Assembly: GCF_900114485.1 (NCBI RefSeq)
Contig: NZ_FOTF01000009.1
Span: 1 to 64,000, forward strand
DNA length: 64,000 bases
Reading direction: 5' to 3'
DNA from: Loktanella salsilacus
GTDB lineage: Bacteria > Pseudomonadota > Alphaproteobacteria > Rhodobacterales > Rhodobacteraceae
Positions 1-64,000 of this stretch are shown piece by piece. The notes below the pieces were generated by a model that made no database searches, was not told the DNA's origin, and saw only the letters and a list, made by a program, of their open reading frames with translations. The translations under genes and the position numbers were made by a program. The number at the start of each line of letters is the position of its first letter. Position 1 is the stretch's first letter.

Positions 1-253
1 AATCGCTATACTTCTCCCTGACCAACGTCACGGCGAACTCACGCACCGCTGGGTCAATCCAATTGTTGGATTGACGACCACGCGCCTTGTGCCGGATGGC
101 ACCAGGACCTCCAGTCTGAAAATCCTTCAGCAACCTATGGACCTGTCGCCGGCTCAATCCCAGCACGTTGGCTGCTGTCACGGCCGTCATCACGCCGCGT
201 GTCACTTGGCTCAGTACTTCAATGCGGTTCAGTTCGCGCTCGCTCATGATCAT
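1..253 (-). CDS. ISNCY family transposase, N-terminal part (cut by window edge)
   Basis: Eighty-four codons are visible, starting MIMSERELNRIEVLSQV and running off the left edge without a stop. The segment carries the N-terminal helix-turn-helix typical of ISNCY/IS481-like transposases: AANVLGLSRRQVHRLLKDF followed by GPGAIRHKARGRQSNN. It would bind the terminal repeats and, with the DDE catalytic domain that lies outside the window, move the element. The start at 253 is chosen because the MIMSEREL opening is usual for the family; a second ATG lies two codons inside. Identification is by recognised sequence pattern, not by search. Confidence 0.75.
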   Translation of the reverse strand, partial: MIMSERELNRIEVLSQVTRGVMTAVTAANVLGLSRRQVHRLLKDFQTGGPGAIRHKARGRQSNNWIDPAVREFAVTLVREKYSD

Positions 254-345
254 CAATCCCACGGCCACACTCCAATCCTGCTTGATCAAGAGGGAAGTGT
301 GACACTTCTACTTTGCAGATGTGAGACATTCTAACTTTGCGCGTA
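1..345 (-). mobile_element. ISNCY (IS1202-like) insertion sequence, one end
   Basis: The left edge holds the 5' part of a transposase gene read leftwards plus the terminal DNA outside it. Two similar direct copies, TGTGACACTTCTACTTTGC at 298-316 and TGTGAGACATTCTAACTTTGC (21 bases, 320-340, given here only by its shared core ACTTTGC), lie at the outer end, as in IS1202/ISNCY termini. The first copy overlaps a perfect inverted repeat GAAGTG-TGA-CACTTC (295-309). The exact element boundary is inferred as shortly after 340; the rest of the element lies outside the window. Confidence 0.7.
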
Positions 346-351
346 CATCCG

Positions 352-501
352 TTGGACGTATAATCAGAGTTATGTAATATAATTTGTCATGATTTTCATA
401 CCACGCTCTAAGGTACCGACCAAACCCAGCCTAATCCATGATCTTTTAAAATCCGGAATTGACATATTAGTTCTAGCATACAAGTATCCCAGTAGTGCTA
501 G
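352..501 (+). promoter_or_regulatory. Promoter region of the GntR/sugar-acid locus
   Basis: Two sigma70-like promoters can be read. One is TTGGAC (352-357), a 17-bp gap, then TAATAT (375-380), only about 12 bp outside the insertion-sequence end. The other is a perfect -35 TTGACA (459-464) with a weak -10 AAGTAT (482-487) at 17 bp. An inverted repeat CTAGCA (473-478) / TGCTAG (496-501) straddles the second -10 and could be an autoregulatory operator. All assignments are inference from sequence. Confidence 0.4.
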
Positions 502-546
502 CCACTTGGCTTGCCTGCAACTGGGGGCGATGTTTTGTTGATAGAT

Positions 547-1302
547 ATGACCAACGCCGAAGATCAGCCAACTGCAGAGTTGACGATCCTTCAGCTGTTG
601 GCTGGTACTGTCTTAGACGCCAACCAAAACATTACGTTTCAGATCTTTGATATTCTGCGCGATCTGATCGTCTCGGTCAGACTGCGCCCCGGACAACGGC
701 TGTCGGAAAAGGAAATCGCGGCTGCGCTGTGCACTAGCAAAACGCCAGTGCGTGAAGCGATGATCCGGCTGGACGAGATAAAACTGGTGCGGATCGTGCC
801 ACAAAGCGGCACCTATGTGACCAAAATCTCGGTGAGCCGCTACAGAACTGCGTGCTTTATTCGACTACAGCTTGAACTTGGCGCAGTGCGCGGCGCGGCT
901 TTGACGCCTGACCCACACCAATCCATAGCGGTTCTTGATGGCATTCTATCCCAGACGGCCAAAGCGATTGCGCAAGAAGACGACGCCGCATTTTGCACCC
1001 TTGATGACGCCTTTCACCGCCAATTATTCATCATGGCCGGCTTTAAAGACGCATGGTCGACCGCCCGGCGCACCCAATTTGACGTCAACCGGGTCCGCCA
1101 CATCCGCCGTATGCAGCGGATCATCACAGGTCCAGCACAGTTAGCTGACCATCAGGCCATCGTAGATGCCATTCGCGCGCAGGATGGTGCCCGCGCCGAG
1201 GACGCCTTGCGGGCGCATATCGGCGACCTGGATCGCCAAATCAGCGCACTGGTCAGAGATGACAAGATGCGCGGCTTCATTGCCCTTGAGGACTCAATTT
1301 AA
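547..1302 (+). CDS. GntR family regulator, FadR/FCD subfamily
   Basis: Predicted DNA-binding repressor or activator of 251 residues. The winged helix-turn-helix lies at about residues 30-95, with the signature RLSEKEIAAALCTSKTPVREA. The helical FCD effector domain follows, with DDAFHRQLF and later His residues that usually bind a metal and a small organic acid. ATG 547 is used as start; in-frame TTG codons at 511, 535 and 538 are alternatives, and a GGGGG run at 523-527 would suit TTG 535 better. About 30 residues precede the DNA-binding domain, longer than usual. It stands just upstream of sugar-acid genes in the same direction, so it probably controls them and senses a pathway intermediate. 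The effector is unknown. Confidence 0.85.
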   Translation: MTNAEDQPTAELTILQLLAGTVLDANQNITFQIFDILRDLIVSVRLRPGQRLSEKEIAAALCTSKTPVREAMIRLDEIKLVRIVPQSGTYVTKISVSRYRTACFIRLQLELGAVRGAALTPDPHQSIAVLDGILSQTAKAIAQEDDAAFCTLDDAFHRQLFIMAGFKDAWSTARRTQFDVNRVRHIRRMQRIITGPAQLADHQAIVDAIRAQDGARAEDALRAHIGDLDRQISALVRDDKMRGFIALEDSI

Positions 1303-1385
1303 AGGCCGCGATTGGATGATCGCAATTCGGGCGGTTTCGCAGGCCTAAAACCAAATTTTGCAATTATTCTTTGGGAGGAGAAACA

Positions 1386-2939
1386 ATGCAATTTAGAACA
1401 ATGGCAACCGCCGCGCTGGCGACCTCGGCGCTGACAGCGATGGGCCCCGCTTGGGCTCAGGACAGCTTTCGGATCGTGGATGAACCGCTCGACCTGACCA
1501 TCCACATGCACTGGGACCGCGCGCAAGGCTACCGCGAGGATTATCCGGTCGAGCTGAAAGCGCGCGAGCTGACGGGCATTAACCTGATCGATACCACGTC
1601 TGGCAAGAATACGACGGACACTGCCGAAGCGATGAACCTGTTGCTGGCCGAAGGCGACATGCCCGATATCGTCGGCAGCCAGTTGATCAAACAGCCGGTG
1701 AACGAATTCGGACCACAAGGGGCATTTGTGCCGCTGAACGATCTGATCGACGAATATGCCCCCAATATCACAGCCTTCTTTGACGCCCGGCCAGAGCTGC
1801 GTCAGGCGATTTAGGCCTATGACGGCAATATGTATTACATCCCCTATCTGCCTGACGGCAAATATGGTCGCGCCTATTTCGTGCGGCAGGACTGGCTGGA
1901 TCAGCTGGGGCTGGACCAACCGGACGACGTGGACGCGCTGCACGACGTGCTGCTTGCGTTTCGCGATCAGGACCCCAATGGCAACGGCCTTAAGGACGAA
2001 ATCCCGTTCTTTGTGCGCGATTGGGAGGAGGTCATTCGCCTTGTCACCCTGTGGGATGGCCGCTCTTCCGGGTCAGACACGCCACATGATTTTCTTGTCA
2101 CCGATGCGGGCGAAATCGCGCATCCTTACGCGCAGGACACCTATCGTATCGGCCTATCGCATGTCGCCGACTGGTATGCTGAGGGACTCATCGACAACGA
2201 AGTGTTCACGCGCGGCGTCTCTGCGCGGGACTACCTTTTGTCAGAAAACCTTGGCGGGATGACCCACGACTGGTTCGCGTCGACCTCTGGCTACAATGCA
2301 GCCTTGATCGATAAAATCGAAGGCTTCGACTTCATCCCCTTTTTGCCGCCCGCGTCTGTCAGTGGCAAACGGATCGAGGAACACAGCCGTATACCGATCA
2401 AACCTGATGGCTGGGCCATCAGCCACACGAACCAGCACCCCATTGAGACGATCAAGTACTTCGACTTTTGGTTCACAGAAACCGGCCGCCTGCTGTCGAA
2501 CTTTGGTGTCGAAGGCGAAACCTGGGACATGATTGATGGCGAGCCCGTCTTTAAGCCAGAGGTCCTGAACAGCGACCGCGCCGTCAACAGCCAACTGTGG
2601 GAAGTCGGAGCCCAGATCAAGAAGGGGTATTGGCAGGACTACCGCTATGAATGGCAATGGACGGCAGAGGCCGCCCGCAAAGGGATAGAGCTTTACGATT
2701 CTGAGGACCTATTGGTTGACCAATTCCTCGGCGTCGCTTTCAGCAAGGAAGAGCAGGAAGTCTATGATCGCTACTGGCCGTCCATTCAGACGTATATGTT
2801 GGAACGGCAGCAAGCTTGGGTGCTTGGGTCCGGCGATATCGATGCGGACTGGGATGATTACATCAGCACCCTGAATAAAATGGGCTATGACGACGTGATC
2901 GGCGTGATGAACGCCGCCTACACCCGCCAGTACGACTAA
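1386..2939 (+). pseudogene. ABC extracellular solute-binding protein, interrupted by an in-frame TAG
   Basis: The reading frame encodes a 517-residue periplasmic sugar-type binding protein. A signal peptide runs to about residue 24 (PAWA/QDS) and a strong GGGAGGAG ribosome site sits before ATG 1386. Codon 143 is TAG (1812-1814), between ARPELRQAI and AYDGNMYYIPYLPDG; the same frame then continues without damage to the natural stop. Everything else in the frame is intact, so this is a recent nonsense mutation, a sequencing error or, least likely, readthrough. The protein resembles the large LipO/YtcQ-type binding proteins of carbohydrate ABC systems. No permease or ATPase gene adjoins it, which is odd because such proteins normally sit with two permeases. 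Confidence 0.8.
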
Positions 2940-3004
2940 TCGCAAAAGCAGTGCGGCTGTCATGGCCGCGCTGCGTCAACGATATCGCTAGAAAGGTAAG
3001 ACAC

Positions 3005-4132
3005 TTGAAGGTTCTCATTGCAGGAACCGGCTTTGCCGGCCAAGGACACGCCGATGCCTTTAGGGCTGCAGGCGCCGATGTCGTTGGCATCGTCGGACGC
3101 ACGCCGCACGTCGTGCAGGATGTCGCGGCCAAAATGGGCATCCTCTTTGCTGGTTGCGATTGGCAAGAGGCGCTGGATGCCTGCAAGCCTGACATCGTAT
3201 CCATCGCAACCCCCGGCGGCGCGCATTACGCGCCAATCAAACAAGCCATCGCCTTTGGCTGCCATGTTTTTTGCGACAAGCCGATGACGGATGACAGCGC
3301 CACGGCCATTGAACTGAACGCGCTTGCACAGGCCAAAGGCATCAAAACCGCCTATGCGGCTAGCTTTCGCTATGCGCCCAGCGTGCTGCACGCCAAACGG
3401 CTTGTCGCCGCCGGCGCCATTGGCGAGCCGACGGAAGTTGAGTGTATCTCTCACTTTAACCTAGAGCGCGAAATTCCCTTTGGCTGGTCACATCGCAAGA
3501 AAGACGGCGGCGGGCGGTTGAACAACAACTTCACCCATACGCTGTCGATTGTGGCCTCTGTGGTCGGCGAAAAGATCCTGAACATCATCGGCGAAGTGCG
3601 TGATGATCTGGGGCGCGCGCCCATCGTCGAAGGCGTGCATAACTTTGCCACCCGGCGCGATTTCATCCCAAAGGACCTGAACGATCCTGCGCTGAAATGG
3701 GGCATCAGCGATGTGGAATGGTCCTATACCGTGATGGCGCAACTCGAAAGCCCGCTGGCAGAAAAGCCCGTCTCGGTCCTGTTCAAGCACGGCGGTTTGG
3801 TGCCGCGCTTTCATGATGACCACATCGTATTCTACGGCACCAAAGGCGCGATCTATGTCAAGGGCCACTATGGCAGTGGCCAGTTGTCCCATTACGGCGA
3901 CGATAAAACCTGGCGCGACCTGCCCCTGCCCGCTGACATCGCTGCCGCAGTTCCGGACGTCGCTGGCGAGACAGAGCAATGCTGGCACACGCTGGCACGT
4001 CTTTTCGTGCGCGATATTCGCGGCGAGGCAACAGAGCCCTACCCCACCTTCGCGGAAGGCAGCCAGTATCAGCAAATCATCGATCTGATCCGCAAGAACG
4101 ACAATTGGACCGATGTGTCGGGCCTCGCCTGA
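3005..4132 (+). CDS. Gfo/Idh/MocA family NAD(P)-dependent oxidoreductase
   Basis: Probable 375-residue sugar or sugar-acid dehydrogenase. The N-terminal Rossmann fold shows GTGFAG at residues 7-12, and the family EKP-type motif appears as CDKPM at about 90-94, whose Lys is catalytic in relatives. The C-terminal alpha/beta domain carries the substrate site. TTG 3005 is chosen as start because it directly precedes the Rossmann strand and lies 8 bp after AAAGG (2992-2996). The gene sits between the binding-protein pseudogene and a mannonate-dehydratase-like gene, so it may interconvert a hexuronate or inositol-like compound. The substrate cannot be read from sequence. Confidence 0.85.
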   Translation: MKVLIAGTGFAGQGHADAFRAAGADVVGIVGRTPHVVQDVAAKMGILFAGCDWQEALDACKPDIVSIATPGGAHYAPIKQAIAFGCHVFCDKPMTDDSATAIELNALAQAKGIKTAYAASFRYAPSVLHAKRLVAAGAIGEPTEVECISHFNLEREIPFGWSHRKKDGGGRLNNNFTHTLSIVASVVGEKILNIIGEVRDDLGRAPIVEGVHNFATRRDFIPKDLNDPALKWGISDVEWSYTVMAQLESPLAEKPVSVLFKHGGLVPRFHDDHIVFYGTKGAIYVKGHYGSGQLSHYGDDKTWRDLPLPADIAAAVPDVAGETEQCWHTLARLFVRDIRGEATEPYPTFAEGSQYQQIIDLIRKNDNWTDVSGLA

Positions 4133-4156
4133 AGCGCAGCAAAAAAGGTGTAAGCC

Positions 4157-5383
4157 ATGAAAATTACTGATGCAAAAGTCTTCGTCGGCGGCCCCGGCAA
4201 GAATTACGTCACCCTGAAAATCATGACCGATCAGGGTGTCTATGGCCTTGGCGACGCGACGTTGAACAACCGCGAAACGCTGCCCGCCGCATATTTGCAG
4301 GACTATCTAATCCCGAATCTGATCGGCATGGACCCCCGCAACAGCGAGGATATCTGGCAGTTCTTTTATCGCGGCGCCTATTTCCGCCGCGGCCCCATCG
4401 CAATGGCGGCCTTTGGGGCCATCGACATCGCGCTATGGGACATAAAGGGCAAGCTTGCCAATATGCCGCTCTATCAGCTTTTTGGCGGCAAAAGCCGCGA
4501 GGGTGCGATGGTCTATGCCCATGCGACGGGCGCTGATCTAGAGGATCTGATGGACTCCATCGCCCATTATGTCTCGCTCGGATACAAGGCTGTGCGGGTG
4601 CAATGCGGCATTCCCGGCATGCCCACAGCCAGCTATGCCGTTCCTGAAACGAAGGGGCAAGGCAAACATTACGTCAGTGATTTCAGTGGCATACGGCCGA
4701 AGGTTGAAGTCTGGGACAGCGCCCGTTACATGCGCTACATGCCCGGCGCACTGATGGAAATCCGGGACAGGTTCGGCCCTGACCTGCACATCCTGCACGA
4801 CGTGCACCACCGCCTGACCCCGCGCGAAGCCGCGCAATTTGCCAAAGCAGTAGAGCCAGCAAACCTGTTCTGGCTCGAAGATCCCACCCCCGCCGAGGAT
4901 CAAAACGCGTTGAAGCTGCTGCGCCAGCATTCCACCGTGCCCATCGCCATAGGCGAGGTGTTCAACTCTGTTTACGATTGCAACCGCCTGATCGAACAAG
5001 AGCTGATCGACTATATCCGCATCGCGGTGACCTACGGAGGCGGCATCACACCGGTCAAACGCATCGTTGATCTTGCCGGACTCCATAACGTGCGCACCGG
5101 ATTTCACGGCGCCCCCAGTCACTCGCCTTTATGCATGGCGGCGCAGGCGCATTTGAACGCCTGGGCCCCAAACTTTGGCATTCAGGAATATCTGGTCCTT
5201 GGGACGCCCGCCTGCGATGCCATGTTTCCATCGGACCACAAAATGGAAAACGGTATGGTCTACGTCAGTGACGCCCCCGGACTTGGCGTCGATTTCGACG
5301 AAACAGAGGCCGCGCGCTACAGCTACGCCCCCGGCAGCCACCCCATTGTACGGCTCGAAGATGGGACGATGTGGAACTACTGA
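4157..5383 (+). CDS. Enolase-superfamily D-mannonate dehydratase-like protein (ManD/RspA)
   Basis: A 408-residue member of the mannonate dehydratase group of the enolase superfamily, which dehydrates D-mannonate (or D-gluconate in poor variants) to 2-keto-3-deoxygluconate. It matches the ManD/RspA pattern throughout. Metal ligands are D215 in LHDVHHR, E241 in WLEDP and E267 in IAIGE; acid/base His are H217 and H317, and E344 lies in FGIQEY. The C-terminus ARLEDGTMWN-type ending is kept as VRLEDGTMWNY. A ribosome site AAAGGTG precedes ATG 4157, 24 bp after the previous gene. Many RspA-type members have very low mannonate activity, so the true substrate may be another sugar acid. Confidence 0.88.
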   Translation: MKITDAKVFVGGPGKNYVTLKIMTDQGVYGLGDATLNNRETLPAAYLQDYLIPNLIGMDPRNSEDIWQFFYRGAYFRRGPIAMAAFGAIDIALWDIKGKLANMPLYQLFGGKSREGAMVYAHATGADLEDLMDSIAHYVSLGYKAVRVQCGIPGMPTASYAVPETKGQGKHYVSDFSGIRPKVEVWDSARYMRYMPGALMEIRDRFGPDLHILHDVHHRLTPREAAQFAKAVEPANLFWLEDPTPAEDQNALKLLRQHSTVPIAIGEVFNSVYDCNRLIEQELIDYIRIAVTYGGGITPVKRIVDLAGLHNVRTGFHGAPSHSPLCMAAQAHLNAWAPNFGIQEYLVLGTPACDAMFPSDHKMENGMVYVSDAPGLGVDFDETEAARYSYAPGSHPIVRLEDGTMWNY

Positions 5384-5384
5384 A

Positions 5385-5414
5385 CCGCAGGTGGCACCAT
5401 CGGCCCACCTGCGG
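5385..5414 (+). terminator. Hairpin after the mannonate-dehydratase-like gene
   Basis: Ten-bp perfect arms CCGCAGGTGG (5385-5394) and CCACCTGCGG (5405-5414) with a 10-base loop begin immediately after the stop codon at 5383. There is no clear T run, so it may be a weak or Rho-assisted terminator, or a 3' stabilising hairpin. Confidence 0.55.
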
Positions 5415-5449
5415 CGGATACCGCTATGTCAGCGCTGGCAGCTGCGCCC

Positions 5450-5710
5450 TTAAGTAGTCGAAATGCCGCGCCGCCGTGCCGCGATCCCGCCGAAGGCCAG
5501 ATCATAGGCCGTGCGCCCGTAAAAGCGCGCCGTTTTGTTGTCGATCGGTACAATCGCCGGGTCCTTTAGGCAGGCCAGCGCCGTTGCATAGGGCGAATGG
5601 CAATGCATCACGACCCGCGCCTCTGGCAGGCGGCGGTGGATCGTGCCGTGGATGCACCAAGCCGACGCATCGGGCGCATTTGGCCCTGATGCTGCGGCCG
5701 CGAACCTGCC
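5450..5710 (-). pseudogene. Class II aldolase/adducin fragment
   Basis: The minus strand encodes an 86-residue internal piece of a class II aldolase/adducin-fold protein. Clear signs are APDASAWCIHGTIH, the zinc-site motif MHCHSPYATALACLKDP and NKTARFYGRTAYDLAFGG. The N-terminal third is missing: the reading frame meets the stop codon of the dioxygenase remnant at 5711-5713. The C-terminal half is replaced after RRRGISTT by a stop (5450-5452). It is therefore truncated at both ends and cannot form an active aldolase. Confidence 0.8.
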
Positions 5711-6208
5711 TTAATTGACCCGCGCACGATAGGTCGACCGCATTTCGCCCCGGTCGGTGTAACAGCCGCGCAGATAACGCGATCCGCTACCGGCCGAATA
5801 GGCGCTGCGGCCATGCACGATATGGTGGTTGTCAAAGACCATACATTCGCCCTCCTTCATCAGGAAACGCATCATATAGCGATCTTCTTGTGCCATTCGG
5901 CCAAAGCGGCAGAACGCGGGGTAGTAGGCGTCCAGCATGGTCTGATCCAGATCGAAAATATCCGCCATGTGCTGGCTGATGGTCAGGCCCGTCACGTCGC
6001 CTCGCGCGTCAAGCGCGATCACGTTCTGACGCGACCGCATATCGTAGGTGCCGTGTTCGCAATAGAACGGGATCGCGACCTCTGACAGCAGGCGGAAACC
6101 TTCGGGATCGCGCTCGCGAAAGGCATTCGCAACGGCAACGCCGTCGCTATCGATGCTTTGTCCGCCAGCGACGGAATTTGCGCGGCAATACAGAAACTGG
6201 ACGCCGGG
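5711..6208 (-). pseudogene. Gamma-butyrobetaine hydroxylase-like (TauD/TfdA) dioxygenase, C-terminal remnant
   Basis: About 166 residues match the C-terminal half of Fe(II)/2-oxoglutarate dioxygenases of the butyrobetaine/trimethyllysine hydroxylase type. Visible motifs are VQFLYCRANSVAGG, AVANAFRERDPEGFRLLS and the C-terminal iron/2-oxoglutarate segment FDNHHIVHGRSAY followed by RYLRGCYTDRGEMRSTYR. The N-terminal half with the first iron-binding HxD is absent. The open frame continues upstream to 6310, but that part does not resemble the family and overlaps an ABC ATPase remnant on the other strand. The family acts in carnitine-type metabolism; this copy is a decayed fragment. Confidence 0.8.
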
Positions 6209-6217
6209 GCGTGCTCT

Positions 6218-6513
6218 TCGGCGCTGGATGTGACCACCTAGATTGACGCGCTGTCGGCGATCAAAAAGGCCATTCAGGACACCGGCGTCGCCGCGCTTTA
6301 CATCACCCACGACCTAGCCACCGTCAAAGCCATCGCCGACTAAATCGCCGCCATGCACCGCGGCAAAGTCGTCCGATACGGCCCCAAATCACGGTCCTCG
6401 CGCCGCCCTTCGACGACTACACAGACCTCCTCCTCGCCTCTGTGCCCGCGGTGAAAGTCGGATGGCTCGAAAACGTCATCGCATCCCGCAAGATTGAGAG
6501 CGCGGGCAGGTAG
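6218..6513 (+). pseudogene. Peptide-type ABC transporter ATPase, C-terminal remnant
   Basis: The plus strand reads SALDVTT, stop (6239-6241), IDALSAIKKAIQDTGVAALYITHDLATVKAIAD, stop (6341-6343), then AAMHRGKVVRYGP, which belongs to the D-loop and H-loop region of an oligopeptide/glutathione-type ABC ATPase. A frameshift near 6385 moves the tail to another frame, where PPFDDYTDLLLASVP and a stop at 6511-6513 are found. Walker A, signature motif and Walker B are missing. The fragment is head-to-head with the dioxygenase remnant, with a sharp junction near 6209-6217. Confidence 0.8.
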
Positions 6514-6639
6514 CGGGGGACCAAAAGCCACCAATGGATACTGCCCCATTGGGCCAAATGCGGTTGCTTTACTGACATTTCGAACTGCCGCACCTTGGGC
6601 GCAATAGCGATCAGAGCCTCAGATAAGGATACATACCGG

Positions 6640-7626
6640 ATGAAAATCGGCTTCATTGGTCTTGGTAACGTGGGCGGTAAACTTGCAGGCAGTTTGCTGC
6701 GCAACAAATTCGACCTGACCGTGCATGACCTGAACCCCGCCCTTGTCGCGACTTTTGTCGTCCGCGGGGCCCATGCGGCCACAAGCCCGCTGCAGATGAT
6801 GCAGGACTGTGACGCGGTCATTACCTGCCTGCCTTCCCCCGCCGCCTCTGCCGCCGTGGTCGAGAAAATGTTGCCTGCCATCACCGCCGATAAAATCTGG
6901 ATGGAGATGTCGACGACGGACGAAAGCGAGGTCAAACGCCTGGCCGCTTTGGTCAAGGCGGCGGGCGGCGCGGCGATGGAATGCCCGGTGTCGGGTGGTT
7001 GCCACCGGGCGGATACGGGCAATATTTCAATCTTTGCGGGCTGTGACCGCGCCACGTTTGAACGGATGCTGCCAACGTTGACGACGCTGGGCCGCCGCGT
7101 GCTGCACACCGGCGATATCGGCACCGCGTCGATCCTGAAGGTCATGACGAACTATCTAGCGACCGCCAATCTGCTGACCTGCTGCGAGGCGCTGGTCACG
7201 ATGAAGGCCGCCGGTCTGGATATGAATACGACCTATGAGGCGATGAAGATTTCCTCTGGCACGTCTTTTGTGCACGAGACTGAAAGCCAGTTGATCCTGA
7301 ACGGGTCGCGCGATGTGTCGTTCACCATGGACCTTGTGAAAAAGGATATAGGCCTGTTCCAGAAGATCGCCGATCAAGCTGGCGTGCCGTTGGAAATCAG
7401 CCCGCTCCTGGTCGAAATCTTTAACGACGGCATCGCTCGTTTCGGTGAACGAGAGTTGTCGCCCAACATCATCCGCCGTCTGGAAGAGGCGACCGGTCTC
7501 GATATCCGCGCCCCCGGTTTCCCAGCAGAGCTGACCGATGATGAGCCCGAAGAACAAGGCTATGAGGTCATCCCGACCGGCCTGACCGCCCCGGCGGGTG
7601 CGGCAAAGCCTGTTCCGGCTGAATAG
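6640..7626 (+). CDS. NAD-binding 3-hydroxyisobutyrate dehydrogenase-like protein
   Basis: A beta-hydroxyacid dehydrogenase of 328 residues, likely oxidising a 3-hydroxy acid or tartronate-semialdehyde-type substrate with NAD(P). The N-terminal Rossmann motif GLGNVGGKLAGS lies at 7-18, the substrate-binding motif CPVSGG at 115-120 and the catalytic lysine at K167 in SILKVMTNYL. The usual length is about 290-300; here a Pro/Glu-rich tail of some 30 residues is added. ATG 6640 is chosen because it directly starts the Rossmann strand, with TAAGGAT upstream. The gene faces the aldehyde dehydrogenase/enolase operon convergently across a shared terminator. Confidence 0.88.
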   Translation: MKIGFIGLGNVGGKLAGSLLRNKFDLTVHDLNPALVATFVVRGAHAATSPLQMMQDCDAVITCLPSPAASAAVVEKMLPAITADKIWMEMSTTDESEVKRLAALVKAAGGAAMECPVSGGCHRADTGNISIFAGCDRATFERMLPTLTTLGRRVLHTGDIGTASILKVMTNYLATANLLTCCEALVTMKAAGLDMNTTYEAMKISSGTSFVHETESQLILNGSRDVSFTMDLVKKDIGLFQKIADQAGVPLEISPLLVEIFNDGIARFGERELSPNIIRRLEEATGLDIRAPGFPAELTDDEPEEQGYEVIPTGLTAPAGAAKPVPAE

Positions 7627-7646
7627 ACCGGACATCTGAAACGGAT

Positions 7647-7680
7647 AAGGGCCGCCAGCATATCGCTGGCGGCCCTTTTC
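7647..7680. terminator. Strong bidirectional Rho-independent terminator
   Basis: Thirteen-bp perfect arms AAGGGCCGCCAGC (7647-7659) and GCTGGCGGCCCTT (7665-7677) have a five-base loop and are flanked by A-rich and T-rich ends. The hairpin sits between the convergent genes ending at 7626 (+) and 7698 (-), so it can end transcription from both. Confidence 0.9.
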
Positions 7681-7697
7681 ATGCGCTAAGCATAACG

Positions 7698-9140
7698 TCA
7701 GAGCGCGAAGGGCGGGCGCACTTTGATTTCCAGATAATCGTCTAGCCCGAATTTTCCGCCTTCGCGGCCATTGCCGGACTGTTTGAACCCGCCAAACGGG
7801 GAGCCATAGCCAGAGGCGCGGCCATTGATGTGGATGCCGCCTGCCCGCAGGCGCCGCGCGACGCGCAGTGCGCGCGCTTCGTTGCCCGTCCACAGGTATG
7901 CATCAAGGCCGTACTCTGTGTCATTGGCTAAGGCGATCGCCTCTTCCTCGGTAGCGAAGGGCGCAATAATCAGGACAGGGCCAAAGATTTCCTTGCGCCA
8001 AACCGTCATGTCGGGCGTCACGTCACAGAACACGGTTGGCCGTGCGAACCAACCGGTCTGAAGCGCTGGCGGCAGGTTGTCCGGGCGACCAAGGCCGCCT
8101 GCCAAAAGGCGCGAGCCTTCATTGATGCCGGTCCCGATCATCTCTTGCACGCGTTCATACTGGATCTGGTCGAACAACGGGCCGATGTGATCGCCCTTTA
8201 GCGCCGGATCGCCGACGGCTTGCGCATCTGCGGCCGCACGGGCGATGGACAGCGCCCGATCATAGACGCTGCGTTCAACCAGCATCTTGGTCGGTGCGTT
8301 GCAGGACTGGCCGGTGTTATAAAAACATTCCGCCACACCGCCCGCGACGGCAGCCGCGACATCGGCGTCGGCAAAGATCACGTTGGGGGATTTGCCGCCC
8401 AGTTCCAGCGTCACGCGCTTGATCGTTGCTGCCGCATCCACCGACACCGCGCTGCCTGCGCGGGTCGATCCGGTAAAGGACATCATCGCCACATCCGGAT
8501 GCCGCGACAGCGCTGCCCCAACCGAAGGGCCATCGCCGTAAACCAGATTGAACACACCTGCAGGGTAGCCCGCTTCGTGGATCAGTTCGGCATAGATCTG
8601 GGCGGACAACGGCGTGTGTTCGGACGGCTTCAGCACACAGGTCGACCCTGTCGCAAGCGCCGGAATGACCTTCAGCGCGATCTGGTTGATGGGCCAGTTC
8701 CACGGCGTGATCAGGCCGCAAACGCCGATTGGCTCGCGGCTGACGATATCGCCATTGGGCAGGATTTCTTCTTCGTCATGCGCCTCGAGTGCGGCAATGA
8801 AAGCCTCCAGATGGCCAAGGCCCGCATCGGCCTGCGCGTCGCGCGACATGGTGGCAGGGGCACCCATTTCCATCGTGATCGCCGCCGCCAGATCGCCCAG
8901 GCGTGCGGGCGTCAGCTCTGCCAGCTTGCGCAGCAGGGCAAGGCGTTCGTCCTTTGTGGTCAGGGAAAACGTCTCGAACGCTGTCTTGGCGGCAGCGACG
9001 GCGCGGTCCACGTCAACGGCATTCCCAAGCGATACCGTGCCGACCCGCGCATTGGTGGACGGCGTCAGGATCGGTATGGTTTTGGGCGCGTCGGGGGCAA
9101 CCCATGCGCCATTGATATAGAATTTATCAAGCGTAATCAT
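7698..9140 (-). CDS. NAD(P)-dependent aldehyde dehydrogenase
   Basis: A 480-residue member of the aldehyde dehydrogenase superfamily, oxidising an aldehyde to the acid. Catalytic residues are all present: N148 in TPWNWP, E246 in TLELGGKS and nucleophile C280 in NTGQSC. The C-terminal GFKQSGNGREGG motif is kept. ATG 9140 is chosen: it has GGAGG just upstream and overlaps the stop of the preceding enolase-superfamily gene as ATGA, so the two are translationally coupled. The frame stays open further upstream, but that part is shadow. The position after a dehydratase suggests it oxidises the semialdehyde arising from a dehydrated sugar acid. The substrate is not known. Confidence 0.92.
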   Translation of the reverse strand: MITLDKFYINGAWVAPDAPKTIPILTPSTNARVGTVSLGNAVDVDRAVAAAKTAFETFSLTTKDERLALLRKLAELTPARLGDLAAAITMEMGAPATMSRDAQADAGLGHLEAFIAALEAHDEEEILPNGDIVSREPIGVCGLITPWNWPINQIALKVIPALATGSTCVLKPSEHTPLSAQIYAELIHEAGYPAGVFNLVYGDGPSVGAALSRHPDVAMMSFTGSTRAGSAVSVDAAATIKRVTLELGGKSPNVIFADADVAAAVAGGVAECFYNTGQSCNAPTKMLVERSVYDRALSIARAAADAQAVGDPALKGDHIGPLFDQIQYERVQEMIGTGINEGSRLLAGGLGRPDNLPPALQTGWFARPTVFCDVTPDMTVWRKEIFGPVLIIAPFATEEEAIALANDTEYGLDAYLWTGNEARALRVARRLRAGGIHINGRASGYGSPFGGFKQSGNGREGGKFGLDDYLEIKVRPPFAL

Positions 9141-10360
9141 TGTATTCCTCCACGAGGGGTCACATGAAACTGATCCATCGTCAGATGCAGTTCGGTATCG
9201 GTATAGGGCATGTTTGCAATCGCGGCGTCGTCCAGTTCCAACCCCAGACCCGGCGCTTTGGACGGGATGACATAGCCGTTGTCCCATTCAATCGTGCCTT
9301 TGACCGCGCTCATGTAAGGCCCGTCAAAGGTGCCGATGCTTTCGAGGATCAAGAAGTTCGGCGAACAGGTGGCGATCTGGATATTGGCGGCGGCGACGAT
9401 GGGGCCGCAGTACAGGTGCGGCGCGATCTGGACCTGCCGGGTTTCGGCCATACCAGCGATTTTCTTCGCCTCTAGCAGGCCGCCGACGCGGCCAAGGTTC
9501 ATTTGCAGGATCGACGCCGCCCCGGTTTCCAGCAGGCGGGCGAATTCGTATTTGGTGCACAATCGCTCGCCCGCCGCCACGGGGATCGAGGTAAAGGCCG
9601 CGACACTGGCCATGTCGGCGGGGCTGTCGGGGGGCACGGGTTCTTCGAACCACAGCGGATCGAAAGGTTCCAGCGCACGGGCCATCCGCTTGGCCCCCGA
9701 CACGGTGAACTGACCATGCGTGCCAAGCAGCAGATCGGCGCGATCGCCAACCGCGGCGCGGATTTCGCGGCAGAACGCGACGCTTAGGCTGATATCCTCC
9801 AGCCGGGGTTGGTGGCCGTCAAAAATCGTATAGGGCCCTGCGGGGTCGAATTTCAGGGCAGTAAAGCCCTGATTGACCATATCCAGCGCCACCTGCGCTG
9901 CGATATGGGGGTCGTTGTAAGCGTTGGGCAAGGATGGGTCAGGATAGACGTCGCCGCTGGTGGGATAGATATAGGAATAGCTGCGCAGCTTGTCGTGCAC
10001 GCGCCCGCCCAGCAGTTCATAGACCGGCTTATCCGCCGCCTTGCCGACGATATCCCAGCAGGCCAACTCGAGCCCGCTGAACACGCCCATCACGCTGACA
10101 TCAGGGCGCTGGGTGAACCCGGCGCTATAGGCCTTGCGAAACAGCAGTTCGATGTGATGGGGATCGGCCCCTTCAAATTGCCGCGCGAACATATCCTGCG
10201 CCATCGCGCAGCAAACCTGCGGCCCAAAAGTCGCGTTGTAAATTTCGCCCACGCCAGTGATGCCGCAAGCCGTCGTCAGGCGCAAAAAGATGAAATAGCG
10301 CCCGCCATGACGCGGCGGCGGATTTCCAACGATAAACGTCTCTAACTTTTCGAGGCGCAT
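9137..10360 (-). CDS. Enolase superfamily (mandelate racemase/galactonate dehydratase-like) protein
   Basis: A 407-residue TIM-barrel enzyme similar to the DgoD/mandelate racemase subgroup, which abstracts a proton alpha to a carboxylate. Readable active-site pieces are ALKFDP (K170), WFEEP (E239/E240), AAGERL (E265), LQMNLGRVGG, APHLYCGP (H315) and ILESIG (E340). At the first metal-ligand position, where DgoD has DFHG, this protein reads GTHG (213-216), so the usual Asp is Gly while the His (H215) is kept. The ribosome site AAGGAGGGG precedes ATG 10360. It heads a coupled pair with the aldehyde dehydrogenase, next to a GMC oxidoreductase. Probably a sugar-acid dehydratase or cycloisomerase of unknown substrate. 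Confidence 0.85.
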   Translation of the reverse strand: MRLEKLETFIVGNPPPRHGGRYFIFLRLTTACGITGVGEIYNATFGPQVCCAMAQDMFARQFEGADPHHIELLFRKAYSAGFTQRPDVSVMGVFSGLELACWDIVGKAADKPVYELLGGRVHDKLRSYSYIYPTSGDVYPDPSLPNAYNDPHIAAQVALDMVNQGFTALKFDPAGPYTIFDGHQPRLEDISLSVAFCREIRAAVGDRADLLLGTHGQFTVSGAKRMARALEPFDPLWFEEPVPPDSPADMASVAAFTSIPVAAGERLCTKYEFARLLETGAASILQMNLGRVGGLLEAKKIAGMAETRQVQIAPHLYCGPIVAAANIQIATCSPNFLILESIGTFDGPYMSAVKGTIEWDNGYVIPSKAPGLGLELDDAAIANMPYTDTELHLTMDQFHVTPRGGIQ

Positions 10361-10387
10361 GTGCCCCTCCTTTTGAATGGCAGCAGG

Positions 10388-12031
10388 TTATCCTGCATCT
10401 TGTAAAATCAGATTAGCCGCACGCATGGCGAGCATCATCGTTGGCGCATTGGTATTACCCGACGTGATGTTCGGAAAGGCCGAGGCATCGGCAACCCGCA
10501 ATCCCGCCACGCCGTGCACCTGCAGGCGCGCATTCAGCACGGAGTCCGCCGCGCTTTGCCCCATCCGGCAGGTACAGGTGGGATGATACACCGTGCCTGC
10601 GCGGTTGCGAAATTCGGCCAGCAGCGCGTCGTCGTCCATGGTGTCGAACCCCTCAAGCTTGGACGCGGCCGTCACCGCTTGTAACGCCGGGGTGCGCGAC
10701 AAGGCGCGAATGATCCGGCTGGCGCGGACGGCGGCGTCGCAGTCTTCGTTCGTGGATAGCGAATTGGCCTGTATTGTTGGCGCATCGCGGTAGTCGGCAG
10801 AGTTAATCTGCACCGATCCCCGGCTGGTCGGACGGCATTGCTGCGCCGACAAAAGGTAGCCCGGATCGCGGTCCACAATCACCTTTCCTGCGGGGGTTAC
10901 CTCGTAAGACGCGGGGTTGCAGAACAGCTGGATGTCAGGCGCGTCAAGGTCCGCGTCCGACCGCACAAAGCCGCCGACTTGATTGACCGGCACCGCAAGC
11001 GGTCCGCGCCGCGTCATCACATACCGCGCCCCGGCAGCCATACGCCCAAGGGGGTGGCCAAGGATGTTATTCAGCGTCTTTTGCAAGGCGCGGAACTGGT
11101 AGGACACAGCCAGATGGTCCTGCAATCCCTGCCCCACCTGCGGCAGGTCGTGGCGCACTGTGATCCCTTGCGATTGCAGCAGCGCCGCTGGCCCGATGCC
11201 GGACAGTTGCAAAAGCTGCGGCGAATTGATGGCGCCCGCGCTTAGGATCACCTCTTTGCGGGCAACCACACGGTGCGTTTGGCCGCCGCGCGTATAACTC
11301 AGGCCGTCGACGCGGGTGCCAGAGAATTCCAGCTGCGTGACATGGGCGCGCGAAATAAGCGTCACATTGGGCCGCTTTAGCGCGGGGCGCAGAAACGCAT
11401 CGGCCGCCGACCAGCGCATCCCGCGTTTCACATTACTGCGGTAGAAACCGACGCCGTCAGCGCCCGGGGCGTTTATGTCATCAATATTGGCAAACCCTGC
11501 CTGCTGCGCAGCCGTCAAGAAGTTGCGCGAAAACGGGTTCATCTGATCGCTCAGGTTCTGCACCCAGACTGGTCCACCCTGCCCCGGTGCATCCGACTGC
11601 GTTTCCATCCCATCATAGATGCCGCGCACAGCGTCCCAGCCCCAGCCCTGCGCGCCCGCAGCGGCCCAATCGTCGAAATCCCGCGCCTGTCCGCGCACAT
11701 AGGCCATCGCGTTGATAGAGCTTGATCCGCCAATCACCTTGCCGCGCGGCCAATAGCTTTTGCGCCCGTTCAAGGCCGTGTCGGCGTCGGTGTGATAACC
11801 CCAGTTCAGCGCGGGCTTTGCGTAGTTGACGGCATAGCCGACGGGGATCTTGATCCAGAACTGGCGGTCGCTGCCGCCCGCCTCTAGCACCAGCACACGG
11901 TGCTTGCCGCTTGCGGACAGCCGGTCCGCCAGCACACAGCCTGCAGAGCCTGCGCCGACGATCACGAAATCGAACTCTTTGGCGGTCACGCCAGCCTGCC
12001 TCTTGACGGTTGAATACGTAGCACAAAGCAT
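10388..12031 (-). CDS. GMC family FAD-dependent oxidoreductase (choline dehydrogenase-like)
   Basis: A 547-residue flavoprotein that oxidises an alcohol. The FAD-binding motif DFVIVGAGSAGCVLADRL lies near the N-terminus with LEAGG after it. GMC signature 1 appears as WPRGKVIGGSSSINAMAYVRG-like sequence and signature 2 as GAINSPQLLQLSGIGP. The catalytic His region is YHPTCTCRMG, and the C-terminal NTNAPTMMLAMRAA closes the FAD site. ATG 12031 has AGAGGG upstream; GTG 11989 is an alternative that starts directly at the Rossmann strand. It ends 27 bp before the enolase-superfamily gene, so the two probably form one operon, under the divergent LysR regulator. Named choline or alcohol dehydrogenases share the fold; the substrate is unknown. 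Confidence 0.88.
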   Translation of the reverse strand: MLCATYSTVKRQAGVTAKEFDFVIVGAGSAGCVLADRLSASGKHRVLVLEAGGSDRQFWIKIPVGYAVNYAKPALNWGYHTDADTALNGRKSYWPRGKVIGGSSSINAMAYVRGQARDFDDWAAAGAQGWGWDAVRGIYDGMETQSDAPGQGGPVWVQNLSDQMNPFSRNFLTAAQQAGFANIDDINAPGADGVGFYRSNVKRGMRWSAADAFLRPALKRPNVTLISRAHVTQLEFSGTRVDGLSYTRGGQTHRVVARKEVILSAGAINSPQLLQLSGIGPAALLQSQGITVRHDLPQVGQGLQDHLAVSYQFRALQKTLNNILGHPLGRMAAGARYVMTRRGPLAVPVNQVGGFVRSDADLDAPDIQLFCNPASYEVTPAGKVIVDRDPGYLLSAQQCRPTSRGSVQINSADYRDAPTIQANSLSTNEDCDAAVRASRIIRALSRTPALQAVTAASKLEGFDTMDDDALLAEFRNRAGTVYHPTCTCRMGQSAADSVLNARLQVHGVAGLRVADASAFPNITSGNTNAPTMMLAMRAANLILQDAG

Positions 12032-12067
12032 TCGCGCCCTCTTTGCACAAGCAACGGCTATGACCGC

Positions 12068-12092
12068 TAAGCCCCCATAAATTTTAGGCTTA
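12068..12092. promoter_or_regulatory. Candidate LysR-type operator between GMC and lysR genes
   Basis: Perfect six-bp arms TAAGCC (12068-12073) and GGCTTA (12087-12092) are separated by 13 AT-rich bases (CCCATAAATTTTA). The site lies in the 120-bp divergent promoter between the GMC gene and the LysR gene. The geometry suits a LysR recognition site; no binding evidence exists. Confidence 0.4.
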
Positions 12093-12151
12093 TCGCGTTG
12101 CATGATTGGCGTAAGCTGCCCAAACAGTGCGGGACAGAACATGGACACAAT

Positions 12152-13033
12152 ATGCGCAGGTTGCCTCACGTCACATGGCTCCGCTCGTTCGAGGCGGCAG
12201 CGCGACACAGCTCTTTCAGCTCTGCCGCAGAAGAGCTGAACCTGACGCCCGCCGCTGTCAGCCAACAGATCCGGCTGCTGGAACAACATCTGGACATCCA
12301 GCTATTCCGCCGCCTTGCGAAAGGGGTGGAACTGACGGACCTTGGGCTTGCCTATGCGGTTCCGGTGCGCAAATCCTTTCAGGAAATGCAGGCGGCCACC
12401 GATGGTCTGTTTCGCGACCAACAGAAATCCGTCATTCGCCTGCGCTGCTCTATTTCCTTTGCCGCGCTGATCGTCGCCCCCCGACTGCGCGATTTCTGCG
12501 CCCTGCATCCGCAGATCGAGGTTGAGCTTTCGACGACAGTTTGGGCTGACCGGATGAACGGCGCACATATCGATCTGGATATCCGCTACGGCGAAGGCGG
12601 CTGGACAGAGCGTCACATCCACCCAATGCCCGTCGATAGCGCCGTCATCGTCTGCCATCCGGACTACGCGGCGACCTTGGGCCAGACCCCAATCGAGGCG
12701 GTGCTCGCCAAGGCCGCAATTGTGCAGATTGGCGGCTCGGAAACCGACTGGGACCGCCTTTTCCAAATTTGCGGCTTTCATGGCCCGCGGCCCGCGCATT
12801 GGATCAGGGCGGATTCATCTTTGATCGCCTTGCAAATCCTGTCGGCGGGCCACGGCTGCGCCATCATCAGCAAAAGCTTTGCCCGCCGGCATTTAGAGGA
12901 TGGGCGCCTTGTCGCGCCATTTGACCTGGAAATTCCGATGGGGGCGAACTTCAAATTGGTCGAACACGACGACGCGGCCGGACGCGCCGATGTGAAGACG
13001 CTTGTCGACTGGTTGCTGCGCCAGACGTTGTAA
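12152..13033 (+). CDS. LysR family transcriptional regulator (GcvA-like)
   Basis: A 293-residue regulator. The N-terminal helix-turn-helix reads RSFEAAARHSSFSSAAEELNLT with AVSQQIRLLEQHL, the pattern of the GcvA/AmpR branch of LysR proteins. A periplasmic-binding-protein-like effector domain follows from about residue 92. ATG 12152 starts directly before the MRRLPHVTWLRSF opening usual in this branch. It is divergent from the GMC/enolase/aldehyde-dehydrogenase operon and is the natural candidate to control it, sensing the pathway substrate or an intermediate. The effector is not predictable. Confidence 0.88.
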   Translation: MRRLPHVTWLRSFEAAARHSSFSSAAEELNLTPAAVSQQIRLLEQHLDIQLFRRLAKGVELTDLGLAYAVPVRKSFQEMQAATDGLFRDQQKSVIRLRCSISFAALIVAPRLRDFCALHPQIEVELSTTVWADRMNGAHIDLDIRYGEGGWTERHIHPMPVDSAVIVCHPDYAATLGQTPIEAVLAKAAIVQIGGSETDWDRLFQICGFHGPRPAHWIRADSSLIALQILSAGHGCAIISKSFARRHLEDGRLVAPFDLEIPMGANFKLVEHDDAAGRADVKTLVDWLLRQTL

Positions 13034-13312
13034 ATCCGTACCTGTGCAAGGCCGCAAAGATGCTACCGGAACGCAGCAGAAAATGCCCGGATGCGCGCCG
13101 CATTGACGCCGCGAGCCGAAAGTCCGTGTCGTTCTGGGCCGCCTAAGCCCATCGCCTGCCATCCGCGATATCCGGGTAGGGTTGCGTTTGCTGCGCCGCC
13201 GTTTCGCGGCCGCTGTAGAGCAAGCTGTTTTGGGCAACGGGTCGGTCTGTTCGTGCGGTGATGGCCACACTGCCCTGCAAAGACGTCATCGGCAACGGGC
13301 CTGACTCTCACA

Positions 13313-13831
13313 TTACTCTGGCACAACGACGCTTACGGTCGATGAAATGGGGATGTCGTCCACAGACCATTCGCTGTGATTATTGGCGTTCAACGTGACT
13401 TTGACTTGGCTTTCACCCGGCAAGAGTGCCGAAGCCGGCGGATTAAACCAATCGCTGTAAATCCGGGCGTATTTCACGTCGTTAATATAGATATGCGCAT
13501 GACCTTCGTTGTCCTGCGGGTCGCGATTGATATTCGCGGGTGTGAACTGGAAATTACGCGTCAAGATTTGAACATTGTACCCACCCATAGGATCAGGAAA
13601 GACCAGATAGGTTACGGTTGGCACCGGCGCATCCTGCGACACAGCCAACGGCGGGTGCTGATGCATCGCCGCCATTTCTGCCTGTGACATCGTCATGTCA
13701 GCAGATGCTGTGACCGCAGCCGTGTCCTGCATCACCACACCTTCCGGCATGGTGATGTGCACGGTTTGCAAGATGACGGTCAGGACCACGCCAATGGCCC
13801 CGCCAATCACAATATATGCGATCTTTTCCAA
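13313..13831 (-). CDS. Membrane-anchored periplasmic protein of unknown function in the YHYH cluster
   Basis: A 172-residue protein I do not recognise as a named family. Residues 5-24 form one transmembrane or uncleaved signal segment (IAYIVIGGAIGVVLTVILQT). A Met/His-rich linker (MTMSQAEMAAMHQHPP) follows, and then a beta-rich domain with GHAHIYINDVKYARIYSDWFN, LLPGESQVKVTLN and ANNHSEW. The GHAHxYIN and PGxxxVxVTLN pattern recalls DUF4399- or cupredoxin-like periplasmic domains and could bind a metal, which is a guess. It is the last gene of a five-gene run of exported proteins, 12 bp after the second YHYH gene. Confidence 0.7.
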   Translation of the reverse strand: MEKIAYIVIGGAIGVVLTVILQTVHITMPEGVVMQDTAAVTASADMTMSQAEMAAMHQHPPLAVSQDAPVPTVTYLVFPDPMGGYNVQILTRNFQFTPANINRDPQDNEGHAHIYINDVKYARIYSDWFNPPASALLPGESQVKVTLNANNHSEWSVDDIPISSTVSVVVPE

Positions 13832-13843
13832 GACCTAAGTCCC

Positions 13844-14851
13844 TTACTGACCTGGGCCAGGCATAGCGATGCGCAAAGCGTCACTGTCGATCCCAAGCGA
13901 TTGGGCAGCAGCGTCAAAATCTGGCGGCATGGTGTCGCCAAGTGCGTCGCGCAGCGCCGCCTCTTCAACGCCAAGCTCTTCTGCGATGGCAGCAAAATCA
14001 GGGCCGCCGCCGCCCATGTTGGCGGCCACTTCGACTTCGCCGTGGTAGCAATCGATCATATAAGGCGCTTCATCGGCCGTCAGGTGGTAGTGATAAATAC
14101 CGTCCGGGAATTCGGGCGTGACATCTACGTGGCCACTGCAGGCGTCCAGATCGTCGTTTGTGATGATAGCGCCCCCTTGCCCGTGGTTTCCGTAGACTGG
14201 GAAGCCGTCTTCGAGCACGCCGATCATCACCGAATGCTCATCCGCCTCATCAAGGGTGTCGGTGATACACACCGGAATGCCGTGATAATGATAGTCGGTG
14301 CCGCTGACCAAAGTGTGTCCGTTGCATTCATCCAAGAAGGCGACGTGGTCATGAATAACCTGATCGTCTTGGGCCACGACGGTACGTTCAAAGTTCTCGT
14401 AATCATTGAAGATTTGCGCGCCGGTAATCGCAACGCCGATGCGGCCAAGGGACGTTTCGGTCACCTCTTCTGTATACGCGGGCAAGGTCGTGATGGTCGT
14501 ATCAACCGGCGTTTCTTTGAAATAGGTCGCCGACTCTTCAACGTTGAAAAATTCGGTTGGTTTGTCGGCAAAGGGTTGGTCGCTGGGGTCGGTCGGGATC
14601 AGATACTTTTCCGCAAAACCATGGCTGGGCATGCCGTTCGATTCAAAGCGAAAGGTGTTTGCATCCGCGTCGATGGTGATCGTGACGTTGTCGCTCCAAT
14701 GCGCGGCCTGAACTGCTGCGGACGTATCGACAAGGCCAACGGCGGTCGTCGTGTCTTGCGCGTCCGCTGTGTCGGGCATTGTGACATTCAACGCAACGGC
14801 GGCTATGATCACGCTAAAGGCTGCGGTGGTATACAGGGTCTTATTTTTCAT
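13844..14851 (-). CDS. YHYH domain protein (second copy)
   Basis: A 335-residue exported protein of the YHYH family, whose function is unknown. A signal peptide covers about residues 1-31. Two similar halves are visible: C176 xGH...DYHYH (187-190)...C195, then C238 SGH...IYHYH (253-256)...APYMIDC268. GVLEDGFPVYG lies between the halves, a segment also found in the partner gene. The His/Cys spacing suggests two linked metal- or disulfide-bearing modules. The C-terminal 60 residues are acidic and helical (two DALG/LGID repeats). ATG 14851 has AAAGG upstream. It lies in the same direction as the PEBP and first YHYH genes. Confidence 0.85.
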   Translation of the reverse strand: MKNKTLYTTAAFSVIIAAVALNVTMPDTADAQDTTTAVGLVDTSAAVQAAHWSDNVTITIDADANTFRFESNGMPSHGFAEKYLIPTDPSDQPFADKPTEFFNVEESATYFKETPVDTTITTLPAYTEEVTETSLGRIGVAITGAQIFNDYENFERTVVAQDDQVIHDHVAFLDECNGHTLVSGTDYHYHGIPVCITDTLDEADEHSVMIGVLEDGFPVYGNHGQGGAIITNDDLDACSGHVDVTPEFPDGIYHYHLTADEAPYMIDCYHGEVEVAANMGGGGPDFAAIAEELGVEEAALRDALGDTMPPDFDAAAQSLGIDSDALRIAMPGPGQ

Positions 14852-15009
14852 GTTTCAACCTTTGTTTTGCGGTTCATCGATTGCGGTGCCGCACACACGC
14901 CCACCAAAGCCGCGACGGATTGCAGTGGTCAGCTCGGCCAAGATCGCTGCAATCTGTGCACGGATGTGTTTCAAGCGTCAGCCGCTACACCCTTCAGATA
15001 TCAATTGAC

Positions 15010-15657
15010 CTATTCGCTGATCGTTAAACGGCATAGGAGGGTGTTGTCCTGCTTCAGGTTTTCGCCCCAAACCAGCTTTGCGCTGTCGTCCCACGTGACT
15101 TCGTCATAGCCGTCCTTCGGGCCGACGTCGGCGGCGGAATGGACGATTGCGGCGGGCCAATCGCTGTCATCAAAATCCGGTGCGGTCCAGTCTGCGGGAA
15201 TGTCAGTAGCAACAAATTCGCAGGCCCCTTCTCCAGCAACAGGGTTCGCTTCATCGGCGCAAGACGGCTCTGCCGGCGCGAAGTGCACGACAAGGCACTT
15301 CATATCCGCGTCAGTCACGGCAAGCGTTTCGCCCGACACCGCGTCCTTGAACTGGGCAATCATGCCGCCGTCGCCCATTTGCTGGCGATCTGTGCCGATA
15401 TATTCCAGACCAGTATCGTTTTCCTTAAAGTCCTTTGCCTCAATCGCGATCACTGCTGGCAAATCGACCGAGAAGGTCGCCGTTTCTTTGTTGAAAGACC
15501 GCTCTGTCGTGATCGGCACAGAGTCTTCAAGGACCACCTCGCCGTTGGCAGACATAGAGAACCAATTGTCGACCCAGACGTCGGCGGTGATGTCGCGGGT
15601 TTCGGCCTGAGCGGCGCAGGCTGTCAGGGCTGCTACTGTCGCGAATATAAAGCGCAT
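15010..15657 (-). CDS. Secreted protein of unknown function in the YHYH cluster
   Basis: A 215-residue protein with a clear signal peptide (residues 1-18, ...TACAAQA/ETR). I do not recognise the family of the N-terminal part. It begins with a beta-rich stretch (DVWVDNWFSMSANGEVVLEDSVP). The C-terminal part carries WTAPDFDDSDWPAA, a pattern typical of galactose-binding-like jelly-roll domains, and ends LLCRLTISE. Cys at KCLVVHF, SCADEAN, ACEFV and LLCRL could form two disulfides. It lies 32 bp downstream of the PEBP-like gene, with a 158-bp gap before the second YHYH gene, so an internal promoter is possible. Export to the periplasm is inferred from the signal peptide. Confidence 0.75.
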   Translation of the reverse strand: MRFIFATVAALTACAAQAETRDITADVWVDNWFSMSANGEVVLEDSVPITTERSFNKETATFSVDLPAVIAIEAKDFKENDTGLEYIGTDRQQMGDGGMIAQFKDAVSGETLAVTDADMKCLVVHFAPAEPSCADEANPVAGEGACEFVATDIPADWTAPDFDDSDWPAAIVHSAADVGPKDGYDEVTWDDSAKLVWGENLKQDNTLLCRLTISE

Positions 15658-15689
15658 AATGTGTCCAATCGTGTCAAAGGTATCGTGAT

Positions 15690-16292
15690 TTAGTTCAGGA
15701 AAGTGATGGAGTCGCCGGCAAGGACATGACCCTTCAGCGCGGCCATAACATCAGTCCAACCGGTGCCGATATCGTCTTGTTCCGGCAGATCAGCCAGCGG
15801 CGCATCCAGGGCATAGACCCAGATCGTGTATTCATGCGTACCCGCACCAGATGGCGAACAGGGCGGCGTATAGCCGGTCGCGCGCAGGTCCTTATCGCTG
15901 CCCTCTACCCCCAACGACTCCGGATTGCCCCGCGCCACGCCGTCGGCACCTGCGGGAATATTCCAGACCAGCCAATAGTGGCTCGGCTCGTTTACACCGG
16001 GATAGGCACCATTCGGATAATGCTGCATGACGATGGCATAGGCCTGCGTATCTGCAGGCGCGTTTTCCCATGACAGCGGCGGCGATACACCGTCCCCGCC
16101 GCTGCGCGTGCAGCGCAGATCATCAGGCAAGGCCGCGCCGTCCACAAGCGCGGAACTGGATAAGGTGAACCTCGGCCCCTGTGGCGCAGTTGCCTCTGTG
16201 CCGGACTTTGGCGGCGGCGTTTGCTGCGCGGCGGCTGGCAATGCGGCCGTGCAGCACAGCAATGCGATGGCGAGTGCGGGAAAGCGGGTCAT
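15690..16292 (-). CDS. YbhB/YbcL (PEBP) family protein, exported
   Basis: A 200-residue phosphatidylethanolamine-binding-protein-like protein. A signal peptide runs to about residue 22 and is followed by the PEBP fold with LRCTRSGGDGVSPPLSWENAPADTQAYAIVM (conserved SPPL.W segment), HYWLVWNIP and YTPPCSPSGAGTHEYTIWVYALD. Bacterial members have no settled function; the conserved pocket binds anions or phospho-ligands. ATG 16292 overlaps the stop of the upstream YHYH gene as ATGA, so it is translationally coupled; GTG 16301 would add three residues. Coupling to YHYH indicates they act together in the periplasm. Confidence 0.88.
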   Translation of the reverse strand: MTRFPALAIALLCCTAALPAAAQQTPPPKSGTEATAPQGPRFTLSSSALVDGAALPDDLRCTRSGGDGVSPPLSWENAPADTQAYAIVMQHYPNGAYPGVNEPSHYWLVWNIPAGADGVARGNPESLGVEGSDKDLRATGYTPPCSPSGAGTHEYTIWVYALDAPLADLPEQDDIGTGWTDVMAALKGHVLAGDSITFLN

Positions 16293-17266
16293 TCGCGGCA
16301 CAGTTCCTGCGCGAACAATGCGCCGCCGTTCGTGACGGTGCGGGTCTCAAAATTGTAGCAATTCTCAGTCTCGGACGGCGCGTATTTGATGTAATAGTCG
16401 CCGCCCTGATAACTGTAGGTCATGGTCCGGGTGCCGTCGTGGTCCTGCACGAACACCAGATCGTCGACCCCGCCGCGCGGTGGCTGACCCGCCTCTGGCC
16501 CACGGCCGCCTTCTGCTGCGCCCAAGGGACGCACACGCGGCAGGGCGTCGATGTCGGGCACTTCGCCCATCAGGCACTGGATGATGTAGGGCGCGCCTTC
16601 GGACGTGTGGTAGCGATAGCCAAAGACATCGTCGGCCTGCCCGTTGCACACATCCAGAACACCTGCCGCGATAACGGTGCCGTCGGGATTGGTATCTGCG
16701 TAGATCGGAAATCCGTCAAATGCCCAGCCGATGATCGCATCCGGGCCCTTGTTCGCCATCTGGTCAATCATGCAGGTCGGTGCGGCATGATAGTGGTAAT
16801 CGTCGCCGCGCCCCGCATGACCGCCGCAGGCATCAAGCTGACCCGTCGCGACGGTGTCCAGATTGGCTTGATAAGTCGCCAGATCCGCTTGCGACATCTC
16901 TCCTCCAGCCGTGTAGTCATAGATCGGCACGCCGTTCACCGCGACACCAAGGGCGGCATCGCGGGTATGCGGTTCTGTCCCGCTCACGGGCGCCAATGTG
17001 ATGGGTGAGGCATAATTCACTGCAGGCACTGGCACCTGTTCGTTCGTGCCGATGATACCGGTCATCATCTCGTGGTCGGGATAGGTATCGCCTGCGATCA
17101 AAGCTTGATTGTCGGTGCAGGTCACCGTGACCACATCGTCAAAGCCCGCCTCGGCGACCGACTCCGTCACCGCCTCGCAGTGAAAGGAGTCTTCATGCGC
17201 TTGCCCTGTGGTGGCGTAAAGGCAGGCAAGCACGGCTAAGCCGGGCGGAAGAAGCAGATGACGCAT
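16289..17266 (-). CDS. YHYH domain protein (first copy)
   Basis: A 325-residue exported YHYH-family protein of unknown function. The signal peptide covers about residues 1-23 (TTGQA/HED). As in the second copy, two matching modules occur: C147 GGH...DYHYH (157-160)...C165 and C207 NGQ...YRYH (217-220)...APYIIQC231. Between them lies IIGWAFDGFPIYAD, equivalent to the second copy's VLEDGFPVYG. The tail has a Gly/Pro/Arg linker (residues 245-265) and a beta domain ending with ENCYNFE and AQELCRE. ATG 17266 has AAAAGG eight bases upstream and starts the gene run. The two copies differ strongly outside the motifs, so they are diverged paralogues. Confidence 0.87.
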   Translation of the reverse strand: MRHLLLPPGLAVLACLYATTGQAHEDSFHCEAVTESVAEAGFDDVVTVTCTDNQALIAGDTYPDHEMMTGIIGTNEQVPVPAVNYASPITLAPVSGTEPHTRDAALGVAVNGVPIYDYTAGGEMSQADLATYQANLDTVATGQLDACGGHAGRGDDYHYHAAPTCMIDQMANKGPDAIIGWAFDGFPIYADTNPDGTVIAAGVLDVCNGQADDVFGYRYHTSEGAPYIIQCLMGEVPDIDALPRVRPLGAAEGGRGPEAGQPPRGGVDDLVFVQDHDGTRTMTYSYQGGDYYIKYAPSETENCYNFETRTVTNGGALFAQELCRE

Positions 17267-17604
17267 GGGGATGCCTTTTATAGAATGACTGACGGTATGC
17301 GGGGTTATACGCGGCTGCTGAATTCTTCCGTCGGTTATTGAGCTATAAAAAATGACGGGGAGGGGTGCGCTTGACTGTTTTGGGCCGTTTGAGTTCCAAA
17401 AAATGCAGCCGGGGTGACCCTTTGCGAGCACCCGAAGGCCACACTTATCGCTCGACGGGAAAACGCCTGATCAAGCCTACCTCAATCAGCAGGTTCCAGA
17501 CGCGGCAGCGGCGGAATCAAGGTGGAAAATCACCCAAAAAGCGCCCGGAAACGGTTCACAAACCGAACCACCCTTATCCTAGGCACACAGGTGACCCCAG
17601 AGCA
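17267..17604. other. Intergenic region without a recognised gene
   Basis: This 338-bp gap separates the start of the YHYH run from the 3' end of the histidine kinase gene, both on the minus strand. It must hold the promoter for the YHYH genes; TATAA-like boxes near 17281 and 17310 (minus strand) have no good -35. An imperfect repeat GGTTC/GAACC lies near 17552-17568. I see no convincing coding sequence or RNA gene. Confidence 0.5.
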
Positions 17605-19506
17605 CTAAAACGTAAAGCGAGTGCGGCCCGGCATCGGTTTTGCAATAGGTCCACTGGTTTTAAGTGGAATACCGATTGGGTCCGCTATTTTCAGGACAGT
17701 AAACCAAAAAGTTGTTTTATCGCCGACGACACTGTCGAAACCTATCTGGCCACCGGACAGCTCGACAATTTGCTTTGAGATGACCAAGCCCAAACCTGTG
17801 CCGCCCCGTGACCGCGTATCCGCCTCTTTCGCCTGTGAGAACGGCGAGAAGATATGATCCCGGAAGGAAAGCGGGACGCCCTCTCCTTGGTTGGTTACAC
17901 AGACCTTGAGGAACTCACCGTGTTCTTCAGTATGAATTTTCACTTCGGTATTGGGATATGCAAATTTCGCAGCATTGGTGAGCAGGTTTGTCATGACTTG
18001 CTGAAACCTTCTGGGATCCATTTTCCCATACAGAGGCCTGTCATTTTCATATGATTTGAACGCAACATTGAAGTTGTCGGCGGTGTTTGTATTTGCCAGC
18101 ACAGCATCTTCAATCTGCGCCACTACGTCGTGGCACCCGATTGAAAGCTCCATCTGGTTTACCGAGAATTTTTCAAAGTCTAGTATGTCATTGATCAGCA
18201 CATAAAGTCGGTCACCGTTTTGATGCGCGATCGACAGCAGGCGCCGAACCTTTTCGGACAGGTTTTCGCTCTTCATCGCCATGAGCAACCGAAGAGAGCC
18301 AAGCACGGATGTCAGGGGCGTCCTGAGTTCGTGACTGATTGTCGCGACAAACTCGCCTTTCATGGCGGCAAGGCGACGTTGCTCCGTCATGTCCATCACT
18401 TGGCAAAGGATATGATTGGGTTTGCCAGCGGCATCGCGGACTAAACTGACAGTCACCTGGGCCCACATCGTAGAGCCATCCCGGCGAATATAGCGCCGAT
18501 CTTCAACATAATTGTCGATTTCGCCCGCAGATAATCTGGTGAATTGTTCAGAGGCCATCTGGATACTATCCGGGTGCGTAATATTTTCAGCTGGCCGGCT
18601 GATAAGCTCGTCTTCGGTATACCCAAGAGACTCGCACAATGCTTTGTTTACACGCCACCAATTGCCGTCGATCCCGAAGATAACATGCCCGATCGGAGAG
18701 TTTTCAAATGCGGAACGGAACTGCTCGTTGCTGCTACGCAAAGAGATTTCCATATTTTTGCGCTCAGTCACATCCCTCATAGAGCCAACGATTGACGTAA
18801 CTCTGCCAGAGCTGTCTTTGCTGATACCCGCGACGTTTACTTGCACCCAAAGCCATCTCGCACCATCTTTTGAAAGCAGCCGATATTCGCTTGATGCCTT
18901 TTCCTGCTCTCCATCCACACAAATCCGGATCGCTTCCTCTGCGACAAATAAATCGTCCGGATGGACGCGAGAGCGCCACTCTTCCAAGGTGTCGACAGGA
19001 ACGCCTTTTGGAAGTTCTAAGATCTTGCGCCACATGCCCGAAACAACAACGCGGTCTTCGATCGGGAAATACTCAAACACGCCAATCCGGGCTGAGTTTA
19101 TCGCAATGTTTGCTCGCTTAAGATCTGCGCTAGAAGCCTTTTCTGCCCTCAGCACTTCCGTCAGGTTTCGTAGGATCATTGCATGCTGCAATCCGTCTTC
19201 ATCTGACCAGGACGTCAAATGTATGGACAGGGGTACCTCGTCACCGGACTTCTTTCTTCCCATCATCAACTGAATGTTCGCATCAATCTCGGGCGGATGG
19301 ATGTAGCTATGAAGCGCAGCAACGGATTGAACATCCAGAACGTCTGAAACCGTCTGACCGATCAAGGTTTCATCGTAGCCAAATAGTTTGTCTGCTGCCG
19401 CATTGCTATGTGAAATTCTGCCATCCGCAGCGACTGTCATCACTGGCACCCTGATGTGCCTGAACGCTTTTAGGACTGGCTCGTTGGACATTAAATTTGC
19501 TTTCAC
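17605..19506 (-). CDS. PAS-domain sensor histidine kinase (soluble hybrid-less)
   Basis: A 633-residue signalling kinase without transmembrane segments, so it is cytoplasmic. Three PAS/PAC domains lie at roughly 10-120, 130-255 and 258-378; the second and third end with MRDVTERKN and VMDMTEQRR. The HisKA domain holds the phospho-accepting H392 in ATISHELRTPLTS. The HATPase domain has the N box QVMTNLLTNAAKFA, G1 VTNQGEGVP and G2 GGTGLGLVISKQIVE. There is no receiver domain and no response-regulator gene nearby, so it is an orphan kinase. The genes on both sides encode secreted proteins, and no functional link can be shown. The PAS domains show no obvious haem, FMN or Cys signature. Confidence 0.9.
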   Translation of the reverse strand: MKANLMSNEPVLKAFRHIRVPVMTVAADGRISHSNAAADKLFGYDETLIGQTVSDVLDVQSVAALHSYIHPPEIDANIQLMMGRKKSGDEVPLSIHLTSWSDEDGLQHAMILRNLTEVLRAEKASSADLKRANIAINSARIGVFEYFPIEDRVVVSGMWRKILELPKGVPVDTLEEWRSRVHPDDLFVAEEAIRICVDGEQEKASSEYRLLSKDGARWLWVQVNVAGISKDSSGRVTSIVGSMRDVTERKNMEISLRSSNEQFRSAFENSPIGHVIFGIDGNWWRVNKALCESLGYTEDELISRPAENITHPDSIQMASEQFTRLSAGEIDNYVEDRRYIRRDGSTMWAQVTVSLVRDAAGKPNHILCQVMDMTEQRRLAAMKGEFVATISHELRTPLTSVLGSLRLLMAMKSENLSEKVRRLLSIAHQNGDRLYVLINDILDFEKFSVNQMELSIGCHDVVAQIEDAVLANTNTADNFNVAFKSYENDRPLYGKMDPRRFQQVMTNLLTNAAKFAYPNTEVKIHTEEHGEFLKVCVTNQGEGVPLSFRDHIFSPFSQAKEADTRSRGGTGLGLVISKQIVELSGGQIGFDSVVGDKTTFWFTVLKIADPIGIPLKTSGPIAKPMPGRTRFTF

Positions 19507-19655
19507 TTCAAACGCTGCTGCGTCCGCACTTACTCGCTACAGTTTTTGTCAAATAGAAGGCAGCCTAAATTCTGATTGATGTGATCCAACGGCACAACTT
19601 TCGATAGGCTATCACATGGCCCCTTCGGTTCGCCGCAAAGAAGGCTAGGTTTCGG

Positions 19656-22600
19656 TTAAGGCGCAATACTGACGTTGAACGTCACTGACCCACTGGCACC
19701 AGGCGGATAAGTTCCACTGCATTCCCAGCGCAAGTCGCCTGCATAGCCGGGGCTGGCTGCACCCGATATCGCGTTGACGCATGTCACCCCGTCGCCGATG
19801 TCGATTGGGCTGGGGACAGCCGTCGCAAGTACGGTATACGGCGGTGTCGCATCGTAGACGATGATGTCTGACGAGGGCAAAGTGCCGGTATTTTCCAGAT
19901 AGATCCGGTATTCCAACACGTCTCCTACCCCGCCCCCGTTGGCGACACCTTCGGGGGTGCCTTGGGTGACATTGCGCACGGTCTTGGACAGCTTCAGCGC
20001 GCCTTGCGACGATTCCACCGTCACAAGGTCGGTGTTGCGATCCTCTTCGACGAGGCCAGTGCCGCCGTAGGTCGTATCCGCAACAATATCAACGCTATAG
20101 GATGCTCCTGGACCGGCGGCGGCAGAGGCTGAAACCCGCGCAACAAGGCAAAGCGTTGTCCCTGCCGAGATGGCGATCGGACCGATGATGGGCGTATCAG
20201 CCGTGCCGTCACAACCGTTATCTATAAACAACCCCGTGGCAAAGGCATCGGGGGTCGCGCTGGTCTGTGCATCAAGCGTAAAGAGCACGCTGCCGGTCGC
20301 ATCTGCGATATATTCATGGCGAAGCGACACCACTTGACCGGGGCGGATTGCGGCCTGTTGGTCAAGGTTCAGCCGTGCCGCGACGATCAGGCCAAAGTTC
20401 AAATCGGCGTAGGACGTGCCTGCCGCGGGCGTGAAGGTGAACGCCCCGTCGCGCGGGTCGGCGTTCACGATAGCGGGCAGGCCGAGTGCGCTTTCCGATA
20501 CGGTGCGCAGCAAGGCGTCAGGCACCACAGACACCGTGACGGTATTCGTGTAGCCATCAGGCAGGGTCAGGCTCCAGCTGCCGTCTGCCGCCACGGCGGG
20601 TGTGCCGATCACGGCGCCTGCGCTGTCTAGCACCTGAACCACGGCGCGGTCCGTGCCGACCTCTGTGCCGCCTTGGACGCCGTCAAAGGCTGTGGCCCCT
20701 GCCCCGTTGTCCAAAAACACCAGACCCGAGAGGGTTGCGCCGGTGCCGATGAACGCGACAGTGACGCTTGCCTCGTCATCGTCAGCCAAACCGTCCGATA
20801 GATCGTCAACCAAAGCGCCGACCGACGGGTCACTGTCGGGGTCGGACAACGAACTGGCGACGATTTCTGCGGTATTGGTATGCGCGCCGCTGTCCAACAT
20901 GGTGACGCGAATTGTAAGCACATGGTTACTGCCAGACGGCACATCGCCAAGCGTCCAGATTCCCGTACCCGTATCATAGGTATCCCCCTGCCCCGCCGCA
21001 TCGTCAGAGACATAGGCGAAACCCTTGGGCAGCAAATCACGCACCCGCACGTCGGCCGCAGTGCCCGGCCCATCATTGGACACGGTCAGGATGAAATCGA
21101 TCGCCTCGCCCGCTGTCGCTTGGGTGATTGGCACGCCATCTGACGCGCGCAGCGCGCTTTTGGTCAGCGACAGGTCGGCGGCCGTCGGTGCCGTGACAAA
21201 GCCAAAGTCTTGATCAGCCGTGTCGGCCCCCGTGGTGACGGATACGCCAGTTAGCGGATTGACCGTTGATAGGGTTAGGGCAGCGGGGATGTCGGGATCT
21301 GCGGTATCCACCTCGATCCGGTAGGTCAGCGTCGCGTTGACGGTGCCAAAGACATAGCTGCCGTCAGCAATCGTTTCCGCCGCGGATACCAGCGTATCGT
21401 CGGCGGGATCAGACGGCGTCCCATTGTCGTCATATAAGTTGATAGTGATGCCCGCGGGCAGCCCGGTATCGCCAGCGTTAAGCGTGCTGGACCCGTCAGA
21501 ATCCTGATAAAGTGTGCCAGAGATCGACCCGCTTTGGAAAACCGTCGACACGAACGGCCCCGGTGCGCGGCAGGATGCACCATCGTTGCCCTGATACGTC
21601 AGATTGCTGACGGTGCCCTGCACTTCGATGAAGTCGTATGTCGCGGGGCGATTGCCGTCAGACCCGACCTCGATCGCAAAGACTTGGCGGGACTGGTTAT
21701 CAAAGGCGTACATGAAACCGCTGCCATCGAACCAGACCGAGTCAATATCGATCGAGAAGTATCCGGCAGCCAGCGGGACGTTGGCAATCAGATCAATGGT
21801 AATAGGTCCCGGCACGCCATTGTTCGGATCAAAGGCATAAAGATTGCGCGCGGGGTCAAAGAAATAGATCAGGCCGTCACGCGGATTATAGGCCATATCA
21901 CGGCCATAGGGCGATCCTGCCGCAGCCGTCAAAACGCCCACCGCCACTGGATTTGTCGGATCGCTGATATCCAGCAGTTGATAGCGGCTGACATCGCTAC
22001 CCGACATATAGATCATGATGCCGTTTGGCAGGATGTCTGAATTGGTGTCCGGCGTTTCAATGGTCAACCCAGACACATCAGCCACTTCTTGCACAGCGCC
22101 AGCCGCGTTGATCCGCATCAACGTCCGAGGGCTTTGGCGCACACCGTAGATATAGCCGTCCAGTTCATTATAGCCCCAACCGGTCACGAGGTAGTTGCCG
22201 GTATAATTTGGCGGCAAAGCGGTCTGGCTTAGCGTATAAAGGCCGCCGCTTTCGCTGACTGTCAGCTGGCTGAGTGAAGGCAAGTTAAATGCTGTCTCCG
22301 TTGCAACCATGAAAAACGTCGATGAACAGGTCAGCGGCGCCCCCGGATTGGACAGGGTCACAAGGTAATCCTCGACCTCGCCGTCTAGGTTTATTCCGGC
22401 GAAAGGATCGGCCGCACCGCCGCTGGTAGTAGACCAACGCAAGCGCGCATAGGTGGCACCGTTACCGATATCTGCAGGCACAGGAATATTCAGCACAATC
22501 TGATTGTTAAAGGTGCCGTCAGTGTCGCCTGTCCCGCCATCACGGTAATCAATCGCCACATGCTCATCAGCCTCGAACGCGCCGTTCTGATCATAGTCGA

Positions 22601-24533
22601 TCCAAAGCTGCAGGTTCGTGATGCCGGGCACCAGCACTGGCAGCCCCAAATCGAATTGCGCACTCAGGGTCTCGTGGGTTCGCACTGTCAGCGGTACTGT
22701 CGTGCCTGCAACAATCTGCGGAAACGTCGTCGCGTCTTCGTCGTCGATGCCGTCGATATCATCGCCATCGGCGTTGGCAGAAAACTTTGTCGAGGTTTCA
22801 GTGTCCGGCTCTGCCGTACCAAGATAGATCAGCGGCACGACGACATGACGCGGATCGCCATAGCTGCCGGGCGCGTCGCCACGGTCAACCAAATCCGCAG
22901 CCGCGATGATGAAGGAGTAATCCTCAACCTCTCCGTCCAGCGTCGGGTCTGATATGCCTAGCCCAGCCTGCGATGCCCAGCGAAAGCGGCCAAAGGTCCG
23001 CGATGTGGTCGCATCATCCGGCACTGTGACGTTTATCTGGATTTGTCCGTCTCCAGCAGTCACATCATCGCCAGTTCCGTCATCGCGCAGGTCCGTCGCA
23101 AACCGTTCGACAGCCGTATTTTCAAACAACCCGTTGCCGTTGAAATCTATCCACGCCTGAAGGTATCCGTTGCCAGCGACACCTACGGTCAAGGTGACAA
23201 TTGAACCTTGCGTTAATAGCGGCAGCGTCACGCCGTCCTCGTCGTCACTGCCCGTCAGGTCGTCGCCAGTGGCCGATAGGTCCGACTGGGTAAAGGCCTC
23301 TGCATCGGGTGCCGTTGTTCCCAAATAAACTGTGGGGGCTGCGACGATCGCATGCTTGGGCGCCAAATAGGTGATGGGCGCATCGCCAAAATCAAAACCA
23401 AGCGCGTAAAGCAGTGTTAGCGTGTCCGGGTTAGACTGAAGGCGGTTGGGAAACGTCTGACCTATGGGGCCAATGCCTGCAGTGGCCGTCGCCGTTAGCC
23501 CGCCATTCAAAATATCAGCAGCCGTCACGGTGTATGCGGCTGTACAGGTAAATGTGCCGCCTGCAGGCACCTCTGTTGTGATTGCGGGACAGGTTACCGT
23601 GCCGACTGAGTCGTCCTGGATTACGATATCCTGCCCGACATTGAACGGCAGGGTGCCGTCGTTGGTGACGGTATAGGTGTAGTTGATCGTCGCCCCTAGC
23701 GCGACCAAATCGCCCGGGTTCGTCGTTTTGACCAAGGAAATGCTTTGACCGACCGCAAATTCAGTGTCTGCCAAAACACTCAAGCCCCGTGGGGCGGGAT
23801 CGTAAGGACCCACGTTTCGGACGTTTCCAATGGATTCGTCATAATAAAAGACTGCCCACGACGTGGCGTCAGGAAAAACAGACCGTAACGTGCCCGTGTC
23901 ATCATTGTTAGAGGTTGGTGAAACGGGGGGACCGTCTAGATAAATACACTGCGCTTGGTTAGCCCCGATGGGGCCCGTTGCCCCAGCGCCCGGTCCGGGC
24001 CCGATAATAAACGTCGGGGTCGCAGAAACGGCCGACAGGGCCGGATTACCATTGCTACCGAAAGCGGTGATAAAATCGCAGCGGTCATTGGGGGCATTGT
24101 TATCGCTGGCATCAAGGTCCGTGGTATCAATCTTTAGGCCGTCAACCGGAAGGGCCACACTGTTGGACGAAAAGCTAAGTTGGACCGCCGCCCATGAATC
24201 GCCGACCCGGCCCGAATTGGGCGGCGCATCAACGAGAAACGTCAGCGCCTCGATCCCGCCGCCGAAAATCGCGACATCATCAGGCGACACGATGCCGCCC
24301 CCCGCCACAAAGTTGCCCACGACGTCGATCCTTGTATCGACTTCAAAACCATACTGGTCTTTCAAGGTGAAGCTTAGCGGCGCGGTCGATCCCGCAGGCC
24401 AATCGATCTGCGCCCAATCAAGTGTGAAGTCGCCTGCGTAAAGCTTGGGCGTTGCCAGCATCGCGATTGCAACAACACTGCTGAATGATGCACGCATAAA
24501 CCGGGTTGCGACGGACTTGGGCACTTCATTCAC
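19656..24533 (-). CDS. Very large secreted modular protein (GEVED, DUF11, SdrD-B-like, DUF6923-like)
   Basis: A 1625-residue extracellular protein. The signal peptide covers about residues 1-33. Approximate order: a unique N-terminal domain; a DUF11-like repeat (ISLVKTTNPGDLV...); two GEVED domains, each with WIDFNGNG or WIDYDQNG and ending DGEVEDY; a DUF6923-like beta-propeller part (NGIMIYMSGSD, GLIYFFDPARNLYAFD); an SdrD-B/SpaA-like domain starting SGTLYQDSDGSSTLNAGD; a DUF11 domain (LSLTKSALRASDG...); a second SdrD-B-like part; and two more DUF11-type repeats to the end (SVTFNVSIAP). DxDxDG-type loops suggest calcium binding. No PEP-CTERM, LPXTG, autotransporter or type I repeat signal was seen at the C-terminus, so the mode of surface retention is unknown. 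Likely an adhesin or structural surface protein. Confidence 0.85.
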   Translation of the reverse strand: MNEVPKSVATRFMRASFSSVVAIAMLATPKLYAGDFTLDWAQIDWPAGSTAPLSFTLKDQYGFEVDTRIDVVGNFVAGGGIVSPDDVAIFGGGIEALTFLVDAPPNSGRVGDSWAAVQLSFSSNSVALPVDGLKIDTTDLDASDNNAPNDRCDFITAFGSNGNPALSAVSATPTFIIGPGPGAGATGPIGANQAQCIYLDGPPVSPTSNNDDTGTLRSVFPDATSWAVFYYDESIGNVRNVGPYDPAPRGLSVLADTEFAVGQSISLVKTTNPGDLVALGATINYTYTVTNDGTLPFNVGQDIVIQDDSVGTVTCPAITTEVPAGGTFTCTAAYTVTAADILNGGLTATATAGIGPIGQTFPNRLQSNPDTLTLLYALGFDFGDAPITYLAPKHAIVAAPTVYLGTTAPDAEAFTQSDLSATGDDLTGSDDEDGVTLPLLTQGSIVTLTVGVAGNGYLQAWIDFNGNGLFENTAVERFATDLRDDGTGDDVTAGDGQIQINVTVPDDATTSRTFGRFRWASQAGLGISDPTLDGEVEDYSFIIAAADLVDRGDAPGSYGDPRHVVVPLIYLGTAEPDTETSTKFSANADGDDIDGIDDEDATTFPQIVAGTTVPLTVRTHETLSAQFDLGLPVLVPGITNLQLWIDYDQNGAFEADEHVAIDYRDGGTGDTDGTFNNQIVLNIPVPADIGNGATYARLRWSTTSGGAADPFAGINLDGEVEDYLVTLSNPGAPLTCSSTFFMVATETAFNLPSLSQLTVSESGGLYTLSQTALPPNYTGNYLVTGWGYNELDGYIYGVRQSPRTLMRINAAGAVQEVADVSGLTIETPDTNSDILPNGIMIYMSGSDVSRYQLLDISDPTNPVAVGVLTAAAGSPYGRDMAYNPRDGLIYFFDPARNLYAFDPNNGVPGPITIDLIANVPLAAGYFSIDIDSVWFDGSGFMYAFDNQSRQVFAIEVGSDGNRPATYDFIEVQGTVSNLTYQGNDGASCRAPGPFVSTVFQSGSISGTLYQDSDGSSTLNAGDTGLPAGITINLYDDNGTPSDPADDTLVSAAETIADGSYVFGTVNATLTYRIEVDTADPDIPAALTLSTVNPLTGVSVTTGADTADQDFGFVTAPTAADLSLTKSALRASDGVPITQATAGEAIDFILTVSNDGPGTAADVRVRDLLPKGFAYVSDDAAGQGDTYDTGTGIWTLGDVPSGSNHVLTIRVTMLDSGAHTNTAEIVASSLSDPDSDPSVGALVDDLSDGLADDDEASVTVAFIGTGATLSGLVFLDNGAGATAFDGVQGGTEVGTDRAVVQVLDSAGAVIGTPAVAADGSWSLTLPDGYTNTVTVSVVPDALLRTVSESALGLPAIVNADPRDGAFTFTPAAGTSYADLNFGLIVAARLNLDQQAAIRPGQVVSLRHEYIADATGSVLFTLDAQTSATPDAFATGLFIDNGCDGTADTPIIGPIAISAGTTLCLVARVSASAAAGPGASYSVDIVADTTYGGTGLVEEDRNTDLVTVESSQGALKLSKTVRNVTQGTPEGVANGGGVGDVLEYRIYLENTGTLPSSDIIVYDATPPYTVLATAVPSPIDIGDGVTCVNAISGAASPGYAGDLRWECSGTYPPGASGSVTFNVSIAP

Positions 24534-25048
24534 CTATTACTTAGACACGTGGTCAGCCGTTTGGGATGCGGTGGTGACGACCGGACCCAAACACTTCAAT
24601 GCGCCAGCCCTAAGCGTCCCCCGACAATAAACGATCCCGTCCACTGTCGCAGGCTGCGCCGCGTCAAGCAAAAGCGAAGAGAGGCAGAAACATCGCCGTC
24701 TTGGATAGGGTGCTATGCTTTCGAATAGCGCGAGGCTGATCGGTGCATGGCGGATCGCGGCGCAAGCAATGTTTTTCGGCGGTGGCGCTGCCGCGTGAAC
24801 CGGATGACGAATTGGTGCCAACAAATCAAAACGTCAGGCGATCTGCGTCAGGGAACAGCCTTCACCCGCCGAATACGGCCTTGTCTTCATCGCTCACGAA
24901 AGCGGATGCTTAAAAATTAGGCTTAATGCCTAGCATTGGTCAAACGCGCCGGTTTTCAAAGCGACTGCGGCAAAAATGAATTGACTCGGCGTAGGGTCAT
25001 GATGAACCAATAGGTAATTGGTTCACATTTGCCGCAAGGACGCCTCTT
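24534..25048. other. Divergent intergenic region without a recognised gene
   Basis: This 515-bp region lies between the start of the large secreted protein (minus) and the peptide-transport operon (plus). It carries the operator-like inverted repeat described separately at 25003-25025, and a small one, TAGGC-TTAAT-GCCTA, at 24918-24932. A -35-like TTGACT is at 24981. Short open frames here have no family signature and are judged to be chance. Confidence 0.55.
25003..25025. promoter_or_regulatory. Inverted-repeat operator candidate upstream of the peptide ABC operon
   Basis: Nine-bp perfect arms TGAACCAAT (25003-25011) and ATTGGTTCA (25017-25025) flank a five-base centre AGGTA. The site ends 23 bp before the proposed CTG start at 25049. 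The arms and spacing suit a dimeric regulator, most simply the GntR protein encoded at the end of this operon (33093-33776). That pairing is inference. Confidence 0.55.
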
Positions 25049-26041
25049 CTGTCTCAGCATCTTCCCCTTTTGTCGCTGCGCGACTTCAGCCTGAAATTCA
25101 AAGGGCAGTCGGCCTGCGTTGTCGAAAATGTTGACCTGACCGTCGCAGAAGGAGAGATCCTGTGCATCGTCGGCGAGTCCGGTTGCGGCAAGAGCGTGAC
25201 CGCGATGGCGCTGATGGGACTGCTGCCGCAAGACGCCGCCAAAATTCCCAGCGGCACTATGGTTTTCAACGGTAAAACGATAGATATGACGTGTGAACGT
25301 ATTCCCGCGACCATGCGCGGCGGGGACGTGGCGATGATCTTTCAAGAGCCGATGACCTCGCTCAATCCCGCTTTTCGGATCGGCGATCAGATCGCCGAAG
25401 CGGTGCAGCAGCACAAGGGGTGCACCCGTGCGCAGGGACGCGCCCGTGCGCTGGAAATGTTGATCCGGGTGGGACTCCCCTCTCCTGAACAGCGGCTGGA
25501 TCAATATCCGCACCAATTGTCAGGTGGTCAGCGCCAACGCGTTATGATTGCCATGGCCCTTGCCAATGACCCCAAGCTTTTGATCGCAGACGAGCCGACA
25601 ACCGCGCTTGATGTCACGATCCAAGCGCAAATTTTGGAACTGATCCGCGATTTGCAGCGCGACACGGGCATGGGCACGATCATGATTACCCATGACCTTG
25701 GTGTCGTCGCTGAAATCGCCGACACGGTCGCTGTTATGTATGGCGGTCAAGTGGTCGAGCGCGGCCCAATGGCCGAAGTGTTTGAGGATCCCCAGCACCC
25801 CTACACCATCGGCCTTATGGACTCGGTCCCGCGGTTATCGGGCCCCCGCGCCCGGCTCACGACGATCGAAGGTACAGTGCCGTCGATTGATACGATGCCG
25901 CAAGGTTGCCGGTTCCGGACACGCTGCCCCTTTGCGGCCCCGCTCTGCAATGCGCGTCCCGCGCTTGCAAACGTCAGCGAAACCCACGCGGTGGCATGCC
26001 ATTTCGCCCCCTTGGAACAGAACCTGAAGGTGGCGCAATGA
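25049..26041 (+). CDS. Peptide/glutathione-type ABC transporter ATPase (DppD/GsiA-like)
   Basis: A 330-residue ATPase powering import of peptides or related compounds. Walker [10 protein letters not shown]-loop [10 protein letters not shown], signature LSGGQRQR, Walker [13 protein letters not shown] and H-loop ITHD are complete. The C-terminal oligopeptide domain carries the Cys pattern [14 protein letters not shown]...C, expected for a [4Fe-4S]-type motif. No ATG or GTG lies in frame before the conserved core. CTG 25049 gives [14 protein letters not shown] and has AAGGA (25036-25040) at the right distance; TTG 25070 is the alternative with no ribosome site. The next gene overlaps as ATGA. 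It is probably under control of the inverted repeat at 25003-25025. Confidence 0.88.
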
Positions 26042-27129
26042 CACCGATCCTAGAAGCACAGAACGTCAAAAAGCATTTCCCGACCGGCGGCGGTTTGTTT
26101 CAGAAAAAGGGCCTCGTTAAGGCTGTCGATGGCGTGTCGCTGTCCATCACCCCGGGCGAAACCTTTGCCATTGTTGGCGAATCTGGCTGCGGTAAATCTA
26201 CGCTTGCCCGTCTTTTGATGCGTCTGCTGGACCCGACCAGCGGCGACGTGGTGTTTGACGGCAAGCAGGTCACAGCGGCCAAGGGCGTTGCACTGTCCGC
26301 CCTGCGCCGGGACATGCAGTTCATTTTTCAAGACCCGTTTTCGTCCCTGAACCCGCGCATGACAGTCGGAAAACTGGTGGGCGAACCGCTAGAGGTGCAC
26401 GCACCAGAACTGTCCAAAATTGACCGCCGCGCCAAGGTTGCAGATCTGTTGGCAAAGGTCGGTTTGCGGCCAGAGCACGCGGACCGCTACGCGCATGAGT
26501 TTTCTGGCGGCCAGCGCCAGCGTATCGGGATCGCCCGCGCGCTTGCCTCTGGTCCGCGGCTGATTATCGGCGACGAACCCGTCAGTGCGCTGGATGTGTC
26601 GGTGCAGGCGCAGGTGGTGAATCTGCTGGGCGATCTCGGCCGTGATTTGGGGCTGACACTTGTGCTGATCGCGCATGATCTGGCTGTAATCCGGCACATG
26701 TCGGACCGCGTGGCCGTCATGTACTTGGGTAAAATCGTTGAACAGGGCACAACGGACGATGTGTTCGAACAGCCGCGCCATCCCTACACCCGCGCTTTGC
26801 TGGACGCTATCCCAGACCTAGACGACCAATCTGGCGCCTCGCGCGCCCGGATCGAGGGCGAGATGCCCTCCCCCTCTGCCCCGCCGCCGGGCTGCGCGTT
26901 TCATACCCGCTGCCCCCACGCGACGGCACTGTGCCGCGAAGCTGTCCCGCAACCAGTGGAGACCCCCAACGGCCACATGACCGCCTGTCACCATTGGCAG
27001 GATATTCCCGCCGCGCCCCGGCAAACGACACCCCGCAGCAAAAGCCCCGCCACCTTGGCGCGGCTCGCGCTTTACCGCCAAGCGACGCGGGGGGGCGCAG
27101 ATCATCCCCGTCGCATCCCAAACCCCTGA
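26038..27129 (+). CDS. Peptide-type ABC transporter ATPase (DppF/OppF-like)
   Basis: A 363-residue second ATPase of the importer. Walker [11 protein letters not shown]-loop FQDPFSSLNPRMTVG, signature FSGGQRQR, Walker B LIIGDEPVSALD and H-loop IAHD are present. The C-terminal oligo_HPY region has HPYTRALLDAIPD and CAFHTRCPHATALC. A tail of some 40 residues after the family end is rich in Pro/Arg (TPRSKSPATLARLALYRQ) and unusual. ATG 26038 overlaps the previous stop as ATGA. It forms the heterodimeric ATPase with its upstream neighbour. Confidence 0.92.
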   Translation: MTPILEAQNVKKHFPTGGGLFQKKGLVKAVDGVSLSITPGETFAIVGESGCGKSTLARLLMRLLDPTSGDVVFDGKQVTAAKGVALSALRRDMQFIFQDPFSSLNPRMTVGKLVGEPLEVHAPELSKIDRRAKVADLLAKVGLRPEHADRYAHEFSGGQRQRIGIARALASGPRLIIGDEPVSALDVSVQAQVVNLLGDLGRDLGLTLVLIAHDLAVIRHMSDRVAVMYLGKIVEQGTTDDVFEQPRHPYTRALLDAIPDLDDQSGASRARIEGEMPSPSAPPPGCAFHTRCPHATALCREAVPQPVETPNGHMTACHHWQDIPAAPRQTTPRSKSPATLARLALYRQATRGGADHPRRIPNP

Positions 27130-27144
27130 CAGAGAGGCCACCAC

Positions 27145-28650
27145 ATGAAAAATCTGACCCTCACGACAGCGGCCCTTGCCCTGATGGCAAGCGGCGCAAT
27201 GGCACAGGATTTGCGCATCGCGTTGCAGTCCGACGCTGACATTCTGGACCCGGACCAGTCGCGGACCTTTGTGGGCCGCATCATCTATACCGCCCTATGC
27301 GACAAGCTGGTCGACATTACGCCTGATCTGGAAATCATTCCCCAGCTTGCGACCGCATGGACCGTGGCAGAGGATGGCATGTCCATCGACATGACCGTGC
27401 GCGAGGATGTCGTTTTCCACGACGGCACCGCGTTCAACGCGCAGGCTGTCGCTGACAACATCACCCGGTCGCAGACCATGGACGGCAGCATGCGCAAGTC
27501 AGAGCTTGCCTCGATCGCATCCGTTGACGTGACAGGCGACTACACGTTGACGCTGAACCTGACCGGGCCCGATGCCACCGTGATCGCCCAACTGGCTGAC
27601 CGCGCTGGCATGATGGTATCACCGACGGCCGCCGCCGCGATGGGCGACGATTTCGGCCTCGCGCCAGTCTGCTCTGGTCCGTTCGCATTTGAAGAGCGGG
27701 TCGCGCAGGACAAGATCGTGCTGAAGAAGTTCGCAGACTATTGGAATGCGGACAAAATCCACTTTGACAGCGTCACATACCTGCCAATCCCCGACACGAC
27801 AGTGCGACTGGCCAACCTGCAATCTGGTGATATTCACATCCTAGAACGTCTGGCCCCCACCGACTTGGCGCAGGTCAATGCGGATGACAGCATCAACGTT
27901 CTGTCCGCCGTATCGATGGGCTATCAGGGCATCACTTTTAACGTGGGCAATGGCGAACAAGCCGACAATCCATTTGGCACCGATCCGCGTCTGCGGCAGG
28001 CATTCAGCTATGCTATTGACCGCGACGCCATCAATCAGGTCGTGTTCGAGGGCGCTTTTGCCGCTGGCAACCAGCCGTTCCCGCCAACATCGCCTTGGTA
28101 TGATGCGGATTATCCCGTTGAAGGCCGCGATGTCGAAAAGGCCAAAGCACTGCTGGCAGAGGCAGGCTATCCCGACGGCATCGACCTTGTCGTGCAGGTG
28201 CCGAACACGACCATCCCCCTGCAACTGATGCAGGTAATCCAGTCGATGACCGCCGAAGCGGGCATCAACATCGAGATCGTGTCCAAAGAGTTCGCCACGC
28301 TGCTGTCTGACCAGACCGCAGGCGACTATCAGGCAAGCCAGATCGGCTGGTCTGGCCGCGTCGATCCAGATGGCAACATCCACCAGTTCGTCACGACGGA
28401 TGGCGGCATCAATGATGCGGGCTATTCCAACGCCACCGTCGACGATGCACTGAATGCGGCGCGCACACAGGCCGACGTTGCATCACGCAAGGCGCAGTAT
28501 GACGCAGCCCGTGACGTGCTGATCAATGATGCGCCGCTGGTGTACCTCTACCACGAAAGCTGGATCACAGCGCTTGACGCCAATATCGAAGGCTACACCG
28601 CCTATCCCGACGGCATGATCCGCCTAGAAGGTGTGACCCTGTCCGAATAA
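27145..28650 (+). CDS. ABC transporter substrate-binding protein, family 5
   Basis: A 501-residue periplasmic binding protein of the peptide/nickel (SBP_bac_5) family. The signal peptide ends at about residue 20 (GAMA/QDL). The family motif region reads FHDGTAFNAQAVADNI, and the long two-lobed domain follows to KLDANIEGYTAYP-like C-terminus. AGAGAGG precedes ATG 27145, 15 bp after the ATPase. The operon's gamma-glutamyltransferase-like and DUF1028 genes suggest the ligand is a gamma-glutamyl compound, glutathione or a short peptide. That is inference; the pocket residues do not show it. Confidence 0.9.
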   Translation: MKNLTLTTAALALMASGAMAQDLRIALQSDADILDPDQSRTFVGRIIYTALCDKLVDITPDLEIIPQLATAWTVAEDGMSIDMTVREDVVFHDGTAFNAQAVADNITRSQTMDGSMRKSELASIASVDVTGDYTLTLNLTGPDATVIAQLADRAGMMVSPTAAAAMGDDFGLAPVCSGPFAFEERVAQDKIVLKKFADYWNADKIHFDSVTYLPIPDTTVRLANLQSGDIHILERLAPTDLAQVNADDSINVLSAVSMGYQGITFNVGNGEQADNPFGTDPRLRQAFSYAIDRDAINQVVFEGAFAAGNQPFPPTSPWYDADYPVEGRDVEKAKALLAEAGYPDGIDLVVQVPNTTIPLQLMQVIQSMTAEAGINIEIVSKEFATLLSDQTAGDYQASQIGWSGRVDPDGNIHQFVTTDGGINDAGYSNATVDDALNAARTQADVASRKAQYDAARDVLINDAPLVYLYHESWITALDANIEGYTAYPDGMIRLEGVTLSE

Positions 28651-28657
28651 TCCCGGT

Positions 28658-28687
28658 CCGCCCCCAGCCCAACCGGGCCGGGGGCGG
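28658..28687 (+). terminator. Intercistronic hairpin after the binding-protein gene
   Basis: Arms CCGCCCCC (28658-28665) and GGGGGCGG (28680-28687) flank a 14-base loop, without a T run. Such hairpins after binding-protein genes usually reduce readthrough or protect the 3' end, raising the ratio of binding protein to permease. Confidence 0.55.
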
Positions 28688-28726
28688 CCACCCTTAACCG
28701 CATTTCACCCATGCAAGGGGCAGCCC

Positions 28727-29671
28727 ATGCTCTCGTTCTTCCTGCGCCGACTTGTCATCGCGATCCCGACGATCATTTTGATCTCGGTCTTCGTCTTTGG
28801 CTTGCAGAAAATCCTACCCGGCGATCCGCTGCTTGTCCTTGCAGGCGAGGAACGCGATCCTGCTGTGCTGGAATTCCTGCGCGAAAAATATCGCCTGAAT
28901 GATCCTATTCCGGTGCAGTATATGACCTGGGCAGGTAACGCGCTTGGCGGCGATCTGGGCACATCTTTTCGCACCAATCAGCCAGTGACGGAACTGATCG
29001 GGCAAAAGCTGCCTGTCACGATCCAACTGGCTTTGATGTCGCTGATCTTTGCCGTGTTCATTGGCATTCCCGCAGGCATCATGTCCGCCTATCGCAAGGG
29101 AACGGTCACCGATTATATTGCCAACATCGTCGCGCTGTCCGGTCTGTCGATCCCGAACTTCTGGCTGGGGATCATGCTGATCCTTCTGGTGTCCGTGAAA
29201 TGGCAACTGTTGCCCGCGTCCGGATATGTGCCGCCTAGTGAAGATTTCTGGTTGTCGATCAAGACCATGCTGATGCCTGCCTTCGTGCTGGGCACCGCGC
29301 TGGCCGCAACCTTGATGCGGCACACAAGGTCGGCGATGCTGGGCGTGTTGACCTCTGACTATGTGCGCACCGCCCGCGCCAAGGGATTGTCCGAACGCAA
29401 GGTCGTGCTGAAGCATGCCTTTCGCAATGCGCTGACGCCGATCGTCACCCTGACCGCGCTGCTGTTCGGTGAATTGATCGCAGGCGCCGTCCTGACAGAG
29501 CAGATCTTTACCATCCCCGGCTTTGGCAAGCTGGTCGTCGATGCCGTCTTTAACCGCGATTACGCTGTGGTGCAGGGCATCGTTCTGGTCACTGCCGTTG
29601 GGTTCATAGTCATGAACCTGCTCGCCGATATGGCCTATTTTCTTCTTAACCCCCGGCTAAGGAGCAACTGA
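28727..29671 (+). CDS. Peptide-type ABC transporter permease (DppB-like)
   Basis: A 314-residue inner-membrane permease with six predicted helices. The N-terminal FFLRRLVIAIPTIILISVFVF segment and the cytoplasmic EAA-type loop YVRTARAKGLSERKVVLKHAFRNAL are typical of DppB/GsiC. The C-terminal part has LLFGELIAGAVLTEQIFTIPGFGKL. AAGGGGC precedes ATG 28727. Its stop overlaps the next start (TGATG). It forms the translocation channel with the following permease. Confidence 0.93.
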   Translation: MLSFFLRRLVIAIPTIILISVFVFGLQKILPGDPLLVLAGEERDPAVLEFLREKYRLNDPIPVQYMTWAGNALGGDLGTSFRTNQPVTELIGQKLPVTIQLALMSLIFAVFIGIPAGIMSAYRKGTVTDYIANIVALSGLSIPNFWLGIMLILLVSVKWQLLPASGYVPPSEDFWLSIKTMLMPAFVLGTALAATLMRHTRSAMLGVLTSDYVRTARAKGLSERKVVLKHAFRNALTPIVTLTALLFGELIAGAVLTEQIFTIPGFGKLVVDAVFNRDYAVVQGIVLVTAVGFIVMNLLADMAYFLLNPRLRSN

Positions 29672-30558
29672 TGGCTGCCGCTGACACAAACGTTGCCAAG
29701 ACGGCACCGGCAATGGACCTTGCCCCGTCTGAAAACCGCGTCTGGAAGAAATTTCGCAGCCATAAATCAGCGATGCTGGGCGGTTTCCTTGTGCTGTTCT
29801 TCATCACCCTTGCGCTGCTGGCCCCCGTACTGCCGATCCCCGATCCAGCGGCGACGGATTGGGGCGCGATCCGCAAAGCGCCATCCGCTGCGCATTGGAT
29901 GGGCACGGACGATCTGGGCCGGGACGTGCTGTCGCGGATGATCTGGGGGGCGCAGGCATCCTTGCTGGCGGGTGTCATTTCTGTCGCAATTGCGATGGCT
30001 GTTGGCGTGCCTTTGGGGATCGTCGCGGGCTACTTCGGCGGTTGGCCCGACGCGATCATTTCGCGCTGCACCGAAGCGCTGCTCGCCGCGCCTTTCCTGA
30101 TCCTTGCCATCGCGCTGGCCGCCTTCCTTGGGCCGTCACTTAGCAATGCGATGATCGCGATCGGCATCTCGGCCACGCCGCTCTTCATCCGGCTGACGCG
30201 CGGCCAAGTGCTGAACGTCAAGGTCGAGGATTACGTCGACTCCGCCCGTGCCATTGGCCTGCCGACGCGGCTGATCTTGTCGCGCTACATTCTGCCTAAC
30301 GTGCTGCCCCCGATCCTTGTGCAGGCAACGCTGACCATCGCCACTGCGATCATCGCCGAAGCCTCGCTATCTTTCCTTGGTCTTGGCCAGCAACCGCCCG
30401 CGCCCTCTTGGGGCTCGATGCTGAACACGGCTAAGAACTTCTTGAACCAAGCGCCTTGGATGGCGCTTTGGCCCGGCATCTCGATCTTTCTTGTGGTGCT
30501 TGGCTTTAACCTTTTGGGCGACGGTCTGCGCGACGCCCTTGACCCTCGCGAACACTAA
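29671..30558 (+). CDS. Peptide-type ABC transporter permease (DppC-like)
   Basis: A 295-residue permease with a hydrophilic N-terminal tail of about 40 residues and then six helices. Family marks are WMGTDDLGRDVLSRMIWGAQASL, the EAA-type loop VEDYVDSARAIGLPTRLILSRYILPNVLPP and ASLSFLGLGQQPPAPSWGSML near the C-terminus, all typical of DppC/GsiD. It starts one base inside the previous stop codon and is followed 12 bp later by the gamma-glutamyltransferase-like gene, so transport and hydrolysis are co-expressed. Confidence 0.93.
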   Translation: MAAADTNVAKTAPAMDLAPSENRVWKKFRSHKSAMLGGFLVLFFITLALLAPVLPIPDPAATDWGAIRKAPSAAHWMGTDDLGRDVLSRMIWGAQASLLAGVISVAIAMAVGVPLGIVAGYFGGWPDAIISRCTEALLAAPFLILAIALAAFLGPSLSNAMIAIGISATPLFIRLTRGQVLNVKVEDYVDSARAIGLPTRLILSRYILPNVLPPILVQATLTIATAIIAEASLSFLGLGQQPPAPSWGSMLNTAKNFLNQAPWMALWPGISIFLVVLGFNLLGDGLRDALDPREH

Positions 30559-30570
30559 AGGGACGACCCC

Positions 30571-32358
30571 ATGACCTTCACCACCCGCCCGGAAATCCGC
30601 GGCACCTTCGGCGTTGCAACTTCGACCCATTGGATCGCCTCTGCCGTTGGCATGTCGATCTTGGAACGCGGCGGCAATGCCTTTGACGCCGCTGTCGCCA
30701 CCGCCATCACGCTGCAAGTGGTAGAGCCGCATTTGAACGGCCCCGCCGGCGATATGCCTGCGATCTTTCAAAAAGCAGGCGAGGATGTGCAGGTCGTCTG
30801 CGCACAAGCCCCTGCCCCCGCAGGTGCCACGTTGGAACACTACCGGGCGCAGAACCTAACGCTTATCCCCGGCTCTGGCTTGCTGGCGACTGTAATCCCC
30901 GGCGCCTTTGACGGCTGGATGCTGATGCTGCGCGATCACGGCACCATGAGCCTGCGCGACGTGCTGACACCTGCGATTGACTATGCCCGCGACGGTCATC
31001 CCATCTTGCCCCGCGTTGCCAACACCATCGCTGGGCTGGCCGACTATTTTGCTGAACATTGGCCCACCAGCGCCGCGGTCTGGACGCCGAACGGCAAAGC
31101 CCCCGCGGCGAACGCCTTGTTCAAAAACCCCGATCTTGCAGACACTTACGACCGCCTTGTGACCGAAGGTGAAGCCGCAGGCGATGACCGTATCGCCCAG
31201 ATCGATGCCGCCCGCCGCGCGTGGTCGGAAGGTTTTGTCGCCGACGCAATCGACGCCTATATCCAGACCGCCAACGTCATGGATGTCTCAAACGAAAAGC
31301 ACATGGGTGTGCTGACCAAAGCTGACATGGCAGGCTGGTCTGCCACCTACGAGCCGTCGCTGTCCTATGGCTACCACGGCTGGACCGTCCACAAGACCGG
31401 CCCGTGGTCGCAAGGTCCGGTGCTGTTGCAGGCCCTCGCGATCCTCAAGCATTTCGACCTTGCCGCAATGGACCCAATGGGCGCCGAATTCACCCACACG
31501 GTGATCGAGGCGATGAAGCTCGCCTATGCCGACCGCGAAGCCTATTATGGCGATCCGCTGCACAGCGAGATCCCGATGGAATACCTGCTGTCGGACACCT
31601 ACAACGCAGAGCGCGCAAAGATGATCAGCGCACAGGCCAGCACCGAACAACGCCCAGGCCGCGTGCCGGGGTTCGAACATCAGGCCGATGCTTATATCGC
31701 CCGTGCCGCGCATGATTTCGGTGCCGCCGACGCCGCCCCGCAAGAGCCAACGATGGCGCATCTGACCGAAAAGCGCGGCGACACCGTGCATCTGGATATC
31801 ATTGACCGCTGGGGCAATATGGTGGCGGCAACGCCGTCGGGCGGGTGGCTGCAGTCGAACCCCGTCGTGCCCGGCCTTGGCTTTCCGCTGAATTCCCGCG
31901 CGCAGATGTTCTGGCTCGAGGACGGCTTGCCCACAACGCTGGCCCCCGGCCGGCGCCCGCGCACAACGCTGACGCCGTCGCTTGCAACACACGAGGACGG
32001 CCGCCGCATGGTCTTTGGCACGCCGGGCGGTGACCAGCAGGACCAGTGGCAATTGGTATGGTTCTTGCGCTTTGTGCATTGGGACATGGAACTGCAGGCC
32101 TGCATGGACGCGCCATTGTTTCATTCCATGCACTTCCAAGGCAGCTTTTACCCCCGCGAAGCCAAACCCGGAGAGATGATGCTAGAGCCCGCCTTTGGCG
32201 AAGACACCATTGCCGATCTGCGGGCCCGTGGTCACATCGTGCACGTGGCAGAACCGTGGTCCGTTGGCCGCCTGACAGCCGCCTTGCGCGACCCGGATGG
32301 CATCATGCGCGCCGCCGCCACGCCGCGGTTGATGCAAGCCTATGCGGTGGGGCGCTAA
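30571..32358 (+). CDS. Gamma-glutamyltransferase family protein, cytoplasmic type
   Basis: A 595-residue Ntn-hydrolase of the gamma-glutamyltransferase family, which cleaves gamma-glutamyl bonds (glutathione or related). The N-terminal GGNAFDAAVATAITLQVVEPH and GDMPAIFQ regions are typical. The likely autocleavage site and nucleophile is the Thr in KRGDTVHLDIIDRWGNMVAATPSGGW. Classic enzymes read DTTH here, so DTVH is a variant shared by the unassigned GGT-like subgroup. There is no signal peptide, unlike E. coli Ggt, so it should act on imported substrate in the cytoplasm. It lies directly after the permeases and three bases before the DUF1028 gene. Confidence 0.88.
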   Translation: MTFTTRPEIRGTFGVATSTHWIASAVGMSILERGGNAFDAAVATAITLQVVEPHLNGPAGDMPAIFQKAGEDVQVVCAQAPAPAGATLEHYRAQNLTLIPGSGLLATVIPGAFDGWMLMLRDHGTMSLRDVLTPAIDYARDGHPILPRVANTIAGLADYFAEHWPTSAAVWTPNGKAPAANALFKNPDLADTYDRLVTEGEAAGDDRIAQIDAARRAWSEGFVADAIDAYIQTANVMDVSNEKHMGVLTKADMAGWSATYEPSLSYGYHGWTVHKTGPWSQGPVLLQALAILKHFDLAAMDPMGAEFTHTVIEAMKLAYADREAYYGDPLHSEIPMEYLLSDTYNAERAKMISAQASTEQRPGRVPGFEHQADAYIARAAHDFGAADAAPQEPTMAHLTEKRGDTVHLDIIDRWGNMVAATPSGGWLQSNPVVPGLGFPLNSRAQMFWLEDGLPTTLAPGRRPRTTLTPSLATHEDGRRMVFGTPGGDQQDQWQLVWFLRFVHWDMELQACMDAPLFHSMHFQGSFYPREAKPGEMMLEPAFGEDTIADLRARGHIVHVAEPWSVGRLTAALRDPDGIMRAAATPRLMQAYAVGR

Positions 32359-32361
32359 GCC

Positions 32362-33096
32362 ATGACATGGAGCCTGATCGCGCGTGACGGGGATGATATC
32401 GGCCTGATTGTCGCGTCAAAGTTCTTTGCCTGCGGCGCCGTTGTTCCCTACGTGGGTGCCCGCACCGCCGTCGCATCGCAGGCCTTTTGCAACCCCATCT
32501 GGGGCACAGAAGGACGCACCCGGTTAGAGACGCAAAGCGCTGAAAGTGTGATGGCTGATCTCGTGTCACGCGACGCAGGTCAAGGCATTCGCCAAGCGCA
32601 TATGATCGACGCGCAGGGTAATTTTGCAGCCCACACGGGCGGCGATTGCACCGATTGGGCGGGGCATCTAATCCGCGACGACCACTCCGTCGCGGGGAAT
32701 ATGTTGGCGGGGCCAGAGGTGATCCACGCCACCTCTGCTGCCTTTGCCGCATCCACCGGCCCCTTTGCGCAGCGCTTGATTTCCGCCATGCAAGCAGGAG
32801 AGGCCGCAGGCGGCGACAAACGCGGGCGGCAAGCGGCAGGGCTGACGATTCACAAAGGCGAGGACCATGCTTGGCTGTCGCTGCGCGCTGACGATCACGC
32901 CGATCCGCTGGGTGAACTTGACCGTCTGTGGCGGGTTGCGCAGGAACGCTATGTGCCCTTTACCCTTGGCATGCCGACGGCCGTAGCCTTTTCCGGCAAC
33001 CCCACGCGCGAACATATCGATGCAGCCATTGCGCAAGCCGAGGCGCAGCGCGTAGAATCCGGCCAGCCGAGTTCTTCTTTTGCCGTGGATACATGA
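32362..33096 (+). CDS. DUF1028 family putative Ntn-hydrolase
   Basis: A 244-residue protein of the DUF1028 family, predicted to have an Ntn-hydrolase fold but with no established reaction. It starts MTWSLIARDGDDIGLIVASKFFACGAVVPYVGARTAV; many members have S/T at the mature N-terminus in the first residues. HTGGDCTDWAGH and AGNMLAGPEVI are also conserved. Its stop overlaps the following regulator's start (ATGA). The pairing with a peptide importer and a gamma-glutamyltransferase-like enzyme points to a second amide-bond hydrolase in the same pathway. Confidence 0.85.
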   Translation: MTWSLIARDGDDIGLIVASKFFACGAVVPYVGARTAVASQAFCNPIWGTEGRTRLETQSAESVMADLVSRDAGQGIRQAHMIDAQGNFAAHTGGDCTDWAGHLIRDDHSVAGNMLAGPEVIHATSAAFAASTGPFAQRLISAMQAGEAAGGDKRGRQAAGLTIHKGEDHAWLSLRADDHADPLGELDRLWRVAQERYVPFTLGMPTAVAFSGNPTREHIDAAIAQAEAQRVESGQPSSSFAVDT

Positions 33097-33776
33097 CCCA
33101 GCCACTTAAACAGCGCGTAATGACCCTGATCGAGGCTGAGCTGCCCGCCGATGGGCGCCTGCCCACCGAACGCGCGCTTGCCGAACGCTTTGACACCTCT
33201 CGCCGGTTGATCCGGCAGGTGCTGGACGAGTTGGAAATCGAAGGGCTTGTCTGGCGCAAACAAGGCTCTGGCACCTTTGCGGGTCATCCGCAGGATCCGA
33301 CCGGCGACCTGGCTGCCCGCATCGCAGGCGAGAGCGACCCCATTCAGGTCATGGAAGCGCGGCTTTGCATCGAGCCAGAGCTGGCCGCGCTGTGTGCCAC
33401 GCGGATGACGGACGCGGAAATTCTGCGATTGCGGACCCTTGCCACGCGGCAAGTCGCCGCCGATGCGCAAACGATAGAGCTGTGGGACGGCGCGCTGCAC
33501 CGGCTGATTGCGCAATGCGCCCGCAACAGACCCCTGCTGACGGCCTTTTCCCTGCTGGACCGTATCCGGTCCAATCCCGATTGGGTTCAAGTCCGCGCCA
33601 AGGCCCGCAGCCGGTCGTCGATTGCTGTGCCGCAAAGCGAACACGAGGTGCTGATCGCCGCCATCGCCGCACGCAACCCCGCTGCCGCCCGCCAAGCGAT
33701 GCACGATCACCTGTCCGCCCGCTTTGACGCGTTGATGGTTGAATTCACTACGCCCGTCACCGATGTCGCGGAATAG
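33093..33776 (+). CDS. GntR family regulator (FadR/FCD) of the peptide operon
   Basis: A 227-residue regulator. The winged helix-turn-helix covers about residues 5-70: LPADGRLPTERALAERFDTSRRLIRQVLDELEIEGLVWRKQGSGTF. The FCD ligand domain follows (MEARLCIEPELAALCA, WDGALHRLIAQCA, SEHEVLIAAIAARNPAAARQAMHDHL). It is the last gene of the operon, overlapping DUF1028 by ATGA, and most likely represses the operon in the absence of its ligand. The inverted repeat at 25003-25025 is the best operator candidate in the window. Effector unknown. Confidence 0.88.
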   Translation: MTQPLKQRVMTLIEAELPADGRLPTERALAERFDTSRRLIRQVLDELEIEGLVWRKQGSGTFAGHPQDPTGDLAARIAGESDPIQVMEARLCIEPELAALCATRMTDAEILRLRTLATRQVAADAQTIELWDGALHRLIAQCARNRPLLTAFSLLDRIRSNPDWVQVRAKARSRSSIAVPQSEHEVLIAAIAARNPAAARQAMHDHLSARFDALMVEFTTPVTDVAE

Positions 33777-33796
33777 GGCGGGCCGCATTTAAACGT

Positions 33797-34360
33797 TCAG
33801 CAGCGCGATTTCAAAACGCGCACCGCGTCGTCGAACGTGCCCACATTTTCTGCCGCGCGTGCGGTCAAATGGGCCCCTTCCAGCAAGGCAAGCGTAGCGC
33901 AAGCTTCTGATCCCGGGTCCGATACATATTTGATGGTGCTGTCCTTTTGCCCTGCAGAAAAAACAGCTGTAAGGCGCGCAAGCATCATGGCGCGGAATGC
34001 CTTGATCTGTTCAATCGCAGCATCAGGCAGGCTTGCGCGGCTGCCCGTCAAAGCCACGCAAAGGCACAGCGTCTTGCCGCCCTGCAACGCATCACGGTAT
34101 AGCGCGATCAATGCCAGCAGGCGTGCGCCTCCGGTCTGATGACGGGCCGTGATCTGGTCGCACGCAGCGCCAAGGTCCGTTCCGTAGCGGTCCATCATCG
34201 CGGCGCACAGGTCGGCTTTGGTTGCGAAATGATAATGGACAGAGGCTTTTCGGATCCCGACGCTGTCTGCCAAATCTGCATAGCTGAACCCGTCAAAGCC
34301 GCGCGCGCGGGCGGCGTATTCTGCGGCATCCAGCAGGGCCGTTCTTGTATCAACCGTCAT
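33797..34360 (-). CDS. TetR family transcriptional regulator
   Basis: A 187-residue regulator. The N-terminal helix-turn-helix reads ALLDAAEYAARARGFDGFSYADLADSVGIRKASVHYHFATKADLCAAMM, a standard TetR N-terminus. The C-terminal ligand domain is of the TetR_C type found with YcdC/AcrR-like proteins. It is the third gene of a minus-strand run after the cupin and flavoprotein genes, separated from the flavoprotein gene by six bases, and probably regulates that operon through the palindrome at 36199-36224 (inference). Confidence 0.88.
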   Translation of the reverse strand: MTVDTRTALLDAAEYAARARGFDGFSYADLADSVGIRKASVHYHFATKADLCAAMMDRYGTDLGAACDQITARHQTGGARLLALIALYRDALQGGKTLCLCVALTGSRASLPDAAIEQIKAFRAMMLARLTAVFSAGQKDSTIKYVSDPGSEACATLALLEGAHLTARAAENVGTFDDAVRVLKSRC

Positions 34361-34366
34361 GCGCCA

Positions 34367-35461
34367 TCACGCCTTTGCTGCTTTGATCCGGTCAAAGGCC
34401 TGCTCTGCCGCCTCGAGCGCACCTTCAAGGTATCCGCCAAACTGAGCGGCGACTTCGGTTCCGCCAAAGATCAAGCGGCCGTCCCAAAGCCCGTCCAATG
34501 CGGCGGGCAAGCCATAGGTTGGATGCGCGTAAAGTGGCTTTTGGTCAGCTGCCGCGGCGGTAAAGGGATCAAAGGCCCAATCCTTGATATATCGCTGGGT
34601 CGGCTGCCCGGCCTGCGGCCCAAACAGGCGCGTCAATTGCTGCAGCACCGCAGACCACAAGTGATCTTGGTCTTGCCGCGCTTGCGGCGGGATGCCCAGA
34701 AAACCAAACAGCGCATAGGGGCCGCCCTGCGCTGGCGATGCATCGTGAACTTCTGCCAGCGGCCCGCGCTGGCTCATCGCGTCGCCCGACAGGCCCGCTT
34801 CGCGCCAAAACGGGCGGTCATAGGTCACAACGACCTTGGCCTGTCCAGCCATCCACGTCGCAATCCCATCCATCGCGGTATGGGCGGACGCGGGCAAGTC
34901 AGGGGCGTAGGTGATGCTGCCCGCGATGCGCGGCGGCAGGGCCAGCACGACCCGCTTGGCGTCAATTTGCTGGCCCGATTGCGTCGTTGCCGTGATGCCG
35001 CCTGCACTTTGCGCCAGCGCCGCGATCTGCGTCGACAGCATCACGCGCGTTGCGGGCAAGCGGGCCAATAGCCCATCTGTCAGGGCCGCCATTCCGCCCT
35101 GCACCCGAAACGAGCCTTGCATCGACGCAAACCCCTTGCCGCGTTGCACATGCCCGCTGGCGTCCTCGAAGCTGAGTTCGCCTGCATAATGCTGCTCTGT
35201 GTCCTTTAGCCCCAAGGAGGCCATTAGCGCAGCAATGCGCGGCTGGCCGGGCCAGAACCACGTTGGGCCCAGATCGAAAGCGCCAGCCCCGAACTGTTCT
35301 GTCAGGATCCGCCCACCCGTGCGGCTACGCGCCTCAACCAGCAGAAAGTCATGGCCGACAGCGTTCAGCCGCGCCGCAAGCGCAAGACCGGACAGGCCCG
35401 CACCGATGATCAGCGTTTGCGTTTGCATTACTTCGTTTGCAGCCGTGGCAGCGGACTCCAT
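34367..35461 (-). CDS. FAD-dependent amine oxidase-like protein
   Basis: A 364-residue flavoprotein of the amino-oxidase family (monoamine oxidase/phytoene-desaturase fold). The FAD-binding N-terminus reads LIIGAGLSGLALAARL with LVEARSRTGGRI, then AFDLGPTWFWPGQ. The C-terminal FAD segment is IFGGTEVAAQFGGYLEGALEAAEQAF. It lacks a signal peptide. Relatives oxidise amines or dehydrogenate other compounds; the reaction is not established. ATG 35461 lies three bases after the cupin stop; ATG 35428 is an alternative closer to the FAD motif. It is probably cotranscribed with the cupin and TetR genes. Confidence 0.85.
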   Translation of the reverse strand: MESAATAANEVMQTQTLIIGAGLSGLALAARLNAVGHDFLLVEARSRTGGRILTEQFGAGAFDLGPTWFWPGQPRIAALMASLGLKDTEQHYAGELSFEDASGHVQRGKGFASMQGSFRVQGGMAALTDGLLARLPATRVMLSTQIAALAQSAGGITATTQSGQQIDAKRVVLALPPRIAGSITYAPDLPASAHTAMDGIATWMAGQAKVVVTYDRPFWREAGLSGDAMSQRGPLAEVHDASPAQGGPYALFGFLGIPPQARQDQDHLWSAVLQQLTRLFGPQAGQPTQRYIKDWAFDPFTAAAADQKPLYAHPTYGLPAALDGLWDGRLIFGGTEVAAQFGGYLEGALEAAEQAFDRIKAAKA

Positions 35462-35464
35462 CGA

Positions 35465-36133
35465 TCAAACCACCGGCGGCTTGGCAAAAGGCAGATGGCC
35501 GGTCTTCATCCAAATCTGCGCGCCGTCCGGCCCTGCCACAACCGACAACGGATCGCCCTCTGGCAGGCGCAGCCAATCGTGGCGCTGTAATACGTCGCCG
35601 CCAATGCTGAGTGATCCGCCGATCACCAAAGCCTCTATCCCGCCGGGGGCCTGCGACGTCATGTGTGCGCCAGCCTCTAGCTGGCTGTAGGTTACGGCCT
35701 CTCGGGTATCCTCGTGCAGCACCGTTGTTGCGACCCCGCCAACCGGTTCCGGCAGCGTATCGGCCATCGTTTTGCGAAACTGGATCCGGTCCTGCGGGTC
35801 GAACTGCCACAGCTTGACGAAGATGGTGCAGCCGTCCTGCGATCCCGGCGTGTGCCGGCTGGTCGGCGGATTGCGCACATAGGTGCCCGCCGGATAATCG
35901 CCATGTTCATCCTGAAACACGCCATCCAAAACGATAAACTCTTCGCCGCCGGTGTGGGTGTGCGCTGAAAAGCTGCTGCCGGGCGCGTAGCGCACGATAC
36001 TGGTAGCACGGGCGACTTCGCCGCCAATCCGGTCTAGCATACGCCGATCAACACCCTTCATCGGCGAGGCCTGCCAATCAATATCATCACTGTGCATCAG
36101 GACGCGGGCTGAAAAATCAGAGTTGAGGGTCAT
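35465..36133 (-). CDS. ChrR-like two-cupin domain protein
   Basis: A 222-residue cupin protein resembling the C-terminal domain of anti-sigma factor ChrR, but without the N-terminal zinc anti-sigma domain, so it is not itself an anti-sigma factor. The first cupin has the metal set H58, H60, E64 and H94 in [16 protein letters not shown] and TSRHTPG. The second cupin (about 130-220) is degenerate ([21 protein letters not shown]). It may bind a metal and sense or detoxify a reactive compound, or act as a small dioxygenase. It leads the operon with the amine-oxidase-like and TetR genes. Confidence 0.82.
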
Positions 36134-36457
36134 CGGAGCTCTTCTTTTTTTAGGATATCTACCGCGGCGCCCTGTGGAGGCAACGCTTTGAGGTCTACCT
36201 GCCTACCTACCGAAAGGTAGGCAGATTGAAAAGCCCCAAAAAGCCCGTCTCGCCCCGCTCACGCTTTCAAAGGGCGCGAGAGGATGGGCGGCGATCTGCG
36301 GCGGTGGCCCGCAGAAAATTTTCGACGGCAGTCAAAAGACATAGCAATAATGAATATTAATTCAGGCCAAAGTTCGACATTACATCAATTTAAAATGCTA
36401 AATCCGACCCTAAGGTTCGACGAAAATCAGACGCCAACTGTGATGCTGCGCATTCCT
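36134..36457. other. Intergenic region upstream of the cupin operon
   Basis: This 324-bp stretch lies between the cupin start and the 3' end of the TRAP permease gene (both minus strand). It carries the palindrome at 36199-36224 and an AT-rich part (36340-36420) likely to hold the promoter. No coding sequence or RNA gene was recognised. Confidence 0.5.
36199..36224. promoter_or_regulatory. Palindromic operator candidate upstream of the cupin/amine-oxidase/TetR operon
   Basis: Nine-bp arms CTGCCTACC (36199-36207) and GGTAGGCAG (36216-36224) surround an overlapping tighter palindrome CCTACC-GAAA-GGTAGG (206-221 of the same kilobase). It sits 66-91 bp upstream of the cupin start. Such a site suits the TetR protein encoded at the end of this operon. 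Regulation is inferred from position only. Confidence 0.5.
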
Positions 36458-37786
36458 TTACAGCAGTGCGGTTGCAGTGCTTGGGACAAGCGCCACGACG
36501 AGCAAAACAAGCAACATGACCCCAATGAAAGGCAACGTCGCGGCGAAGATCTGCTCGACCGTCACGTTGGGATCGTCCAGCGTATTATGCACCGTAAAGA
36601 CCGAGATCCCAAAAGGCGGCGTCAGCAAACCAATTTCCACCGCAAGGACGGTTATGATGCCAAAGTGGCTTAGGTCGATACCAAGTCCCTGCGCGATAGG
36701 GGCCGCAATCGGCACCATAATCAGCAGGATTGAGGTGCTATCAAGGATCATCCCCATAAGCAGGATAATGACGGAATAGAACATCAAAAACCCCAGCGGC
36801 GAAAAACCCCCAGCCCGCACCAGATCGGCGATGGCATTGGGCAGGCCCGCGATGGATAGCATCCGCGAATAATAGCTGGCCGCGATCAGCAGCACGAGGA
36901 TTGCGACCGATATCGCCCCCGTCTGCTTCATCACCTGCCACATCTTGCCGCCCCCCAGACTGCGGCGCCACAGCGCGATGATCAGCGCGCCGAACGCCCC
37001 GATCCCGCCCGCTTCTGTCGGGGTAAAGAACCCGGAATAAAGGCCGCCGAGCACCAAGAACACCAACAGGATAATCGGGATCAGCTTGCCCAGCATCGTC
37101 GCGGCTGACATCTTGGGGCCGCTACGGTCCAATCGCTTGACGCGGGCCGCTTGGGGATCGGTGTAGACAAAGCCGGGGAAAAGCACGGAAATGCCCATCA
37201 ACATGGCGACAAATCCGATGGCCAGCAGCATGCCGGGGATCAGGCCCGCGATAAACATGCCGCCAATCGACACCTCGGCCAGCACGCCATAGATGATCAA
37301 AAGCAGGCTCGGCGGGATCAACATACCCAGCACCGAACTGCCTGCGACGGTCCCTGCGGCAAAGGCCGGGCGATAGCCGTGGCGCGTCATTTCCGGCACC
37401 GCGACGCGGGTGAACACCGCGGCAGAGGCGATGGAGACGCCCGTGACAGCGGCAAAAATCGTGTTGGCGGCGACGGTCGCGACGCCAAGACCGCACAAGA
37501 CGCGGCGCAATAGCTCTTCTGCCACCTCGAAGGTATCGCGCCCGACGTTGGACACACTGACCAGCAGCCCCATCAGCACAAACAGCGGGATCGTCGCGAA
37601 CAGGTAATCCGCGATGCCGCTGTAGGCCGTCAGTTCCATCATGCGAAACGCAAGGTCGATATTGCCCCGGATAATCCAGATGCCCAAAAAACCCACGGCA
37701 AACAGGGCATAAGCGATCTGAAGTCCAAGCAACACGAGGCCGACCAGGAGTGCGATCAGCACAAATCCGATTGCTAGGGTCGTCAT
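36458..37786 (-). CDS. TRAP transporter large permease (DctM-like)
   Basis: A 443-residue inner-membrane protein with about 12-13 hydrophobic helices, the secondary transporter part of a TRAP system driven by an ion gradient. Typical stretches are FATIPLFVLMGLLVSVS, AGTVAGSSVLGMLIPPSLLLIIYGVLAEVSIGGMFIAGLIPG, FFTPTEAGGIGAFGALI and LTPPFGISVFTVHN. ATG 37786 is chosen because it overlaps the stop of the small permease gene (ATGA); an open frame extends further upstream but is shadow. It works with DctQ and DctP encoded just upstream. The substrate is a carboxylate or similar organic anion of unknown identity. Confidence 0.92.
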   Translation of the reverse strand: MTTLAIGFVLIALLVGLVLLGLQIAYALFAVGFLGIWIIRGNIDLAFRMMELTAYSGIADYLFATIPLFVLMGLLVSVSNVGRDTFEVAEELLRRVLCGLGVATVAANTIFAAVTGVSIASAAVFTRVAVPEMTRHGYRPAFAAGTVAGSSVLGMLIPPSLLLIIYGVLAEVSIGGMFIAGLIPGMLLAIGFVAMLMGISVLFPGFVYTDPQAARVKRLDRSGPKMSAATMLGKLIPIILLVFLVLGGLYSGFFTPTEAGGIGAFGALIIALWRRSLGGGKMWQVMKQTGAISVAILVLLIAASYYSRMLSIAGLPNAIADLVRAGGFSPLGFLMFYSVIILLMGMILDSTSILLIMVPIAAPIAQGLGIDLSHFGIITVLAVEIGLLTPPFGISVFTVHNTLDDPNVTVEQIFAATLPFIGVMLLVLLVVALVPSTATALL

Positions 37787-38349
37787 AATGCAGCCTCGGT
37801 GTTGCGGCGCAGGGTCATCGTCGCGCGGTAAAGGCAGGCCAGCAGTGCCGCTGTGCAGCCGATCACGGTGATGACGCGAAACGGAAAGGTCGGGATGGTA
37901 AACACACCTTGCACGCCAAAGAACTCGGCGGTGGTCCATGCCTTGATCATGTTTGGCCATGACGCCCACAGGATCAGGGCAAATACCAATGCGCCCATAA
38001 GGGCAAACAGCGCATTCAAGAGCTGCGCGCTGGCAGGGCTGGCGCGCTCTATCCTGCGGATCAGGAAATCGGCGCGGGTCAGACGGCCCTGCATCACGGC
38101 GGCAGAGATTTGCAAAAAGACGATGGCAACGACCGACCGACCCGCAATTTCAGCCACCCCGGTAATGGGAGCGTTCAGGAAATTGCGCCCGATCACATCC
38201 AGCACGATCATCACCATCATGAGGCCGATCCAGACCGTGCCGATAGCCGACAACAGGTTCGCGGTACTGCCTAGAACGGCACCCACGGGGGCAGTCGCAA
38301 AGGCAGGAACGGCCCCCGTGTCTGCTGTCATCTCGATATCATCCGCCAT
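37783..38349 (-). CDS. TRAP transporter small permease (DctQ-like)
   Basis: A 188-residue membrane protein with four hydrophobic helices, the partner of the DctM-like subunit. The conserved DVIGRNFLNAPITGVAEIAGRSVVAIVFL segment is typical of DctQ. A hydrophilic N-terminal tail of about 30 residues precedes helix 1. ATG 38349 is chosen because it starts close to the first helix with GGGGC upstream. The frame is open upstream to 38544, without similarity. Confidence 0.87.
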   Translation of the reverse strand: MADDIEMTADTGAVPAFATAPVGAVLGSTANLLSAIGTVWIGLMMVMIVLDVIGRNFLNAPITGVAEIAGRSVVAIVFLQISAAVMQGRLTRADFLIRRIERASPASAQLLNALFALMGALVFALILWASWPNMIKAWTTAEFFGVQGVFTIPTFPFRVITVIGCTAALLACLYRATMTLRRNTEAAL

Positions 38350-38435
38350 GGCTGCCCCGCTGTGTGTGATTGGGCCGCCCGATTGCGCGGGGGCGACCCA
38401 TATTTGCTTTGGCTCGTTTTGTGCTGGCGCCAGTC

Positions 38436-39488
38436 TTAGCGGCCAGCGTCCCAGTCGCGGCCGGGTGTCACGCCGTTTTCGCGCAGCGCGTCGAAATAGG
38501 CGGACAGAACGGTTTTTCCGTCCTCGCCGGTCTGTTCCAACCACGGTGCGACGATGTCAGGCAGACCTTCGGTCCACTTGGCTTTTTCCTCGGCCGACAG
38601 CTCGTGCACGGTCAGGCCAGCGGCCTGCATTTCCGTCATCGCCTTTTCGGCCAGCATGCTGACGTAGTCGCCATGCGCGGTCGACGTGACGGACGCAGCG
38701 GCGGTAAATGCCTCTTGGACCGGGGCAGGCAAACCGTCAAAGAAGTCCTTATTCGCTGCAATTGCGCCAAAATACATAGACCCGATGCCGACGCGGGTTA
38801 GCTCTGGCGCGACCTCGTAAACACGCGTGGGCAGGATGCCGGATGCGAAGGACAATGTCCCCTCGGTCACGCCGGTTTGGATGTTGGTGTAATAGGTCGT
38901 CAGCGCGCCATCGACGGGCGTGGCCCCGGTGCCTTGCAGCCAGTTGGCCGAGGTGCCCGGCGCGTTCAGCTTGCGGTTTTGCAGGTCTTCCATCGTGTTG
39001 ACCGGAAAGTTGGCATAGATGTCATAGCTGTCGGTGATCAGCGACGATAGCGGCACCATGTTCTGTGCGGTCCAGCTATCATGCAACGCTGGCAGATTGG
39101 CAGACAGATCGTCAAAAATCTTGATCAGCAGCTTGTGGTCTTCTGTCGCGAAGGGCGTGAAATAGGTCACGTTCTGCAGCGGCATCGCCGCGCCTTCCCA
39201 GACTGTGCCGACCATGCCCACGTCCACGATGCCGTCACTGACTGCGGCGCGGGTGTCGGTGAATTTATACAGCGTGCCGCCATAGGCCTCGTTCCAATCG
39301 ACCTTGTATTCGCCCTTTTCTGCAAGGATGCGGTCAACCTCTGGCTGGAATGCGTTCTTCATCGCATAGACCCAGATGTTCGCCTCTGGATGGCTGGACC
39401 CGATGTTGACGGTGACGCTTTCCTGCGCAAAGGCCGTTCCGGCCAGCAGCGTCAGCGCCGTGGTGGTGAAGAGTGTCCTGATCGTCAT
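38436..39488 (-). CDS. TRAP transporter substrate-binding protein (DctP-like)
   Basis: A 350-residue periplasmic receptor. The signal peptide ends near residue 21 (GTAFA/QES). DctP-fold signs include GGTLYKFTDTRAAVSDGIVDVGMVGTVWEG, LNAPGTSANWLQGTGATPV (the Arg/Asn substrate-contact region) and YFGAIAANKDFFDGLPAPVQEAF. GGGAGGAAT precedes ATG 39488. It lies 33 bp downstream of the molybdenum-hydroxylase large-subunit gene, so uptake and oxidation of the same compound are probably coexpressed. The ligand is unknown. Confidence 0.92.
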   Translation of the reverse strand: MTIRTLFTTTALTLLAGTAFAQESVTVNIGSSHPEANIWVYAMKNAFQPEVDRILAEKGEYKVDWNEAYGGTLYKFTDTRAAVSDGIVDVGMVGTVWEGAAMPLQNVTYFTPFATEDHKLLIKIFDDLSANLPALHDSWTAQNMVPLSSLITDSYDIYANFPVNTMEDLQNRKLNAPGTSANWLQGTGATPVDGALTTYYTNIQTGVTEGTLSFASGILPTRVYEVAPELTRVGIGSMYFGAIAANKDFFDGLPAPVQEAFTAAASVTSTAHGDYVSMLAEKAMTEMQAAGLTVHELSAEEKAKWTEGLPDIVAPWLEQTGEDGKTVLSAYFDALRENGVTPGRDWDAGR

Positions 39489-39521
39489 GGTATTCCTCCC
39501 TTGTGGGCCGATTGGCCCGGT

Positions 39522-41903
39522 TTAGTCCTGTAGCTTTCCAAGTCCCCGCAGCACCCGTTCCGGTGTGAACGGCATCGCCGTCACCTCCCCCCCGAACGGC
39601 CGCAACGCGTCGTTGATCGCGTTCATAACAGCCGCCGCTGCGCCAGCTGTGCCGGCCTCTCCTGCGCCTTTTGCACCCAGCTCGCTTTCAAGCGTGGGCG
39701 TTTCGACGTGGGCGATGATCATGTCGGGCATCTCGCCCGCCATGGGGACAAGGTAATCCGCCATAGAGCCGTTCAGCAGCTGGCCTTCGGCGTCGTAATG
39801 CAATTCCTCGAACAGGGCAGCGCCCAACCCCTGCACGATGCCGCCGCGAATTTGTTCATCAACCAGCTGTGGGTTGATGACACGGCCGCAATCCTCGACG
39901 CACCAATGCTTGAGCAGTTTGACGTGGCCCGTGTCGGTGTCCACCTCGACATAAGACGCCTGCACGCCGTTGGTGAAGGCAAAAGGATAGTCAGCGGGCG
40001 TATAATGCCGGGTCTGAACCAGCTCTCTTGGCAGTCCCTTGGGCAACGTGTCGCCGCGGAAATAGACGATACGGCCCAGTTCAGACAGCGGCATGCGGTC
40101 TGCGCCGTCCGACATATTCACTACCGCGCCATCACGAATATCCAGCGTATCGGGCGGGCATTGCAGCATCGCGCCTGCGACCTCTAGGATCGCATTTCGC
40201 AGCGCCTTGGCTGCTTGCAAAGCCGCCTCTCCGCCGATGCCCGCGCCGCGTGACGCCCATGTGCCACCGCCGTAAGGTGTGGATTGCGTGTCACCCGTGA
40301 CAATACGGACCTGCGTTGGCAGCACGCCGACGCCTTCGGCGACGATCTGGGACAGCATCGCCTCGGTCCCCTGCCCTTGTTCGGTGACGGACGATGCTGC
40401 GACGATGCTGCCGTCGGGATCCATGCGCACAGTGCAGCCGTCCTGCGCCGAAATGCGGGCGCCGCCAATGCCGTACATCATGGGCGAGGGGTTGGTGAGT
40501 TCGATAAAGCTGGCGATGCCGATGCCGCGCACGACCCCGCGCGCCTTTGCCGCGGCCTGATCGGCGCGCAGGGCGTCGTAGTCCATCAGGTCCACCAGTT
40601 TGGTCAGGCTGGCATGATGCGACAACCCTTCGAACCGCATCTTTGCAGGTGACGTCGCTGGATAGGCGTCATCAGCAAATAGGTTGCGGTGCCGGATCGC
40701 AACCGGGTCCATGTCAAGGGCGGCGGCGGCCATATCGACCAGACCTTCGGTCACGGTGACCGCGATAGGATGGCCTACCGCGCGGTACTGGCTAGTGGGC
40801 GTTTTATTCTGGAACACCACGGTCGTCTTGGCGCGGTAGTTCTTGAAATCATATGGCCCGCCGCACAGGTTCACGACCTGATTACCCTCAATCGCCGAGG
40901 TGCGCGGATAAACCGAATAGGCGCCAATCGCCGTCCAGTCGTCGATGTCAAAGGCAAGGATCTCGCCGTCCTCTGCCACCGCAATCCGGCCCCAGATTTC
41001 ATGATCGCGGGCGTGGATATCGGTGGTGAAACTCTCAAGCCGATCAGCGATAAACTTGACCGGACGCGCCATGATTTTGGCGATCGCCGCTGTCGCGACC
41101 TCGTCTGGATAGATGTGAACTTTGATCCCGTACGACCCGCCAACATCGCCGCAAATCACCCGCACGCGGGATTCCGGCATGCCAAGGTGTTCTGCCAACA
41201 CGACCTGAACCATATGCGGGGCCTGCGTCGCGTGCCACGCAGTCATATGACCTTCGCCCGGATTCCAATCCACAAGGATAGAACGCGGTTCTAGCGTAAC
41301 GCCAGTATGGCGACCTGTCTTGAAATGCGCCTCAATCACCTTGTGCGCGCTGGCAAAGGCGGCATCGATGTCGCCCTCGACGTGAGTGCGTTCAAACGCC
41401 AGATTGTCGCCCATGTCGGGGTGCAAAACGGGTGTGGCATCGTCCAGCGCGGTCATCATATCGGTGACCTCTGGCAGCGGGTCATAGTCGACATCGACCA
41501 GCGCGGCGGCTTCTTCTGCGGCTAGGCGCGTGCTTGCGACGACGGCCGCGACGGGCTCTCCGACCCATGCGGCGCGGTCCACGGCGATGGCATATTCGGG
41601 GGGCGATTTCAGCCCCTTCAGGTGCGCCAAAACGCCAACCCATGGCGTGCAAACCGTTGCGATGTCAGCGCCGGTAAAGACCCGTAGCACCCCTTTGACC
41701 GCAAGCGCCTCGGACGCGTCGATACCCTTGATTTTCGCATGGGCGTAGGGACTGCGGACAAAGACGACATGCACCATGCGCGGCAGCACGATGTCATCAA
41801 CATATCGGCCCCGTCCCTGCACCAGACGCCCCGCATTCGGGCGCGGCACGGTCTTACCGATATAGCTGTTGGGCCGGTCAGGATTGCCGAAACGCATGGT
41901 CAT
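39522..41903 (-). CDS. Molybdenum hydroxylase large subunit (CoxL/XDH family)
   Basis: A 793-residue molybdopterin-cytosine-dinucleotide-binding subunit of the xanthine oxidase family. Signs: GRLVQGRGRYVDDI at the N-terminus, CGDVGGSYGIKVHIYPDE (Mo-pterin contact), QGQGTEAMLSQI and the catalytic Glu in AKGAGEAGTAGAAAAVMNAI near the C-terminus. The active-site loop reads QYRAVGHP (372-379), so it is not a form I CO dehydrogenase, which needs AYRCSFR. ATG 41903 overlaps the [2Fe-2S] gene stop. Gene order is FAD, FeS, Mo subunits and then TRAP transporter, under the divergent TetR. The substrate is probably an N-heterocycle or aldehyde taken up by the TRAP system (inference). Confidence 0.88.
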   Translation of the reverse strand: MTMRFGNPDRPNSYIGKTVPRPNAGRLVQGRGRYVDDIVLPRMVHVVFVRSPYAHAKIKGIDASEALAVKGVLRVFTGADIATVCTPWVGVLAHLKGLKSPPEYAIAVDRAAWVGEPVAAVVASTRLAAEEAAALVDVDYDPLPEVTDMMTALDDATPVLHPDMGDNLAFERTHVEGDIDAAFASAHKVIEAHFKTGRHTGVTLEPRSILVDWNPGEGHMTAWHATQAPHMVQVVLAEHLGMPESRVRVICGDVGGSYGIKVHIYPDEVATAAIAKIMARPVKFIADRLESFTTDIHARDHEIWGRIAVAEDGEILAFDIDDWTAIGAYSVYPRTSAIEGNQVVNLCGGPYDFKNYRAKTTVVFQNKTPTSQYRAVGHPIAVTVTEGLVDMAAAALDMDPVAIRHRNLFADDAYPATSPAKMRFEGLSHHASLTKLVDLMDYDALRADQAAAKARGVVRGIGIASFIELTNPSPMMYGIGGARISAQDGCTVRMDPDGSIVAASSVTEQGQGTEAMLSQIVAEGVGVLPTQVRIVTGDTQSTPYGGGTWASRGAGIGGEAALQAAKALRNAILEVAGAMLQCPPDTLDIRDGAVVNMSDGADRMPLSELGRIVYFRGDTLPKGLPRELVQTRHYTPADYPFAFTNGVQASYVEVDTDTGHVKLLKHWCVEDCGRVINPQLVDEQIRGGIVQGLGAALFEELHYDAEGQLLNGSMADYLVPMAGEMPDMIIAHVETPTLESELGAKGAGEAGTAGAAAAVMNAINDALRPFGGEVTAMPFTPERVLRGLGKLQD

Positions 41904-42400
41904 GCCACCCCCCGATCCGCACGCGCCTGTGCGGTGCTTTCGATTGCATCAACGATGGCCTCGTAACCGGTGCAGCGGCAGTAGTTACCGGACAAATGTT
42001 CGCGAATGGCGTGGCGGCTGGGAATACCGGGCTGCGCCAGCAGTTCCTGTGCTGCGACCAACATCCCCGGCGTGCAGAAACCGCACTGCAGCGCGTTGCG
42101 CGCAACAAAAGCCGCTTGCAGGTCGGACAGGTCGCCAGTGTCGCTCAGGCCTTCGACGGTCCAGACGTCGGCACCATCGGCCTGCGCGGCAAGCATCAAG
42201 CAACCCCGGATCGCTTGGCCGTCCACCTTGACCGTGCAGGCCCCGCAAACACCGTGTTCGCAGCTAGCGTGTGCCCCGGTTAGGCCCAGATCAAGGCGTA
42301 GAAAATCAACCAAATGGCGCCCGGCTGGCACGCGGGCCTCGACCTCTTCGCCATTGACGCGCAGGGCGATATCGATGCGATCGGAAAAGACGGCGGTCAT
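41900..42400 (-). CDS. [2Fe-2S] small subunit of the molybdenum hydroxylase (CoxS-like)
   Basis: A 166-residue electron-transfer subunit. The plant-ferredoxin-type cluster uses C47, C52, C55 and C67 in CEHGVCGACTV. The second, helical cluster domain uses C106, C109, C141 and C143 in QCGFCTPGM and YCRCTGYEAIV. All eight cysteines are present. It overlaps both neighbours by four bases, consistent with coupled translation of the heterotrimer. No Tat signal is present, so the complex is cytoplasmic. Confidence 0.93.
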   Translation of the reverse strand: MTAVFSDRIDIALRVNGEEVEARVPAGRHLVDFLRLDLGLTGAHASCEHGVCGACTVKVDGQAIRGCLMLAAQADGADVWTVEGLSDTGDLSDLQAAFVARNALQCGFCTPGMLVAAQELLAQPGIPSRHAIREHLSGNYCRCTGYEAIVDAIESTAQARADRGVA

Positions 42401-43230
42401 TGGGGCTCTCCATTCAGGTCAGCGGCGGCGCGCTGCAACAAGACGCCAATGAGGTGGCGGCGATAAGCGGCGCTGGCCTGCGTGTCGGACGGCGGATCGA
42501 TCGCCGCGCGCAGGGCGACAACGGCGCCGTCGATATCGCCTGCATCCATCCGCGCCATGGCATCCGGCACCAATTCGGGGTGCGATCCGACCGAGATGCA
42601 GACGATCCGATGCCCGGCCTTGCGCCGAACAACACAAAGCCCCGCCAGCGCATAATCGCCAGAGCGGCGCGCAAGTTCGTGGATCACTTGCCATTCGCCG
42701 TCTTCGGCAATTGGAAGGCTGATGGCCGTCAGAATTTCGCCGTCTTGGATCGTGGTTTCAAACAGGCCTTCAAAGAAATCCGCAGCGGGAATATCGCGCG
42801 GCCCGTCCGGCCCGTCGACATGAATGGTGGCATCAAGGGCCAGCGCGCAGGCGGGAAATTCAGCCGCCGGATCGGCGTGGGCAATCGCCCCGCCGATGGT
42901 GCCGCGATTGCGAATGGCCGCGTGGGCAATCAGGTCTGTGGCGCGGCGCAGCAGGGGGGCGTGCCGTGCGATCAGCGGGTCTGTTGCGACCTCTGCATGG
43001 CGGGTCAGTGCGCCAATCCGCAGACGGTCGCCGTCAAGCGTGACACCTTTGAGCGCTGCGATCTGGTTGATATCGACCAGCAGATCGCCGGTGCTCAGCC
43101 GCATATTCATTGCGGCGATCAGGCTTTGCCCGCCCGCTAGAACGCGCCCCATCCCGTCACTTTGCGCCAGCAGATCAAGCGCATGACGGAGATCCGTAGC
43201 GCGGGCATACCCGCCAACTGATGCTTTCAC
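42397..43230 (-). CDS. FAD subunit of the molybdenum hydroxylase (CoxM-like)
   Basis: A 277-residue flavoprotein subunit passing electrons from the FeS clusters to the final acceptor. The FAD motifs are LAGGQSLIAAMNMRL near residue 32 and RNRGTIGGAIAHADPAAEFP near residue 106. The C-terminal CO_deh_flav domain is present (WQVIHELARRSGDYALAG). GGAGGAGAG precedes ATG 43230. It is the first gene of the operon, 138 bp from the divergent TetR start, with tandem operator-like palindromes in between. Confidence 0.92.
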   Translation of the reverse strand: MKASVGGYARATDLRHALDLLAQSDGMGRVLAGGQSLIAAMNMRLSTGDLLVDINQIAALKGVTLDGDRLRIGALTRHAEVATDPLIARHAPLLRRATDLIAHAAIRNRGTIGGAIAHADPAAEFPACALALDATIHVDGPDGPRDIPAADFFEGLFETTIQDGEILTAISLPIAEDGEWQVIHELARRSGDYALAGLCVVRRKAGHRIVCISVGSHPELVPDAMARMDAGDIDGAVVALRAAIDPPSDTQASAAYRRHLIGVLLQRAAADLNGEPQ

Positions 43231-43272
43231 GGCATCTCTCCTCCCATTTCATCGCGCCCTCCAGCACGATTG

Positions 43273-43309
43273 TTGATCAATCGATCAACCTTATTGATCA
43301 TACGATCAT
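43273..43309. promoter_or_regulatory. Two tandem palindromic operators in the divergent cox-like/TetR promoter
   Basis: Site 1 is TTGATC-AATC-GATCAA (43273-43288). Site 2 is TTGATC-ATAC-GATCAT (43294-43309). The arms are nearly identical and the centres are 21 bp apart, two helical turns, so two dimers would sit on the same DNA face. They lie between the FAD-subunit start (43230, minus) and the TetR start (43368, plus). Binding by that TetR protein is the simplest reading. Confidence 0.7.
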
Positions 43310-43367
43310 TAGTTGGCACACTATTGCAAGTGGTATTTTCAGACCACCTCGTATTAAGAAGCACGCT

Positions 43368-43976
43368 ATGGACACCCAGCCCGCCCCAGACCGCCGCCGC
43401 CTGCCGCCCGACGAACGTCGCCGCCAGATCGTTGAAGGCGCCGTCGCGTTCTTTGCCGATGTCGGGCTAGAGGGAAACACGCGCGATCTGGCCAAGCGTT
43501 TGGGCGTCACGCAGTCGCTGCTGTTCAACTATTTCGCGGCAAAGTCCGACCTGCTGGAAGCCGTCTACGAGCATGTGTATCTGAACCGCCTATCCGATGA
43601 TTGGCCGACGCTATTGACGGATCGGAACCGGTCCATTCGCGACCGCGTGCTGCATTTCTACGACGACTACAGCAAGTTGATTTTTCAATACGAATGGATG
43701 CGCATCTTTATGTTTTCGGGTCTCGCGGGGGCTGAATTGAACCGTCGCTACCTAGACCATTTAGGCCGCGTGATCTTTGGCCCGCTCCTTGCGGAAATGC
43801 AGGCAGCTGCACCTGATCCACAAAGTATCGAGATCGAGGATCTATGGAATTTGCACGGCGGCATTGTCTACATCGGCATCCGCCAGCACATCTATCAGGT
43901 GCCCTGCCCAGATGATCCGACCAAAGCCATCACCCGCGCGGTTGACCGCTTTCTGGCGGCCTTCGATATCACTTGA
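43368..43976 (+). CDS. TetR family regulator of the molybdenum hydroxylase/TRAP operon
   Basis: A 202-residue regulator. The helix-turn-helix lies at about residues 15-65: RRRQIVEGAVAFFADVGLEGNTRDLAKRLGVTQSLLFNYFAAKSDLLEAVYEHV. The C-terminal ligand domain is of unassigned type. ATG 43368 is chosen; the open frame upstream runs over the operator region and is not coding. Divergent position and the two palindromes at 43273-43309 suggest it represses both itself and the hydroxylase/TRAP operon, sensing the hydroxylase substrate or product. Confidence 0.88.
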   Translation: MDTQPAPDRRRLPPDERRRQIVEGAVAFFADVGLEGNTRDLAKRLGVTQSLLFNYFAAKSDLLEAVYEHVYLNRLSDDWPTLLTDRNRSIRDRVLHFYDDYSKLIFQYEWMRIFMFSGLAGAELNRRYLDHLGRVIFGPLLAEMQAAAPDPQSIEIEDLWNLHGGIVYIGIRQHIYQVPCPDDPTKAITRAVDRFLAAFDIT

Positions 43977-44135
43977 GCCTTTGTCATAAAGCCTAACGCG
44001 GCGGCAAAACTTCGCAAGTGGCAAGCTGGCCCCAAGGTGTTGGGTGTCGTTCTGCACGGGGCCAACTTAGTTAGAGGATTCTATCGCGCGCATGCGACCC
44101 TGAATGCTTGTTTTAAACATTAGCATTGCGTCTGA

Positions 44136-44163
44136 AAGCAGAAGGCCATGCAGCCTTCTGCTT
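44136..44163. terminator. Convergent hairpin between tetR and creatinase genes
   Basis: Ten-bp perfect arms AAGCAGAAGG (44136-44145) and CCTTCTGCTT (44154-44163) flank an eight-base loop. The hairpin lies ten bases after the minus-strand creatinase stop and about 160 bp after the plus-strand TetR stop. Only short T stretches flank it. It probably ends the creatinase transcript and may also stop TetR readthrough. Confidence 0.6.
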
Positions 44164-44172
44164 ATTGTGCAC

Positions 44173-45375
44173 CTAACCGATGACGTTGAATTCCGGCCCG
44201 AAGGGGAAGCCGGTAATATTTTCGGTGCCGTCCTCGGTTATGATCAAGATATCATGCTCTCGGTAACCGCCCGCACCGGGCGTCCCCTCTGGCACTGTCA
44301 GCATCGGCTCCATCGAAATGACCATGCCCGGCTCTAGGACAGTGTCGATATCTTCGCGCAGCTCCAGCCCCGCTTCGCGGCCATAATAGTGCGACAGCAC
44401 GCCGAACGAATGGCCGTAGCCAAAGGTGCGGTATTGCAGCAGGCCGCGATCCGCGAGGAATGCATTGATCTGCGCGGTCACGTCGGAACAGCGCGCACCC
44501 GGTTTTAGCAAGCTCATACCAAAGGTATGCGCTGCGACATTGGCCTCCCAAATCTTCAGACTTGCCGGGTCAACCGTTTCGACAAAAAGCGTCCGTTCCA
44601 GCGCCGTATAATAGGCGCTGATCATCGGAAAAGTATTGAGGCTAAGAATATCGCCCCGTTCCAGCCTGCGGCTTGTCACCGGATTATGCGCGCCATCTGT
44701 ATTGATGCCCGATTGAAACCAGACCCAAGTATCGCGGTATTCCGCGTCCGGGAAACGCGTTGCGATCTCAAGCTCCATCGCGTCCCGGCCTGCCATCGCC
44801 ACATCAATTTCGCGGATGCCCGCCTTGATCGCGTCCCTGACAGCATAGCCCCCGACATCAGCCACTTGTGCACAGGACCGGATCAGGTCGATTTCCGCTG
44901 CTGATTTATGCATGCGCTGCAACATGGTGATGGGTGCCATATCCACGACATCCTTTGGGGCCAAAAATCGGTCCAGCAAGGCACGTTGGGTGATGGTCAG
45001 GTGATCGAATTCGCAGCCGATCACCTTGTTTGGTCCGGTGACCGAAAGCACGGCGCGCCAATAATTATCCTGCTGCCAATCCGTATAGGTGATGTTGTCG
45101 CCATGACTGCGCCGCCACGGCTGGGCCGCATCAATGCCAGCGCTGATCGTCACATCCGCGCTTTGCGTTACGACCAGCGCATAGGGGCGACCAAAGGCGC
45201 AATACAGAAACCCCGAATAATACGCGACATTGTGCATAGAGGTGTAAACGCAAGCCTCCACACCATTCGCCTGCATGTCGCGGCGCAAATGCGCAAGGCG
45301 CGCTTGGTATTCCGCAGGCGCAAAGGGCAGCGTTTTTTCACCTTGATGAAAACGATAGAACTCTGGACGATCCAT
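44173..45375 (-). CDS. Creatinase (creatine amidinohydrolase)
   Basis: A 400-residue enzyme of the M24 pita-bread fold that hydrolyses creatine to sarcosine and urea (EC 3.5.3.3). It agrees with Pseudomonas creatinase along its whole length. Near-identical stretches include YYSGFLYCAFGRPYALVVT, WFQSGINTDGAHNPVTSR, FGYGHSFGVLSHYYGREAGLEL and EDIDTVLEPGMV with SMEPM. The catalytic His is H230 in TDGAHNP. True metallopeptidase ligands are not needed by creatinase. No sarcosine oxidase, creatininase or urease gene lies next to it, so the pathway is completed elsewhere, or the substrate is another guanidino compound. A divergent AGE-family gene follows. Confidence 0.92.
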   Translation of the reverse strand: MDRPEFYRFHQGEKTLPFAPAEYQARLAHLRRDMQANGVEACVYTSMHNVAYYSGFLYCAFGRPYALVVTQSADVTISAGIDAAQPWRRSHGDNITYTDWQQDNYWRAVLSVTGPNKVIGCEFDHLTITQRALLDRFLAPKDVVDMAPITMLQRMHKSAAEIDLIRSCAQVADVGGYAVRDAIKAGIREIDVAMAGRDAMELEIATRFPDAEYRDTWVWFQSGINTDGAHNPVTSRRLERGDILSLNTFPMISAYYTALERTLFVETVDPASLKIWEANVAAHTFGMSLLKPGARCSDVTAQINAFLADRGLLQYRTFGYGHSFGVLSHYYGREAGLELREDIDTVLEPGMVISMEPMLTVPEGTPGAGGYREHDILIITEDGTENITGFPFGPEFNVIG

Positions 45376-45670
45376 ATGACTGGCTCCTTCATCAACTTGC
45401 CGCAGCGCGCGTGAAAGAGTGACCTTTCTACCCGCAAAGCAGCAAAGAAAAATCCCGGCGTTCAGGAATTAGGGTTCCGGGCGCGCATATAAATGCTGGC
45501 GACGCCATCGCCGACCCGTGTATCAAACTGGTCCAAAATCGCAGACGAAAGCAAGCTTATTTGGCAGCCCACCCGGCGCCCCTGACAAATTGCGCTACAC
45601 ATCTGCCGCCGCGGCGCCCCATAAGTGTGCCCATGACCGGGCGTGCATCCGCAGCCCGATAGGGGGCACC

Positions 45671-46885
45671 ATGCAGATAGGCCAAGATACCGATACCGGA
45701 TTCTGGATCGACAACACCGCACACCGCGCGTTTTTGCGCCACGACGCGCAGCGTCAACTCGATGTGTTTCGCCAGATGCTCCGCGCTGATGGTGGTTTTA
45801 ACCTGCCCAGCTGGGACGGCACGCCATTGCCAGATGCCCCGCAAGAGCTGCATACAACGACGCGTATGGTTCATTCCTTTGCGCTGGCGAAATGTTTCGG
45901 TTTTGCCGATTGCGACGCGGTCATCGATGCGGGCATGGCCTATCTCTGGCAAGCGCACCGCGACACCCAGCACGGCGGCTATCTGTGGTCCGTCGCCCGC
46001 GATGGCAGCGCCGCGGATGCCAGCAAACTGGCCTACGGGCACATGTTTGTCCTGCTAGCGGCATCCACAGCAAAAGAGGCGGGGCACCCCGACGCAGACC
46101 GCTTGCTGGCCGATGTGACCCAAGTGCTGGACATCCACTTTTGGGAAGAGGCCTACGGCCTTTACGCTGACGAGTTCAACCGCGACTGGACGCCGTTTTC
46201 CACCTACCGCGGTATGAACGCGAATATGCACGGGGTAGAGGCCCACCTCGCTGCGTTCGAGGCGACGGGAGAGGCGCGCTATCTGGACCGCGCCGGCCGG
46301 ATCATTGATTTTTTCGTCCACCAAATGGCCCCTGCAAATGGCTGGCGGTTGCCAGAACACTACACCCAAGACTGGTCCGTTGATCCGGCTTACGCGGGCA
46401 ATCCCATGTTCCGCCCCGCTGGTACGACCCCCGGTCATAGCATGGAACTGGGCCGCCTGACGTTGCAACATTGGGATTTGGCCGGGCGCAAAGGCGACAC
46501 CGCCCCCAAGGCCGCCCGCCATCTGATCCTGCAGGCCATCACCGACGCTCGGCGCCCCGACGGCGGCTTTGCTTATACGCTCAAAGACGGCCAGATTGAC
46601 CGCCCCGACCGTTATTGGTGGCCCGTGACAGAGGCGATCGGTGCCCTTGCCGCGCTTATCAAACTCGACCGTAATCCTCAGGACGAAGCGCTTTATCGCT
46701 CGTTCTGGCAATTTGCCCAGTCGCACCTCATTGACCCAGATCATGGCGGCTGGTTTCCCGAACTGGACGACGCCGGCAAACCTGCACAGCACCAATTCAT
46801 CGGAAAACCCGACATCTACCACGCGTTGCAAGCGGATCTGCTGCCCCTTATCCCGCATTTGTCTCGCGCGGCCGCATCAGTCTAA
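45671..46885 (+). CDS. AGE family sugar isomerase/epimerase (YihS/mannose isomerase-like)
   Basis: A 404-residue (alpha/alpha)6-barrel protein of the N-acylglucosamine 2-epimerase family, whose members isomerise mannose/fructose or sulfoquinovose, or epimerise GlcNAc. Family signs: RMVHSFALAKCFG, GGYLWSV, YGLYADEFNRDW, YRGMNANMHGVEAHLAAFEAT, GTTPGHSMELGRL and the C-terminal DRYWWPVTEAIGAL and KPDIYHALQADLLPL. The conserved His in TPGHSMEL and in KPDIYHAL are the probable acid/base pair. AGGGGGC precedes ATG 45671. It is closer to aldose-ketose isomerases (YihS, ManI) than to renin-binding-protein epimerases, but the substrate is open. Confidence 0.87.
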   Translation: MQIGQDTDTGFWIDNTAHRAFLRHDAQRQLDVFRQMLRADGGFNLPSWDGTPLPDAPQELHTTTRMVHSFALAKCFGFADCDAVIDAGMAYLWQAHRDTQHGGYLWSVARDGSAADASKLAYGHMFVLLAASTAKEAGHPDADRLLADVTQVLDIHFWEEAYGLYADEFNRDWTPFSTYRGMNANMHGVEAHLAAFEATGEARYLDRAGRIIDFFVHQMAPANGWRLPEHYTQDWSVDPAYAGNPMFRPAGTTPGHSMELGRLTLQHWDLAGRKGDTAPKAARHLILQAITDARRPDGGFAYTLKDGQIDRPDRYWWPVTEAIGALAALIKLDRNPQDEALYRSFWQFAQSHLIDPDHGGWFPELDDAGKPAQHQFIGKPDIYHALQADLLPLIPHLSRAAASV

Positions 46886-46898
46886 CCAACCCTTCTTC

Positions 46899-46971
46899 TG
46901 GTCAAAAATATCTTGGGGGGTGCGGGGGGCAAAGCCCCCCGCGGATCGGCGCGGCAAAGCCGCGTCGATCC
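46899..46971. repeat. GC-rich hairpin repeat typical of this bacterial group, acting as terminator
   Basis: After the AGE gene comes TTCTGGTCAAAAATATCTTG and then two strong hairpins. Hairpin 1 has arms GCGGGGGGC (46922-46930) and GCCCCCCGC (46934-46942) with loop AAA. Hairpin 2 has 13-bp arms, 46943-46955 with 46959-46971, with loop AAA and one G-U pair. It separates the convergent AGE (+) and MFS (-) genes. A related copy lies at 63628-63703. Confidence 0.75.
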
Positions 46972-48204
46972 CTACCGCCGTCCTCCGGCCAAGGCCGCAG
47001 CCTCTGGCAGACGCCGCAGCCACATCATCGCAAAAGCACCGATCGCTGGACCGGGGACAAGCACGGCAAAGGCCCACTGCCAACCGCCCAACCACTCTGC
47101 CACGATCGGCATGATCGAGATGGCAACCACGGTGAGCGCAAAGCCAAAGCCAAGCTGCAAGGTCACAGCCGTGCCGACAAAGCGTTGATCAGCCAGCTCG
47201 GTCACCGCAGCTGAAAACTGCGCGCTATCACCGATGACGGAAATGCCCCAGATAATCGCGACAAGCGCCAGCAACCACCCCGGCCCGTCAAAGGTGAACC
47301 CGATCAGCAGCGCACAGACCGCCGACACGGCCATCATCCCCGCCGTCGTCAGGCAGCGTCCGATCCGGTCCGACAGCACGCCGCCCAAGATGCATCCGAT
47401 CACACCCGACCCGACGACGACAAAACTCAGCATCGACGCAGAGCCGAACGGGAACGGTGTCATGCCGCCCTGCGCCGCAGCCGCCCCAAAGGCCAGAAAC
47501 CACGCCCACATGGCATAAAGCTCCCACATGTGGCCAAAATAGCCGAGGTTTACCAACATTAACGGCTTTTGCGTAAACACTCGCAGGCACTGGCGCGGAT
47601 CGAATGTCGCGCGGCCAAAACCGTGCGGTCCTTCACGCAATGCCGTCGCAAATAGGAACGCAGCCGCCAGCGTCGCCAGCGATGTGGCGATCACAACCGC
47701 CTGCCAAGCGATGCCCGCGGTCAAGGCACGGAACAAATGCGGCATGGACGATCCAAGGGTCAGCGCCCCGATCAAGAACCCCAGCGCCAGCCCGCGCCCC
47801 CGCAAAAACCACGTCGCCATCAGCTTTAACGCGGGGGGATAAACGCCCGCCAGCGCGATCCCGGTGACGAACCGCGCCGCAATCGCGCCGCCCGGCGACG
47901 GGTCCAGCAAAAGCGCCGCGTTCGCCGCGCAAGCGATCAAGGCGCTGACGGCCATCAGCGTTTGCATGCGCACCATATCGGGCAGGTTCACGATACTTGA
48001 CGCCATGGCCCCGGCCACGAACCCCAGCTGCACCGCATTGGTCAGCCATGCCGCTTGCGATGTGCTTAGACCCCAATCCAATACCAGTTCTGGAATGATC
48101 GCTGTTGCGGAAAACCACGTTGTCATGACGCCCACGACCCCAAGACAGATCAAAGCAAGCGCGCGCCAGCGGCCCGTCGCGGGCGCGTCAATCGGATTGG
48201 TCAT
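46972..48204 (-). CDS. Major facilitator superfamily transporter
   Basis: A 410-residue inner-membrane transporter with twelve predicted helices. The segments WLTNAVQLGFVAGAMASS, ARFVTGIALAGVYPPALKLMATWF and LGGVLSDRIGRCLTTAGMM, with the RGRGLALGFLIGALTLGSS loop, are typical of the MFS. The substrate is unknown; similar proteins are annotated as CynX/NimT- or nitrate-type relatives. It converges with the AGE gene, and the terminator hairpins abut its stop codon. It is not clearly tied to either neighbour. Confidence 0.87.
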   Translation of the reverse strand: MTNPIDAPATGRWRALALICLGVVGVMTTWFSATAIIPELVLDWGLSTSQAAWLTNAVQLGFVAGAMASSIVNLPDMVRMQTLMAVSALIACAANAALLLDPSPGGAIAARFVTGIALAGVYPPALKLMATWFLRGRGLALGFLIGALTLGSSMPHLFRALTAGIAWQAVVIATSLATLAAAFLFATALREGPHGFGRATFDPRQCLRVFTQKPLMLVNLGYFGHMWELYAMWAWFLAFGAAAAQGGMTPFPFGSASMLSFVVVGSGVIGCILGGVLSDRIGRCLTTAGMMAVSAVCALLIGFTFDGPGWLLALVAIIWGISVIGDSAQFSAAVTELADQRFVGTAVTLQLGFGFALTVVAISIMPIVAEWLGGWQWAFAVLVPGPAIGAFAMMWLRRLPEAAALAGGRR

Positions 48205-48296
48205 TGTTGGGATCCTGTGCCGCTTCGTTACGGATTGAATTACGCGGGTTTCAACCCCGGCGGCAACCGCGTTGCACGCGGGTCACGCAGCGATGT

Positions 48297-48692
48297 TCAC
48301 GCCAATAAGGTCGATTCAGGTAAAGCGGCAGCCTTGCGGTCGAACGTGTAGCAGGTCGCGGCCCCCGCATCGCGCCCGGCCAGCGCGATCATCTGATCCG
48401 CAAACCCCGGCCCGCCATGGCGATATCGCGACAGCGCAAGACCGACACGGTCAGGGTTTTCGACCAAAAGCTCCTCTGCCTCTAGCACGGCATCAAGCGC
48501 CTGCGCGATGGTCATGCGGTCAAAGCGATAGGCGCGTTCCAGCACCCAAACGGTTTCAATCATAACTTCGCGGCTGATAAAGGCAGGGGCCTGCGGCGTG
48601 AGCGTGTCAATCAACCCTACAGCAAGCGCAGCTTGTGCGGCATCGTCCAGCGTCAGAAACCGCACCAGCACATTTGTGTCGATCGCAATCAC
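48297..48692 (-). CDS. vapC: VapC-type PIN-domain toxin
   Basis: A 131-residue PIN-domain ribonuclease, the toxin half of a type II toxin-antitoxin pair. The acidic active-site residues are visible: D5 in MIAIDTNVLV, E46 (or E42) in SREVMIETVWVL, D99 in FADQMIA and D118 in TFDRKAA. VapC proteins cleave specific RNAs, often initiator tRNA, when free of antitoxin. ATG 48692 overlaps the antitoxin stop by four bases. All catalytic residues are intact, so the module appears functional. Confidence 0.9.
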   Translation of the reverse strand: MIAIDTNVLVRFLTLDDAAQAALAVGLIDTLTPQAPAFISREVMIETVWVLERAYRFDRMTIAQALDAVLEAEELLVENPDRVGLALSRYRHGGPGFADQMIALAGRDAGAATCYTFDRKAAALPESTLLA

Positions 48693-48931
48693 CTGCCGTC
48701 ACTGCCCCTGGCGGCAATTGCCTCTTCCATCGCCTCTAGACTGACAGGTGCCGCGCCATCGCGCCGCAGCATCCCGGCAAGCGAAGCCGCAGGCCGGCTG
48801 CGCATCAAACGCACTTCTCCGCCATCAAGGATCAGATACCGCACCCGGTCACCCGCCTGCAACGAGAGCGCCTGCCGCACATCGCGGGGCAAGGTGGTCT
48901 GGCCTTTTGTGGTCAATGTTGATTCTTGCAT
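48689..48931 (-). CDS. vapB: VapB-type AbrB/MazE-fold antitoxin
   Basis: An 80-residue antitoxin. The N-terminal swapped-hairpin AbrB/SpoVT domain reads ESTLTTKGQTTLPRDVRQALSLQAGDRVRYLILDGGEVRL. The C-terminal part (SLAGMLRRDGAAPVSLEAMEEAIA) would wrap VapC. ATG 48931 is used; GTG 48934 directly before it is an alternative, both close to GGAGG. It should repress its own promoter together with VapC. Confidence 0.9.
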   Translation of the reverse strand: MQESTLTTKGQTTLPRDVRQALSLQAGDRVRYLILDGGEVRLMRSRPAASLAGMLRRDGAAPVSLEAMEEAIAARGSDGR

Positions 48932-48951
48932 CACGATCCTCCTGCGCCTTG

Positions 48952-48996
48952 AATATAACCCCTTCGCCTTACTAAATCAATATTCGCATTACGAAT
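48952..48996 (-). promoter_or_regulatory. vapBC promoter with adjoining palindrome
   Basis: On the minus strand the -35 TTGATT (48975-48980) and -10 TATATT (48952-48957) are 17 bp apart, a near-consensus sigma70 promoter. The palindrome ATTCG-CATTA-CGAAT (48982-48996) lies directly upstream of the -35 and is a candidate VapB operator, though operators that overlap the -10 are more common. Confidence 0.65.
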
Positions 48997-49039
48997 GGCA
49001 ATTCTGCCGCCCGGGCTGGCCGAGCGGCAGTCGCAGTAA

Positions 49040-51235
49040 TTAAACGTCCGGCAGCCCTGGCAGGATCTTGTCCATCGTCGCGGGCAAATCGCGCACACGC
49101 ACGCCTGTTGCGTCATAGATGGCGTTGATGATCGCCGCACCAGCGCCGCAAATCCCCAGCTCACCGATGCCCTTGGCCTGCATCGGGTTGGCGTAGGGGT
49201 CACGCTCTGCGATGAAGTTCACGCTAAGCTGCGGCACGTCGGCGTTTACCGGAATGTGGTATTCCGCCAGATCGTGGTTCACCAGATGACCGTCGCGAGT
49301 GTCTTGGATCAGCTCTTCGGTCAGGGCCATGCCGATCCCAAACGTCATCCCGCCAAGGCACTGCGACCGCGCGGTTTTCGCGTTCAGGATGCGGCCAGCG
49401 GCAAAGCTTCCGTGCATCCGGCGCAGGCGCACTTCGCCAGTCACGCTATTTACACCGACCTCGCAAAAGAATGACCCGAACGTGGCCTGACGAAAGTCCT
49501 TCTGCGTCTTCCCCGGCTCAATCGCGCCTTCGACGACCATCGGCGCATCGCCAACCAGGTCGGTCAATGGAGTCTGTTTATTCGCAAACGTCGCAGTGCC
49601 ATCCTTCAGCGTCAAATCGCCCTCGTCGCAGTTCAGCTTGGCCGCAATGGTCTGGCGCAACTTTTCGCAAGCCATATAGACCGAAGAGCCAGCCGAGGAC
49701 GCACCCCACGACCCGCCAGAGCCTGCGGATTTTGGCAGTTTGCTATCGCCAAGCCGCGTCTCGATCCGGTCCTGCGGCACACCCAGCATTTCGCCGGCAA
49801 TCTGCGTTAGGATCGCATAGGTGCCGGTGCCGATATCCGTCATATCGGTTTCGATCAACAGCGTACCATCAGGGTTCAGGGTCACACGCGCATGGCTTTC
49901 ACCAATCATGTTCACCCGCGCCGCGGATGACATCCCGTATCCAATCAGCCATTCGCCGTCGGTTGCGCCCTTCTTGCGGTCCGCCCAGCCAAAGATGGCC
50001 GCACCATCGTCCAGCGCCTCGGCCAATTTATGTGACGAGAACGGCTTGTCCTCGCCCGGGGAACGGTCCGGGATATTGCGCTTGCGCAATTCCACGGGGT
50101 CGATGCCGGTCGCGACGGCCAGTTCGTCCATCGCGATTTCCAGCGCGGTCAGGCCGACGGCCTCTCCTGGTGCGCGGACAGACCCGGCGCAGGTCTGGTT
50201 CACACGCACGATTTCCATATGCGTTTCGCGGTTTTCACCCTTGTAAAGAAAAGGGGTGGCCTGCGTGACAGGTTCTGCGAAGGATTCGTCCGGCAGCTGC
50301 GACACGCGGGCCGTGTGACCGATCCCCCTCAGAACGCCGTCTTTGTCGGCAGCGAGTTGGAAGTCCTGCGCCGTTTCGGACCGGCGCATCACGTTTTCGA
50401 ACACCTGCTGGCGCGTCAGCATCACGGACACCGGCACGCCCAGCTCTTTTGCAGCTAACGCCGCCGCGACGGCATCAGGGGAAATCCCCAGCTTCGATCC
50501 GAACCCGCCGCCGACATAAGGCGCGAGCAGGTGAACGTTTTCGGGATCGATCCCAAGGGAGTCCGCGACCTCGTTCACGTTGTATTTCAGCATCTGGTTC
50601 GACGCATGCAGCGTCAGCTGATCGCCGTCCCACCATGCAATCGCGCTATGCGGCTCCATCGGGGCAGAGTTGTGGCCCGGCGTCGTGTAGCGCTGATCGA
50701 CGGTAAAGGCGGCATCCTGCATCGCAGCCTTCAGATCACCCATAGAGGATTGCTTCTTTTCTGGCCGCTCGACCGCGACACCGTCCGCTTTGGCATCTGG
50801 GACCGCCGTGCCTGCCGTCATCCGCAATTCCAGCGACTGCGCGCCATGGCGTGCGGCCTCAAAGCTATCGGCGACGACCAAGGCGACGGGCTGGCCGATA
50901 TAGTAAATCTCGGAACTGCCCTGCACGGGGGCCTTATTCGCCGTACCCTGCGCCGGGTTGCGCAGGAACTTGTCGCCCCACATCACCTTGCGCACGCCGG
51001 GCATCTTTTCAACGGCTGCCGCCTCTACCCCGTCCAACGTGCCCCGGGCGATCGTTGCGCGGACAAGCACGCCGTGCAGCATGCCGGGCTGGTGCGCCTC
51101 GTGGGCATAGGTCGCGGTGCCTGTTACTTTTAGCGGCCCTTCTGGCCGGTCCATCGCCGTGCCAAGCAAGCCTTGCGCCATATCGTCCAGCCGGTTGCGG
51201 TCGTCCGGCTTGTCCATTTTCAGATGAGCGTTCAT
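49040..51235 (-). CDS. PaoC/YagR-type aldehyde oxidoreductase molybdenum subunit
   Basis: A 731-residue molybdopterin subunit of the xanthine oxidase family, equal in length to E. coli PaoC. Signs: [48 protein letters not shown] (substrate Arg and PGE loop), [20 protein letters not shown] and the catalytic Glu in [20 protein letters not shown]. PaoABC oxidises aromatic aldehydes to acids. ATG 51235 is chosen because it overlaps the FAD-subunit stop (ATGA). It is the last of three coupled genes; the MocA/XdhC-like insertion chaperone usually found with it (PaoD) is not visible here. Confidence 0.9.
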
Positions 51236-52215
51236 GCCGCGTCCTTTCCGCAAAGTTCCTTCAAAGTGGCAATCAGGGTGCGGCGCGTCAGCGGCACCTT
51301 GAAGGCGTTGTCCTTTTGCGGCTTGGCATCCGCGAGCAGGATGTCAGCCGCCTTGGCGAACAGCTCCGGACTGGGTTTTTGCCCGATCAGCGCCTTTTCA
51401 ACCGCCGGGTTACGCCAAGGTTGCGACCCGATGCCGCCAAAGGCCAAGGCCGCATCGGTGATCGTGCCTTCGTCCATCTGCACACGCGCCGCAACCGACA
51501 CCATGGCAAAGGCATAGGACGCCCGGTCGCGCACCTTGCGATAGGTCTGCGCACCCTTGGCGGGCGCTGGTAGCGTCACAGCAATGATCAGGTCAGAGGG
51601 TTCAAGCACGGTTTCGATATGGGGCGTCTGCCCCGGCAGGCGGTAGAACTCCGACAGCGGCACAGAGCGGACCGCGCCGCCCGCGCTTTCAATTTCAACC
51701 ACGGCATCCAGCAGGCGCATAGCGACGGCCATGTCGCTGGGATGGCTGGCAATACAGGCGTCAGAGGTGCCAAGGATTGCGTGCAGACGCGTCGCGCCTT
51801 CCATCGCCTGACAACCTGTGCCCGGCTCGCGCTTATTGCAGGGCATGGCTGTGTCGTAGAAATAATAGCACCGTGTGCGTTGCAGCAGATTGCCACCCGT
51901 CGTGGCCTTGTTGCGCAGCTGGCCAGAAGCACCGGCAAGCAGCGCCTCGCTGAGCACGGGATACTGTTTGCGCACCGTCATGTCGGCGGCCAGATCAGAG
52001 TTGGAGACAAGCGCGCCAATGCGCAGCCCGCCGTCGACTTCGGTAATCTGGTGCAGGTCCAGCCGGTTGATATCGACCAGCTTGTGCGGGGCCATCACCT
52101 CCAGCTTCATCAAGTCCAGCAGATTGGTGCCGCCTGCGATGAAATTTGCCCCCTGCCCCGCGGCGCGGGTGGCGTGGGTCGTGCTATCGGCGCGGATATA
52201 ATCGAAAGGTTTCAT
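51232..52215 (-). CDS. PaoB/YagS-type FAD subunit with extra [4Fe-4S] cysteines
   Basis: A 327-residue flavoprotein. The FAD-binding motifs are [15 protein letters not shown] and the TTGGNLLQR region. A four-Cys insertion, C116, C126, C135 and C154 ([33 protein letters not shown]), matches the additional [4Fe-4S] site of PaoB. It relays electrons from the [2Fe-2S] subunit. ATG 52215 overlaps the upstream stop. The cysteines are what separates this operon from the cox-like one at 39522-43230. Confidence 0.92.
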
Positions 52216-52718
52216 TTGCGCCCCTCCGCGGTCTCGCGGATTGCGTCGACAATGTTGGGATAGGCAGCGCAGCGGCACAGGTTGCCTGACATCCGCTCTG
52301 AAATTTCGGCGTTGGTCAGGTCCACATCGCCGGTCAGGTCGGCGCTAACATGGCTCGGCCAGCCGTCCTTGACCTCTTGCAGCATCGCAGTCGCCGAACA
52401 AATCTGGCCGGGGGTGCAATAGCCGCATTGGAAACCGTCGTGTTTCACAAATGCGTCTTGCAGGTCAGACAGGTTGCCGGGCTGACCAAGCCCCTCGATC
52501 GTCGTAATCTCGTCCCCGTCGTGCATGCAGGCCAGCGACAAACAAGAGTTGATGCGCCGCCCGTTCACGATCAAGGTGCAGGCCCCGCATTGGCCATGAT
52601 CACAGCCCTTTTTCGTGCCGGTCAGGTCAAGGTGGTTGCGCAGCGCGTCCAGCAATGTGGTGCGGCTGTCGGCGTCAAGCTGATGCTCTGTGCCATTGAT
52701 CGTTAGGCTCGTTTTCAT
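52212..52718 (-). CDS. PaoA/YagT-type [2Fe-2S] subunit, without Tat signal
   Basis: A 168-residue electron-transfer subunit. The first cluster uses C39, C44, C47 and C59 in [13 protein letters not shown]; the second C98, C101, C148 and C150 in QCGYCTPGQ and [11 protein letters not shown]. coli PaoA carries a Tat leader that takes the trimer to the periplasm. Here ATG 52718 begins directly MKTSLTING and no twin-Arg sequence lies upstream in frame, so this enzyme should be cytoplasmic. It is the first gene of the operon. Confidence 0.92.
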
Positions 52719-52742
52719 CGGGCCGTCCTTTGTTGGGAATGT

Positions 52743-52770
52743 CGGGCAATGCAGTATTCTGCTGTGCCCG
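52743..52770. promoter_or_regulatory. 28-bp interrupted palindrome between the fdh and pao operons
   Basis: CGGGCA-AT-GCAG-TATT-CTGC-TG-TGCCCG: outer six-bp and inner four-bp arms are perfect, with two mismatched bases on each side. It sits 25 bp upstream of the PaoA-like start and about 50 bp after the small fdh ORF. It could be the end hairpin of the fdh transcript or an operator for pao; no T run supports the first reading. Confidence 0.45.
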
Positions 52771-52818
52771 ATCAACCCACGCATCGGCCGTCTGGTTCCG
52801 CGAAAAGTGTAAAACGCG

Positions 52819-52962
52819 TCAGTCGTTCGCCTGATATTCCTGAAGTTGAACATTAGGCCCAGCAAAGCGTTCAACCATTGTAACTGTGCCTGCCTGCATC
52901 GCAAAATATGTCAGCGTTGCCACAGCGATAGCTGCGAAGGCACCAGTAATAAAAGCGGTCAT
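52819..52962 (-). CDS. 47-residue membrane miniprotein coupled to the formate dehydrogenase gamma gene
   Basis: A short gene overlapping the gamma-subunit stop as ATGA (start 52962). It encodes one hydrophobic helix (MTAFITGAFAAIAVATLTYFA) and a polar tail ending NVQLQEYQAND. I know no named family for it. The single helix, coupled start and position at the end of a membrane-complex operon resemble small accessory subunits of respiratory complexes, such as those of cytochrome oxidases. It might stabilise the cytochrome b subunit. The role is inference; the frame itself is clear. Confidence 0.65.
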   Translation of the reverse strand: MTAFITGAFAAIAVATLTYFAMQAGTVTMVERFAGPNVQLQEYQAND

Positions 52963-54200
52963 TCCGCAGGCCCTCCGTTGCGTCCTTCAAGCTCGTTTAG
53001 CCAGATTTCATGGTGTTCCTTGGCCCAATTCCGGTCCACCCGGCCGCCCCACATCGCCCAAAAGGCACCCTGCATCCCGACCGTCCCGATATAGATGTGG
53101 CCGATAAAAATCGCGATCAGCATGAGGCCGATGATGGCATGCACCAGCATGGCCCAAGACATCGTACCAAGGCTCGCCCAGTAGTAGGGAAACATCAGCG
53201 TCACACCGGACACGACCATCAGTGCGCCGCCCAAAACCGCCGACCAAAAGATCAGCTTTTGCCCCGCGTTGAACTTTTTCGCAGGCGGGTTTGGGCCGCC
53301 GTCAGTCGCCATGCCCCCCATGACGCTGAGCCATTTCAGGTCGCGCCATTCGGGAATGTTGCGGCCCATCCACATCACCGCCATCAGCAGGATACCTACA
53401 GCAAAGGACGGGAAAAACATCATGTGCCCCCAGGTCGAAATCCATCCGGCCCAGCCCAAAACCGTCTCTCCGAATGGCATCAACAGCGTTTTGCCATAGG
53501 CAATCGTCAGGCCCGTCAGCGCAAGGGCAATGAAGCTGATCGAGGTCATCCAGTGCACCGTGCGTTCAAACAAATTGAACCGTTTCACAGTGCGGTTGCT
53601 GCGCCCATGGGCAATTGGCACCCGGCCACGCACCGCCAAAATCAGCGCAAGCAAAAACCCCATACCAAGGATCGTCATCGCCCCCAGATGCACCGCCAGA
53701 TCGGCCACACCAAGGCGCCAGTCGCGGGCAAAGGGACGCTCGAATAAGGCAGCGTTGGCATAGGGCAGCGACGAAATCCCCTCGGTCCGCTGCGCGGGTC
53801 GCAGCAAGGCGCCGGTGTCATCGCCATAGATCGACCAGCTTTGCGTCAGCTTTTCGCCGTCCGCCATCGGGTTGGTCGTCATCATCGTATCCGGCACGAC
53901 GTTATAATCGGGCCGCTGTTGGTCAGGCGAAGGCCCAGTCGCGTAACGTTCGGCCTGAAACGTCGTGCGATCAGCCAATGCCTGTCCGGTCAGCAAAGCG
54001 CTTGGTGCGTCCTGCGGGCCCATCTGAGTGCCGTTATATTCCGTCATGCCCCACCGGATTTCAGGCACAGTGCGGGCGTCGCCGTCAAAAATCTCGTACA
54101 CCTGCCAGACCAAGGCAATCGCCAGTAAAAACGCCACGATGGCACCCCCGATGCGATAGCGGACGAAGTCGCGCCCGTGGACAATTACCTCGTCGCTCAT
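52959..54200 (-). CDS. Formate dehydrogenase gamma subunit, cytochrome b, long form
   Basis: A 413-residue membrane subunit that takes electrons from the beta subunit to quinone through haem b. The C-terminal half is the usual four-helix FdnI/FdoI-like cytochrome: RFNLFERTVHWMTSISFIALALTGLTIAYG, WGHMMFFPSFAVGILLM and MLVHAIIGLMLIAIFIGHIYIGTVG, with haem-ligand His in helices 1, 2 and 4. An N-terminal extension of about 190 residues adds two more hydrophobic helices and a periplasmic loop, so it is nearly twice as long as E. coli FdnI (217). ATG 54200 overlaps the beta-subunit stop. Confidence 0.9.
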   Translation of the reverse strand: MSDEVIVHGRDFVRYRIGGAIVAFLLAIALVWQVYEIFDGDARTVPEIRWGMTEYNGTQMGPQDAPSALLTGQALADRTTFQAERYATGPSPDQQRPDYNVVPDTMMTTNPMADGEKLTQSWSIYGDDTGALLRPAQRTEGISSLPYANAALFERPFARDWRLGVADLAVHLGAMTILGMGFLLALILAVRGRVPIAHGRSNRTVKRFNLFERTVHWMTSISFIALALTGLTIAYGKTLLMPFGETVLGWAGWISTWGHMMFFPSFAVGILLMAVMWMGRNIPEWRDLKWLSVMGGMATDGGPNPPAKKFNAGQKLIFWSAVLGGALMVVSGVTLMFPYYWASLGTMSWAMLVHAIIGLMLIAIFIGHIYIGTVGMQGAFWAMWGGRVDRNWAKEHHEIWLNELEGRNGGPAE

Positions 54201-54793
54201 GCGCCATCCTCCGGGTAATAGGCGGTTTTCCAGCCCCAAGCGCCAGAGCCGAAGCCCCGTGCCACGACGCGTTCGCGGTAGATGTCGGCGATGACTTCGC
54301 CGTCGCCAGCCAGTAGGGCGCGGGTCGAACAGACCTCGGCGCAGATTGGCAATTTGCCTTCGGCAATACGGTTGCGGCCATATTTGGCAAACTCAGCGTC
54401 AGAGCCGTTCTCTTCTGGTCCGCCCGCACAATAGGTGCATTTGTCCATCGTGCCGCGCGTGCCGAACAGGGTGGCGCGCGGGAACTGCGGTGCGCCAAAG
54501 GGGCAAGCGTAAAAGCAGTAGCCGCAGCCGATACAGGTATCTTTGTTATGTAGCACGACGCCGATATCGGTCTGGTAAAGCGTGCTGACAGGGCAGACCG
54601 CAACGCAGGGCGCATCGGTGCAATGCATGCAGGAAATTGCGACGGATTTCTCGCCAGGTTGGCCATCGTCAATTGTTACAACGCGGCGGCGCACCATGCC
54701 CCAAGGCACCTCGTGTTCGTTCTTACAGACTGTCGCGCAGGCATTGCATTCGATGCAGCGGTCCGTGTCGCACAGGAATTTCAAACGTGCCAT
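54197..54793 (-). CDS. Formate dehydrogenase beta subunit, four-cluster ferredoxin
   Basis: A 198-residue iron-sulfur subunit carrying electrons from the alpha to the gamma subunit. The Cys sets are CIECNACATVCKNEH, CMHCTDAPCVAVCP, CIGCGYCFYACPFGAP and CTYCAGG...CAEVC, giving four [4Fe-4S] clusters as in FdnH/FdoH. It lacks the C-terminal membrane helix of E. coli FdnH. ATG 54793 (MARLKFLCD) is chosen; it overlaps the alpha stop by one base (TAATG). Confidence 0.92.
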   Translation of the reverse strand: MARLKFLCDTDRCIECNACATVCKNEHEVPWGMVRRRVVTIDDGQPGEKSVAISCMHCTDAPCVAVCPVSTLYQTDIGVVLHNKDTCIGCGYCFYACPFGAPQFPRATLFGTRGTMDKCTYCAGGPEENGSDAEFAKYGRNRIAEGKLPICAEVCSTRALLAGDGEVIADIYRERVVARGFGSGAWGWKTAYYPEDGA

Positions 54794-57700
54794 TAGACAG
54801 CCTCGATCCGGCAAAGCGTAGCCTTGGTTTCTTGCATTTGCGTCACGATATCATAGCCATAGGTCTGGATCGTGTTCGTCGCCTCGCCAAAGACATAGGG
54901 TTCTGTGCCTTCGGGATATTTCGACGTCAGGTCCTCGCCCATCCAGAAACCGGCAAAGTGGAACGGCAGGAACACGGTCCCCTCGCCCACCCGTTTGGTC
55001 ACGAGCGCCTTCACTTTGATCCGCCCATTTGGTGACGCGACCCAGCAGTCGTTGCCATCGGTCACGCCAGCGCGGCCCGCATCGGCTGGATTAATCTCGA
55101 CGAACATATGCTGCTGAAATTCGGCCAGCCACTTGTTTGACCGTGTCTCGTCGCCGCCGCCTTCAAATTCCACAAGTCGGCCAGAGGTCAGCTGGATCGG
55201 GAAATCTTTTGAGTAATCAACCTTCTGGATGCTTTCATACAGCACCGGCACACGCCATTTGCGCTGGTCTTCATAGGTAGCATATTCAGGCAGCAAATCG
55301 CGGCGGTTGGTCAGCAGCGGCTCTCGGTGCTTGGGGATCGGATCGGGGAAGGTCCAGACCACGCAGCGCGCCTTGCCGTTGCCATAGGGCGCAAGACCAT
55401 GGGCAATCATCACGCGCTGGATGCCGCCGGACAGGTCCGTTTTCCAGTTCACCCGCTGGATTTTATCGCGCAGAGTTGCGTCGTCGGGGGCCTTTTCCTG
55501 CGGGTTATCCGCCAGATACGCCTTGATCGCTGTCAGCGCGTTGGCCGGATAGCTGCTGAAGTGTTCCGCAACCATCTGCTGGTCGCTGTTTAACGTATCG
55601 CCATCAGCGCCGCCCCAGCTTTCGTTGATATTGTCCGACCCGCCGGACTGCTGCTGCAAGGCCGCCAGCGTCAACTGATCCATCGCGATCTGCGCTTCAT
55701 CTTCGGTCATGTTGAACATGTCATGTTTAAAGCGGTCAGCGCCGATGCTGATGATCATCAGCCGTTCTTTGGCGGTCAGCTCGTCAGACCAGCCAAGCGC
55801 ATCCAGCATGCCAAGCGTGCCTTCGGGGTAGCCATCCTTGATCTCTGAATCGGCAGGAAAGCTGCCCTCAGCCAGCAGGTTCTCTCCGTCATGTTCAACA
55901 CCCCAGCGCGCGCGGAACGGCAAGCCACCCTTGGCCACCGGCATCGTGGTGTCATACAGGATCGGCGTGCCGGGATGCTTGTCCTCAGGGTTGCCCCATG
56001 TTGGCCATGGCAGGCAGTAATAGTCGCCCAAAACAGGTTCAGACATGCCCTTGAGCGTGATGGAGTCAAACTTGTCCTGGTGCTGCATATGCAGCTTGAG
56101 CCGCTCTGGGCTTTGGCCAGTATAGCCGATCGACCAAGTGCCTTTGTTGATCTCGCGTAGCATATCCTCTGCGACGGGCTCTTTGTTCTGCACTTCGATA
56201 TGCTTGAACATTTCGTCTGCAAACCCAAAGGCTTCGGCCAGCAGATAGGTGATCTCGTAGTCCGACTTCGCCTCGAACAGCGGATCGAACACCTTGTCAC
56301 GCCATTGCAGCGACCTGCTAGAGTTCGTCACTGTTCCGTGGATTTCAGCGGTCGAGGATGCGGGCAGCAGGTACACGTTGTCCTGCTTGTTCGACATAAT
56401 CGCGACCTGCGTCGGATGCGGGTCAATCACGCAAAGCACATCGACTTTATCCAGCGCCTCGCGCTGCTCTGGCCCGCGTGTGATAGAGTTTGCGGCATGG
56501 CCCCAGAACATCATCGCTTTGACCGGATTGGGTTGATCTAGGTTCTCTTTTGCCTCTAAAATCGCGTCCATATAACGCGACAACGGCATGCCTTCGGCCT
56601 GCATCAAATCCTTGGATGCGAAGCGGCTGACCATCCAATCATAATCCACATCCCAAACGCGGCACCAATGCTTCCAAGCGCCCTCGTCCAGCCCGTAATA
56701 GGCAGGCAGGCTATCACAAGACACGCCCATATCGGTCGCGCCCTGCACGTTGTCATGACCGCGAAAGATGTTGGCACCGCCACCCGATTTACCGATATTG
56801 CCCAGCACCAGTTGCAGGATCGACGCCGCGCGTGTCTTGGACGACCCTACCGTCGACTGCGTCAAACCCATGCACCAGATCAACGTGCCGGGGCGGTTTT
56901 CTGCCAACATCCGGGCCACGCGGGCCGTCTGTTCGGCGGGAATGCCCGAGACACGCTCGACCTCTTCCAGCGTCCATTTCTGAACTTCGTCACGGATCTG
57001 GTCCATGCCCCAGACACGGGCGTTGATGTAGTCTTTATCTTCCCAGCCTTGGGCGAAAATCTCGCGCACAAGACCCAGCATAAAGCCGATATCGGCGCCG
57101 GGGCGGATGCGGACATATTCGTCGGCGTGGGCCGCGGTGCGGGTAAAGCGCGGATCGACGACGATCATTTTGCCGCCATTTTCCTTGCCTGCCAGCACAT
57201 GCAGCATCGACACCGGGTGCGCCTCGGCGGGGTTGCCGCCGATGATCAGGATGGATTTGGCGTTGCGGATGTCATTGAAGGTATTCGTCATCGCCCCGTA
57301 GCCATAGGTGTTCGCCACCCCGGCCACAGTCGTGGAATGGCAAATGCGCGCTTGGTGATCGACGTTGTTGGTGCCCCAAAAGGCAGCGAACTTGCGGAAA
57401 ATATAGCTTTGCTCGTTCGAGTATTTTGCCGAACCTAGCCAATAGACGCTGTCAGGCCCGAACTCTTCGCGAATTCCCAGCAGCTTCTCGCCCAGCTCTG
57501 AAATCGCCTGATCCCAGCTGATGCGGGTCCATTCGCCAGCGACCTTTTTCATCGGGTATTTCAGGCGGCGATCACCGATTGCGATCTCTCGCATGGCCGC
57601 ACCTTTGGCGCAGTGGGTGCCTTGATTGATGGGGCTTTCAAACGCGGGCTCTTGCCCGGTCCAGACGCCATTTTCGACCTCTGCCCAAAGCGAACACCCG

Positions 57701-57909
57701 ACCGAGCAGAACTGGCAGATCGTCTTGTGATACGTCATGCCCAGCTTTGGCGGCATGGCACTTTGCGCCTGCGCGACGCGTCCGGCCGTTGTGGCCCCGA
57801 TGGACCCTAGCGCCAAACCAGCAAGGCCAGAGTTGCGCAGAAAATCCCGGCGCGTCGTGCCCGTGCGCGGCGCGGGGGCGGTTATAGTGGTCGTGCGGCG
57901 GCGAAGCAT
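54793..57909 (-). CDS. Formate dehydrogenase alpha subunit, Tat-exported, Cys form
   Basis: A 1038-residue bis-MGD molybdenum or tungsten enzyme that oxidises formate to CO2. A Tat leader has the twin arginines R20-R21 in TTRRDFLRNSGLAGLALG, so the complex faces the periplasm. The [4Fe-4S] cluster uses C65, C68, C72 and C100. The metal ligand is Cys C190 with H191 in DHQARICHSTTVAG, where E. coli FdnG has selenocysteine; no in-frame UGA is present. Further marks are IIGGNPAEAHPVSML and the C-terminal molydop-binding domain (IQLTSGRLVEFEGGGDETRSN). The first gene upstream encodes a Tat miniprotein. FdhD, FdhE and the Mo-cofactor genes are not in the window. Confidence 0.95.
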   Translation of the reverse strand: MLRRRTTTITAPAPRTGTTRRDFLRNSGLAGLALGSIGATTAGRVAQAQSAMPPKLGMTYHKTICQFCSVGCSLWAEVENGVWTGQEPAFESPINQGTHCAKGAAMREIAIGDRRLKYPMKKVAGEWTRISWDQAISELGEKLLGIREEFGPDSVYWLGSAKYSNEQSYIFRKFAAFWGTNNVDHQARICHSTTVAGVANTYGYGAMTNTFNDIRNAKSILIIGGNPAEAHPVSMLHVLAGKENGGKMIVVDPRFTRTAAHADEYVRIRPGADIGFMLGLVREIFAQGWEDKDYINARVWGMDQIRDEVQKWTLEEVERVSGIPAEQTARVARMLAENRPGTLIWCMGLTQSTVGSSKTRAASILQLVLGNIGKSGGGANIFRGHDNVQGATDMGVSCDSLPAYYGLDEGAWKHWCRVWDVDYDWMVSRFASKDLMQAEGMPLSRYMDAILEAKENLDQPNPVKAMMFWGHAANSITRGPEQREALDKVDVLCVIDPHPTQVAIMSNKQDNVYLLPASSTAEIHGTVTNSSRSLQWRDKVFDPLFEAKSDYEITYLLAEAFGFADEMFKHIEVQNKEPVAEDMLREINKGTWSIGYTGQSPERLKLHMQHQDKFDSITLKGMSEPVLGDYYCLPWPTWGNPEDKHPGTPILYDTTMPVAKGGLPFRARWGVEHDGENLLAEGSFPADSEIKDGYPEGTLGMLDALGWSDELTAKERLMIISIGADRFKHDMFNMTEDEAQIAMDQLTLAALQQQSGGSDNINESWGGADGDTLNSDQQMVAEHFSSYPANALTAIKAYLADNPQEKAPDDATLRDKIQRVNWKTDLSGGIQRVMIAHGLAPYGNGKARCVVWTFPDPIPKHREPLLTNRRDLLPEYATYEDQRKWRVPVLYESIQKVDYSKDFPIQLTSGRLVEFEGGGDETRSNKWLAEFQQHMFVEINPADAGRAGVTDGNDCWVASPNGRIKVKALVTKRVGEGTVFLPFHFAGFWMGEDLTSKYPEGTEPYVFGEATNTIQTYGYDIVTQMQETKATLCRIEAV

Positions 57910-57928
57910 CGCGGTCTTCCTCTTAGGG

Positions 57929-58114
57929 TCAGCTGCGGGCCAGCTTGTAATAGGTGGCGACGTGATCCGTCGTGTTAAACAGCGGCTGCTTTGGGTCTAC
58001 GGGCGCGGGCTCTTGCACAGCAGCATTGGCCGTGCCCGCCAGCGCCAAACTGGCAGAGGCAAGCGGGACACCCGCAAGAAGGCGGCGGCGCATGGGATCG
58101 GGAGTATCGGTCAT
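57929..58114 (-). CDS. Formate dehydrogenase region Tat-signal miniprotein
   Basis: A 61-residue protein with a twin-arginine leader (MTDTPDPMRRRLLAGVPLASASLALAG) and a short conserved tail (PLFNTTDHVATYYKLARS). It corresponds to the small 'formate dehydrogenase region TAT target' family found directly before fdh operons. Its job is unknown; a role in maturation or Tat handling of the alpha subunit has been supposed. ATG 58114 is chosen because the twin-arginine region should be near the N-terminus; the frame is open to 58186. It starts the fdh operon, 19 bp before the alpha gene. Confidence 0.82.
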   Translation of the reverse strand: MTDTPDPMRRRLLAGVPLASASLALAGTANAAVQEPAPVDPKQPLFNTTDHVATYYKLARS

Positions 58115-58258
58115 GGTGTTAACCTTGTCAGGACTAGACTTAGTTCTAGACCGGACGACGCGCGCAACAACCCTTGCGCCGATCACAACTTCTTACGGCC
58201 TTAACCTGCCGCAAGTTGCGCCGCTTTTTTCAGTGATCGCCTAGAAACTAGAAACCTG

Positions 58259-59368
58259 TCAAAGATCTAAGATACACGCCGTGCGTAAATCGGAACTGAA
58301 ATGCACAACGTCGCAGGCCTGCCCGGCTACCAAGCGCCCCGCAGTTCCAGCCATACGCAGCACGCTGGCGGGGGCAGATGTTGCCATGGCAATTGCACGC
58401 TCGCACGTCACAGCGCCCTGCGCGACCATAAAGGCAATCGCCTGCGGCAGGCTTAAATCGGCGCCCGCCAAGGTGCCGTCCGCCAGCGTCAATTGACCTT
58501 TCGCACGTGTGATCAGACGGCCATTCAGCGCAAAGGCCGTCTGATCCGTGCCCGCAACCGCCATTGCGTCGGACACCAAAAACAACGCGCCCCGCGCCTT
58601 AGCCCGCACCGCCGCCCGCACGGCGGCAGGATGCACATGGATACCGTCAGCAATGATCCCCGCTGCCCCGTCCCCGTCAAGCGTCGCGCCGACAAGCCCC
58701 GGCGTGCGGTGGCCCAGTCCGCTCATGGCGTTGAACAGATGCGTTGTGCAGCGCGCGCCGGCGGCAAAGGCCGCCGCGCAGGTGTCGAAGTCCGCGTCCG
58801 AATGACCAAGCGAGACAATCACGCCTGCCGCCGTCAGCCGCGCAATCTGGTCCGGCGTGACCGTCTCTGCCGCGACCGTCACCATCAGGTTACGCAGCTC
58901 ACCTGCGGCATCGCAAAGCTCGTTCAGGTCGCCCTGTGTCATCGGGCGGATCAGGCCGGCAGCATGGGCCCCTTTGCGGGCGACGCTAAGATGCGGCCCC
59001 TCTAGGTGCAGACCCAGCAGGCCAGACAATGAAACCCCGGCGGCAATCGCAGCGCGTGTCACATCGGGTGTGTCCGTAATCAGCGTCGGCAGCATCGCAC
59101 TGGTGCCAAGTCTGCGGTGCGCGGCGATCATAGTACGCAGGGTATCTGCCGTCGGCGCATCGTTGAACATGACGCCCCCGCCGCCATTGACCTGCAAATC
59201 AACCAGCCCCGGTGCAAGGATGCCCGGCGGCATCGCCCGCACCTGCGCGCCCTTTGGCACCTGCGCTGCAATACCGCCGCAAACGCCGTCCTGTAACACA
59301 AGCACGGCAGCGGGATGCAACCGCGTGCCGTCATGCACGTCGCATCCTGTCAGCGCAATCAACCCCAT
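58259..59368 (-). CDS. nagA: N-acetylglucosamine-6-phosphate deacetylase
   Basis: A 369-residue amidohydrolase that removes acetate from GlcNAc-6-phosphate. Motifs: PGLVDLQVNGGGGVMFND, LHLEGPHLS (metal Glu), SLGHSDADF and CTTHLFNAMSGLGHRTPGLVG (metal His), ADGIHVHP and the catalytic Asp in FLVSDAMAV. It overlaps the upstream kinase gene by ten bases, a natural order: phosphorylation, then deacetylation. No nagB deaminase is next to it. It is the last gene of an operon whose other members are sugar-acid enzymes, so an N-acetylated sugar acid is also possible as substrate. Confidence 0.92.
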   Translation of the reverse strand: MGLIALTGCDVHDGTRLHPAAVLVLQDGVCGGIAAQVPKGAQVRAMPPGILAPGLVDLQVNGGGGVMFNDAPTADTLRTMIAAHRRLGTSAMLPTLITDTPDVTRAAIAAGVSLSGLLGLHLEGPHLSVARKGAHAAGLIRPMTQGDLNELCDAAGELRNLMVTVAAETVTPDQIARLTAAGVIVSLGHSDADFDTCAAAFAAGARCTTHLFNAMSGLGHRTPGLVGATLDGDGAAGIIADGIHVHPAAVRAAVRAKARGALFLVSDAMAVAGTDQTAFALNGRLITRAKGQLTLADGTLAGADLSLPQAIAFMVAQGAVTCERAIAMATSAPASVLRMAGTAGRLVAGQACDVVHFSSDLRTACILDL

Positions 59369-60216
59369 GCGCCGCGCCGCGCCAGCAACAGCGCCCCGTC
59401 TAATGCGCTGCCCGCCGGATCAGAAAACTGCCGTCCTGCGCGCGCCATCCAAGGCCGCAATGCGTCACCCAGCCCGCCCGTCATCACCAGTGGCAAACTA
59501 TCGTCATGGCCCAAGGCAAGCAGTGCCCGCTCTATCCACGTTGCCGCTTGCGCCATGATCGCGGCGGCTGCGGGATCGGCTTGCGCCGCCTCTGTCACAA
59601 CCGGGGCCAACGCACCATAATCCGCCGGCCGCGCCGCCCCGGCAAAATCCACGATGGCATCCGTATCGCCATCCCAGCGCGCCAATACCGCCTGCGCCAT
59701 TGGCCCCATCGACTGCATATCATCCACCGCTTCCAAGGTCGCGCTGAGCCCCGCACGCCCGACCCAGGCCGCGCTGGCGTGATCGGATAGCTGCAAGCCC
59801 CAACCGCCGACGGCCCGCACTATGCCGCCGCGCGCAATACCGACAAAGCTCCCTGTCCCCAGCGCGGCGACAGCGCCATCCCGGTCCCCCAGCGCGCCAG
59901 CGATCATCGAAGGGCGATCCTCTGTCACTGTGCAGCGTAGCAGTCCCAGCCGTGCTGTCATATCCTGCGCCTGGCACGGCTTTCGCATCCCGGCGAGCCC
60001 CAGAAAGCCCCCAGCGACATGGTTCATATCGGCACTTACAGCATCCATCGCCTGCGCAATTGCATCCGCAATATTGCTACAGGCACCATCAAAATCGCTC
60101 GTCGCGTTGGCGGGCCCGCCATGCCCCGTTCCAACGATGCGGCCCTGCGCATCGCACAGCGCCGCACGGCAGCCACTGCCGCCGCCGTCCACCCCAAGGC
60201 AGAGATTCTGTTTCAC
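59359..60216 (-). CDS. BadF/BadG/BcrA/BcrD-type ATPase, probable N-acetylhexosamine kinase
   Basis: A 285-residue actin-fold kinase. The phosphate-1 motif is LGVDGGGSGCRAALCD, with GPANATSDFDGACSNI after it. Phosphate-2 is VAALGTGSFVGIARGG and the adenosine motif is LVMTGGLGDAL. WGLQLSDHASAAWVGRAGL is the substrate-side segment usual in GlcNAc kinases of this family. Being translated together with NagA (10-bp overlap) makes GlcNAc or a relative the likely substrate. AGGCAGGCG precedes ATG 60216. Confidence 0.85.
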   Translation of the reverse strand: MKQNLCLGVDGGGSGCRAALCDAQGRIVGTGHGGPANATSDFDGACSNIADAIAQAMDAVSADMNHVAGGFLGLAGMRKPCQAQDMTARLGLLRCTVTEDRPSMIAGALGDRDGAVAALGTGSFVGIARGGIVRAVGGWGLQLSDHASAAWVGRAGLSATLEAVDDMQSMGPMAQAVLARWDGDTDAIVDFAGAARPADYGALAPVVTEAAQADPAAAAIMAQAATWIERALLALGHDDSLPLVMTGGLGDALRPWMARAGRQFSDPAGSALDGALLLARRGAWG

Positions 60217-60284
60217 GCCTGCCGCCTCGCTTTTACACTACCGCGTATTTTGCGGCAGCGGCGCGGTGCGCACAAGCCCGCGCG

Positions 60285-61016
60285 TTAATACGTGGCGCGC
60301 CCGCCGGACAGATCGAACACTGCGCCTGTGGTGAAAGAGTTCTCTGGCGATACCGCCCAGACGATCATCTTGGCGGCCTCTGCCACCTCTAGAAACCGGC
60401 CGCGCGGGATCTTGGACAGCATATAGTCGATATGCTCTTGGCTCATCTGATCGAAAATCCGCGTGCGCGCGGCGGCGGGCGTGATGCAATTGACCGCGAT
60501 ATCCAGCGTTGCCAGTTCTTTACCCAGCGATTTCGTCAAGGCAATGACGCCCGCCTTGGACGCAGAATAGGCGCAGGCGTTGGGGTTGCCTTCTTTGCCC
60601 GCGATGCTGGCGACGTTTAGGATGCGCCCGTAACCCGCCGCCTTCATCCCCGGCACCACGGTGCGGTTGACGTTAAAGGTACCCGTCAAATTGACGTCGA
60701 TCACCTTTTGCCACGCCGCCGGATCGTAGCTTTCAACAGGCGCGTTCGGCCCCGCGATCCCGGCAGAATTCACGCAGATCAGCGGAACACCAACCGCGTC
60801 GCAGGTTGCAGCATATGCCGCCTGCACACTGAACAGATCGGTGATGTCACAACTGATCGCTGTGCCGCCAAGCCCCTCCATCGCGGCGATGTTCGCCGCA
60901 TCCATGTCCCAGCTGACAACGCGCACGCCGCGCGCGGTCAGCGCTTGCGCCACGGCATATCCGATGCCCTGCGCAGCCCCCGTGACGACGGCAATTTGAC
61001 CCTGCATTTCCATCAT
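60285..61016 (-). CDS. Short-chain dehydrogenase/reductase (SDR), first
   Basis: A 243-residue classical SDR. The cofactor motif is TGAAQGIG at about 12-19; NSAGI corresponds to the NAG motif. The catalytic set is Ser in NVASIAG and the YxxxK in ACAYSASKAG. An acidic residue after the second beta strand (SWDMDAAN) indicates NAD preference. It overlaps the preceding SDR gene by four bases. It probably oxidises a sugar or sugar acid in the same pathway as the IlvD/Edd-type dehydratase upstream. Confidence 0.9.
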   Translation of the reverse strand: MMEMQGQIAVVTGAAQGIGYAVAQALTARGVRVVSWDMDAANIAAMEGLGGTAISCDITDLFSVQAAYAATCDAVGVPLICVNSAGIAGPNAPVESYDPAAWQKVIDVNLTGTFNVNRTVVPGMKAAGYGRILNVASIAGKEGNPNACAYSASKAGVIALTKSLGKELATLDIAVNCITPAAARTRIFDQMSQEHIDYMLSKIPRGRFLEVAEAAKMIVWAVSPENSFTTGAVFDLSGGRATY

Positions 61017-61744
61017 CCGCGCCCGATAAAGGGCATGGCGCTGGCCATCACCGTCATGAATTGCACGTTTGCGTCCAGCGGCAGTTGCGCCATGTGCAGC
61101 ACGGAAGACGCCACATGCGCCACGTCCATCACCGGCTCGACCGCCATGCTGCCATCCGCCTGCGGCACGCCCTTGGTCATCGCCACCGCCATATCCGTCA
61201 GCGCATTGCCAATATCGATTTGCCCGCAGGCGATGTTGAACGCGCGCCCGTCAAGCGACAACGTCCGCGTCAGCCCGGTAATCGCATGTTTGCTCAGCGT
61301 ATAAGGTGCCGATCCCCAGCGCGGCACAGAGGCCGAAACGCTGCCGTTATTTATGATGCGCCCGCCTTGCGGGTCCTGCTTGCGCATGATGCCAAAGGCC
61401 GCCCGCGCCGCGATCACGGCCCCCATAACGTTCACGTCGATTAGGTTTCGAATGTCATCCACGGCCAGCTCGTCAATCGGCGCGCCTTTCAGGCTGACGC
61501 CTGCGTTGTTGAACAGCGCATCAATCCGGCCCCAAGCCGCCAGCGCCTTGCCGAAGGCTGCATCAACGGCCGCCGCGTCAGTCACGTCGCAGGGCAAGAC
61601 CAGCGCGTTGCTGTCGCCCTTTGTCTGGGTCAAAGGTGCGCTTCTGCGGCCCACAAGACCCACATCCCAGCCCGCCGCGATAAACGCCTGCGCCGTCGCC
61701 CGGCCCACGCCAGAGCCTGCGCCCGTAATGATAATGCTTGGCAT
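61013..61744 (-). CDS. Short-chain dehydrogenase/reductase (SDR), second
   Basis: A 243-residue classical SDR. The motifs are TGAGSGVG (residues 7-14), NNAGVSL, Ser in NNGSVSASV and YTLSK in APYTLSKHAI. An Arg pair after the second strand (LVGRRSAPL) suggests NADP preference, in contrast to the neighbouring SDR. It starts 12 bp after the dehydratase stop. The two SDRs with opposite cofactor preference could carry out an oxidation and a reduction, for example an epimerisation through a keto intermediate. That is inference. Confidence 0.9.
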   Translation of the reverse strand: MPSIIITGAGSGVGRATAQAFIAAGWDVGLVGRRSAPLTQTKGDSNALVLPCDVTDAAAVDAAFGKALAAWGRIDALFNNAGVSLKGAPIDELAVDDIRNLIDVNVMGAVIAARAAFGIMRKQDPQGGRIINNGSVSASVPRWGSAPYTLSKHAITGLTRTLSLDGRAFNIACGQIDIGNALTDMAVAMTKGVPQADGSMAVEPVMDVAHVASSVLHMAQLPLDANVQFMTVMASAMPFIGRG

Positions 61745-61756
61745 GTAAACTCCCCC

Positions 61757-63538
61757 TTAGTGATTGTCGCGCGGCAGATCATGGGCGATCCGCTGATAGG
61801 CCGTCGCCAGTTCCAGACAGCCGCCCTGGGCCAACTGCCCCACATGTTTGCGGTAGATTTCTTGCCAAGGCGTCTGGTGATGCAGGACCGGTTCCACCCA
61901 ATCAGCGCGTCGCTGCGCCCATTCGGCGTCATCAACCAGCGCGTCCAGACGGCTTTCATTCAGGTCCAGTCGTACCCGGTCACCGGTTTGAAGCAGCGCA
62001 AGGCCCCCGCCAACAACCGCCTCTGGCGAGGCGTTTAGAATCGACGGGCTTTCAGACGTGCCGCTTTGGCGCCCATCCCCGACAGTCGGAAGATGGTTAA
62101 TACCCTGCCGGATCAGCGCATCAGGCGGCTGCATATTCACCACTTCGGCGCTGCCGGGGTAACCGACGCAACCAACACCGCGAATGAATAAAACCGTCTC
62201 GGCGTCGATCCCCAGATCGGTATCGTTGATCCGGTCATGGTAATCCTCCGGCCCCTCAAACACGACGGCGCGGCCTTCGAAAATCCCCTCTGCCCCCGGC
62301 GTCGACAAATAGCGCGCGCGAAAATCAGGAGAGATCACAGAGGTCTTCATAAGGGCGCTATCAAACAGGTTGCCCGACAGAACAAGGAACCCCGCCTTTG
62401 TCCGCATCGGATCGCTCACAGGGCGGATCACGTCCAGATCCTCGCTCTCGATCCCGGCCAATGCATCGCCCACCGTTTGGCCGCTGGCGGTCATCGCGCC
62501 CATATGCAGCATCCCGGCTTTGGCCAACTCGCCCATCACCGCAGGCACACCGCCCGCGCGGAAAAAGCTCTCTCCTAGGTATTCGCCGGCAGGCTGCATG
62601 TTCACCAAAAGCGGCGCGTCAAAGCCGACGGTTTCCCAATCCTTCACGTCCAGCGCCACGCCCACATGCCGCGCAATCGCGGCCAGATGCGGCGGCGCAT
62701 TGGTGGAACCGCCAATGGCGGTATTCACGACAATTGCGTTTTCAAAGGCTTCGCGCGTCATGATGTCCGACGGCTTTAGATCATCCAGCACCATCTGCAC
62801 GATGCGCTTTCCGGTCTCATAGGCCATGTTCATCCGCTCGCGGAACGGCGCGGGAATGGCGGACGATCCGGTCAAGGTCATGCCCAAGGCTTCTGCCATC
62901 GCGTTCATCGTGCTTGCGGTGCCCATCGTGTTGCAATGCCCCAGCGACGGGGCAGAGGCGCAGGCGCGCTTCATGAACTCGGGATAATCAATCTTACCTT
63001 CCGCCAGCAATCGGCGGCTTTCCCAGATGATCGTGCCGGATCCTGCGCGCTTGCCTTTCCACCAGCCGTCCAGCATCGGCCCGCCATTCAGCGCAATCGC
63101 AGGTAGGTCCAGCGTTGCCGCCCCCATCAGCATCGCCGGAGTCGTCTTGTCACAGCCCGTCGTGAGCACGACGCCGTCGATGGGATAGCCGTGCAGCACC
63201 TCGACCAAGGACAAATAGGCAAGGTTGCGGTCCAGCGCCGCTGTCGGGCGTTTGCCGGTCTCTTGAATAGGGTGAACCGGAAATTCCATCGGAATCCCGC
63301 CGCCGTCGCGAATGCCCGCCTTGATCCGGTCGGCGAGGAAGACGTGAATCTTGTTGCAGGGGGCCAGATCGCTACCGGTCTGGGCAATACCGATAATCGG
63401 GCGGTCCGCTTGCAGCTCTTCCGCGCTGAACGTGCCGTTCTGATACTTTTCCAGATACAGCGCCGTCATCCCCGGATTGTTCGGATTATCAAACCACTCC
63501 TGCGACCGGAACCGCTTGTTTGCGCGTGTATCTGTCAT
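61757..63538 (-). CDS. IlvD/Edd family sugar-acid dehydratase (arabonate/xylonate dehydratase-like)
   Basis: A 593-residue iron-sulfur dehydratase that forms 2-keto-3-deoxy sugar acids from aldonates. The cluster cysteines are C61 in LAPCNKIH, C129 in TTGCDKTTPA and C202 in LGHCNTMGTAST. The length and the opening RSQEWFDNPNNPGMTALYLEKYQNG are those of the pentonate dehydratase branch (L-arabonate, D-xylonate), not of IlvD. GVGCVGYPGSAEVVNMQPP and GDGRQSGTSESPSILNASPE form the C-terminal active-site region. GGGGAAGAGG precedes ATG 63538. It leads the five-gene operon, with a perfect GntR-type palindrome 41-56 bp upstream. Confidence 0.92.
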   Translation of the reverse strand: MTDTRANKRFRSQEWFDNPNNPGMTALYLEKYQNGTFSAEELQADRPIIGIAQTGSDLAPCNKIHVFLADRIKAGIRDGGGIPMEFPVHPIQETGKRPTAALDRNLAYLSLVEVLHGYPIDGVVLTTGCDKTTPAMLMGAATLDLPAIALNGGPMLDGWWKGKRAGSGTIIWESRRLLAEGKIDYPEFMKRACASAPSLGHCNTMGTASTMNAMAEALGMTLTGSSAIPAPFRERMNMAYETGKRIVQMVLDDLKPSDIMTREAFENAIVVNTAIGGSTNAPPHLAAIARHVGVALDVKDWETVGFDAPLLVNMQPAGEYLGESFFRAGGVPAVMGELAKAGMLHMGAMTASGQTVGDALAGIESEDLDVIRPVSDPMRTKAGFLVLSGNLFDSALMKTSVISPDFRARYLSTPGAEGIFEGRAVVFEGPEDYHDRINDTDLGIDAETVLFIRGVGCVGYPGSAEVVNMQPPDALIRQGINHLPTVGDGRQSGTSESPSILNASPEAVVGGGLALLQTGDRVRLDLNESRLDALVDDAEWAQRRADWVEPVLHHQTPWQEIYRKHVGQLAQGGCLELATAYQRIAHDLPRDNH

Positions 63539-63578
63539 GGCTTCACCTCTTCCCCAGATGTCTGTTTGCAAGCTGTCA

Positions 63579-63594
63579 ATTTGGTATACCAAAT
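63579..63594. promoter_or_regulatory. GntR-type operator, perfect 16-bp palindrome
   Basis: ATTTGGTATACCAAAT is fully self-complementary. The core TGGTATACCA is the usual recognition sequence of FadR-subfamily GntR regulators of sugar-acid genes (the UxuR/ExuR/LldR type). It lies 41 bp upstream of the dehydratase start, where a repressor would block initiation. The cognate regulator is not adjacent; the GntR gene at 547-1302 is only a distant candidate. Confidence 0.8.
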
Positions 63595-63627
63595 GCAAGC
63601 GTAATTCGCGCAGCCCGCGCCCGCCCC

Positions 63628-63703
63628 TTTTTCTCGTCAGAAATATCCCGGGGCACGGCGCACAGCGCCGGGGGCTGGCCCCAAGATTTTTCGCAGAAAA
63701 ATC
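63628..63703. repeat. Second copy of the GC-rich hairpin repeat, with terminator
   Basis: TTTTCTCGTCAGAAATATCC followed by GC-rich short hairpins (GGGGC-TGG-CCCC type) resembles the copy at 46899-46971. At the inner end, GATTTTT (63685-63691) and AAAAATC (63697-63703) form a hairpin with loop CGCAG, directly after the minus-strand gene ending at 63705. It is the probable terminator of that gene. Confidence 0.65.
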
Positions 63704-63704
63704 G

Positions 63705-64000
63705 TTACTTCTTTGCCTCGGCCGCCATATCGAGCCCATTCAATGCCCCGACCCTATCCGTGATCGAGGGCACAAAATCAGCACCGTGACCCGACGCTTC
63801 GGCCTGCGCGAAAAACTGCTTTGCAGCAGAGGCCATGATCGTCGTCAGCCCCGCCGCATCCGCCATCGCCCCGACGTATCGCAGGTCTTTGGCCCCATTG
63901 GCGATGGTGAACTTGTGCACCTCTTCGCGGTCAACGGCATATGTCATGAAGCTTTCGAAGAACCCGTTGGTCAAACGGCTGCTCCCGATCACTTGCCGCA
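63705..64000 (-). CDS. 3-hydroxyisobutyrate dehydrogenase-like protein, C-terminal part (cut by window edge)
   Basis: The visible 98 codons encode the C-terminal helical domain of a beta-hydroxyacid dehydrogenase: GSSRLTNGFFESFMTYAVD, HKFTIANGAKDLRYVGAMADAAG and FAQAEASGHGADFVPSITD. The N-terminal Rossmann domain and catalytic Lys lie beyond the right edge. It is distinct from the intact homologue at 6640-7626. Its position next to the sugar-acid operator suggests a related role, such as oxidation of a semialdehyde, but its substrate is unknown. Confidence 0.82.
   Translation of the reverse strand, partial: RQVIGSSRLTNGFFESFMTYAVDREEVHKFTIANGAKDLRYVGAMADAAGLTTIMASAAKQFFAQAEASGHGADFVPSITDRVGALNGLDMAAEAKK

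Follow-up and report, generated by a model that had tools for sequence, protein, structure and literature searches.

Do five adjacent genes for putatively exported proteins, two of them coding for YHYH proteins, constitute one system, and what might such a system do at the cell envelope? The question is raised by a locus in the window, i.e., the whole stretch of 64,000 nucleotides analyzed here, in which genes A to E (Table 1) follow one another. YHYH proteins occur in bacteria, as seen in our genome sample, and also in diatom transcripts, as stated in excerpts of PMC11992049. A role as Zn-dependent hydrolases has been predicted for phage YHYH domains with conserved histidines and an aspartate (PMC7824862, in excerpt). 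The preliminary description of the locus had called these proteins functionally uncharacterized, which holds insofar as no tested function was found in the literature searched, but has to be qualified by that prediction.

Table 1: Genes of the cluster and the adjacent kinase gene, with positions in the window.
Gene	Position	Strand	Product	Basis
A	16289..17266	minus	YHYH protein, predicted to be exported, 325 aa	PF14240 match
B	15690..16301	minus	PEBP (YbhB/YbcL-type), predicted to be exported	PF01161 and TIGR00481 matches
C	15010..15657	minus	orphan, predicted to be exported, 215 aa, possibly galactose-binding-like jelly roll	without Pfam match
D	13844..14851	minus	second YHYH protein, predicted to be exported, 335 aa, two YHYH motifs	PF14240 match
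E	13313..13831	minus	His/Met-rich protein, predicted to be membrane-anchored, TTG start	predicted structure and relatives
Neighbor	17605..19506	minus	PAS histidine kinase, upstream of the cluster	Pfam PAS, HisKA, HATPase_c

Layout and authenticity of the cluster

As had been described, the reading frames and N-terminal sequences yield five consecutive minus-strand genes, whose products are predicted to be exported or anchored. The N-termini of A to D display a hydrophobic stretch followed by cleavage-type sites of small residues (judged by eye and simple hydropathy), and E, reported as a membrane-anchored and His/Met-rich protein, possesses 6 His and 8 Met among its 172 residues as well as a helix at residues 2–23 of its model. 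The coupling of A and B by ATGA could likewise be read at the junction, where the start of B (ATG at 16292) overlaps the stop of A, and the intergenic gaps amount to 32 bp (B/C), 158 bp (C/D) and 12 bp (D/E). On two L. salsilacus plasmids the same five genes are present in the same order and with 93–98.5% identity, and because order and sequence are kept there, the cluster is no chance run of frames. The PAS histidine kinase gene stands beside the cluster in L. salsilacus too, and the neighbors of E in the window are the YHYH gene and LysR.

A scan of regulatory sites gave four promoter-like sites (2.2 expected) and one terminator-like site (4.5 expected). GC content ranges from 0.56 to 0.63 across the cluster and from 0.51 to 0.54 over 17–20 kb, including the upstream kinase. 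None of the five proteins matched any family of the PADLOC anti-phage models (E 0.01), for which reason a defence system was rejected.

YHYH proteins A and D

The YHYH and PEBP identities assigned earlier were corroborated by scores above the Pfam cut-offs, as A and D reach 74.6 and 86.2 bits against PF14240 (cut-off 25) and B reaches 79.8 bits against PF01161 (PBP; cut-off 24). The YHYH motifs of D are located at residues 187 and 253, and the C-terminal extension of A is beta-rich, with strands at residues 267–323 of the model. Residues D145, H150, Y157, H158, H160 and D184 are invariant in YHYH alignments of 51 and 49 rows, the former of which takes in A and D, and from these sequences we infer that the invariant His and Asp of both proteins are the residues proposed for the Zn site in the excerpted text of PMC7824862. 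No solved relatives of the YHYH protein were found by sequence search, and a comparison of its model with PDB folds returned nothing significant (best E 0.77); since no solved structure was matched, a hydrolase fold is without structural support. Among viral models a single match was obtained (E 5.6e-8), to an unnamed protein of 1480 residues.

In passing the Pfam cut-off and keeping the invariant His and Asp, A and D resemble the phage tail-associated YHYH proteins (PF14240) of PMC7824862, as far as the excerpt describes them. They differ from these in being stand-alone, predicted to be secreted and accompanied by PEBP, jelly-roll-like and anchored metal-type partners, and no tail or lectin gene adjoins A or D in the window. 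A phage origin of A was rejected, because A matches no phage record, whereas L013, a YHYH protein that belongs to a different subtype, had matches in 406 of 50,697 phage records, each of which bears cyanophage, Synechococcus, Prochlorococcus or marine in its name. In this genome the third YHYH gene comes after an RND pump and its adaptor; RND genes were met at only 3 of the 43 loci that were clustered, and the pump was therefore rejected as a general partner.

PEBP protein B and orphan C

DPDxP is the canonical ligand-site motif of PEBP proteins, and the motif of this type in B looks altered (by eye, unaligned). The likeness of B to the PEBP/YbhB-YbcL proteins is further expressed in its score against TIGR00481 (61.8 bits, cut-off 57.75); B differs from them in its predicted export, its position in an operon with YHYH and its fusion to YHYH and C in one genome. 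In the family sample, BLAST found B at only two of the 12 A–C loci, at one of them in fragmentary form.

The window protein C matched no Pfam family at E 0.1. Among 27 relatives, weak matches (E 0.05 or lower) were to Bac_rhamnosid_N (11), CBM_5_12 (5) and GH2_N (1), a sub-threshold likeness to the sugar-binding N-domains of GH2 proteins and rhamnosidases, from which C is set apart by the lack of a catalytic domain and by scores below cut-off. C is possibly a galactose-binding-like jelly roll. A search of the PDB with the C profile found antithrombin best (E 0.0024), followed by a rhamnosidase (E 0.021), and was not taken as evidence. The RefSeq label ‘PEBP family protein’ for C was rejected for want of Pfam support, as none of the 27 family members matches PF01161 at E 0.05; our guess is that the label stems from PEBP-YHYH-C fusions.

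Protein E and its relatives

E matched no Pfam family at E 0.1, and no name for its protein family was found in the literature searched. Its model (pLDDT 86.7) comprises, besides the single helix, an Ig/FnIII-like sandwich, and H111, H113 and H152 are invariant in an alignment with relatives. These come after CbtB-CbtA in 24 of 26 loci, and a cobalamin riboswitch is present upstream in 19 of 20 sources. Of the longer relatives, 19 of 20 match PCu(A)C at E 0.05 or better and have the E domain as their C-terminal portion. With the CbtAB cobalt uptake operons E shares 28–38% identity to the proteins after CbtA, including their invariant His, but the window E comes after a YHYH gene and is adjoined by neither CbtA, CbtB, DUF1636 nor a riboswitch. 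Similarly, the PCu(A)C copper chaperones (PF04314) carry the E domain as the C-terminal part of relatives, whereas the window E has no PF04314 domain and no PCu(A)C gene beside it. Riboswitch control of the window cluster was rejected, as no cobalamin riboswitch reached the gathering score between 10000 and 26000. The E family is a candidate for a new periplasmic metal-binding family. A link to metal, as envisaged in the preliminary description, draws support from these two kinds of relatives and from the invariant His and Asp of the YHYH proteins.

Two modules instead of one unit

A YHYH gene lies within 1.5 kb of C, always on the same strand, in 15 of 31 C family loci, compared to 0/46 control loci (for E relatives, 0/26 Cbt and 0/20 PCu(A)C loci). 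Among 394 genomes, with the own genome left out, YHYH was found in 25 of 30 C genomes and in 39 of 363 others (p=1.6e-17, a value that ignores kinship). The other 16 of the 31 C loci have no YHYH nearby, five of the 31 C genomes are without any YHYH match, and next to the C relative of a Vibrio plasmid no YHYH is annotated. In one genome of another family PEBP, YHYH and C are a single protein of 727 residues, and because they form one polypeptide there, it is proposed that A, B and C act as one assembly. The fusion gene shares its strand with a TonB siderophore-type receptor (TIGR01783, 270.2 bits, cut-off 223.5) and with a two-component pair, which is most like BaeSR, yet below the BaeSR model cut-offs. 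No relative of the fusion protein was found in the viral contigs scanned.

E follows directly downstream of D in 11 of 12 loci having downstream sequence, according to one scan that used patterns from D itself and favors close kin. An E match is missing in three of six family-sample genomes with D at at least 59% identity (G180, G187, G315), so the D–E pairing is not universal. C is present in nine of 11 D genomes, including all nine searched where E adjoins D, the base rate of C being 31 of 394 genomes. On the C tree the D–E label needs nine changes, which argues that the association of D–E with C is not one inherited block. A genome bin of Ascidiaceihabitans (L162) holds a second five-gene cluster in the order D-E-A-B-C, and in G434, from the same place as G151, the D gene alone accounts for the YHYH matches. 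A/B/C and D/E are usually found at separate loci, and the majority of genomes in the family sample lack the modules.

The genes of the cluster fall into two modules, A/B/C and D/E, which frequently occur together in a related genome. The idea of a single cluster fails as originally stated, the neighborhood survey having found the genes scattered in related genomes. A weaker form is supported by co-occurrence, by the PEBP-YHYH-C fusion and by the rearranged five-gene cluster, without a fixed unit and with the two modules mostly apart. The cluster looks like a real, undescribed envelope system.

Discussion

Our preferred reading, to which a probability of roughly 0.4 is assigned, casts E as a metal chaperone that is anchored in the membrane and supplies secreted YHYH metalloproteins, which would act together with B and C, so that the two modules would form one accessory envelope system. 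In the first module, a secreted YHYH metalloprotein (A), the PEBP and the jelly-roll-like partner would make up one assembly; the second would comprise the other YHYH protein and the membrane-anchored, presumably metal-binding E. Through its conserved GHxHxY...H, E would capture a divalent transition metal on the outer side of the inner membrane and pass it on to D, and possibly also to A, at their His/Asp sites. Once loaded, the YHYH proteins, most likely metal-dependent hydrolases, might target a ligand in the envelope or outside the cell, with B and C helping to bind it.

A metal flow in the opposite direction is somewhat unlikely, though well worth weighing: YHYH proteins and partners would bind metal or a metal chelate, extracellularly or in the periplasm, and pass it to E, from which it would go to a transporter, with uptake or sequestration as the outcome and without catalysis. 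The cobalamin-riboswitch CbtBA operons of E relatives fit such a route, as do the TonB receptor and BaeSR-like pair around the fusion gene and the RND pump before the third YHYH gene. The window cluster itself is without a transporter, the TonB neighborhood is known from a single genome, and RND genes are as rare among the clustered loci as stated above.

Quite improbable is a remodeling of envelope glycan or peptidoglycan by YHYH hydrolases that are aimed by C, with E as a mere anchor. The prediction excerpted from PMC7824862, the weak resemblance of C to sugar-binding N-domains and the phage matches of the L013 subtype are consistent with it, but A itself has no such match, and this reading would not account for the three invariant His of E or for its association with CbtBA and PCu(A)C. 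That five unrelated exported genes adjoin by mere coincidence is very improbable, for despite the usual separation of the modules and their absence from most family-sample genomes, the statistics of co-occurrence, the fusion and the second five-gene cluster with its altered order speak against it.

Returning to E as a chaperone, the reading may be drawn further, to a novel type of extracytoplasmic metalloenzyme system: a dedicated anchored chaperone, from an Ig-like metal family that has no name and is found also in cobalt uptake operons and copper chaperones, would load secreted YHYH metalloenzymes, and these would operate at the cell surface as a complex of PEBP, YHYH and jelly-roll protein. 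In this full extent it is to be considered unlikely.

Conclusions

In CbtBA operons with a cobalamin riboswitch, a member of the E family regularly occupies third place, and in many PCu(A)C proteins the E domain makes up the tail. Through the cluster, the YHYH proteins acquire partners, are linked to metal handling and are seen in a naturally occurring fusion of three domains, and the question of YHYH function thereby becomes testable in a marine bacterium.

Results

Cluster organisation and close relatives

The preliminary description of the five genes held good in the window for coordinates, strand, ATGA coupling and the assignment of YHYH and PEBP proteins. The genes are here named A (YHYH protein), B (PEBP), C (orphan, possibly jelly-roll-like), D (second YHYH protein) and E (membrane-anchored His/Met-rich protein); export of their products is predicted from N-termini read by eye and simple hydropathy. 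L-numbers denote fetched loci, G-numbers genomes. Both L. salsilacus plasmid records (0.5–0.6 Mb) with the cluster display the same five genes in identical order, flanked by a PAS kinase and a GEVED gene upstream and LysR downstream. None of the eight same-genus genomes searched gave a YHYH match, and the cluster is therefore accessory. The gene table of L. salsilacus 1A07893, which is incomplete, lists an IS3 element at the expected place of the GMC oxidoreductase gene. Among the matches listed by literature searches on YHYH and PF14240, with most subscription journals outside their coverage, no paper dealt with this cluster.

Features of the cluster, its surroundings and related loci
Feature	Location	Setting
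Genes A–E	window 13313-17266	minus strand
Giant surface-type protein, GEVED and DUF11 domains	window 19656-24533	upstream of cluster; adjoins cluster in L. salsilacus too
GMC oxidoreductase and LysR genes	window 10388-13033	divergent
RND pump, its adaptor and third YHYH gene of the window's genome	contig C50, L119:7719-13273	YHYH gene directly downstream of pump and adaptor, same strand
PAS hybrid histidine kinase	G012, L101:5886-7526	just upstream of C-A pair; cf. PAS kinase upstream of window cluster
Further YHYH gene	L152:7203-7640	convergent, adjoining D-E pair
Alginate lyase with F5/8 type C domain	L113:4797-7055	adjoins D-E pair, opposite strand
Cytochrome c and multicopper oxidase genes	L114:11466-14434	3-5 kb downstream of D-E pair
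PEBP-YHYH-C fusion, exported 169-aa protein, BaeSR-like two-component pair, TonB siderophore-type receptor	L261:2011-10009	one strand

Association of C with YHYH proteins

Among 394 genomes of the Rhodobacteraceae (393 genera), that of the window counted, YHYH was detected in 65 and C in 31. With the window's genome left out, YHYH occurred in 25 of the 30 genomes with C versus 39 of the 363 without (p=1.6e-17, uncorrected for kinship). In 15 of 31 C loci fetched from 29 genomes (L080-L110; a weak match in G295 was left out) YHYH lay within 1.5 kb, in every case on the same strand, compared with 0/26 Cbt and 0/20 PCu(A)C control loci, which are loci of E relatives chosen for convenience. The commonest order is C followed by A, frequently overlapping; A-B-C was found in the window, the two L. 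salsilacus plasmids, L166 and L162, and C-A-B in L084. On plasmid CP049030 C adjoins A and B is absent. In the family sample BLAST recovered B at two of the 12 loci with A and C, one of them a fragment (L080), so that B is an occasional member. On a Vibrio plasmid with a C relative (28%) no YHYH is annotated nearby.

A phylum-wide search detected C in six of 334 genomes, three of them outside the family. One of these three encodes a 727-residue fusion with PEBP at 50-180, YHYH at 277-377 (Pfam) and C at its end, the start of which, judged by eye, resembles a lipoprotein signal; the other two (L262, L263) presented no YHYH in the 17–19 kb fetched. That C works together with YHYH is well supported.

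Ten columns are invariant in 51 YHYH proteins, among these D145, H150, Y157, H158, H160 and D184. For phage YHYH domains a Zn site and a tail-associated hydrolase were predicted (PMC7824862). The model of A (pLDDT 76.6) gave no match in the PDB.

The D-E pair and its co-occurrence with C

Scanning genome contigs with D yielded 15 loci, 13 with at least 60% identity. Downstream sequence was available for 12, of which 11 have E directly after D; D stands without E in L155 (Roseovarius nubinhibens), the sequence of L158 stops at D, and in L152 the E match is split into two pieces. In the family sample, the window's genome aside, D was present at 59% identity or more in six genomes, adjoining E in G151, G158 and G242; G180, G187 and G315 had no E match. 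In L162 (Ascidiaceihabitans MAG ANT-1) all five genes follow one another on one strand as D-E-A-B-C, with A in two frames.

The search for C covered 11 genomes of the D scan (12 loci, L161 sharing its genome with L154). It was found in nine, including all nine with E adjoining D (binomial p=5.5e-9 versus the base rate of 31/394), and was absent from G430 (L155) and G432 (L158); omitting two genomes shared with the family sample, seven of nine had C (p=5.8e-7). A adjoins C in eight of the nine genomes with C. In the family sample C occurred in 4/6 D genomes versus 26/387 others (p=3.8e-4), or, strong C only, in 3/6 (p=0.003). All three D-E genomes possess C, versus G180 alone of the three without E, and there in a distant form, the near form occurring in none of them; thus, on small numbers, C accompanies the D-E pair rather than D alone. 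Carriers of D-E appear in many places of the C tree (9 changes versus a shuffled mean of 11.0; 67 of 500 shuffles as low), which argues against a single inherited block. Joint action of D-E with C is fairly supported.

Relatives of E

In the model of E, residues 2-23 form a helix and a sandwich is predicted well; the best PDB match of the model in Foldseek was a CARDB domain (E 0.013), other Ig/FnIII-like domains scoring lower and none reaching 0.001. E matched in 74 of the 394 family genomes. After the window's own and three D-E loci, the next 26 by score were L124-L149; CbtB and CbtA lay beside the E relative in 24 of these, with a DUF1636 match too in 17. A cobalamin riboswitch was detected in 19 of 20 sources tested (three plasmids and 17 of these loci), L135 being the sole exception. 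CbtB-CbtA operons with this riboswitch (L124-L149, L076-L078) regularly have as their third gene one for an E-like, His-rich anchored protein that belongs to no Pfam family, and DUF1636 often comes next. PCu(A)C matched in 19 of 20 longer, lower-scoring E relatives fetched, and many copper chaperones of the PCu(A)C type carry the Ig-like domain of E as their C-terminal part (L235-L254, L079). Neither the Cbt-associated nor the PCu(A)C-fused group shows any variation in the His set GH.H...H.

Discussion

From its kin it may fairly be inferred that E handles metal. Cobalt as substrate of CbtAB is itself predicted (PMC4771312, PMC2667541), CbtAB overexpression brought no rise in growth (PMC2773004), and a cbtB knock-down improved growth, which its authors tied to cobalt excess (PMC13108547). 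The main rival to metal-loaded YHYH hydrolases is a metal uptake system, which the same-strand neighbours of the fusion, a BaeSR-like pair and a TonB siderophore-type receptor, would suit equally well. As for loaded hydrolases, we conjecture that the YHYH proteins would receive their metal from E and might act by hydrolysis.
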